From: Terriglobia bacterium
GTDB taxonomy: Bacteria > Acidobacteriota > Terriglobia > Bryobacterales > Bryobacteraceae
Assembly: GCA_025358575.1 (NCBI GenBank)
Contig: JANYJA010000029.1
Location: 1 to 37,895 of the forward strand
Length of the DNA: 37,895 bases
Direction of reading: 5' to 3'
Below the pieces are notes generated by a model. The model worked only from the letters and a program-made list of their open reading frames with translations, did no database searches and was not told the origin of the DNA. Shown here piece by piece: positions 1 through 37,895 of the stretch; the stretch's first letter is position 1; every line of letters starts with the position of its first letter. The translations under genes were made by a program, and so were the position numbers.

Positions 1-1109
1 TCGGCCCCAATTTGCCCATCCCCGCGGGCGCGCGCGTCATCGATCTCAGCCGCGCCACCGTCTTACCGGGTCTCATCGATAATCACACCCACGTCTTGCT
101 GCAGGGCGACATCACCGCCGCCGATTATGACGACCAGCTGCTGAAAGAATCCATCCCCTACCGCGCCATCCGCGCTACTGTCGCCGTCAGGACGGCACTC
201 ATGAACGGCTTCACCACCATCCGCGATCTGGAAACTGAAGGCGCGATGTACGCCGATGTGGATGTGAAGACCGCCATCGCGCGCGGCGTTATTCCAGGGC
301 CGCGAATGTTTGTTTCCACCCGCGCCTTCGCCCCCACTGGCACGTATCCGCTGCTCGGTTACTCATGGGAACTGAAGATGCCTGAAGGCGTGCAGATTGT
401 CGATGGCGCGGATAATATCCGCCGCGCCGTGCGCGAACAGATTAAGTACGGTGCCGATTGGATTAAGTATTACTCGGACCGCGGTTACTTCATGAAAGAT
501 GGAGCTCTGCATTCGAAGGTCAACTTCACCGACGAGGAGGCGCGCGCTTTGGTGGACGAAACGCACCGCCTCGGCCACAAAGTTGCCGCGCATTCCATGG
601 GATTCGAGGGAATCGATTCCGCTCTGCGGGCTGGCGTCGACACCATCGAGCACGGCGACGGCCTTGACGATGAGTTGATGGATCGCATGGTGAAGCGCGG
701 CGTGTACTGGTGCCCCACCATATATGTTGGCGCGTACGTCGCCGAAGGACGCGCCAAAGCCGGTGCGCCGATTTGGCTCACGATGAAGATACTGGAGAAG
801 TCCGCCTTTGGACGTGCCGTGCGCAAAGGCGTAAAAATCAGCTTCGGTACCGACGTCGGCGGTTTCGCGTGGACCGAGAATGAGGCCAAGGAATTCGCTT
901 ACATGGTGGACTACGGGATGACTCCCATGCAGGCGATTCAGTCGGCCACCATCACTGCCGCCGCGCTGTTGGATCAACAAGAAAACCTGGGAGTGATTGA
1001 AACGGGTAAGTTCGCCGATATCGTCGCGGTGGATAACGACCCGCTTAAGAACATCACCGAGCTGGAGCACGTAAAATTTGTGATGAAAGCGGGAGTAGTT
1101 TATAAGTGA
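1..1109 (+). CDS. Metal-dependent amidohydrolase (imidazolonepropionase-like), 5' end cut by window
   Basis: This is an amidohydrolase-superfamily TIM-barrel enzyme that hydrolyses C-N bonds of an unknown substrate. The reading frame is open to the window edge. The first possible start inside the window (TTG at 12) lies in the middle of the domain, so the real start is upstream. Visible motifs are the metal-binding HTH in 'PGLIDNHTHVLL', later histidines in 'HKVAAHS' and 'DTIEHGDG', and the 'FGTDVGG' Asp near the C-terminus. A composite-domain tail follows ('GKFADIVAVDNDPL'), typical of imidazolonepropionase-like/prolidase-like members. The C-terminus is complete. Its stop overlaps the GTG start of the carbonic anhydrase gene by 4 nt (GTGA), which implies coupled translation. 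Substrate cannot be inferred. Confidence 0.9.
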   Translation, partial: GPNLPIPAGARVIDLSRATVLPGLIDNHTHVLLQGDITAADYDDQLLKESIPYRAIRATVAVRTALMNGFTTIRDLETEGAMYADVDVKTAIARGVIPGPRMFVSTRAFAPTGTYPLLGYSWELKMPEGVQIVDGADNIRRAVREQIKYGADWIKYYSDRGYFMKDGALHSKVNFTDEEARALVDETHRLGHKVAAHSMGFEGIDSALRAGVDTIEHGDGLDDELMDRMVKRGVYWCPTIYVGAYVAEGRAKAGAPIWLTMKILEKSAFGRAVRKGVKISFGTDVGGFAWTENEAKEFAYMVDYGMTPMQAIQSATITAAALLDQQENLGVIETGKFADIVAVDNDPLKNITELEHVKFVMKAGVVYK

Positions 1110-1753
1110 ATCACATCATCGACGGGGTCCTTCGCTTCCAACGCGAAGTTCATCCTAACCGCGAAGCCCTCTTCCATCAGCTCGCGCTTGAACACTCCCC
1201 TTCGGCCATGTTTATTGGTTGCGCGGACTCGCGTATCGTGCCCGAAGTTCTTACGCAGCAGAATCCGGGCTCGCTGTTTGTCGTCCGCAACGCCGGTAAC
1301 ATCGTGCCTCCCCACTCCACCGTGCCTGGAGGCGTCACCGCCAGCATCGAATACGCCGTTGCCGTGCTAGGTGTACCCGACATCGTTATTTGCGGCCACT
1401 CCGGCTGCGGCGCGATGACCGCCATCCTGCGCGGCGCTCATCATCTTGAGAAACTCCCCGCGGTCGCTCGGTGGCTTCACTATGCCGACGCCGCGCGGGA
1501 TGCTGTCGCCTCCCAGCACGCCGACGCCCCCGAAGATGTGAAGCTGAGCGCGCTCGTTCGCGAGAACGTCCTCGCCCAGCTTGACCACCTTCTCAGCCAT
1601 CCCGTGGTGGCCGATGCGATCCAAAATAAGCAGCTTCGCCTTCACGGCTGGGTCTATGATATTGCGGCCGGCAGCGTGATCACTTATGACGCCCGCATCC
1701 GCAAGTTCGTGCCCATCGGCGACGCTTTCGCCAATGCCACGCCAACCGAATGA
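1106..1753 (+). CDS. Beta-class carbonic anhydrase
   Basis: This gene encodes a 215-aa beta-carbonic anhydrase, which interconverts CO2 and bicarbonate in the cytoplasm. Its length is normal for bacterial members. The zinc site is fully present: Cys39, Asp41 and Arg43 in 'CADSR', and His98 and Cys101 in 'GHSGCGAM'. The 'RNAGNIVPP' loop between them is also canonical. There is no signal peptide. The GTG start at 1106 is chosen because it forms a GTGA overlap with the upstream amidohydrolase stop and begins a typical N-terminus. It ends 6 nt before the stop of the convergent ferritin-like gene. No obvious terminator hairpin lies between the two. Confidence 0.95.
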   Translation: MNHIIDGVLRFQREVHPNREALFHQLALEHSPSAMFIGCADSRIVPEVLTQQNPGSLFVVRNAGNIVPPHSTVPGGVTASIEYAVAVLGVPDIVICGHSGCGAMTAILRGAHHLEKLPAVARWLHYADAARDAVASQHADAPEDVKLSALVRENVLAQLDHLLSHPVVADAIQNKQLRLHGWVYDIAAGSVITYDARIRKFVPIGDAFANATPTE

Positions 1754-1759
1754 TACGGA

Positions 1760-2917
1760 TTAATCTTTCCCGCGCTGCGCCGCATCCGCTGCCGTGGCGA
1801 GTGCCATGACGGCTTGGAAAAACTCGCTCGACTGGCCTTGAAAAAGCTGATTGTCGGTCAAGGCCTTGACGGCCGCCACCGCTCCGGCGTTGGCGGTCAG
1901 CGTTGGCCGAATCACCGAGCAAGGGGGCAGCCCTTCCTCGCTTATGAAATCCGTTGGCTCGGGAAAAATTAAATTTGTCTGGTAGAGTTCCTTCATCGGG
2001 TTGGCATTCAGATCGGGAAAGGTAACTCCGGTCTCGGGGTCCGTCACGCCAGCCAGCGGCTGGTTCACCGCATTCCCCGCTTTGTCGTGCCAAACCGCAA
2101 AGTGATTGACTTCGACGCCGCCAATGCTCACCACGATGCGCAGCGCTTCCAGGCTCGTCACCTTTAGACACATGGAAGCGTAAAGACTTGACCCGCCTTG
2201 CTCGATCATTGCAAAGTGAAAGCTGGCCGTATTCGCGATTGCTTGCATGCGCATTTCTTGCGGCGTGGCGGGTGGAACGGGCTGTGGCTGGCCTGGAGGC
2301 GTGTCCGCGTCGCTCAATGGAATGGCCGGCTCATTGACAATAGTAACGGCCTGAGGGAAGGTAGCCCCTAAGTCGGGATTCTCCGTGCTTCGATACCGCG
2401 TGTACCAACTGGTATCCACCTTGAGGTTCATCAGGTTGGTGAGCCGCCCCTTTGGCTTTGCCCCCGTCGCTATGGTGCTCGGCAGCGTGCGAAACTTATC
2501 CAGATTCACCGGGGCAGCGCCGCGAGACGCCAGATAGGCGTTCAAAAATGCCGCGTGCGAGATTTCATCGTCGGTGTTGTCAGTGATGTACTGCGGCATG
2601 TCCCCGTCGAGATTCTGGAGCGCCAGGATGTAAGCGGGGTTGCCGCCGTGCACCCCTCCTAGTTCGTTGTACTGTTGCCATAAATCGGATTCGATCAGTT
2701 CAGCGGCTGCCAGGAAGCGCAGAATATCGGCATCTCCCTTGGTAATTCCGCCCGAATCGCTCTTACCAGGAGCGGCCAACAGGGCTCCGGCCGGTATTGC
2801 AGCGCCAATGACACCCAGGTTTTGAAGGAATGATCGCCTCTTGACTACGTTATTCCAGCGCGCGCTCACGGTGTCGTTCGCTGAAGACTCTTTTTGCAAA
2901 GTGCTCTTACTCACCAT
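1760..2917 (-). CDS. Tat-exported ferritin-like domain protein
   Basis: This 385-aa protein has a Tat-type signal at about residues 26-50 ('KRRSFLQNLG' then a hydrophobic Ala-rich stretch). A ferritin-like four-helix region follows, starting near 'ILRFLAAAELIESDLW'. Likely carboxylate/His ligands are the Glu residues of that helix, 'DDEISHAAFL', the 'ASFHFAMIEQGG' helix and the 'GGVEVNHFAVWHD' helix. It resembles the Ferritin_2/desiccation-related group that is common in Acidobacteriota. Function there is poorly defined, and iron or oxidant handling in the periplasm is only inferred. The ATG at 2917 is preceded by a weak AGG. The 148 bp upstream (2918-3065) separates it from the broken TIGR03437 gene and presumably contains its promoter, but no clear -35/-10 pair is visible. 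Confidence 0.85.
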   Translation of the reverse strand: MVSKSTLQKESSANDTVSARWNNVVKRRSFLQNLGVIGAAIPAGALLAAPGKSDSGGITKGDADILRFLAAAELIESDLWQQYNELGGVHGGNPAYILALQNLDGDMPQYITDNTDDEISHAAFLNAYLASRGAAPVNLDKFRTLPSTIATGAKPKGRLTNLMNLKVDTSWYTRYRSTENPDLGATFPQAVTIVNEPAIPLSDADTPPGQPQPVPPATPQEMRMQAIANTASFHFAMIEQGGSSLYASMCLKVTSLEALRIVVSIGGVEVNHFAVWHDKAGNAVNQPLAGVTDPETGVTFPDLNANPMKELYQTNLIFPEPTDFISEEGLPPCSVIRPTLTANAGAVAAVKALTDNQLFQGQSSEFFQAVMALATAADAAQRGKD

Positions 2918-3065
2918 TTATGTGCCTAGCCTTTCGTGGATCGGTAACATTGAATGACTCGTCTTTTATGACTTGTCTTCACTATTGAACCGCTCACGGT
3001 CAAAACTTATGTGGTGGCACGGTAAAAGTTTGGTAAATAGCAACGACAATGCGATTAGCCGCGTT

Positions 3066-4607
3066 TTACTGGTAAGTTACCGTGGAGTTAGCAATGATCG
3101 CGTTGGAAAAAGCTTGGCCGAGATCCAGGCCCGTGGCGCTGAACGGCACGGGCGTGGTGGACGAACTGATCCCCAGGGAGCCTGTAGAAACGTTTAGAAG
3201 GCTGGAATTTAGATTAGCGCTTGGCGGCAACGAAAGGAGAACGGCGGCGGGAACTGTGAATTGGCCCGCGCTGCCCGGAGCGGTGCACGTAAAACCCGCA
3301 CCGTGCCGTTGGCACGCTGAACCGTGGTAGTTGCACTCTCATTGGTCCAGGCGAGTGTCTCCTGGGATAAGGGAATGCCCACTGAAAAAGAGCCTACATC
3401 CTTCCCGCCAGGACCGGTAAAGGTGTATGTTGTGCCGCTTATAAGCTTAAATCGCGAGGTGTAGACGCCGGACGTGGAAGACACGGGGTTCAGCGCACCG
3501 GTCGACCCGCCGCCCGTCAGCGTGATTGCGGGACCCGCGTCCAGGCCTTTGCTGCTCAGTAATCCTGGAAGCCCCGCGGCCGTACCGTTGAATGAATATA
3601 CCGAGCACGCGCCAGCGTTGAGTACGGGCGCAAGGGCAGTCACATTCTGGAATTGCAGTTTCGAGAAGCTCGCCAGTTCCTGAGTACCGCTGGTCACGGA
3701 GTTGCCGCCGCCGAGGAAGGAAAATCCCGGACTGGTGAAGCTGTAGGTCTGGTAAAGGATGTTTCCCACGGAGGCGCCTCCGTTGGCGGAGAATTGGGTC
3801 AGCGCGGTGCTCGAAACGCCGGAGGGGTCGGAACACGAAGATCCGCTCGAGGCGACCGCGAGGCTAATGAAGTTGCTGACTATGTTGCCGATTTGCACCG
3901 CGACCGGAACGCTGCAGCCGGTGACGTTGGGGGGTAGTTGAAAGACGATTTGATCTAGCCCGCTGCAGCACTGGAGCGGCCATGATAGATAGGCGCGACC
4001 TGGACCCCGCCGACATATATAGAAGGGCTATTGGCGGCGATGTTGCCGACCGGCGGAGGGTTGACGTCAGCTCCTGCAATCGCGCCTAGGCCCGTTCCCC
4101 AGATGATTAGCGCATCTCCAGGATGAGCGGCGAATGTATAACTAATAAGTTGATAGGCGGGATTGGTCAGAATTCCCGGACCGCTGCCGCCTCCACTTAC
4201 AGTGAAGATGCCGAAGCTGCTGGCCGCTACACCGCCGCGCTGGTTTGTCCTTGATAGGTGACGGTCAGATTATCGGCGCCAAGTGGGGTGCTGGAGGGCA
4301 TAATCGCGTTGATTTGACCGGGACCCACGTAAACTGGAATGGCAGCCACAGTGGTGGATCCTTGCAAGACTGAGATTGAAACTCCGCCCAGCGTGGTAAC
4401 CAGCGGAAACGCCAATGTGGGGCTCGCTGCCGGGCCCAGACCGCTTCCGAAAATAGTGAAAAGGGACCCCTGCGCGATACCTGCATTGGGCAGTCCGGCG
4501 TGGGCGTACGTCGCGGCGTTAACGATGCCTCCCGCGGCGACCACGGGTTGAGCGTTAGCAGTGGCAGTTACAATTAGTAAGTAGAAGATGCCGGAAGCGG
4601 TTTTCAT
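3066..4607 (-). pseudogene. TIGR03437-family secreted protein, broken by three frameshifts
   Basis: The reading frame starts at ATG 4607 with a signal peptide and then the TIGR03437 signature: 'GIVNAATY', 'GSLFTIFGSGLGP', 'VGPGQINAIMP'. It meets TAG at 4227-4229. Translation resumes in a second frame from about 4224 ('ASSFGIFTV' ... 'GDALIIWGTGLGAI' ... 'APIYHGRSSAAAG') until TAG at 3955-3957. A third frame continues from about 3958 ('LDQIVFQLPPNVTGC') and goes out of register near 3290-3300. The last part reads in yet another frame ('CTAPGSAGQFTVPAAV' ... 'IIANSTVTYQ') to TAA at 3066. Together the pieces give one colinear protein of about 510 residues. Three independent shifts suggest real decay, although assembly error is possible. 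The intact protein would be exported; its function is unknown. Confidence 0.85.
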
Positions 4608-4663
4608 ACGGTGACGAGCTTAACACAGAGCCCAAACCGCCTGACGCTTATAATCGGCGGCCT

Positions 4664-4960
4664 TTAACCACCAGCGATGGCTCCCAGGACGATGAAAGGC
4701 TCACGGCCGGCGGTGACCGCGTCGGGTAGCGGCGTATCGACCGAGCCATGCGACAGATCCTCCTCGCAAGCGAAGAACCGCACAAAGGGACGGCGCTGCT
4801 GCGTGACATGATCGCGAATGGTGCCGCTCAGCATGGGATAGCGCGCCTCTATCGCATCGAGGACCGAGCGCGTGGTTACCTCGCCTGGGACATCGAGCTG
4901 CACTTCGCCCGTGACCTTGGCCAGGGTGCGCAGATGCGCAGGCAGGACTACTCGAATCAT
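4664..4960 (-). CDS. MoaD/ThiS-like ubiquitin-fold protein with C-terminal Gly-Gly
   Basis: This 98-aa protein begins '[16 protein letters not shown]' and ends 'VLGAIAGG'. The length, the beta-grasp-like pattern and the terminal Gly-Gly match the MoaD/ThiS sulfur-carrier family, whose C-terminal glycine is adenylated and thiocarboxylated. An insertion '[25 protein letters not shown]' region (residues about 57-80, including an '[10 protein letters not shown]' segment) corresponds to the usual hydrophobic-core/loop section. Its ATG overlaps the TGA of the upstream Asp-box propeller gene by 4 nt, so the two are translationally coupled. No moaE, moeB, thiF or thiG gene lies nearby, so a classic molybdopterin or thiamine role is not supported by context. 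It may serve a dedicated sulfur-transfer or protein-tagging role with its neighbour (inference). Confidence 0.85.
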
Positions 4961-6072
4961 GTGAGCGTCTGGACTTCGACCGAAAGAACCGGCGGAAGAT
5001 CGCGCACAATGGGGGCCCAGTTATCGCCGGCATCGGGGGATGCGTAGACCTGCCCGCCGGTGGTCCCGAAATAGATGCCGCACGAATCCAGCGAATCGAC
5101 GGCCATGGCATCGCGGAGCACGTTCACGTAGCAATCGCTCTGCGGAAGGCCGTTGGTGAGAGCTTGCCATTCATTTCCACCGGTGCGGCTGCGATATACA
5201 CGCAGCTTGCCATCGGGCGGATAGTGCAAGGAATCGCTTGTGATCGGGACGACATATACAGTATCGGGCTCGTGGGCGTGAACGTCGATGGTGAAGCCGA
5301 AATCGGTCGGCAGGTTGCCGCTGATCTCGTGCCACGAATCACCAGCGTTGTCGCTGCGCATTACGTCCCAATGCTTCTGCATAAAGAGGACGCCCGGGCG
5401 CTCGGGATGCATGGCGATGCGGTGGACGCAGTGGCCTACCTCGGCGGCGGGGTCGGGAATGTGCACCGAGTTAAGTCCCTTAGTGATCGGGCGCCAGGTC
5501 TGGCCGCCATCGTCGGTGCGAAATGCGCCCGCCGCGGAGATAGCGACGAAAATTCGCTGGGGATCGCTTGGATCTATAAGGATGGTGTGGAGGCACATGC
5601 CGCCGGCTCCGGGGGCCCATTGAGGTCCGGTGCCGTGGCCGCGCAGTCCGGAGAGCTCGACCCAGTTTGCTCCCGCGTCGGTAGAGCGAAACATTGCGGC
5701 GTCTTCCACACCGGCGTAGACGGTGTCCACATCGGTCAGAGATGGTTCCAGATGCCAGACCCGCTTGAATTCCCACGGGTGGGCGGTGCCGTCGTACCAC
5801 TGGTGGGTGCCGGGGATGCCGTCATACACGAACTTGTTGCCGACCGGCTCCCAGGTTTTCCCGGCGTCATTGGACCGCTGGATCAGCTGCCCAAACCAAC
5901 TGCTCGATTGTGATGCATAGAGGCGGTTCGGATCGACGGGGGAACCTTTGACGTGGTAGATTTCCCAACCCGCGAAGTGGGGACCGCTGACATCCCACTT
6001 TTCGCGTTTGCCGTCGGAAGCGAGAACGAACGCGCCTTTGCGCGTGCCAACCAATACGCGTACTTTGCTCAT
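4957..6072 (-). CDS. Asp-box (BNR) beta-propeller protein, sialidase/Ycf48-like
   Basis: This 371-aa protein has six recognisable Asp-box repeats of the S/T-x-D-x-G-x-x-W type: 'SNDAGKTW', 'STDAGANW', 'TDDGGQTW', 'SDNAGDSW', 'SRTGGNEW' and 'SPDAGDNW'. They are spread along the chain as in a six-bladed propeller. There is no signal peptide, so it is probably cytoplasmic, unlike true secreted sialidases. The sialidase Arg triad is not obvious, so enzymatic activity is uncertain. It starts 1 nt after the stop of the YVTN propeller gene (6074) and overlaps the MoaD-like gene by 4 nt, so all three form one operon. The pairing of such a propeller with a MoaD/ThiS-like protein is, to my recollection, seen in other genomes, but I could not check this. 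Confidence 0.85.
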
Positions 6073-6073
6073 G

Positions 6074-7108
6074 TTACTTACCGACCTCGAGGATTGTGAA
6101 GGAATCTGGCACTAGAGGGCCGCGACGGGGACGTCCGCCTGGGGTCTCGGACGGGGGCGCCGCCCCGAACTCCGCGGCGATTAACAAGACGTGCTTCGTT
6201 TTGCTGTCGATGGTCATGGTCTTCGCCGATGTCATTGTCTTCAGGTTTTGTTCCACCATGAAGCCGGTCGGACTCGTCTCCTTGATAACCGTCAGCGTTC
6301 CGTCACCCTGCGAACTGAAAGCCTCTTTGGTTTCGGGCATGAATCCGGCACCATCAACCCCCTTGCCGATCGGCAGAGTCGTGATGATCTTGCCGTCTAA
6401 CGCATTCATAACGACGCTGACCGCTGGATTGCGGCATTCCACAAAGAGCACATTGTTCTTTGCGTCGAAGGCCAGACCGGCTGGGGTTTTATTGTCTCCC
6501 AGGGGATAGTGAGCCGTCACCTTCATGGTTTTAGCGTCCACAACAGCCACGTTGTCTTTGTCTTCGACATCGATGTAGATGTGTCCCTTGCCGTCGCTAG
6601 CAGCCTGTTCCGGCGCGCCCTCCAGGTCGATGGTGCCGAGCACGGAGCCATCTTTGGTATCGATCACGGTCACGTTCGGCGCGGCATGGCTCAGGACATA
6701 GAGGCGCTGATCGAAGCGATCGAACAGCAGACCGTCGGGATTACCCTGCACGTCGATGGTCTTGATGGTTTTGAGCGTTTTGGAATCGAACATGACGATG
6801 GGTTTGCTGCTGGCGAAACCGTGATGTGATTTAGGATCGACGGCGGCGCCTTGGGCACCGACATCCGGAATTTCTCCAACGGGTTGAAGCGTATCCAGAT
6901 TGAATACGGAGATGCGCTTGGTGGGGCCGGAGCGGGCGACGTAGAGCCGGCGACCGGCTGCATCGGCATAGACATAGTCAAAACCGCCGTCGCCACCGAC
7001 CTTGGCAGTCTTCAAAATTTTATAGGGTCCGTCAGCCGGAGCTTGAGCGAATCCGGTGGCGGTGCAGGTGGCAATTCCCGCCGCAAAAATCAGGCCAATT
7101 CCGCGCAT
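6074..7108 (-). CDS. Secreted YncE/YVTN-type beta-propeller protein
   Basis: This 344-aa protein has an N-terminal signal peptide ('[20 protein letters not shown]'). About seven repeats follow, of the kind '[25 protein letters not shown]' and '[21 protein letters not shown]', typical of YncE-like/40-residue YVTN propellers. These proteins are periplasmic or secreted and mostly of unknown ligand. The C-terminal part has a Pro/Arg-rich stretch ('[14 protein letters not shown]') before the last strand. The ATG at 7108 has a good Shine-Dalgarno (AGGAG, 8 nt spacing) that can pair with a CTCCT just upstream. It is the first gene of the operon continuing to the Asp-box propeller and the MoaD-like gene. 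It is divergent from a TonB-dependent receptor with only 46 bp between starts. Confidence 0.85.
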
Positions 7109-7116
7109 GTGCTTAT

Positions 7117-7129
7117 CTCCTCGAAGGAG
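7117..7129 (-). promoter_or_regulatory. Shine-Dalgarno inside a small hairpin
   Basis: On the minus strand the leader of the YVTN propeller gene reads CTCCT-TCG-AGGAG, 8 nt before the ATG at 7108. The AGGAG is the ribosome binding site and its perfect complement lies 3 nt upstream. This could hide the site, but a 5-bp stem with a 3-nt loop is only marginally stable. Confidence 0.35.
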
Positions 7130-7154
7130 TATAACAGTAGCGGTATCCTGACAT

Positions 7155-10100
7155 GTGCGCTTTGTCTCCGGTGTCTTTGTCTTCTGGTTCCTGTTGTCTG
7201 CGACGGCGGCTTCGCCTCAGATCGCTGGTTCCGATATCGCCAGCGGCAAAGTGCGCGATGCGTCGGGCAATGCGGTCGGCCACGCGATGGTTTTATTGCG
7301 ACTGGCTGGCGCCGAGCAATCTGTTACGTCCGACACCGACGGAAATTATCGTTTCCCAGCCGCGCGCGCGGGCCGCTACCAGCTTGCGGTTGAGTTCGAT
7401 GGGCGGCAGTTCACGCTGCCGCAAGCTTTGGACTTGCCGGCGGGCCATGCGATCGACGTCACCCTCACGAAGGAGGGGACACTAGCTATCTATGCTCCGG
7501 CTAGCTCGTTAAGCGCCGGCAAAGAGCTTGCGGGCAACGCCGTCGCGGCGATTCCCCTGAATAAGCGCGATTTCAGCCAAATTCTTCTGCTCGCGGCGGG
7601 CACCATGACCGATTCCAACGGGGCGAGCAACTTCACGCAGCAGTTCGCGGTGAACGGCCAACGGGGCGTGGAGGCGGTCTTCGCGATGGATGGAGCGGAC
7701 ATCAGCGATCCGGAAATGGGCGGCGCTACGTTCTCGAACTTCAACGTGGATGCGGTGCGGGAAATTCAATCCGCTTCCGGGTGGATGGCGGCCGACATCG
7801 GGCGCGGGGCAGCGGGATTCACGAACATCGTGACGCGCTCCGGTTCGGACAAATTTCACGGGTCGCTCTTCGAATTCTTTAGGAACTCGGCGCTCGACGC
7901 GCGCAACTTTTTCGATCGCCGGTCGTTCGCGAATCCCGGCCGCATTCCGCCTTTCCGCCGCAACGAATTTGGATTCACCGCTGGAGGGCCGGTGGCGAAG
8001 CGAACGTTCTTCTTCGCGGAGTACCAGGGCTTTCGTCAAGTGCTCGGAACCACCCAAGTGCTGCCCGTGCCTACCGCCAATGAGCGCGCGGGCATTGATA
8101 CCACCGCCTTTCCCGGAGACACGCTCATAGTGCCGGTGAACCCCAAGATCGCGCCACTGATCAATCGCTATCCGCTTCCGAACGATCCTCAGGGGCCGTT
8201 CGGCACGCGCACTTATGCCACGTCGTCAAAAGTGGCAACGGTGGCCGATCAGTTTTCGGGACGACTGGATCATAAGCTGTCCAACGCAACTTCGCTGTTT
8301 GTGCGCTACACCCTGGATAATCTGAATGGACCGACAACGAACCCCGACCAGTCCGCCATCGATCCCACTTTTCGCGTGGTGTATCTCGATCGTCAGAAGA
8401 ATGCGGTGATTTCGTTGACCCATACGCCATCCGCAAGCTTCATCTCGGAATCTTCGATTAGTTTCACCCGCACGACGCCGTCATTTCCGACGCCCAATCA
8501 CACCGATCCAGCACTTACTTTCGGGGATGGACTCTATGAGTCGTTCAATGCGGCAGGCGGGTCCACCATCGCGGCGTACGGAAACCTTTTCCAGGCGCGC
8601 CAGAATTTTTCGTGGATTCACGGAAACCACGCGATCAAGTTTGGCGCGGAATTTCGGGCTAACCGGGACACTACTTATTTCGGCACCGGTCCAAATGGCC
8701 AGTACACATTCGGCGGAGGCACCGCCTACTCACCCGTCAACATCTCATCCGGCAGCGGCGCGCATCAGATTCGAACTGGCGATCCGCTCCCTGACACACT
8801 CAGCGCTCTGCTCACCGGCAGCGCGTTCAGTTTCAACCAGGCTGTTGCGCCCGCCAGCCTGCCCCAGGGCGATCAGATTGGCGTCGCGGCCATTACTCGC
8901 AACAATGTCAACGTATACGTCGAAGACACCTGGAGGCTATCGAACCGGTTTCAGGTCGATTACGGACTGCGCTACGAACTCTACACGCCGATTCAGGAAC
9001 GGGCCAGGCGCTCGGCGGCACTCAGGTTTGTCAACGACGCGAATGGCCGGCGGCAAGAGTACTTAATTAATCCGGAACCGCGCTATCGCATGGACGCCAA
9101 CGGCTGGGGGCCGCGCCTTCGCCTTAATTGGATGGCCTCGAAGGGCCTTTGGATCCGGGCGGGCGGCGCCCTCACAACTATCCCGACAAACATTTGGCAG
9201 GATAATGCTCTCACCGGCTCGGGGCCTTACGTGGACTACCCGCGCCTAACTGCTTCGCCCGGCGCGCCTCTTTTAATCGGAACCAGGATTTCACCCAACC
9301 AGCTCCCCGGCGTGTTCACGCCATCCGGCGCTAATATTCTCGCCAGCGGCAACTCGAAAACGGTGCCGCGGAATACCATATGGGATGTGGACCGATTCTC
9401 GCGGGAACTCGCTGCGCTCAGCCCCAGCCACCAGCCCGCGCCGCTCAACATGACCGCTATTTCGCAGGATTTCCGCAACGCCTACCTGGCCACATGGAGC
9501 CTGGCGATCGAGCGCAGTATCGCGAGCCTGAACGCGAGCGCCGCGTATATTGGGACGGCCGGTGTGAGCTTGCCCGCGGTCAATTACCCCAACGGCTACG
9601 CCGGCGCGATTCAGGGCTTTGCACCGTACACGAAATTCAACGCGACCGGGCAGGCCGTGGGAGGCTTTGGCACTGAGTTTTTGATAACTAATCGTTCGCA
9701 CTCGAGTTATCACTCATTGCAGACATCCTTGCAGGGGACCGTGCCGGGGGGAGGGCCCGACCTCCTGGCAAGTTACACTTTTTCGAAGTCGATTGACGAT
9801 GTGAGTACTGTGCTTGGCGGCCTCGGTACGGGAGCAATCTCGCTGCCGTTTCCCCAGAATCCGTTTGACACGCGCGCGGAGAAAGGGCTCTCGACCTTCG
9901 ACGTCACGCACGGGTTCAGCTTAAGCGCCATTCAGGACCTTCGAGCCGAGCGTGCGGCGTTTCTCAATGCTCTCCCGCGTGCGCTGACCGCTGGCTGGCA
10001 ACTGCTAACCGTCGCCACCCTGGCCAGCGGATCGCCGTTCACCGTGAACTCCGGTGTGCAGCAGACCGGAGCCGGTTCGGAAGGCGCCGACCGGCCCGAT

Positions 10101-10493
10101 CAAACCGGCAAGCCTCATCTTTCGACTAGCCGCGCCATTCGTGAAGATTACTTCGGCCTTGCGGAGAACAACGGTTCTTTATTTTTTATCCCCATCAACG
10201 TGCCCGGCGGGACCGGACCGAATCAAGGTGCGTTTGGAACCCTCGGCCGCAACACATTTCGTGGACCTGCTTTCCACAACTTCGACTTCGCTCTGATCAA
10301 AGACACGCCGCTGTTAGTCCGTTCCGGTCGTGAGTTAGCGCACTTACAATCCCGCGCTGAGTTTTTCAATCTATTCAATATCGTCAATTTTGGGCTGCCA
10401 TCCAGCACGATTAGAGGCTCCGGTTTCGGCGAGATCAATCACACGGCAAGCAACTCACGGCAGATTCAGTTCTCACTGAAACTCATGTTTTAG
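7155..10493 (+). CDS. TonB-dependent outer-membrane receptor with carboxypeptidase-regulatory-like domain
   Basis: This 1112-aa protein has a signal peptide ('SGVFVFWFLLSATAASPQ'). A CarboxypepD_reg-like beta-sandwich follows at about residues 30-105 ('GKVRDASGNAVGHAMVLLR' ... 'GNYRFPAARAGRYQLAVEF'). A plug region starts near 110 ('IPLNKRDFSQILLLAAG'; 'FAVNGQRGVEAVFAMDGADISDP'), and a long beta-barrel ends in Phe ('IQFSLKLMF'), as needed for BAM recognition. The size and architecture match Acidobacterial Oar-like TonB receptors, proposed to import polymers or peptides. Substrate is unknown. The GTG at 7155 gives the complete signal peptide; the nearby ATG at 7153 is in another frame. The Shine-Dalgarno is poor. 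The frame is intact, unlike the second receptor in this window. Confidence 0.92.
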   Translation: MRFVSGVFVFWFLLSATAASPQIAGSDIASGKVRDASGNAVGHAMVLLRLAGAEQSVTSDTDGNYRFPAARAGRYQLAVEFDGRQFTLPQALDLPAGHAIDVTLTKEGTLAIYAPASSLSAGKELAGNAVAAIPLNKRDFSQILLLAAGTMTDSNGASNFTQQFAVNGQRGVEAVFAMDGADISDPEMGGATFSNFNVDAVREIQSASGWMAADIGRGAAGFTNIVTRSGSDKFHGSLFEFFRNSALDARNFFDRRSFANPGRIPPFRRNEFGFTAGGPVAKRTFFFAEYQGFRQVLGTTQVLPVPTANERAGIDTTAFPGDTLIVPVNPKIAPLINRYPLPNDPQGPFGTRTYATSSKVATVADQFSGRLDHKLSNATSLFVRYTLDNLNGPTTNPDQSAIDPTFRVVYLDRQKNAVISLTHTPSASFISESSISFTRTTPSFPTPNHTDPALTFGDGLYESFNAAGGSTIAAYGNLFQARQNFSWIHGNHAIKFGAEFRANRDTTYFGTGPNGQYTFGGGTAYSPVNISSGSGAHQIRTGDPLPDTLSALLTGSAFSFNQAVAPASLPQGDQIGVAAITRNNVNVYVEDTWRLSNRFQVDYGLRYELYTPIQERARRSAALRFVNDANGRRQEYLINPEPRYRMDANGWGPRLRLNWMASKGLWIRAGGALTTIPTNIWQDNALTGSGPYVDYPRLTASPGAPLLIGTRISPNQLPGVFTPSGANILASGNSKTVPRNTIWDVDRFSRELAALSPSHQPAPLNMTAISQDFRNAYLATWSLAIERSIASLNASAAYIGTAGVSLPAVNYPNGYAGAIQGFAPYTKFNATGQAVGGFGTEFLITNRSHSSYHSLQTSLQGTVPGGGPDLLASYTFSKSIDDVSTVLGGLGTGAISLPFPQNPFDTRAEKGLSTFDVTHGFSLSAIQDLRAERAAFLNALPRALTAGWQLLTVATLASGSPFTVNSGVQQTGAGSEGADRPDQTGKPHLSTSRAIREDYFGLAENNGSLFFIPINVPGGTGPNQGAFGTLGRNTFRGPAFHNFDFALIKDTPLLVRSGRELAHLQSRAEFFNLFNIVNFGLPSSTIRGSGFGEINHTASNSRQIQFSLKLMF

Positions 10494-10547
10494 GGCCGTC
10501 AGCGCAAACGGGCATTCAGCCGAGCGGACACAAGCGAAAATGGCGGT

Positions 10548-10983
10548 ATGAATCCAATTCCAGACGGGTACCACAGCGTTCAACCGTATTTAATGATCGA
10601 CGGCGCTCTTCAAGCCATCGAATTTTATAAGAAAGCCTTCGGCGCAACCGAGCGCCTGTGCATGAAGCAGCCGGACGGGCGCGTAAGCCACGCCGAAATC
10701 CAAATGGGCGACTCCTGCATCATGCTGGCGGATGACAACGCCGAATTGATGGCGTTCAGCCCTAAACACTATGGCGGGTCGTCTGTGTCACTACAGTTTT
10801 ATACCGACGATTGCCACATACCACCGCGCGATTGCGGCCGGCGCGAAAAGCGTTCGCGAACCTGCCGACCAGTTCTATGGCGATCGCACCGGCGGAGTAG
10901 AAGATCCGTTTGGCTATACATGGTGGATCGCCACTCACATCAAAGATTTGTCGAAGGAAGAATTGGAAAAGTTGTCCGCGTAA
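10548..10983 (+). pseudogene. VOC-family (PhnB/glyoxalase-like) protein, one frameshift
   Basis: The N-terminal half reads in one frame from ATG 10548: 'MNPIPDGYHSVQPYLMIDGA', then 'AIEFYKKAFGATERL', 'GRVSHAEIQMGDSCIMLADD' and 'SVSLQFYTDDC'. After about 10811-10815 the family sequence continues in another frame: 'ATYHRAIAAGAKSVREPADQ', 'FYGDRTGGVEDPFGYTWWIA', ending at TAA 10981-10983. Joined, the pieces make a normal PhnB-like VOC protein of about 145 residues. The change is a net -2 (or +1) nt, for example loss of one GC from TGCGCC. Without the shift it would be a small cytoplasmic metal-binding-fold protein of unknown substrate. If read without correction the first frame runs to 11039 with an unrelated Arg-rich tail. 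Sequencing error is a real alternative. Confidence 0.85.
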
Positions 10984-10994
10984 AATCTCGCGAA

Positions 10995-11030
10995 CCACGG
11001 CTCGGTATGTTTGAATACTCGGGCCGTTGG
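10995..11030 (+). terminator. Long imperfect hairpin after the VOC gene
   Basis: CCACGGCTCG-GTAT pairs with ATAC-CGGGCCGTTGG around a 6-nt loop (GTTTGA). This makes about 14 base pairs with two single-T bulges, 11 nt after the VOC stop. There is no T-run after it, so it is not a textbook intrinsic terminator. It could stop transcription or stabilise the 3' end. Confidence 0.4.
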
Positions 11031-11063
11031 CGGGGGTAAGCTTTGTTCCGCTAGGATAACCAC

Positions 11064-11564
11064 ATGAACGCCTATGTGAAAGCGGCTGCGTGGGGCGCGG
11101 TCGCGGGTCTTCGGGCCATGTCCGCCCCGGCATTCGCGAGCCGCGTCGCCGTTTCGAGTAAGGTCCGCTTAACGTTACGCGCTCTCGCGGTGGGAGAAAT
11201 GATCGCGGATAAACTCCCTTCCACGCCTGACCGCACTTCGGCGCCGGCTCTGGGCGCGCGCGTTATCTCGGGCGCGCTCGTGGGTGCGGCGATGGGCTCC
11301 AAGTCGGGGACGACGCGAGTGTTGTGCGCCGCGCTGGGCGGTGTCGCGGCAGTGGGCGCGGCGTACGCCGGCATGAATCTGCGCAGGAGCGCGGGCGCTC
11401 GGATGAATGTGCCGGACACGGCGATTGCGCTGCTCGAAGACGCTCTGGTCGTCGGCATGGGCAGCGCGTTGCCGGCGGCAAAACGGCGCGATGTGCCGGT
11501 TGTCGCTCGCAAGCCGGTGCTGCAATCCGTGCCCGTACCGAGCTTTGCTGGATTGCGCGCTTAG
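11064..11564 (+). CDS. Small DUF4126-like membrane protein
   Basis: This 166-aa protein is rich in Ala/Gly with several moderately hydrophobic helices: residues about 5-30 'AAAWGAVAGLRAMSAPAFAS', about 70-85 'ARVISGALVGAAMG', and about 88-108 'TRVLCAALGGVAAVGAAYAG'. The pattern 'GLRAMSAPA', then 'EMIADKLPSTPDRT' and 'ARVISGALVGAA', matches the DUF4126-like family of predicted membrane proteins with no known function. The ATG has AGGA about 8 nt upstream. The stop codon (TAG 11562-11564) interleaves with the stop of the convergent oxidoreductase (TTA 11561-11563). No partner is evident. Confidence 0.75.
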   Translation: MNAYVKAAAWGAVAGLRAMSAPAFASRVAVSSKVRLTLRALAVGEMIADKLPSTPDRTSAPALGARVISGALVGAAMGSKSGTTRVLCAALGGVAAVGAAYAGMNLRRSAGARMNVPDTAIALLEDALVVGMGSALPAAKRRDVPVVARKPVLQSVPVPSFAGLRA

Positions 11565-12829
11565 CTGAAGTGGTATTTGTTCGACTTGTCGTCCCAGTAG
11601 ATCTTCTTGTTGTTCTTGAATGAGAGCGTGGCCAGGTGGCCTGAGATGGCCGCCTGCTGGCCGACATTGGGGGGCGCAATGACCTTCTCATTGCCGCGCA
11701 CGGCTTCAATGAAGTTCTTGACGTGGTTGACCACGCCGTCGGGCTCGCCGAAATCCTTTGGACCATTGAGGTGAACTTCAGGACGAGTGCGCGCCGCCAC
11801 CGCGCCCTTGAGTTCCGGATAGAAAAAAAGATCTTTGCGGTTCAGCACTTCGATAGTGCCTTCGTTGCCCATGAACTGTTCGCCATAGCCATAGTGATCG
11901 TTGCCGAAATAGCAGCTATAGTTGATCTCGAAGTTATTGGGGTATTCGTATATCGCGCTTAGAGTGTCGGGCACGTCGCGATCGTCGTTCGCGTCGGTCC
12001 AGCGGTAGCGTCCACCGGAAGCCATGCAGGTTGTCGGCACGGTCTTATCGAGAACGAAGTTCACAATGTCGGTCTGGTGGACCAGCAGATCGGTTGAGAT
12101 GCCGCCGGAGTAGTCCCAATATAGCCGCCACTGATAGTAGCGCTGCAAATTGAAAGCGCGCTTGGGAGCGGGGCCAAGAAATTTATCCCAGTCGGTGTTG
12201 GATTCGTTGGCCGAGGGCGGAATGTCGTAGCGCCACGCGGGCTTATCGGGTGCGGAGTTTCGATACCAGAATGCGCGCACGAAATGGCAGTCGCCGATCA
12301 TCCCCTGACCGACCATCTCCTTGGCTTTGCGATAGAGCGACGAACTTCGATTCTGCGTGCCGACCTGAACCACTTTGCCGGACTTCTCCCAGGCGTGCAC
12401 CATTTCGAATCCCTGCTCGATGGTGTGGGCCAGGGGCTTCTCGATGTAGATATTCTTGCCGGCCTTGATAGCGGCCATGAACATGGGGTAATGCAGATGT
12501 TCCGGCGTCATGATGAAGACGGTGTCGATAGTCTTGTCGTCGAGGATTTTGCGGTAATCGTCGTAAGCCGCGGGAGTGTTGCCGCCTTTGGTCTGGACGA
12601 AATCTTTACCCTTGGCTAGATGCTCGGTGAAGGTGTCGCAGACGGCAACGACTTCCATGTTGGCGGCATTGCCCACGTAGGCCTGGGCCAGGACATGATA
12701 GCCGCGGGTGCCGAGGCCGATCCATCCGATGCGGACCTTGTCGCCGGACGCTTTGGTAGTTTGAGCGGCCGCCGATCCGGCAATCGCCGCTGCCGCCGCT
12801 GAAGATTTCAAGAAGTCACGCCGATCCAT
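11561..12829 (-). CDS. Tat-exported Gfo/Idh/MocA-family oxidoreductase
   Basis: This 422-aa protein begins with a Tat signal ('MDRRDFLKSSAAAAAIAGSA'), so it is exported folded, probably with its NAD(P) cofactor. The Rossmann motif is 'VRIGWIGLGTRGYHVLAQA'. The family catalytic Lys is in 'YIEKPLAHTIEQG', followed by 'VVQVGTQNRSS'. The C-terminal alpha/beta domain includes 'GGISTDLLVHQTDIVNFVL'. Members oxidise or epimerise sugars and glycosides; exported forms such as glycoside-3-oxidoreductase relatives are common in Acidobacteriota and Bacteroidota. The exact substrate cannot be read from sequence. It is divergent from the M28 peptidase with about 132 bp between starts. Confidence 0.92.
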   Translation of the reverse strand: MDRRDFLKSSAAAAAIAGSAAAQTTKASGDKVRIGWIGLGTRGYHVLAQAYVGNAANMEVVAVCDTFTEHLAKGKDFVQTKGGNTPAAYDDYRKILDDKTIDTVFIMTPEHLHYPMFMAAIKAGKNIYIEKPLAHTIEQGFEMVHAWEKSGKVVQVGTQNRSSSLYRKAKEMVGQGMIGDCHFVRAFWYRNSAPDKPAWRYDIPPSANESNTDWDKFLGPAPKRAFNLQRYYQWRLYWDYSGGISTDLLVHQTDIVNFVLDKTVPTTCMASGGRYRWTDANDDRDVPDTLSAIYEYPNNFEINYSCYFGNDHYGYGEQFMGNEGTIEVLNRKDLFFYPELKGAVAARTRPEVHLNGPKDFGEPDGVVNHVKNFIEAVRGNEKVIAPPNVGQQAAISGHLATLSFKNNKKIYWDDKSNKYHFS

Positions 12830-12961
12830 GTGTTGTTTTGCTCCGAAATGATTTTACTCGAAACCGGATGTGCCGCATCAAAGAGTGCCACCACCCCGCG
12901 CACGGAGGATCGGGGCGTCCGGCGTCTCGATTCCCGGCACGCTTGCTATACTGCTCGACAA

Positions 12962-15073
12962 ATGAAATGGTTGCTCGCACTGTTGCTCCCGTCGGTCGTT
13001 TTTTCCGCTGATCCTTCCATCCGCGGATTTCCTCCAGAGACGCTGCCGATGGAACATAAGTGGGAGGAAAAGGTTCGTGCGCTTCCCGATGCAGCGCGCA
13101 TCGGGCGTTATTTGCAGCGCATGTCCGCGAAACCGCACCTCGCCGGGACACCCGCGTCTAAAGCGGTCGCCGAGTACATACTCGGGCTGATGCAGGAATG
13201 GGGTCTCGACGCTCGCATCGAGCCATTTGAAGCGCTGCTGCCGACGCCGAAGACTCGCGTCCTCGAAATGGTAGCGCCCAAACCGTTCCGCGCCCGGCTT
13301 CAGGAGCCGGTCATGGCCGAAGATAAGGACTCTTCAAACGCGGGACAGGTGCCATCGTACAACGCTTACTCCGGCGATGGCGACGTGACCGCGCCGGTGG
13401 TCTATGTGAATTACGGCGTCCCGGCGGATTACGAGACTCTCTCCAAAATTGGAATCGATGTGAAAGGGAAAATCGTCTTGGCGCGTTACGGCGGCAGTTG
13501 GCGCGGCGTTAAACCCAAGGTCGCGTACGAGCACGGGGCCGTCGCGTGCCTCATTTACTCCGACCCGCGCGATGACGGTTTCTTCGCTGGCGATGTCTAT
13601 CCCAAGGGCGCGTTTCGTCCGTCCGACGGAGTGCAGCGCGGCAGCGTCATGGACATGGCAATCTATCCGGGCGACCCGCTTTCTCCGGGATGGGCCTCGG
13701 AGAAGGGCTCCAAGCGTCTGGCGCTGAGCGAAGCTAAAACGCTTATGAAAATTCCCGTGATGCCCATATCGTACGCTGACGCTCAGCCGTTCCTCGCCAA
13801 TCTCGAAGGGCCAGTTGCGCCCGAAGCTTGGCGCGGCGCGCTGCCGATCACGTACCATCTAGGGCCCGGTCCGGCTAAGGCGCATTTCAAGCTTGAGCTC
13901 GATAACAGCACCCACCCGCTTTACGATGTGATCGTCCGCATCCCCGGCACGGATTTCCCGGACCAATGGATTCTGGCCGGCAACCATCACGATGCCTGGG
14001 TGCACGGCGCGAGCGACCCCGCCAGTGGCGCCGCTCCGCTTCTTGAAACCGCCCGCGCGCTGTCGGAACTGCTCAAGGATGGCTGGAAACCCAAACGGAC
14101 CATTGTTATCGCTCTGTGGGACGGCGAAGAATTCGGGCTTGTCGGGTCCACCGAATGGGTGGAGAAGCATTCCGACGAATTGAAACAGAAGCTGGTCGCG
14201 TATATTAATTCGGACAGTAACGGCAAAGGGCACCTTGGTGTAGGCGGCTCGCACACGCTTGAGGGTTTCATGCAGGAGGTGGCGCGCGATGTCGCCGACC
14301 CGGTCACCGGAAAATCGCTCTTGGAGCAGGTGCTCGCGGATGCAGCGAAAACGGCTGCCGCCGGTCCCGCGTCTTTTCGCATAACTGCGCTCGGCTCCGG
14401 CTCGGATTACACCTCGTTCCTGCAGCACCTTGGCATCGCGAGTTTGAATGTCGGTTTCGGCGGCGATGATGCTTTCGGGGGCATCTACCACTCCGATTAC
14501 GACACGTATTACTGGTACACGCATTTTTCCGACACCAATTTCGCCTATGGACGCGCTCTCTCGGAAGTTACCGGCACGGCACTTCTGCGGTTTGCGGACG
14601 CCCCGCTGCTTCCGTTTGAATTCACGCGCTTCACCGCTACCGTGAACCGCTATGTGGATGAAGTCGCGGCGCTGGAAAAGCAGCCGAATCATCCCGACCT
14701 TAGCCCGGTACGGGCGGAACTGGAGAAGCTGAAAGACTCGTCCGCCGCGTACGAAGCCGCTTACAGCCGAGCCCTGCCTCATCTCGCAGCCGCGCCAGCT
14801 GCCAAATTAGCCGGGCTGAATGAGATCCTGTTCCGCTCCGAGCGGGCGATGACTTTGAACGCCGGACTGCCTGGCCGCGATTGGTTCAAACACCGCATCT
14901 ACGCTCCCGGCACTTACACTGGCTACGGAGTAAAGACGTTGCCCGGCATCCGCGAAGCTCTCGAAGCGAATCGTCCCGATGAGGCAGCGTCGCAAGCGGC
15001 AGATGTCGTGAAAGTCATCCAGAATTTGAACTCTGAAGTGCAGCAAGCCGCTAGTCTCCTCGGCGCTCTCTGA
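12962..15073 (+). CDS. M28-family glutamate carboxypeptidase II-like exported peptidase
   Basis: Starting at ATG 12962 gives 703 aa with a clean signal peptide ('MKWLLALLLPSVVFS'). The frame is open further upstream to 12830, but that adds 44 polar residues ahead of the signal and is rejected. Domains in order are a PA domain (about 110-310), the M28 zinc peptidase core (about 310-530) and a transferrin-receptor-like dimerisation domain (about 580-700). Zinc ligands and the catalytic base are visible in 'NHHDAWVHGASDPASG' (about 341-356), 'WDGEEFGLVGS' (about 385), 'YINSDSNG' (about 414) and 'YHSDYDTYYW' (about 510). It likely cleaves C-terminal acidic dipeptides in the periplasm. A TATACT at 12947-12952 could be a -10 box, which would give a very short leader. 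Confidence 0.92.
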   Translation: MKWLLALLLPSVVFSADPSIRGFPPETLPMEHKWEEKVRALPDAARIGRYLQRMSAKPHLAGTPASKAVAEYILGLMQEWGLDARIEPFEALLPTPKTRVLEMVAPKPFRARLQEPVMAEDKDSSNAGQVPSYNAYSGDGDVTAPVVYVNYGVPADYETLSKIGIDVKGKIVLARYGGSWRGVKPKVAYEHGAVACLIYSDPRDDGFFAGDVYPKGAFRPSDGVQRGSVMDMAIYPGDPLSPGWASEKGSKRLALSEAKTLMKIPVMPISYADAQPFLANLEGPVAPEAWRGALPITYHLGPGPAKAHFKLELDNSTHPLYDVIVRIPGTDFPDQWILAGNHHDAWVHGASDPASGAAPLLETARALSELLKDGWKPKRTIVIALWDGEEFGLVGSTEWVEKHSDELKQKLVAYINSDSNGKGHLGVGGSHTLEGFMQEVARDVADPVTGKSLLEQVLADAAKTAAAGPASFRITALGSGSDYTSFLQHLGIASLNVGFGGDDAFGGIYHSDYDTYYWYTHFSDTNFAYGRALSEVTGTALLRFADAPLLPFEFTRFTATVNRYVDEVAALEKQPNHPDLSPVRAELEKLKDSSAAYEAAYSRALPHLAAAPAAKLAGLNEILFRSERAMTLNAGLPGRDWFKHRIYAPGTYTGYGVKTLPGIREALEANRPDEAASQAADVVKVIQNLNSEVQQAASLLGAL

Positions 15074-15076
15074 TCC

Positions 15077-15988
15077 ATGCAAACGCCTTGGGGCAGCCTT
15101 CCTGTGTGCGACACCCACGTGCATTTCTTTTCGCACCGATTCTTTGCATCGCTGGCCACCCAGAAACATGTGCCGATAGACTCGCTCAGCACGCTGCTCC
15201 ACTTCACGATTCCGCCGCCCGAAGCCGAAGATCTGGCTGACGTCTGGCACGCCGAACTCGACCGCCACCAGGTCAACCGAGCGGCTCTGATCGCCAGTAT
15301 GCCCGGCGATGAAGAGTCGGTATCCACCGCGGTGGCGCGTCACCCGGGTCGCTTCCGGGGCTTCTTCCTCTTTGATCCGACGGCACCGGGTGCTCCCGCG
15401 CGGCTCGAAACGGCGCTCGCCTCGGGAAGGTTGCACGGGGTCTGTCTCTTTCCAGCGATGCACCGCTATTCCGTGGCGGAAGAGCGCGTCCGCTTCGTGT
15501 TCGATATTGCCAAGGGTCATCCCGGCACCATCGTGTTTGTGCATTGCGGCGTGCTTAGCGTGGGGATTCGCGCCAAGCTGGGGCTGCCTTCGCTCTTCGA
15601 CATGCGTTTTTCGAATCCAATCGATTTACACGCAGTCGCGCTTGCGTATCCGCAACTGAATTTCATCGTGCCCCACTTCGGCGCCGGATATTTTCGCGAG
15701 GCCCTGATGCTTTGCGATCTCTGCCCCAACGTCTATCTCGATACATCAAGCAGCAATCGATGGGTGCGGTTTCAGCCTGAAGCGTTTGACCTCGCCGCCG
15801 TTTTCCGCCGGGCGCTGGACGTGTGCGGTCCTGAGCGTCTCCTCTTTGGTTCGGATTCGTCGTTCCTGCCGCGCGGCTGGAACCAGGCTATTTTCAGTGT
15901 GCAGGCGCAGACTCTGTTTGACATGGGAGTCAGGGAAGCGCACGCCGCGCTGATATTCGGTGGCAATTTCAATCGCCTCTTCCCCTGA
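15077..15988 (+). CDS. Amidohydrolase-2 family (ACMSD-like TIM barrel) enzyme
   Basis: This 303-aa protein starts 3 nt after the M28 peptidase stop, so it is probably co-transcribed. Motifs of the Amidohydro_2 family are 'VCDTHVHFFS' (HxH metal site), 'IVFVHCGVLSVG', 'LNFIVPHFGAGYFREAL' and 'ERLLFGSDSSFLPRGW' (metal-binding Asp). The order and spacing match the ACMSD/uronate-decarboxylase-like barrels that perform non-hydrolytic decarboxylation or hydrolysis. There is no signal peptide, so it is cytoplasmic. The substrate is not identifiable. The pairing with a secreted peptidase gene does not define a pathway. Confidence 0.88.
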   Translation: MQTPWGSLPVCDTHVHFFSHRFFASLATQKHVPIDSLSTLLHFTIPPPEAEDLADVWHAELDRHQVNRAALIASMPGDEESVSTAVARHPGRFRGFFLFDPTAPGAPARLETALASGRLHGVCLFPAMHRYSVAEERVRFVFDIAKGHPGTIVFVHCGVLSVGIRAKLGLPSLFDMRFSNPIDLHAVALAYPQLNFIVPHFGAGYFREALMLCDLCPNVYLDTSSSNRWVRFQPEAFDLAAVFRRALDVCGPERLLFGSDSSFLPRGWNQAIFSVQAQTLFDMGVREAHAALIFGGNFNRLFP

Positions 15989-16053
15989 GACTTTCCCGGC
16001 AACAGACCCACTTCCCCTTTATCACGTTCCAATTCCTTCGGGGAAGGCCGGCT

Positions 16054-16800
16054 GTGCCCAACCGCAACCGGCTCGTTCAGCTTCGTAGAATTTTACTGGC
16101 GGCACATCGGATGCCCGCATATCGCGTTGCTTTGGCGAATGGCGGCCTCGATTCCCGCCGCGCCGTGCGCCGCCTCAAGTCGGTGGATGATGCTTTGGCC
16201 CGTCTGCCCCGCATCGATCTTGAGGCCTTCCGCACTGCCTCCTCGGACCACTGCATCGCTCGTGTCACGGAGAGACCGCGCATTTTGTCCGGGTCCGTGG
16301 CTACGTTGCGTCAATCCTCGAAACCAGCCGTTCTCGATTCCGTCGTCGTCCGGACTGGTTTGACTGACCCGCCGCTCAATGATTCCGACCGTGACCTCCT
16401 CTGGCGCAAATTTGAAGTCCCGGTTTTCGAACATCTATTGGGCTTCGACGGTAACACTCTGGCTCGCGAATGCGAAATCCATGAAGGCCTGCACGTGGTT
16501 CCGCAAAATGCAATTCTGGAACGAGTAGAAGGCGAACTGGTCGTAACGAGTTTGACCGGCCTGGACTACCCAGCGCTCCGCGTGCGAACGGGCCTTACCG
16601 CCGATTGGGAATCCGCACATTGCGAATGCGGCCAGACCGAACCGCGCCTGTTGAACCTGCTTCTTAAAAGGTCACCCGCAAGCCTAACTGCGCTTGAAAC
16701 GGAGTTCCCTGCTGAAACACCGTGCTCGAATCGTACTTTCCCGTGGTCGGGCTCTTTAGCCGCTCAAATCGCGGATCCACGGGCGCCGGCTGCCCGCTAG
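16054..16800 (+). CDS. Shortened PaaK (phenylacetate-CoA ligase)-like protein without the AMP-binding core
   Basis: This 248-aa frame has a GTG start with a strong GGGGAAGG about 6 nt upstream. Residues 5-65 resemble the N-terminal helical start of PaaK-like adenylate-forming enzymes ('LRRILLAAHRMPAYRVALA', 'DALARLPRIDLEAF'). Residues about 155-200 resemble the later region ('EGELVVTSLTGLDYPALRVR', 'TG', 'CECGQTEPRLLNL'). The Gly/Ser/Thr-rich ATP motif and most of the central domain are absent, so ligase activity is unlikely. The last 45 codons are antisense to the 3' end of the second TonB receptor and do not look like family sequence, so the original C-terminus may be lost. It could be a remnant or a small lineage-specific protein. 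Confidence 0.55.
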   Translation: MPNRNRLVQLRRILLAAHRMPAYRVALANGGLDSRRAVRRLKSVDDALARLPRIDLEAFRTASSDHCIARVTERPRILSGSVATLRQSSKPAVLDSVVVRTGLTDPPLNDSDRDLLWRKFEVPVFEHLLGFDGNTLARECEIHEGLHVVPQNAILERVEGELVVTSLTGLDYPALRVRTGLTADWESAHCECGQTEPRLLNLLLKRSPASLTALETEFPAETPCSNRTFPWSGSLAAQIADPRAPAAR

Positions 16801-19725
16801 GCAGCACACCCAGCCCATAGATAAACCCCTGCCCCTGAAATTGGATGTTCTCGAAGTTAAACGCATTGAACATTTCCGCCGAGAATTGGAGTTTCATCGT
16901 CTCTCTAACCGCGAAACTCTTCAGGAACCTGATGTCCGCCGTTTTGTAATTCCGGTTGCGGAAAGAATTCCGCAAATAGGGCACGCCGGGCGCTTGCAGC
17001 GGACGGCTGATTCCATTTAGGAGCTCGGAGGTGTCGCCACCGGTCGTCGGGTCAATCGGATATCCGGTTCGATACCGGAACAATCCCGAAAGCTCGATGC
17101 CCCATGGCGCTTGATACACGGTGTAACCCGTTACCTGGTGACGCGTATCCAATGTGGACCAGTTGTATTCCTGTTTGAAGTTGAACGGATTCTGGTACGA
17201 CGATGCGCCGGTGCTGCGTTCATTGTCATCGTTGGATTTGTTGTAGCTCAGCGTGTATTGCCCGCTGAATTGAAACTTTTTCATCCGGTATTGCGCCCGA
17301 AAGGTGCTGCCGGCAAAGACCGAACGGGCGCTGGAATCGCGCACGAGCACGCTGCTCAGGTTTGGATTGGGTCGCTTGGTCCCGCTGCGCAATCCAAAGA
17401 ACTGGCGGAAGCTTTGATCGCCCGGCTTGGCGAATGGAACGGGCACGTTGATGTCTACCGTTCGCTCCAAATGCACGGTGTTGACCAGGTTGAATTGATA
17501 GTCCAAAACCAGCCCGCGCGCCACTTCCCGCTCGGCCCCCATGGTGGCTTGGAACGCTCGCGGGTTGCGGTAATTGTTGGCGGAAGTCAGTGTGGGCCCG
17601 GCCCCGGAGAACGGATTTTTACTGGGCCCGGCAATCTGCTTGACCTGGTCGGCGGTCAGAAGCGGAAGCTTATCGAGCGGAGTTGTGTTTAGATCGATTC
17701 CTATTCCTAGGAATTGCTTGTAGAGCGACGGATTGGGGCCGACCTGAATGGATAAATCGCCAGGAGGGATGCGGAAATTGTTTAGCGGCCCGGCATAGAT
17801 CAGTGTCGGCGTTTGGGCATAATAGATGCCGGTCTGCGCCCGCAGCACGGTTTTGCCGTCGCCCGTGGCGTCCCACGCAAATCCCACCCGCGCGGCGCGA
17901 ACTGCTTGAACTGGCTGCGGACCGTGGTGGGATCGAAGCGCCCGAGCGGAAAGGTGAAGTCTTTGACATTGCTCACCAGAAAATCGTTATTGGTCGCGGG
18001 TTTGGGATTGAATTGCCCTTCCCAACGCAGCCCGTAATTGACGGTCAACGCGCGCGTAACCTTCCACGAATCCTGCCCGAAGAAAGCCAACTGCTGGCTA
18101 TTTGCCGCTAGCTGCAGGTTTCCTATCTGGCGCACGTAAAACGTGGAACTGTCGTCAAACCGGTTGCCGGTCGCGCCGCCCGATGCCGATAGCGTCTTCA
18201 ACAGATTCGTCACGTTGCTGCCCGACATGATAAAGCGTCCGAACTGATTGAAGCCAAAGGCCTGCTGGGCGTGAAGGAAACTATAGTCGCCTCCAAATTT
18301 TAAGGCGTGAGCGCCGTACTGAATAGTTATGGAATCAGCCAGTTGCGAGCGGTAGTCGGTAAGAGTGGTCGGCAGAAAGCTGGTCGCGCCAAATCCGCCG
18401 ATCACGCTGGCCGAAAGATTGGGTGTCGAAGAGTTGTTGATGCGCGGCCGCCCTTCCCGCGAGTATTGCGACCTAAGGTCATTCACGACGCTAGGTGACA
18501 GAATGCCGGTGAATTGGCCGACAACCGTATCGGTGTTGTCTTTCTCGGTGCCGTTTCCGGAAACCGCCGTATTGATTTCGGGGTTGAGGATGTTACCCAC
18601 CGAAACTGCGTTCTGCGCGCTGTTGTCGCTGCGATTGTAGCGGACGCCAAGCCGGCTGCCAGTCGCGAAGTTGTAATCCACGCGGCCCAGTGCGGTCTTG
18701 GCATCGTTGGTCTGTTTGTAAGGCCCCTCCAGAGACCGAAAGTAATTGTAGGCCGGGGCAATGTTTGGCGTCACATTGGTAATGCTATCCAGCGCGGAAA
18801 AGCGCACGCGCCGCGGATATTTCGCAACCTGCTGCTCATACGCGCCGAAGAAAAACAGCTTGTCGCGCTGTATGGGACCGCCGATGCCGCCACCGACCTG
18901 GTGCTGTGTTTCGAGTGAAGCTTGGTTCAGCGGATTCTTTAGTCCCAGTGCTTTGTGCCGTAGTTGATAGAAGCCGTCGCCGTGATAGCCATTAGTTCCG
19001 GACTTCGTAATTGCATTCAAAATTCCGCCGGTCGATCGCCCATACTCGGCGGTGTAACCGGACGTGATGACCTGAAATTCCTGCACCGAGCTTTGCGGAA
19101 CGGTCGGCGCGAAAATGGAGCGTTCCCCGCCGCGGATTCCGCCGAAGAACGGTTCATTATAGTCGGTCCCATCAACCATCACATTCGAATTGATGCCTCG
19201 TTGTCCGACGAAGCTGAGCTGCCCGCGCGTATCGCTGTTGGCCTGCACCGTCGGCGTCAGTGTTGCGAAATCCTGAAAACGCCGCCCGTTGATGGGCAGA
19301 TCGCGAATCGCCTGCGATGACAGCGTTTGGCTGTTTTCGGTCTCTGAAACCGCCACCATGGCGGCCGCCACATCCACGCTTTGCACGGTAGCCTGCAAGC
19401 TGACCGGCAGATTTACCGTGACGGCGGTCCCCACCGACACCACCACATCGTCGGCAGTGGCGGTCGCAAAGCCCGAAGCATTCACTTTCACTTGGTAAGT
19501 ACCCGGGTCGAGTGCCGCGACCCGATATAATCCCTCTTTGTTCGTGGTCGCCGAACGGCTGAACCCTCGCGCTGGATTCGTGACGATGACCTTGGCACCC
19601 GGCACCACCGCGCTATTCGGATCCGTCACGGTGCCGTTGATGCTGCCTTTGTTGGCATCGGACTGAGCCCACGCGAGGCTTAGGCAGACTGCGGCCAGGA
19701 ACGTGATTCTCACGACGATTTTCAT
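16664..19725 (-). pseudogene. TonB-dependent receptor with carboxypeptidase-regulatory-like domain, one frameshift
   Basis: The N-terminal part starts at ATG 19725 (GGAGAG ribosome site 4 nt before it). It has a signal peptide ('LAAVCLSLAWAQ'), a CarboxypepD_reg-like domain (residues 28-110, 'INGTVTDPNSAVVPGAKVIV'), a plug ('IRDLPINGRRFQDFATL', 'VMVDGTDYNEPFFGG') and half of the barrel. It runs off frame near 17888-17894 after 'FKQFAPR'. The family sequence continues in the next frame as 'VGFAWDATGDGKTVLRAQTG' down to the barrel-closing 'QAQLGLRVTF' at 16664. Joined, the protein would be about 1020 residues, normal for the group. One missing base in the GC-rich GCGCGGGTGGG tract explains it, so an assembly error and a real inactivation are both possible. 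Confidence 0.85.
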
Positions 19726-19901
19726 AAGACTCTCCAGACATACTTCCAGCCAGGGTTTCGATACTTTGCGAGGGGCACGGGTCGCGGTGGCCCTTTCAAA
19801 ACGGGGGAATTTTGAAGTTTAGCAGAAACATTTGACGGTTTTGTGAATTTACCGGGGTGGGGTACGAACAGGCCATTCTGGAGCGAAAAGTTCGAAAAAA
19901 T

Positions 19902-19972
19902 TTGTTGATTTGGTTGATTTAACGGTACACTCTCTAAAACAACCGAATTTGTAAACTTTTGTACTCCAGAGG
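19902..19972 (+). promoter_or_regulatory. Putative promoter and ribosome binding site for the ASST-like gene
   Basis: The 253-bp divergent spacer 19726-19978 is strikingly A/T-rich in its right half. TTGTTG at 19902-19907 and TACACT at 19926-19931 are 18 bp apart and resemble a sigma-70 promoter. AGAGG at 19968-19972 lies 6 nt before the ATG at 19979. The left half would hold the promoter of the divergent receptor; nothing clearer is seen there. Confidence 0.4.
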
Positions 19973-19978
19973 ACTATT

Positions 19979-22900
19979 ATGTCTCGGCTTCCCATATCAC
20001 GGCTTCTTTCAAATTGTCTCCGCGCCCCTTTCCGCTTGACCGCTTTGGTCTTTGTGTCCGCGACGCTTATTCCTGTCGCTCAGGCCGCTTTGAGTGTGAC
20101 GTTAACTCCGTCGCTTCCCTCTGGGCAGCCCGTGGGTACACAGGTCACCTGGAATACCACGGTAAGTGGCTCCTCTGGGTCGCCGCAATACCGCTTTGAA
20201 GTCATGCCCCCTGGGAGTGCAACCTTCAACGTGATGCGCGATTTCAGCACCACGAATCAATTCCCTTGGGCCGCCCTCGTGGAAGGCGCGTGGCAGGTTC
20301 GCGTCACGGTGACCGATGCTTCGACCAACACCGCGCAAGCGCTGCAGACTTACAATCTTTTGACTCGCATTAGTGGCGGGTTGCCCGCCGTTTCCCCGAC
20401 CCAGAATCCTTTGGTGGCACTTTACAGCGCCCCTCCATGCGCCAGCGGCGTCGTTCAAGTTCGATTCCGGATTTCTACTGGGACTTCATGGCAAAATACT
20501 CCGGTATATTCCTGCAAAAATTCGCTGAGCATCAACCTTTATGTCGCGGGAATGAGGCCAGCCACTTCGTATATCCTGCAGCAGATCAACTCCGTTGGAG
20601 GCGCCGGCCCGCAACTAACCTTTCAAACCGGCAACTTGCCCTTCACCATGCCAGCCTCCACTGTGATTACGGCACCCGACGCCAACACCAGTTCGGAAGG
20701 CGTGCTGTTCAGCTCTTTTGTCACTAACTCAGGCCCGAACCAGACCGGATCCATCGCCACGGATCTTGCCGGGAACCCCATCTGGTATTACGCGGCTTTG
20801 GCGCAAGCTTCGCAATCCCATTCCTATTTCGCGCGGCCGATTTTCGGCGGCACCGCAATCGCTATTCTCAGAAACAGCCAGAACTTCAATGGCATCTTCC
20901 GCGAGTTCGATCTGTCCGGGAACATCGTCCGCGAAACCAATGCCCCGCGGGTCTCTCAACAGTTAAAAGCTATGGGCAAGGACACCATTAACTTCTTCTC
21001 CCATGAAAGCCTGCGGCTGGCTAACGGGCATACGCTCACTCTCGGTTCCGCGGAACGCCTGTTGACTAACATCCAGGGTCCTGGAACTGTTGATGTCCTG
21101 GGTGATGTAGTACTTGATTTGGATCAAAATTTTCAGGTCGTTTGGGCGTGGAGCACATTCGATCATCTTGACCAGACCCGCAAAGCGGTACTCAATGAGA
21201 CCTGCGTGTCGAATGTAACTTGTGGTCCCTTGTACTTGGACAGTACGGCTAATGACTGGACTCATTGCAATTCGATCAACTATCTTGCGAGCGACGGCAG
21301 CATCACCATTTCATCGCGCAATCAGGACTGGGTATTCAAGATCGATTACAACAATGGCGCCGGCACCAACAACATCCTTTGGCGCATGGGCAATCAGGGC
21401 GATTTCACTATCAATTCCACCGATCCCTATCCCTGGTTCACGCACCAGCATGATTTCAATTTCGACGGAACGAACTATCACGTTTACGACAATGGAAACA
21501 CTCGTGTTGGGTTAAACGGAGGGAACAGCCGTGGCATGGTGCTCGCGGTCAACGAGGCCGGGCGCACCGTAACGCCGGTGCTGAGTCAAGACTTGGGGTA
21601 TTACGCATTCGCGTGGGGCACTTCTCAGCGCTTGGCCAACGGCAATTCCCAATTCCTCACTGGCCAGCTAACCAATGTTGTCGCCGATCAATCGATGGAA
21701 GTCACCGCGGCGGGCGTGAAGAACACGACGCTTCAATTTCAGACCAATGCTTATCGCGCCTTTCGCATGAAGGATCTTTGGACTCCGGATGACTTTGTCG
21801 CGCCCACCACGCCTTCCGGTCTCGCTGGATCGACGCTGGGTTCTACGAGCGTCGGGCTTAGCTGGAATGCTTCCAATGACAATACTGGTGTGGCCGGATA
21901 TAAGCTGTATCGCAACGGCGTGCTTATCGCCACCACAAGCGCGCTTGCATTTACCGATACCGGTCTTACCATCAACACGACTTACACCTATACGGTTTTG
22001 GCCTATGACTTTGCGGGGAATCTTTCCCCACTCTCACCCGGCGTGAATGTGCGCACCGGCCAGCTTCTGCCTCCATCAAATCTGGTCGCGACCGCCGCCA
22101 ACGTGTCTTGGCAGATTAATCTCACCTGGACGCCATCGCCCGACCCGGCCGTCATCGGATACAACATCATGAAAGGCGGGACACAGCTTGCCACCACTGG
22201 CGCCGCCAGTTACACGGACACCGGTTTGTTCGCCGCGACTACTTTCAGTTACATCGTGACGGCCTTTGACGCGAGCGGCAATACTTCAGCCCCGACCAAT
22301 ATTGCTTCGGCAACTACTATTACAGGCATTCCGTGGCGTCAGGTTACCGGACGCAACATCAAGAAAATGACGGTGATCATTCCCGATATCGCCGCTGAAG
22401 TTGGCTGGTCCACCTCGCCAACCAGTACCGTGCTCGCCGATCAGCGCCTTGCCAATGGTTACTTTGCTCTGTACACCATGAACTCGGACGGCTCTAATCA
22501 GGTTTGCGTCTCCTGCACCGCTCCCGGCGTGCCGCAGCGCAATAACGGAAACGCCGCTTGGCATCCGTCTGGGAAATACATTGTTTTCGAATCGCAGAAT
22601 CCAAATTACCCGGATGTTCCTAGTGCTTATCCGGGAGCGGGTATTAACGACGATATCTGGATCATGAACAGCGACGGAACCAACGCCAAGCAGATCACCA
22701 CGGTTGCATCCGGCAATGGCGTGGTCCACCCGCACTTCAATCACCGGGGCGATACCGTCATCTGGGCCGAAAAAATCGGGCCCGCGCAGGGTATCACGAG
22801 CACCCTTGGTCGCTGGGTGATCCGCATCGGAAGCTACAACCCCGCGTTTGCCAAGCCGGTCTTCAATATTCAGACTTACGAGCCGGTTACGCCAATCTTT

Positions 22901-23359
22901 TACGAGACATTTGGATTTTCGAATGACGATACCCAGATGATCTTTTCGGCCAACATGCTTCCGAACCAGACGGTGCCTACGATTGATGTCTTTCTCTACA
23001 ATTTCAGCACCCAAGCGCTGGTGAACCTGACCAACACAACTACTGTTTGGGACGAGCATGCGCACTTCAACCCGGTGGGCAATGGTTCGCCAATTCTATG
23101 GATGTCCTCACAGGACTTGCTACCGTTCCCGAATTTCACTAATTACATCGACGAGTACTGGTGGATGAATATTGATGGCACGCAAAAGACTCGGATGACA
23201 TATTTCAACGATCCGACGGCCCCCGAGTATATACCAAGTTACGGGGGGATCGCGCCGGGTGATGTGGCTTGGGCTCCCGATGGAACTAAGTTCCTGGGAT
23301 TAGTGGTAACTGGGAAGTATGTGAACCAGCAGGGTTCGCTGGTTCTTTTCGAGCCGTAA
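19979..23359 (+). CDS. Secreted arylsulfotransferase-like / FN3 / TolB-propeller fusion protein
   Basis: This 1126-aa protein has a signal peptide ending near 'LIPVAQAALS'. An Ig-like region (about 40-130) is followed by an arylsulfotransferase (ASST)-type propeller (about 200-600). Candidate family histidines lie in 'HESLRLANGHTL' (about 342), 'DWTHCNSINYL' (about 426) and 'WFTHQHDFNFDG' (about 486), with 'RNQDWVFKID' between them. Two fibronectin type III domains follow (about 606-692 and 695-782), each with the typical 'GYKLYRNG' or 'GYNIMKGG' strand. The C-terminal 340 residues look like a TolB/PD40 propeller ('NAAWHPSGKYIVFESQN', 'DDIWIMNSDGTNAKQIT', 'DVAWAPDGTKF'). Sulfate transfer between phenols is the ASST reaction, but activity here is unproven. 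A strong hairpin follows 11 nt after the stop. Confidence 0.85.
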   Translation: MSRLPISRLLSNCLRAPFRLTALVFVSATLIPVAQAALSVTLTPSLPSGQPVGTQVTWNTTVSGSSGSPQYRFEVMPPGSATFNVMRDFSTTNQFPWAALVEGAWQVRVTVTDASTNTAQALQTYNLLTRISGGLPAVSPTQNPLVALYSAPPCASGVVQVRFRISTGTSWQNTPVYSCKNSLSINLYVAGMRPATSYILQQINSVGGAGPQLTFQTGNLPFTMPASTVITAPDANTSSEGVLFSSFVTNSGPNQTGSIATDLAGNPIWYYAALAQASQSHSYFARPIFGGTAIAILRNSQNFNGIFREFDLSGNIVRETNAPRVSQQLKAMGKDTINFFSHESLRLANGHTLTLGSAERLLTNIQGPGTVDVLGDVVLDLDQNFQVVWAWSTFDHLDQTRKAVLNETCVSNVTCGPLYLDSTANDWTHCNSINYLASDGSITISSRNQDWVFKIDYNNGAGTNNILWRMGNQGDFTINSTDPYPWFTHQHDFNFDGTNYHVYDNGNTRVGLNGGNSRGMVLAVNEAGRTVTPVLSQDLGYYAFAWGTSQRLANGNSQFLTGQLTNVVADQSMEVTAAGVKNTTLQFQTNAYRAFRMKDLWTPDDFVAPTTPSGLAGSTLGSTSVGLSWNASNDNTGVAGYKLYRNGVLIATTSALAFTDTGLTINTTYTYTVLAYDFAGNLSPLSPGVNVRTGQLLPPSNLVATAANVSWQINLTWTPSPDPAVIGYNIMKGGTQLATTGAASYTDTGLFAATTFSYIVTAFDASGNTSAPTNIASATTITGIPWRQVTGRNIKKMTVIIPDIAAEVGWSTSPTSTVLADQRLANGYFALYTMNSDGSNQVCVSCTAPGVPQRNNGNAAWHPSGKYIVFESQNPNYPDVPSAYPGAGINDDIWIMNSDGTNAKQITTVASGNGVVHPHFNHRGDTVIWAEKIGPAQGITSTLGRWVIRIGSYNPAFAKPVFNIQTYEPVTPIFYETFGFSNDDTQMIFSANMLPNQTVPTIDVFLYNFSTQALVNLTNTTTVWDEHAHFNPVGNGSPILWMSSQDLLPFPNFTNYIDEYWWMNIDGTQKTRMTYFNDPTAPEYIPSYGGIAPGDVAWAPDGTKFLGLVVTGKYVNQQGSLVLFEP

Positions 23360-23360
23360 C

Positions 23361-24278
23361 CTACGCGAACGCCGTCCGCAAGGTCTCGAGACTCTTGCGG
23401 ACGGCAGTCTCCGGCGCTTCTTTTCCTTCCATTTCAAGCGAAAGATAGCCGTCAAACCGGGCGTTCTGTAAGATACCCGCGATTCGCCTATAGTCTAGAT
23501 TCAGCGTGTAATATTCGCCGCCGCCGAAGTAGGTTTTGGCATGGACGATACCGGCGCGCGGGGCGAGCTTCTCAATCTCGGGATACGGATCGACGGGAAA
23601 ATTTCCGATATCGAGATTCACCACCAGCCACGGCGATTTGACGGCGTCCACGATGCGCAGCAGAGCCTCGGTCTTGGTCGTCATGCCCCAGTGATTTTCG
23701 AGCGCTAGCACGACGCCCGCTTTCTCGGCGGCGGGAATGCAAGCCGCAATCGAATCGATGCACCACTTGAACGCGTCGTCCTCGGTGTAACCGGGCAGCG
23801 GCGGCTCATCGCCCTTGGCCTTCATCAGATCGGCGAAAACGCGAATGGTTTTCCACCGACCGGAATTAATACGAACCGCTGGAATCCCAAGTCTGGTTGC
23901 TAGTTCAATGCCGTATTCGGTGTGCCGGATAGCCTGCTGGCGCTCATCGGCCCAGGGTGAGACGAAGTCCTGGTGAATCGAGAGCATCACCAGATCGAGT
24001 CCATGCAAAAACGCGCGGCGCTTCAGCCGATTGAGATATTCCGGCGATTCGTCGGTCATCTGCCTATGCAGAATTTCAACGCCATCGAAGCCGGCGCGCG
24101 CGGCGTCGTCTATGACTCTCTCAATGGGGTAGCGCTCAGGCGTGAAATGCCAGTACGAGTAAGTGGAGACGGCGATGCGCTGCCGTTTGCGGGGCGCCTC
24201 AGCCCCCGCCGCGGCCATTGCCGGAACCGCTGCCAATCCGGCCGATTGCACAAAGCTACGTCTAGACATTCCCGGCAT
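23361..24278 (-). CDS. Tat-exported sugar phosphate isomerase/epimerase-like (xylose-isomerase-like TIM barrel) protein
   Basis: This 305-aa protein has a Tat signal ('[20 protein letters not shown]'). It then has an AP-endonuclease-2/xylose-isomerase-like barrel: '[11 protein letters not shown]', '[12 protein letters not shown]', '[14 protein letters not shown]', '[11 protein letters not shown]', '[14 protein letters not shown]' (metal-binding Glu), '[12 protein letters not shown]' (Asp) and '[13 protein letters not shown]' (His). The final strand has '[11 protein letters not shown]'. These enzymes isomerise or epimerise sugars using a divalent metal; the exported form suggests a periplasmic sugar or cyclitol substrate. 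It starts 10 nt after the RNase R stop with a strong GAGGAGG site, so it may be co-transcribed. Its 3' end abuts the convergent ASST-like gene by 1 nt. Confidence 0.9.
23371..23405 (+). terminator. 12-bp perfect inverted repeat after the ASST-like gene
   Basis: GCCGTCCGCAAG (23371-23382) and CTTGCGGACGGC (23394-23405) are perfect complements. The 11-nt middle GTCTCGAGACT can add three more pairs and a TCGA tetraloop with one bulged T. It lies 11 nt after the + strand stop and inside the last codons of the convergent isomerase-like gene (encoding '[12 protein letters not shown]'). No T-run follows, so termination is inferred from position and stem strength. Confidence 0.5.
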
Positions 24279-24288
24279 ATACCCCTCC

Positions 24289-26625
24289 TCAATACCGCTT
24301 TTTTTTGCTTTTGCGCTCCGGCTCTATGAGCGAGAATTGAAGCTTGCGCTCCGACGGATCCACGCGATCCAGCGACACCCGCACTGCGTCTCCAATGGCG
24401 AACTCGCGGCGCGTTCGCTGACCGACAATTTTGCGGACTTTTTCCAGGTATGCGTACCGTTCGCCGGGCAGTGAATCGATGGGCACAAGTCCTTCCACGA
24501 ATAAATCCTGCAATTCCACGAACAGCCCGTATTTGGTAGTGCTGATGATCAGGCCGTCAAACTCTTCGCCGACTCGTTCGGCCATAAACTTGGCCTTCTT
24601 CCACTCCACCAGTTCACGCTCGGCTTCAGCGGCACGGCGCTCGGTTTGCGAGCACTCATCCGCGATGGATCGAAGCTCGGGTTCTTCGGCGTAAATCCAT
24701 CCTTCCATCGAGGCGCCCAGGAGCCGGTGGATCACCAGATCCGGATAGCGCCGGATGGGTGAGGTGAAGTGCGTGTAGTTTTCCGCCGCCAGCGCAAAGT
24801 GGCCGTCGTTTTCGGTGCTGTAGCGCGCCTGTTTCAGCGACCGCAACATGAGAAAGCTCAGGATGCGCTCCTCCGGCCTGCCCTGAATCTTCGCGATCAG
24901 CTTTTGATAATTGCGCGACGTTACTTTCAATTGGGCATCCGCAAACTGCATCTGGTGGCGCGATCTGCCGCCGTCGCGCCGCTTCTCCGTGTAGGTTACT
25001 TTGCGCACGGGAATCGCGCCCACGCCGAGCGAGACGCCGAAGTGCGCGGCGACTTCCTCAAATTCCATCACGCGCTTAGGGTCGGGAATTTCGTGGATTC
25101 GGTACAGCGAGGCTGGGGTTACGTTGCCCAGGTGCGCCGCGACGGCTTCGTTGGCGGCGAGCATAAATTCCTCGATGATACCGTGCGCAGCGTTGCGCGG
25201 CAGCCGCGTGACGCCCGTCATGGAGCCTTCTTCATCGAACTCGATAACGGGCTCGGGCAGGTCGAAATCGATGGAGCCGCGCTTCACCCGCTTGCGATTT
25301 AGAATGTTCGCGAACTCCTGCATCGTCTCAAAGCGCGGAACCAGTGAAGCATAACGCTCGCGCTGCGCGGGGTCGCCTTCGAGCAACAGATGCACATTGG
25401 TGTAAGTCATGCGCTCGTGGCTCCGGATGACGCCGCGGCAGAACTCTTGGGCGACCATTTCGCCCTGCCGGTCAAACTCCATCAACGCCGACATTACGAG
25501 GCGATCGGCGTGCGGCTTCAATGAGCAGATCTCGGTCGAGAGTTCGAACGGGAGCATGGGCACGGCGCGGTCGGGGAAGTAAACGCTGGTGCCGCGCAGC
25601 CGGGCTTCGACGTCAATCGGCGTGCCGGGCTTCACGTAGTGGCTAACGTCAGCGATGTGGACGTGCAGTGCATAATGCCCGTTATCGAGGCGATCGACCC
25701 AAACGGCGTCATCGAAATCGCGAGCGGTTTCGCCGTCGATGGTGACGATGGGCATGTCGCGAAAATCGCGCCGGCCAGTTAGCTCCCACGCCGCGATCAC
25801 CGACGGAACGCTTTGCGCCTGTTCGGCGGCTTCAGGGGGAAAATGGTTTGGCAGGTGATGCTTGCGGATGATGATTTCGACATCGATGCCGAAGTCGCCC
25901 GGCTTACCGAGGATCTCGACGATACGGCCGACGGGCTTCTCCGCGCGTCGCGGATGACCGCCGGTTCCGTATTCCAGCAGCTCGACATTGACGATCAATC
26001 CGTTCAATTCGGCTGCGTCGGCGACCGCCAGCGGCTTGGGGCCAATGCGGTCGATTTGAGCGGAGGGCAGCGGAATCGCCATGTCTTCGGGGATTTCAAT
26101 CCATTCGCGCAGGCGCTCGTCCTGGGGGATCACGAAATGGCCGCGCTGCGTGATGCGAAACTCACCGACAACCGTCGGATGGGCGCGCTTCAGAATCTTA
26201 AGAACTTCGCCGTCGGCTTTCCCGTCGCGTTCGATGCGGGCGATCCGGATGATGGCGCGATCTCCGTGCATCGCGCCGCCGGTGCCATCGACTGGCAGAT
26301 AGATATCGCCGGCGAGGCCTTCCACGGGCCGGTCTGGAATGAGAAATCCGTAGCCATCCCGGTGCATGCTAATGCGCCCCACCGCGAGCTCACGGCTGCG
26401 GGCCGTGGCCACGAAATGGCCGCCACGCATCTCGACGAGATCGCCGCGGGTCACGAGTCGCTCCAGCGTGGCCTCAATGTTGTCGCGCTCGCCGCCCTTC
26501 GCGCCGAACTCGCGGGTGAGTTGCTTGAAGTTGGCTTTGGCGTGCGGCAGGCGAGTGATGTAAGCCAGAAGCGCGGATTCCGTCATCCCTGGTTTAGGTT
26601 CCCGTTGCTTGCCCTGTTCCTTCAT
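24289..26625 (-). CDS. rnr: Ribonuclease R (3'-5' exoribonuclease)
   Basis: The start at ATG 26625, with AAGGA 4 nt upstream, gives 778 aa, close to the usual 750-810. The open frame extends to 26961, but that extra 112 residues is antisense to the selenoprotein gene and lacks family features. Domains in order are a winged-helix start ('[21 protein letters not shown]'), cold-shock OB folds ('[16 protein letters not shown]', '[20 protein letters not shown]'), the RNB catalytic domain with the acidic motif '[17 protein letters not shown]', '[12 protein letters not shown]' and '[20 protein letters not shown]', and the S1 domain ('[17 protein letters not shown]') with a basic tail 'KSKKKRY'. It degrades structured RNA processively in mRNA and rRNA turnover. 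It is divergent from the selenoprotein with 27 bp between starts. Confidence 0.95.
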
Positions 26626-26652
26626 GAAGTCCTTCCAGATTACACTGAGACT

Positions 26653-27231
26653 ATGAAGAGATTGGCGGTATCGCTGCTTGCGCTTACCAGTTTGTTCCCG
26701 GCATTCGGGACCTCGGCCACGGTGCCCCGCAAGGCGGCCGAGTTCGTGACCGAAATGCCCGGAAGTACGCCGACGCTCCTCAGCCACTACCGCGGCAAGA
26801 TTGTGGTGATGGCGTTCATGTTCACCACTTGACCGCACTGCCAACACATCGCTCAGGTTCTGAGCGGCATACAGAAAGATTATGAAGCGCGCGGCGTGCA
26901 GATTCTGGGCACGTCGTTCAATGACGGCGCGGCGGGACTTGTCGGCGCGTTTAATGCGCAATATGTAAAGGGTTTTCCTTCGGGGACGGCGGAACGCGGC
27001 GCGGTGCTTGAATTTCTAGAGCATTCGGTGATGGCGCCGTTTTACGTGCCCATCATCGCGATTGTCGATCGTAAGGGCATGGTTCGAGAACAGCATATCG
27101 GAGACGATGATTTTCTGCGCGACCCGGAAAAGAACATTCGCGAGCGATTGGATGCGCTCGCGAAAGAGCAACCCATGCACACGGCGGCGGCGCGCTCCAC
27201 CATTCATCGCGCAGCGGCTAAAAAGAAGTGA
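26653..27231 (+). CDS. Thioredoxin-fold selenoprotein (UPHC motif, in-frame TGA at 26830-26832)
   Basis: From ATG 26653 the frame encodes a signal peptide ('MKRLAVSLLALTSLFPAFGT') and a TlpA/AhpC-like thioredoxin fold ('TLLSHYRGKIVVMAFMFTT'). It then meets TGA at codon 60 and continues with 'PHCQHIAQVLSGIQKDYEAR', 'GVQILGTSFND' and 'FYVPIIAIVDRKGMVREQHI' to TGA 27229-27231 (192 residues with Sec). The TGA occupies the first Cys position of a CPHC redox motif, giving U-P-H-C. The downstream 132 codons are intact and family-like. A SECIS-like hairpin begins 17 nt after the TGA. The likely role is periplasmic thiol-disulfide or peroxide redox. The alternative is a single-base nonsense mutation of a Cys codon. 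It overlaps the FecR gene start (GTGA), and no sel gene lies in the window. Confidence 0.82.
26850..26866 (+). promoter_or_regulatory. Putative bacterial SECIS hairpin
   Basis: CGCTCAG-GTT-CTGAGCG forms a perfect 7-bp stem with a 3-nt loop. The loop begins 24 nt after the TGA at 26830-26832 and its first base is G. Known bacterial SECIS elements are coding-region stem-loops at roughly this distance with a G at the start of the apical loop, which SelB recognises. The match supports selenocysteine insertion, but no bulged U like that of E. coli fdhF is evident. Confidence 0.7.
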
Positions 27232-28898
27232 GTCTTATGCAACGCGAAGGCACCTTCGGTCGTCACCTTTTCAGCGTGACCCGAACGTGCGTTTGCTTGT
27301 TGCCTCTGTGTCTGGCGCTTCCCGCGTCAATGCTGGCGGGGTCCACGCGATTCGCCCGAATTGCGGAGCTTGAGGGCAAAGCGGAGCTTCAACTGCGCGC
27401 TTCCGATGCATGGCAGCCCGCGGTTCGCAATATGTCGGCGCTTGAATCCAGTTGGCTGCGAACTTCCGATGCGGGGCGACTGGAAATTGAGTTCGATGAG
27501 GGCAGCGCGTTGCGTCTGGTGGGCGATTCGCAGGCCGAGATTTCGGATTACTCGCGCCTCTCGACGGGCCAGCGCGTGACATTGCTTTCTTTAGACCACG
27601 GCCTGGCCTACTTTACCGGCGAGCCGCATCAGAACGATTCGCTGAGCCTCGCGCTTCCGGGTTTGCAGGCGACTCTGCGGCGCGGTTCGCGCGTGCGTCT
27701 CGAAGCGAACCCGCAGTTCAGTTTCATCGCCGTGATCGAGGGCGCGGTTCGCGTGTCCACACCGGCTACTGAATTGGACTTGCGCGAAGGCCAGGTTATG
27801 CGCGTCGATCCCAATGCATCGGGCCGTTTTTCGTTGTTCCGTGAGATTCCTGAAATGCCCGCCGACTGGTGGAGTGAAGATCGCGATAAAGCCGCGGCTT
27901 CCACCGCATCCGCCAAATATTTAAACGGAGCGGTCTACGGGGCGGTGGATCTGGATCGCAATGGCGTTTGGATTTCCGGTTCGGAATCGGGCCCCGTGTG
28001 GAAGCCGAAGGGCGTTGGGGACAACTGGGTTCCATTCCGCGACGGCCGCTGGCGGTGGTATGACGAAGCCGGCTACACCTGGATTAGCGCGGAGCCGTGG
28101 GGCTGGGCACCGTACCACTACGGTCGCTGGATTCAAAATTCGGCGCTCGGATGGGTGTGGGCTCCGGGGACGAATGCCATTTTTAAACCGGGTGAAGTTT
28201 ACTGGATGCGCGGAACGAATCTGGCGGGATGGGGACCGCTGGCGCCGGGCGAAACGTGGACCGGCAACGGCACTCCGCTTCAATACGCCGCTTTGAATTC
28301 GACTTTCGGGAAGTTCAGCATCGGGATGCGGGAGATTGAGCCGTCCGTCGATCTGATTCGCGCCCGTGACGTGCTCACCGCGGCTTCCTTCACCGCCGCC
28401 CTGCCCTCTCCGCCATTCGTCGCGGCACGCCTGGATGCGATTCGGCCCGCTTTGCGCGCGGGCAGCACTCACGTGGTGACCCCGGTCGTGGCTGGAGATC
28501 AATTCGATGCGCCATCGCGCGAGGCGATTAGCCGCGCGGCTTCGCGGGCTGCTTCCGACGCGGCAACTCAAGCGGTGACTCAAATAGTCGAGCCGCCCCT
28601 GCCCGCCGTGCCGCCCGTTCCAAATTTGCCGGCATCGCTTGATGGCAACGGCTATAACGTGGCCCCCGAACCTGTCGAGATCTTTTATCCGGTTCCTATC
28701 TATACCGGGATCGTTGTGATAAACCCTCCGGAGCATCGGCACTTTAGGGACCCAGCGCCTCCTGCTAAACCTCCCGACAAGCCCCCCGTTGAGGTGGTGC
28801 CTCCCATTCACCGCGTCACTCCGGGCGATGGCGGGCCGGTTCACAATGGCATTGTTGCCAGTCATCCGCGCGATGATCACTTGCCTAAAGATAAATGA
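27228..28898 (+). CDS. Exported FecR-domain protein with Trp-rich (DUF6600-like) repeats
   Basis: The frame starts at GTG 27228 (GTGA overlap with the selenoprotein stop) or ATG 27237, giving 553-556 aa. After a signal-like hydrophobic stretch ('CLLPLCLALPASMLAG') comes a FecR-type domain (about 40-200: 'WLRTSDAGRLEIEFDEGSAL', 'LDHGLAYFTG', 'FIAVIEGAVRVSTPATELDL'). About residues 240-345 hold aromatic-rich repeats ('WVPFRDGRWRWYDEAGYTWI', 'PWGWAPYHYGRWI', 'LGWVWAPG', 'VYWMRG'). The C-terminal 200 residues are Ala- then Pro-rich. FecR domains are periplasmic sensor or structural modules, but no sigma/anti-sigma partner lies nearby. Its TGA overlaps the ATG of the next gene by 4 nt, so the three genes are coupled. 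Confidence 0.85.
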   Translation: MSLMQREGTFGRHLFSVTRTCVCLLPLCLALPASMLAGSTRFARIAELEGKAELQLRASDAWQPAVRNMSALESSWLRTSDAGRLEIEFDEGSALRLVGDSQAEISDYSRLSTGQRVTLLSLDHGLAYFTGEPHQNDSLSLALPGLQATLRRGSRVRLEANPQFSFIAVIEGAVRVSTPATELDLREGQVMRVDPNASGRFSLFREIPEMPADWWSEDRDKAAASTASAKYLNGAVYGAVDLDRNGVWISGSESGPVWKPKGVGDNWVPFRDGRWRWYDEAGYTWISAEPWGWAPYHYGRWIQNSALGWVWAPGTNAIFKPGEVYWMRGTNLAGWGPLAPGETWTGNGTPLQYAALNSTFGKFSIGMREIEPSVDLIRARDVLTAASFTAALPSPPFVAARLDAIRPALRAGSTHVVTPVVAGDQFDAPSREAISRAASRAASDAATQAVTQIVEPPLPAVPPVPNLPASLDGNGYNVAPEPVEIFYPVPIYTGIVVINPPEHRHFRDPAPPAKPPDKPPVEVVPPIHRVTPGDGGPVHNGIVASHPRDDHLPKDK

Positions 28899-29377
28899 AT
28901 TTGACGAATGTCCCTCTGGAGATTCCGGCGGGCGCAAACCTCATCCTCGGCCAGAGCCACTTCATCAAGACGGTGGAAGATCTCTACGAGGCGCTTTTTG
29001 GATCGGCGCCGCAGATCAAGTTCGGCATCGCGTTCAATGAGGCGTCCGGCCCGTGCTTGACGCGCGCCGATGGCAATGACCACTCCCTGCGCGAGGCGGC
29101 AGTCCGCAATGCCACCGCGATCGGCGCGGGCCACATCTTTGTCGTGATGATGAAGGAAGGCTTCCCGATCAACGTGCTGGGACGCATTCACTCAGTGCCG
29201 GAAGTGTGCTCCATTTTCTGCGCGACTGCAAATCCGGTCGAGGTAATCGTCGCGGAGACTGCGCTGGGACGCGGGGTTCTCGGCGTGATTGATGGCTCGG
29301 CGCCGAAGGGCGTCGAAACGGCGGAACATGCCAAGACTCGGCATGCGTTTTTGCGGACCATTGGGTATAAGCGGTAA
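28895..29377 (+). CDS. Adenosine-specific kinase-like protein (PF04008 family)
   Basis: This 160-aa protein matches the small 'adenosine-specific kinase' family, best known from archaea and scattered bacteria. Motifs are 'LILGQSHFIKTVEDLYEAL', 'KFGIAFNEASGPCLTR', 'GNDHSLREAAVRNATAIGAG', 'HIFVVMMKEGFPINVLGRI', 'EVCSIFCATANPVEVIVAET' and 'GVLGVIDGSAPKGVE'. Family members bind adenosine/AMP as trimers; the kinase role is only weakly established. There is no signal peptide. The ATG overlaps the FecR gene stop (ATGA). Its link to the secreted FecR protein and the selenoprotein is positional only. Confidence 0.9.
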   Translation: MNLTNVPLEIPAGANLILGQSHFIKTVEDLYEALFGSAPQIKFGIAFNEASGPCLTRADGNDHSLREAAVRNATAIGAGHIFVVMMKEGFPINVLGRIHSVPEVCSIFCATANPVEVIVAETALGRGVLGVIDGSAPKGVETAEHAKTRHAFLRTIGYKR

Positions 29378-29386
29378 CGCCTCGCT

Positions 29387-29406
29387 GCATCGGGCAAAGC
29401 CCGTGC
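29387..29406. terminator. Hairpin between convergent genes
   Basis: GCA-T-CGGGC / AAA / GCCCG-TGC forms 8 pairs with one bulged T, in the 49-bp gap between the adenosine-kinase-like gene (+) and the CocE-like gene (-). It could end transcription from both sides, but no T-run is present. Confidence 0.4.
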
Positions 29407-29426
29407 CAAATTGCGAATCTGGCCCG

Positions 29427-31295
29427 CTACACGCCACCCTTCACGACGGGAAGCATCAAAGACGAAGTGCGCAGCCTGTCGTGATAGACTCTCCAAGCTG
29501 GCGCGGGCCCCGGCAGCGCGGAAAACTTGCTCGTGTCGGCTCCAAAGAGCGTAACGCGGATGCGGTGGCCGCTGAGAAATTGGTACGACGTGGGTTCGAG
29601 ATCGAACGCAATCTCCGCCAGCTCGCCTGGCACGAGCGGCATCGCATCCGCGCGCCGGTAGCTATGCAGTCCCGATTGCGCGCTGCCGTTAGTCAAAGCC
29701 ACCCGGCGGTGAATCGCTCGCAGGCCACCCGAGGTCACGTACTGGACGGATGCGTCCTCTCGGACATCCTCCAGGTCCGCGAAAAACTCGCCATCCGCCG
29801 CCGAGGAATTCACCCAAAGATGAATCTGGGGAGCTCCGCCGATTTCGACCTTACCGGTTAGCGCGCCAGACATGTAATGCATCGTTCGGTTATCGGAAGT
29901 GCGGCGGTCGGGATAAACTGCCGCGAGGTCGCTAAGGATATTCGATGGTCCGAGTGCCGATTGGAACGTCGCGTCGACATTATAGCGGTCGAAAGAATCC
30001 GTCGAGGAAGGAGTCGAGTCGCTCAAGTGAGCGTCCCGCTCGAGGTACCAGCGCCTGGTGTCCGTTTCAGGCGGCCAGGTTTTTCGCGTCCTCCACTGTT
30101 CGGCCCCGAGTGTGTAGTACTGGATGGGATCGAGATCTTCATACCCGTTATCCGAGCCCTTCAGATAGTGATCGAAGAAGCGCAGGATTTCGCCCTGCAG
30201 TTCAAATCCGGACCCGTGCCACACGGCGAACGGGCTCGCATTCTGCAGGTAGTGGTTCCAAGGGCCGAGGATCAAATGCCTCGGGTTCTTCAGCCTTGCA
30301 TATGTTTTCAAGGCCGCGCCAGGGTCGTCAAACCACCCCTTTAGAATTAGCACGGGCGTTCCAGACGCGCCGATCTCATCCGCTTTGGCGGAGGGACCGA
30401 CAGAGTCCTCCGCAAGTTCGTAGGGACGGACTACGTCGTCCCGAAACGTTACCTGCGCGGTCAGTTGCGCCAGATCGCCGTTGCCTTGGTGCTCGGAGAT
30501 GGCTTGTGAGAGAAGCGTGCGACCTTCCGGACCATCCACCGGAACCACCCCTCGGAAAAATGGTTTCAGGAACCACGGCGGCGCGCGGTCTGGCGGAATC
30601 TGGTTATGGTCCAGGAGGTGTAAGACCGACTGCAACCGCGCGGGGGCTAACCCGGGCAGACCGCCAGGATGCGTGAAGTCCTCGTAAATATCGAATGCGC
30701 CCCGATCGAAGAAGCATGCCTTTACCGCGGGATGGCGGTTGGACAGAAGCAGCAATGCGCTGACGGATTCGAATGAGAAACCCCACGTCCCGACCACGCC
30801 GTTCGACCACGGTTGCTTCACAATCCAGTCGACCACCTCGGCGCTATCCTTCACCTCGGTATCGGAGTATGCGTACGGCCATGAGCCAAAAGAAGCGCCG
30901 CTGCCGCGCACATCCATGTTCACCAGCACGTATCCGTGGTTGAGGATGGCCGTCGCGGGGTCCTTGCTGTCCTGGGCGAGCACGGTCGCCGGCCACCTTA
31001 TGTCCCACCGCCTCCAGTAACGGGCGATGCGCAGGACCGCGGGAACGCGCTGGCCATCGTGGACACTCGAAGGCATCGACGTAGTGACGGCGATCCGAAC
31101 GTCATCTCGCATCCGGACATAGCGCGACGTGTCGTGTGAATCGCCAGCCTGGCCTGGGTGGGCCGCCAAGTACTGCGATGCTGAAGGCCAGGAGTCCTTG
31201 GGCTGGGGATGATTTGGTGGCCGCGGCAGCATGGCGAACACACCTGCCACAATTGCCACGAATATGATCGCTAGAAACCAACGCTTTCGGTTCAT
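29427..31295 (-). CDS. CocE/NonD-family (X-Pro dipeptidyl-peptidase S15-like) alpha/beta hydrolase
   Basis: This 622-aa protein has an N-terminal membrane anchor or signal ('RWFLAIIFVAIVAGVFAML'). The S15 hydrolase core has 'GYVLVNMDVRGSGASFGSW', the nucleophile Ser in 'GTWGFSFESVSA', the Asp in 'LILKGWFDDPGAAL' and the His in 'LILGPWNHYLQNA'. The C-terminal jelly roll ('GKVEIGGAPQIHLWVNSSAA', 'HRIRVTLFGADTS') is the usual X-Pro dipeptidyl-peptidase C-domain. It hydrolyses esters or Xaa-Pro peptides in the periplasm; the substrate is unknown. The nucleophile elbow is G-F-S-F-E, where G-x-S-Y-x-G is more usual. It lies 33 nt downstream of the Hpt-like fragment and is the last gene of the minus-strand run. 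Confidence 0.9.
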   Translation of the reverse strand: MNRKRWFLAIIFVAIVAGVFAMLPRPPNHPQPKDSWPSASQYLAAHPGQAGDSHDTSRYVRMRDDVRIAVTTSMPSSVHDGQRVPAVLRIARYWRRWDIRWPATVLAQDSKDPATAILNHGYVLVNMDVRGSGASFGSWPYAYSDTEVKDSAEVVDWIVKQPWSNGVVGTWGFSFESVSALLLLSNRHPAVKACFFDRGAFDIYEDFTHPGGLPGLAPARLQSVLHLLDHNQIPPDRAPPWFLKPFFRGVVPVDGPEGRTLLSQAISEHQGNGDLAQLTAQVTFRDDVVRPYELAEDSVGPSAKADEIGASGTPVLILKGWFDDPGAALKTYARLKNPRHLILGPWNHYLQNASPFAVWHGSGFELQGEILRFFDHYLKGSDNGYEDLDPIQYYTLGAEQWRTRKTWPPETDTRRWYLERDAHLSDSTPSSTDSFDRYNVDATFQSALGPSNILSDLAAVYPDRRTSDNRTMHYMSGALTGKVEIGGAPQIHLWVNSSAADGEFFADLEDVREDASVQYVTSGGLRAIHRRVALTNGSAQSGLHSYRRADAMPLVPGELAEIAFDLEPTSYQFLSGHRIRVTLFGADTSKFSALPGPAPAWRVYHDRLRTSSLMLPVVKGGV

Positions 31296-31328
31296 GAGCG
31301 TGTTTCCGGCTATTGTATACCAGCGGCA

Positions 31329-31601
31329 TCACACGACCAAAAACATTGCGGCGGTTAAGTAGCTTGCCGATATCACCTCACGAATTTCGGCGAGGGATTC
31401 GCGAATCCTTTCTGGGTCGGCATCTCGCGCCGCGGATTCCATGCGAGCGCCGGCGGCCGTGATGCGCGGAAAGCCATACGATGACCCGGTGCCTTTGAGA
31501 TTTGCGAAATCATTGCGGGCAAGAGCATTGGAAAGGCGCTTAAGATCCGCGCGGCGCGCGGTTATATACCCGGGAACTAGACGCTGGATTTCTGGCGTCA
31601 T
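31329..31601 (-). CDS. Hpt-like (histidine phosphotransfer) domain lacking the phosphorylatable His
   Basis: This is a 90-aa protein from ATG 31601 (or 110 aa from TTG 31661). It reads 'MTPEIQRLVPGYITARRADL', then 'KRLSNALARNDFANLKGTGS' and 'SYGFPRITAAGARMESAARD', with a final helix 'ERIRESLAEIREVI'. This is the Hpt four-helix pattern, where the normal sequence before 'LKGTGSSYGF' is a helix turn ending in the phosphorylated His (…LGHxLKG). Here about eight residues are missing and 'NDFA' joins directly to 'NLKGTG', so the His is gone while the frame is preserved. It is either an inactive docking module or a degraded gene. No response regulator or histidine kinase lies nearby. The Shine-Dalgarno is poor. 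Confidence 0.6.
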   Translation of the reverse strand: MTPEIQRLVPGYITARRADLKRLSNALARNDFANLKGTGSSYGFPRITAAGARMESAARDADPERIRESLAEIREVISASYLTAAMFLVV

Positions 31602-31691
31602 TCTTCGAGCGAAAATCCAAGTGTGCCGGTCCAAGCCGGGTTGAGCATTTTGAAATAACAATCAGCCCCCGCGACGCATAGTAAGTCGACA

Positions 31692-31728
31692 GCGTGAAAG
31701 AAGCAGGCTTCACGCCAGTGTCTTTCAC
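31692..31728. repeat. Overlapping, mutually exclusive inverted repeats
   Basis: GCGTGAA (31692-31698) pairs with TTCACGC (31709-31715). The same left arm also forms GTGAAAGA (31694-31701) pairing with TCTTTCAC (31721-31728). Only one can form at a time. They lie in the 156-bp gap between the carboxylesterase stop and the Hpt-like start, on the minus-strand transcript. The layout recalls an attenuator, but no T-run or leader peptide is seen. Confidence 0.4.
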
Positions 31729-31757
31729 CGCGGAAATTCTGCCAGCCCGCTGGTTGC

Positions 31758-33275
31758 TTATTTATACGGGCTGAGCGAATCCAAAAATTCGTAACGGGCG
31801 CGGTGCGTATCGGGGGCGGCGCTCGGCGCGGCGCTCAAGTGCATCACTTGATAGCCGGTCTCCTTGTTGTACGCGGGCCACTGCGACAGGCCTGCGCCAT
31901 TGGGGTCGCCGGTGCGGGCAAAGTTCGTCCAATAGGAAGTCATGAGGTCGGAGACTCTGTGATCTTCCGGACGCCAATCGAGCTTTTTATTTTCGAGCAC
32001 ACCGAAAACGAATTCGATTTCAGCCGAGTGATAGGCGGTAGCGTTGGGACCAGGAAGCGCTTGGTCGAACTCGTATCGGTAGACGGGTGACCCGCCGGTC
32101 TGGCTTTGGAGCTCGAGCCATTTCCAAGTGGAGTAGGCGATGAAACGGTCACCGGCGAGATCGCCCGCGGCGCGTTTTATTTCGGCGTCGGACTGGCCGG
32201 AGTAAAGTTTCATGATCGCTTCGGAGTTGTCGCTGTAGAGCGTCTTGAGGTGGGCGGAGTAGTTGTCCGAGGTGACATCGTCTTTGCCAAAGATGGCGTT
32301 ATAGCCACCCTCATCGGCATTCCATCCGGCGAGAAGCGGCACGTGACTTTGCTTGCCGGCGGAGTAAATAGCGAAGGTGCTTTCGGGGAGGAAGTAACCG
32401 TCGACGTCGGTCGAGAAGCGGATTGTCTTTTGTTCCATGGAGGCTTTAAGCAGGTCGGCGGCGGGTTTCGCGCGCAGATCGGCGAGCGATGCCGGCCCGG
32501 CAAACTTGACGCCCTCGGCTTCGGCATCGGCAAGAGCGGTGAGCGGAAGTGCCTGACTGAACATGGCGCCGCTTTCGCCGATGGCGTGCTGGAAGAGGTT
32601 CTTCGCGAGCGGTGAAGCGACCAGCCCGCTGACCGAAAACGATCCGGCGGATTCGCCGAAGAGAGTCACGTTGCCGGGGTCGCCTCCGAAGTGGGCGATG
32701 TTCTTGTGAACCCACTGCAGCGCGGCGAGTTGATCGAGCAGCCCGTAATTGCCGGAAGCGTGGCGGGGCGACTCTTTGGCGAGATCGGGGTGCGCGAAGA
32801 AGCCGAAGATGCCAAGGCGATAATCCATGCTGACGACAATCACGCCCTTCTTCGTGAGGTTCATGCCTTCCTGTCGAGGTTCGGAAGTCGCGCCGGCCAT
32901 GAAGCCGCCGCCGAAAATCCAGAGCATGACGGGGAGTTTGCGGTGCGCGGATTTGGCGGGCACCCAGACGTTCAGATGCAGGCAATCTTCGCTAGGTCCG
33001 TTGTCGTGAAAGATCATGTCGCTGAAGATGGGGGCCTGCATGCAGCGCGCGCCGTAATCGGCAGCGCTGCGGACGCCGGTCCAGGGGCTCACTGGCTGGG
33101 GCGGCTTCCAGCGGAGGTCGCCGACGGGCGGCGCGGCGTAGGGGATGCCTTTGAACGCGATCACTTGCCCGTCTACAGAGGTGACGCCTTTGAGCGTGCC
33201 ATCGGGGATGTGGATCTTAGCCGCGTCCTTGGCGTTAACCGCGAGAGTCAGAGCGAGCAGAGCGATAAGTTTCAT
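31758..33275 (-). CDS. Secreted type-B carboxylesterase
   Basis: This 505-aa protein has a signal peptide ('MKLIALLALTLAVNA') and the type-B esterase fold. The oxyanion-loop region is 'LPVMLWIFGGGFMAGA', the nucleophile Ser is in 'VTLFGESAGSFSVSG', the acid is in 'GWNADEGGYNAIFG' and the His is in 'AYHSAEIEFVFG'. The near N-terminal 'VIAFKGIPYAAPPVGDLRWK' is the family hallmark. It hydrolyses carboxylic esters outside the cytoplasm. AGGA lies about 7 nt before the ATG. It starts 11 nt after the stop of the sialate O-acetylesterase-like gene, so the two exported esterases are likely one operon, perhaps removing acyl groups from polysaccharides or lignocellulose-type esters (inference). Confidence 0.94.
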   Translation of the reverse strand: MKLIALLALTLAVNAKDAAKIHIPDGTLKGVTSVDGQVIAFKGIPYAAPPVGDLRWKPPQPVSPWTGVRSAADYGARCMQAPIFSDMIFHDNGPSEDCLHLNVWVPAKSAHRKLPVMLWIFGGGFMAGATSEPRQEGMNLTKKGVIVVSMDYRLGIFGFFAHPDLAKESPRHASGNYGLLDQLAALQWVHKNIAHFGGDPGNVTLFGESAGSFSVSGLVASPLAKNLFQHAIGESGAMFSQALPLTALADAEAEGVKFAGPASLADLRAKPAADLLKASMEQKTIRFSTDVDGYFLPESTFAIYSAGKQSHVPLLAGWNADEGGYNAIFGKDDVTSDNYSAHLKTLYSDNSEAIMKLYSGQSDAEIKRAAGDLAGDRFIAYSTWKWLELQSQTGGSPVYRYEFDQALPGPNATAYHSAEIEFVFGVLENKKLDWRPEDHRVSDLMTSYWTNFARTGDPNGAGLSQWPAYNKETGYQVMHLSAAPSAAPDTHRARYEFLDSLSPYK

Positions 33276-33286
33276 TCGTGATCCTT

Positions 33287-34783
33287 TTATTCGGCCGAGC
33301 GGAAGGGCGACGCGGGCAGGTCGATGGCGTTATAGAGAGTGGCCTCCGGATTGTCGCTCCAGGCATAGCGAACATAGCGCGGGGCTGGCACTTCCGGGCT
33401 GGTAACCACAATTGTTTCGCCCTCGATTCGGGCTGCGGCGGGCGCGAATTTACGGTCGGCACCGGCGACTTCGAACGTCTTCAGCTCGCCATTCTTAGCC
33501 TTGAGCGCGCCGGCAGTGTGGTCGAACCAGATGCGGACTTGACGATCCTCGGGAACCGCTTGGCGAAACAACGGACCCGAATATTCGGCGGTTCCACCAT
33601 ATGCGATGGCACGGGCGGCGGCGGCCAGACGCATCCCGACGTCGAGTTTGTGAGTGGGATGAATATTGTCAGGCGTCCCGCGATCCAGCGTGATCGCCAT
33701 GCCGGTGTTCTTGAGCGCCAGAGTTTGCAACTGAGCTTCGCGAAGCTCGGGCCAAGCGTTGTGCGGGCCGGCGGTGAAGTTCGGAAGTTGCACGAAAAGG
33801 AATGGAAAATCGCCAACACCCCAAGCCTGACGCCAACTGGCGATCATGGTCTCAAACACGCGCGAATAGAGAGGCGCGCGCTCGGCGTTGGCATCGCTTT
33901 CGCCTTGATACCAGATCGCACCGCGGATGGCGAACGGAGTGACCGGGGCAATCATACCGTTATAGATGCCGGCAGGCGCCCATGAATCGGGAAACGCATG
34001 CCACCGACGGTCGGGAACTGGCTTGCCTGCTGCCTTGGCTTGCGCGGCGGCGGCGTCATACGCGCGCGATTCTTTTTCGATGCGAAGGCGGGTGGTGCTG
34101 TCCTGATCGATAAAGTGAGCCCACTGCAAGAAGACCGGCATGAGCGCGGGGTCTTTTCCGATTGCGGACATCGGGGTAAATGCGGCGACAGGAGTGCCTC
34201 CCCAGGATGTGTCGATCACGCCAACGGGAATTTTCAAATCTTTGTGGAGATCGCGTGCGAAAAAGTAAGCCACGGCGGAAAAATTAGGGGCCGCTTCGGC
34301 AGAGCAGCGGGCCCAGCCGCTGGTAATCACGTCGTCGAGCGGGTATGAGGAAGCCTTGCGATCCACGTGGAGGAACCTGATGTTGGGGTAGTCGGCGGCG
34401 GCGATTTCATGCTGGGCGTCGTCGGCCTGGCCCAAATGAAACTCCATGTTCGACTGACCGGAGGCGAGCCAGACGTCGCCGACTAGAACGTCATGCAGGA
34501 CAATCGCGTTGTGGGCCTTGATGGTGACTTCGTAGGGACCACCGGCAGCAGGCGATTTCAGGTACAGCGACCAGCGACCTATGTCATCCGCCGTGGTGTT
34601 TTGCCTGTCGCCGCCAAGGGTCGCCGAAACTTGTTCGCCGTCCGCGGCTCGTCCCCACAAATGGACCGGGCGGTCGCGCTGGATGACCATGTGGTCGGCG
34701 AGCAGGCGCGGGAGGGTGACATCGGCGTGTGCGGTGAGGGTAGCGCAGGCGAGAGCCACGAGTGCGCTAGGAAATTTCAACAT
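33287..34783 (-). CDS. Sialate O-acetylesterase-like (SASA) secreted esterase
   Basis: This 498-aa protein has a signal peptide ('FPSALVALACATLTAHA'). The SASA/SGNH-like motifs are the nucleophile 'LASGQSNMEFHLG', 'IGVIDTSWGGTPV', 'GAIWYQGESDA' and the C-terminal 'DNIHPTHKLDVGMRLA' with catalytic Asp and His. All catalytic residues are present. Family members remove O-acetyl groups from sialic acids or xylan-type glycans; soil Acidobacteriota have many such genes, so the substrate is more likely plant or bacterial polysaccharide. It lies 23 nt downstream of the lipoprotein gene and 11 nt upstream of the carboxylesterase gene on the same strand. Confidence 0.94.
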   Translation of the reverse strand: MLKFPSALVALACATLTAHADVTLPRLLADHMVIQRDRPVHLWGRAADGEQVSATLGGDRQNTTADDIGRWSLYLKSPAAGGPYEVTIKAHNAIVLHDVLVGDVWLASGQSNMEFHLGQADDAQHEIAAADYPNIRFLHVDRKASSYPLDDVITSGWARCSAEAAPNFSAVAYFFARDLHKDLKIPVGVIDTSWGGTPVAAFTPMSAIGKDPALMPVFLQWAHFIDQDSTTRLRIEKESRAYDAAAAQAKAAGKPVPDRRWHAFPDSWAPAGIYNGMIAPVTPFAIRGAIWYQGESDANAERAPLYSRVFETMIASWRQAWGVGDFPFLFVQLPNFTAGPHNAWPELREAQLQTLALKNTGMAITLDRGTPDNIHPTHKLDVGMRLAAAARAIAYGGTAEYSGPLFRQAVPEDRQVRIWFDHTAGALKAKNGELKTFEVAGADRKFAPAAARIEGETIVVTSPEVPAPRYVRYAWSDNPEATLYNAIDLPASPFRSAE

Positions 34784-34806
34784 ACAGGGATTCTATCCGA
34801 AACGAA

Positions 34807-35274
34807 TTAATGTATCTTGGCGGCGAACACGCGCGCGATGGCGTCGGCCCTCGCTTGGTCGAGCCCCGCTACGCCGGCGAGGATGTCTTTCTTGGCGAAT
34901 ACGTAGAGAGGCTGCGCGCCATCCATGCCGAAGTAGCCGCCCATGTGCGGAAGATATTTCGGGTTCGTCAGGTTCTTCTTGAAATCGAGCAGAAGAAACG
35001 CGGCTCGATCGCCGGTGAGCATTCGGATCGCGAAGAGCTGGTAGGACGTCCCGTCGAGTTTGTAATCGGCGACGGTGCCGCCGGGAAGAAACGGTTTGCC
35101 CAACAGGTGATTCGCGACCACGTGCGTGCCGGTTTGAGCGGCCAGAGGGAAGAGCGCGGTTTCGTCTTTTGGCGGTGCAGGCGCGGCTTCGGATTCAGCG
35201 GATTTCGTGGGGGGCGGGGTGCCGCAGTTGTTGAGCCCGGCCGTAAGGATGATCACGATGAGAGCCAACTTCAT
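34807..35274 (-). CDS. Putative small lipoprotein of unknown function
   Basis: This 155-aa protein starts 'MKLALIVIILTAGLNNCGTP'. That is a signal peptide with a Cys at position 17, an imperfect lipobox (L-N-N-C). A Pro/Glu/Ala linker follows ('PPPTKSAESEAAPAPPKDE'), then a compact domain ('THVVANHLLGKPFLPGG', 'ADYKLDGTSYQLFAIRML', 'KYLPHMGGYFGMDGAQPLYV'). I do not recognise the family. Its ATG overlaps the stop of the upstream ATP-grasp gene by 4 nt (ATGA), so the two are translationally coupled. An equally long open frame exists on the opposite strand, but it lacks a signal or family pattern. Confidence 0.75.
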   Translation of the reverse strand: MKLALIVIILTAGLNNCGTPPPTKSAESEAAPAPPKDETALFPLAAQTGTHVVANHLLGKPFLPGGTVADYKLDGTSYQLFAIRMLTGDRAAFLLLDFKKNLTNPKYLPHMGGYFGMDGAQPLYVFAKKDILAGVAGLDQARADAIARVFAAKIH

Positions 35275-36488
35275 TGAGTGGGCCTCTCGCGGGCGGGCGC
35301 ACTGGCGTGGAAGTCGGCCTGAACGCGATCCGTATAAATAGCGAGCAGTTTTTCGATGCGCGGGTAACTGGGGCTCTTCACGATCAAGCCGATGTGGTGC
35401 CGCTTATGCATGCGCCAGACTACTTCAGGATCGTCGAAAGCGGCGGTGTCGGGATATTCCTGGCGTGACAGCGAGACCAGCAATCCAGCGAAATCCGAGC
35501 GCGGCTCGGGCGGTGAGTAGGGTGCGCGGCCGCCCGCAATCTCGATCTTTGCCCATTCCGCCCAAAGATTGATTCCAGTGGCGGCTTCCAAATATTCGGC
35601 GATATGCGCGCCTCCCACGCGAGCGGAAGTTTCGAGAAAATAGCAGCAGCCGTCATCGCGGCCAAGAATAAATTCCGTATGCGAAACCCCGCGCAGCAGT
35701 CCCAGTCCGTCAAGCACCTGTCGATTGGTGTCGAGCAGCCTTCGCGTGATTTCAAATTCCGGGGGGAGCAGCCGCGAAGTGAAGATGCCGCCGCCTTGTG
35801 CAACATCCAGCGGCGGATATCCGTACTGGCTGGCGCGGCAGAATAGCAGTTCGCGCTCGTACACGATGGAATCGACATGGAAGATATCGCCGGCGACGTA
35901 GCGTTCAAGCAGGTAAGAAGGCTGGTGATCGCCAAGCGCATTGGCGAAGGACCAGAACTCGGAGGCATCGTGAACCTTCTTGATGCCGATGGCACCGGCG
36001 AGGTAGCGCGGCTTCAAGACCCAAGGGGGCGGCACGCGCGCGAGGAACCGGTTGATCGTGTCGTGATTGAGGACATGCACAAATTCGGGGACGGTCAGGC
36101 CTTTCTCTACAGCCTTGATGCGCATCGCCAGTTTGTCGCGGAAGTAATGCGTGGTGGTCTGCCCCATGCCGGGGATGCGGAGATGTTCGCGAAGCTCGGC
36201 GGCCATTTCGAGATCGAAATCATCCAGGGGAACAATGCGGTCGATCACGTTGGTGCGCGCTAAATAGCTGACGGCGGAAAGAGTATCGGCGCGATTCCAG
36301 ACTTGGTCCGCGTCGGGCATGTAAAAAATCTCGTCAATGCTTTCGCGGGGCCACTCGGCGGTCTCTTTGAGACTCAAGGAAGTGAGCAGGAAGACACGGC
36401 AGCCCTGCCGCTTGCACTCGCGCAGGAACTCATGGCCTTTCTCAAAGCTGGCCAGACATAGAAAGGTGAGCGGATTGGGTGTCACCAT
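35271..36488 (-). CDS. ATP-grasp family ligase-like enzyme
   Basis: The start at ATG 36488 gives 405 aa ('MVTPNPLTFLCLASFEKGHE'). The open frame continues to 36557, but that adds only a basic, non-homologous leader and overlaps the divergent aminotransferase. The N-terminal Rossmann-like part has 'DRIVPLDDFDLEMAAELREH'. The ATP-grasp core has 'RDKLAMRIKAVEKGLTVPEF', 'PWVLKPRYLAGAIGIKKV', 'YLLERYVAGDIFHVDSIV' and the metal loop 'YFLETSARVGGAHIAEYLEA' (Glu and Arg present, with Ser where Asn is common). ATP-grasp enzymes form an acyl-phosphate and join it to an amine or thiol; the product here is unknown. It heads the minus-strand gene run and is divergent from the aminotransferase with 25 bp between starts. 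Confidence 0.88.
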   Translation of the reverse strand: MVTPNPLTFLCLASFEKGHEFLRECKRQGCRVFLLTSLSLKETAEWPRESIDEIFYMPDADQVWNRADTLSAVSYLARTNVIDRIVPLDDFDLEMAAELREHLRIPGMGQTTTHYFRDKLAMRIKAVEKGLTVPEFVHVLNHDTINRFLARVPPPWVLKPRYLAGAIGIKKVHDASEFWSFANALGDHQPSYLLERYVAGDIFHVDSIVYERELLFCRASQYGYPPLDVAQGGGIFTSRLLPPEFEITRRLLDTNRQVLDGLGLLRGVSHTEFILGRDDGCCYFLETSARVGGAHIAEYLEAATGINLWAEWAKIEIAGGRAPYSPPEPRSDFAGLLVSLSRQEYPDTAAFDDPEVVWRMHKRHHIGLIVKSPSYPRIEKLLAIYTDRVQADFHASAPARERPTQ

Positions 36489-36513
36489 GTAATCTGTTTT
36501 CGTAGCATAGCTT

Positions 36514-37895
36514 ATGTTCTCGTCTCGATTGCCAGCCGACCTTCGGAGAAATCGCATTGCGGATGCGCTGGCCGCCCACTCTGGTGAGCTTTTGGATCTG
36601 ACCGAATCGAATCCAACACGGGCGGCATTCGCCTATCCCGCGGCGCGGATTCTGGGCGCGTTCCTCGACGAGCGTGCGCTGGTGTACGATCCGGCGTCTT
36701 CTGGATTGGCGTCCGCAAGGGCTTTGGTGGCGGCGCATCACGGCGTTTCAGTCGATCGCGTGATGCTGACGACCAGCACGAGTGAAGCGTACGCATGGCT
36801 TTTCAAGCTGTTGTGCGATCCGGGCGACGAAGTGCTGATTCCCCGCCCTTCTTACCCGCTGTTTGAAATACTGGCGGCGCTGGAATCAATCGAGACACGG
36901 CCGTATCCGTTGCGGCATCATCACGGATGGTTCGTCGATTTCGATGCGCTGCGCGCCGCAATTACAAAGCGGACGCGCGCGGTAGCGGTGGTGAATCCGA
37001 ATAATCCGACGGGATCTTATTTGAAGCGCGATGAGCTTCGGCAGTTGGTGGAAATCTGCCGCGAGCACGAGCTGGCGCTGATTTCCGATGAGGTGTTCGC
37101 TGACTACGTTTTGGTTGCGGATGAGGGACGAGTTGCAACGCTGACTGGCGTTGAACACGCGCTTACGTTTTCGCTGAGCGGGCTTTCAAAACTGATCGGG
37201 CTGCCGCAGATGAAACTCGGTTGGATGGTAGTTAGCGGACCTGCTGCGTTGCGCGAACAAGCGATGGCGCGGCTGGAAATGATTGCCGACACGTATCTTT
37301 CCGTGGGCACGCCGGTGCAGTACGCGCTGCCGGAGTTACTAGGGGTTCGAAGTGAAATTCAAGCGCAAATCTCGCGGCGACTCGCCATAAATCTAAATGT
37401 GCTGCGGACGCGTTTGGATCCGCACTGCACGTTACTCGAGCCCGAAGGTGGCTGGTGCGCCACAGTGCGCGTGCCCCATGTTCGCGGCGAGGAGCAGTGG
37501 ATTCTGGAACTGATCGCTCGCGGCGTGGTGGTGCAGCCGGGATATTTCTACGACTTCGATGCCGAAGTACCATTGTCGAAAGGTCTCAAGCCGTTGTCGC
37601 CGTCGCAGTACTACACGCGGCTGACGCAACGGCTCATCAATGCGTTCACGGCGCCGACGGCGGAGGGCGCGCTCTACGAAATTGATCTTCGCCTCAGGCC
37701 GTCTGGTCAGAAAGGCCCAGTGGCGACGCAGCTTTCGAGCTTCATCGAATACCAGACACATGAAGCGTGGACGTGGGAGCACATGGCGCTGACGCGGGCG
37801 CGCGTCGTCTCCGGGCCACCTGAGCTTCGGCGCAAAATCGAATTCGCCATCGCGTCCGTGCTGCGGCAGCCGCGCAACAGAGCCAAAATCGCGAC
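36514..37895 (+). CDS. Class I/II aminotransferase joined in frame to a GlnE-like sequence (probable chimera), 3' end cut by window
   Basis: The frame from ATG 36514 is open to the window edge (460 codons). Residues 1-345 are a PLP-dependent fold-type I aminotransferase: 'TTSTSEAYAWLFKLLCDPGD', 'VVNPNNPTGSYLKRDEL', 'ALISDEVFADYVL', the PLP Lys226 in 'SLSGLSKLIGLPQMKLGW' and 'GVVVQPGYFYDFD'. From about residue 346 the sequence is instead that of glutamine-synthetase adenylyltransferase (GlnE): 'YDFDAE', 'KPLSPSQYYTRLTQRLINAF', 'TAPTAEGALYEIDLRLRPSG' and 'EAWTWEHMALTRARVV'. The GlnE part resembles the alphaproteobacterial type. Both families have a Tyr-Asp-Phe-Asp-like segment at the junction (37549-37560), so recombination or misassembly there is likely. 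The aminotransferase lacks its last roughly 40 residues. Confidence 0.85.
   Translation, partial: MFSSRLPADLRRNRIADALAAHSGELLDLTESNPTRAAFAYPAARILGAFLDERALVYDPASSGLASARALVAAHHGVSVDRVMLTTSTSEAYAWLFKLLCDPGDEVLIPRPSYPLFEILAALESIETRPYPLRHHHGWFVDFDALRAAITKRTRAVAVVNPNNPTGSYLKRDELRQLVEICREHELALISDEVFADYVLVADEGRVATLTGVEHALTFSLSGLSKLIGLPQMKLGWMVVSGPAALREQAMARLEMIADTYLSVGTPVQYALPELLGVRSEIQAQISRRLAINLNVLRTRLDPHCTLLEPEGGWCATVRVPHVRGEEQWILELIARGVVVQPGYFYDFDAEVPLSKGLKPLSPSQYYTRLTQRLINAFTAPTAEGALYEIDLRLRPSGQKGPVATQLSSFIEYQTHEAWTWEHMALTRARVVSGPPELRRKIEFAIASVLRQPRNRAKIA

Follow-up and report, generated by a model that had tools for sequence, protein, structure and literature searches.

The gene and its in-frame TGA

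The window analysed here, a stretch of 37,895 nucleotides from a soil bacterium of the family Bryobacteraceae (Acidobacteriota), carries on its forward strand (26653..27231) a gene which the sequence, its homologs and a structural model lead us to read as a selenoprotein of 192 aa with a ResA/TlpA-like thioredoxin fold and selenocysteine (Sec) as residue 60. The frame is open from 26653 to 27228 except for codon 60, a TGA at 26830..26832 (+), and ends with the stop TGA at 27229-27231. Around codon 60 the translation reads FMFTT-U-PHCQHIAQVLSG. According to the initial annotation, this TGA takes the place of the first Cys in a CPHC motif and is followed by C and by 132 intact codons, and the sequence bears this out. 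As it also noted, mechanical ORF calling splits the gene at the TGA, leaving the fragments 25813-26832 and 26896-27231. Sequence and alignment place the resolving Cys of the UPHC motif, Cys63 (TGC), at 26839..26841 (+), while Pro133 (27049..27051, +), preceded by Val, occupies an invariant column and is presumably the cis-Pro of the thioredoxin fold. The N-terminus, read by eye, resembles a signal peptide, MKRLAVSLLALTSLFPAFGTSA (26653..26718, +; residues 1-20 have low pLDDT in the model), and the protein is probably exported. Many relatives with the TGA begin with a twin-arginine-like signal (e.g. MTRRMFGALL, LTRRKLIAAAGG; L046-L048, L050, L058, L080, L111, L115 and L119), which could mean export by the Tat route after folding, whereas the window protein has only KR at its N-terminus. 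The divergent neighbor, an RNase R with RNB, CSD2 and S1 domains (24289..26625, -), lies outside the system, and so does, as far as tested, the downstream gene for a FecR/DUF6600 protein (27228..28898, +).

A search of 151 related genomes with the window protein gave a large family. Among 95 aligned matches, some of them duplicate copies of a gene, the TGA column holds TGA in 31, TGC in 44 and TGT in 20, and never another stop, so that Cys stands in this column in homologs. Other apparent in-frame stops (TAG/TAA/TGA) in relatives were checked locus by locus among those fetched, and of these only TGA lies at the Sec column. The pattern ACNTGACCNCAYTGYCAR, which takes no account of the hairpin described below, had 16 matches in 14 of 237 genomes of the family and none in the reversed control. 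Thirteen of these are real in-frame homologs; the others (L052, L057 and L061) are chance matches with an upstream stop directly before the motif. A scan of public-genome contigs that did include the hairpin returned 15 matches in Acidobacteria and two in Photorhabdus, the latter taken as chance as each sits inside a long open coding frame, which in L073 looks MnmG-like by eye. A covariance model of UGA and SECIS added further TGA members, with UTHC in G009, G198 and G197 and with USHC and an AGU loop in G069, G241 and G242. At least 20 of the 237 genomes of the same family carry the TGA form, while in a phylum sample of 396 genomes the fixed pattern was found nowhere except in the window's own genome.

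The codon could still be a true stop, through a sequencing error, in a pseudogene or at the end of a truncated product, and standard gene callers do end the gene there. However, some 20 genomes of a single family have the TGA, as do independent public assemblies, which speaks against a read error; no other stop occupies the column, and the stem of the hairpin covaries. The sequence 3' of the TGA is also under purifying selection, with dN far below dS and dN/dS of approximately 0.05-0.26 in seven pairs (e.g. about 0.12 for L046/L047, 0.21 for L053/L060, 0.18 for L054/L055 and 0.08 for L119/L120). We therefore regard a true stop as extremely improbable.

A covarying SECIS hairpin and the decoding machinery

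The bacterial SECIS hairpin lies at 26850..26866 (+), 18-34 nt 3' of the TGA, with the stem 26850-26856 / 26860-26866 and the loop GUU at 26857-26859. It is the perfect 7-bp hairpin of the initial annotation, CGCTCAG-GTT-CTGAGCG, whose G-first loop starts 24 nt past the TGA, and it can alternatively fold into a 6-bp stem with the 5-nt loop GGUUC. We compared it with the published bSECIS constraints listed in Fig. 2 of PMC13188914, namely an apical loop of 3-9 nt on an upper stem of 4-16 bp (here 3 nt on 7 bp, or 5 nt on 6 bp), a G within the first two loop positions, usually G[G|U] (here GUU or GGUUC), a spacing of 16-37 nt from UGA to loop (here 24 nt) and a minimum free energy of at most -7.5 kcal/mol (here -11.1 kcal/mol). 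This folding energy is unremarkable against shuffled sequences (z -0.86) and was not used as evidence, and taken alone the hairpin could be due to chance. Rfam has no match at the locus even at E 5.

That doubt is removed by the comparative evidence, that is by the TGA/TGC/TGT column, by the complete pairing in TGA genes and by changes on both sides of the stem. Six pairs were scored in each of 13 TGA genes, gathered without reference to the stem, and all 78 of 78 are formed, against 50.3±3.4 (maximum 61; 0 of 3000 reach the observed value) when the same peptides are recoded at random with synonymous codons. Three of the six pairs have changed on both sides (CG/GC/UA, GC/AU and UA/CG), and the observed covariation score was reached by none of 500 shuffles. 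The stems of 62 Cys homologs pair no better than shuffled ones do (159 of 372 pairs, shuffles 162±7). TGA relatives have thus preserved the hairpin through compensatory changes, and Cys relatives have not preserved it. The loop is GGT in 16 of 16 TGA sequences, three of which come only from a pattern that itself required GGT, and a variant AGU loop occurs in the clade with the USHC motif.

The host genome (G000; 4.77 Mb, 95.6% complete) was searched for selA, selC, selD and the C-terminal domain of SelB, and all are present: selA with 483 bits, selD with 364 bits, a tRNA-Sec with the anticodon UCA (TCA in DNA) and the SelB-specific winged-helix domain. SelB is known here from a C-terminal fragment of 98 aa alone, its frame being cut by the contig end. 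It occurs in 190 of 237 genomes of the family and discriminates little; none was seen in one genome with the TGA form, G201, which is 87% complete. The selD of the host (contig C196) is itself a Sec gene, with an in-frame TGA in AGUASKLSPK (L043:1531-1533) followed by GTCCAAA-GGT-TTTGGAC, a hairpin with a GGU loop (GTCCAAAGGTTTTGGAC) of the same kind as in the window, whose folding energy is likewise not significant against shuffles. This second TGA and its hairpin serve as an internal positive control for Sec decoding in this genome.

Since homologs have Cys in the column, readthrough or codon reassignment could in principle insert Cys (or Trp) at the UGA. We consider this, too, very improbable, because the bSECIS-type hairpin is restricted to TGA members and would not be needed for a general reassignment, and because the Sec machinery, including tRNA-Sec(UCA), is present. 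Computation on the genomes directly shows the open frame, the alignment of Sec with Cys, the covariation of the SECIS stem, the Sec decoding genes and the purifying selection 3' of the UGA. With Sec genes present, the hairpin kept in TGA relatives and the TGA recurrent, none of the findings that would have spoken against a selenoprotein was made, and the TGA at 26830-26832 is almost certainly a selenocysteine codon that the cell would decode as such.

Fold and probable role

With Cys placed at residue 60, the protein matches AhpC-TSA best among Pfam models (E 2.5e-8), and it matches Redoxin as well. The AlphaFold2 model (pLDDT 88, pTM 0.80) has its best structural matches among ResA and DsbE-type proteins, with which the sequence profile agrees; for ResA of Bacillus (1st9, 3c71) Foldseek gives E of approximately 1e-11 and a TM-score by target of approximately 0.8. 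In this predicted structure Sec60 opens the first long helix and Cys63 follows one turn further. The thioredoxin fold of the initial annotation consequently stands as a type of fold, while the protein is not a thioredoxin proper, its branch by profile and structure being ResA/TlpA/DsbE. It resembles Bacillus ResA (the structure 3c71 is a CPHC variant), whose CxxC is extracytoplasmic, in fold, and differs from it in having Sec for Cys, a PH dipeptide and Ile66 in place of Glu80. We did not file it as ResA, peroxiredoxin or DsbA, because Glu80, the peroxiredoxin motif and the DsbA domain are all absent. Its score with the ResA model is 33 bits against a cut-off of 170, and the place of ResA's Glu80, six residues past the first Cys, is taken by Ile66; MAFMFTTU lacks both the P at -7 and the T/S at -3 of PxxxT/SxxC(U); and there is neither a PF01323 match nor a helical insertion, the model having a plain ResA-like fold.

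The AhpC-TSA match, together with the fact that many Sec enzymes with this domain are peroxidases, could be attributed to a peroxiredoxin- or GPx-like enzyme which scavenges peroxide. This is rather improbable, as the protein lacks PxxxTxxC (having Met53 and Phe57 instead of its P and T), UxxC is a motif of thiol-disulfide exchange and the nearest structures are ResA and DsbE. We prefer to see the protein as an exported, ResA/TlpA-like Sec60 oxidoreductase whose UGA is decoded by means of the hairpin at 26850-26866, a reading to which we assign a probability of about 0.9. SelB with Sec-tRNA-Sec, recruited by this hairpin, would read the UGA as Sec; after export, Sec60 of U60-P-H-C63 would attack disulfides of the substrate and Cys63 would resolve the selenenylsulfide. 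Reducing equivalents would most likely be returned by DsbD.

The host genome does encode a DsbD-like protein of full length whose C-terminal part is thioredoxin-like; DsbB and VKOR were sought in this genome (95.6% complete) and not found. On this account a thiol-disulfide reductase or isomerase of the periplasm, fed by DsbD, is our best guess for the role, and one we hold only slightly more probable than not, the direction of electron flow, the substrate and the export all being judged from sequence. No conserved operon that would point to a substrate was found around the homologs. The same protein could work in the opposite direction, as a DsbA-like oxidase in which the center is made oxidising by its dipeptide, of the CPHC type, and by the Val that precedes the presumed cis-Pro, and the selenenylsulfide is donated to exported proteins during their folding. 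The P-H dipeptide is that of DsbA, and a ResA variant with CPHC has been solved as 'DsbA-like' (3c71). In the window, an arylsulfotransferase-like gene (PF05935, with an fn3 match) also lies at 19979-23359 (+), approximately 3.3 kb upstream of the Sec gene, and arylsulfotransferases are Dsb-dependent in E. coli. Nevertheless we hold an oxidase to be unlikely, given the presence of DsbD, the failure to find DsbB or VKOR in this nearly complete genome and the lack of both a DsbA-type fold and a Pfam DSBA match.

A lineage-specific subfamily with Sec and Cys forms

Catalogues have listed selenoproteins with UxxC and a domain of the AhpC/TSA or TlpA-like type since 2005-2006 (PMC1088965, PMC1794560, PMC13188914). 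The window protein shares with the Prx-like thiol:disulfide oxidoreductases (PF00578, UxxC/UxxU; PMC13188914 Table 1, PMC1088965) an AhpC/TSA-type thioredoxin fold, UxxC and a bSECIS just 3' of the UGA, while its subfamily appears to differ from them, whose Geobacter representative is WP_010940744.1, in an apparent signal peptide and in UPHC (also USHC and UTHC). With the thiol-disulfide isomerase-like proteins (cd02966, UxxC), the UGC-containing TlpA-family selenoproteins (PMC13188914) and the NCBIfam families WAxxUGC_long and redoxin_TUGYCR it shares a TlpA/ResA-like fold and an active-site Sec; the UGC and TUGYCR families, however, have other Sec motifs, and their NCBIfam scores are 13-17 bits against cut-offs of 100-300. 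No NCBIfam model (June 2026) reaches its cut-off on the four members scanned, nor did we find a description of the UPHC subfamily in the open-access literature on selenoproteins of Bryobacter, Solibacter and Acidobacteriota. In the genomes searched, the UPHC/USHC/UTHC subfamily is confined to the Bryobacteraceae. We conclude that the window protein belongs to a new, lineage-specific subfamily within a known class of bacterial selenoproteins. The USHC clade (L119, L120 and L121, from G241, G069 and G242), with the AGU loop of its SECIS (GGCTCAAGTYTTGAGCC), is divergent, being approximately 32% identical to the window protein and above the cut-off of no NCBIfam model.

Sec and Cys forms can occur side by side. 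The host genome itself encodes a Cys paralog with CAHC, 40% identical to the window protein (L079, contig C155). It is common for these TlpA-like genes to be arranged in tandem, two or three together (L016/L049, L024, L026, L033, L037 and L095), and in G074 one of the tandem copies has Cys (TGT) and the next Sec (TGA). In a quick tree, built without the active-site and SECIS columns, the two forms are intermixed, and parsimony requires at least 8 changes, three of them forced by well-supported branches; few columns were available and the count is soft. A Cys (TGC) homolog in G283 (L118 at 1501) has all six pairs of the stem, with the loop GCU instead of GGU, and this looks like a relic left after a change from Sec to Cys. 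In a Cys homolog of G062 four of the six pairs are left.

The single type of SECIS throughout and the relic hairpins in Cys genes favor an old Sec gene with repeated changes from Sec to Cys. For the exported Sec/Cys family of the Bryobacteraceae (UPHC, UTHC and USHC), an ancestral Sec gene with one SECIS type, several conversions to Cys and relic hairpins is accordingly a history for which we see roughly even odds. We found little on selenoproteins of Acidobacteriota in the literature: four proteins in three families in the survey of 2006 (PMC1794560) and, in a test set of 2025, one acidobacterial genome with three selenoprotein genes (PMC12013277). Standard annotation will split Sec genes of this kind. 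Because one bacterial family contains orthologs with Sec and orthologs with Cys, together with SECIS hairpins that appear to be decaying, the exchange of Sec for Cys is directly testable here; if the history outlined above is true, the family would provide a natural series in which to test the advantage that Sec gives a thiol-disulfide enzyme outside the cytoplasm.
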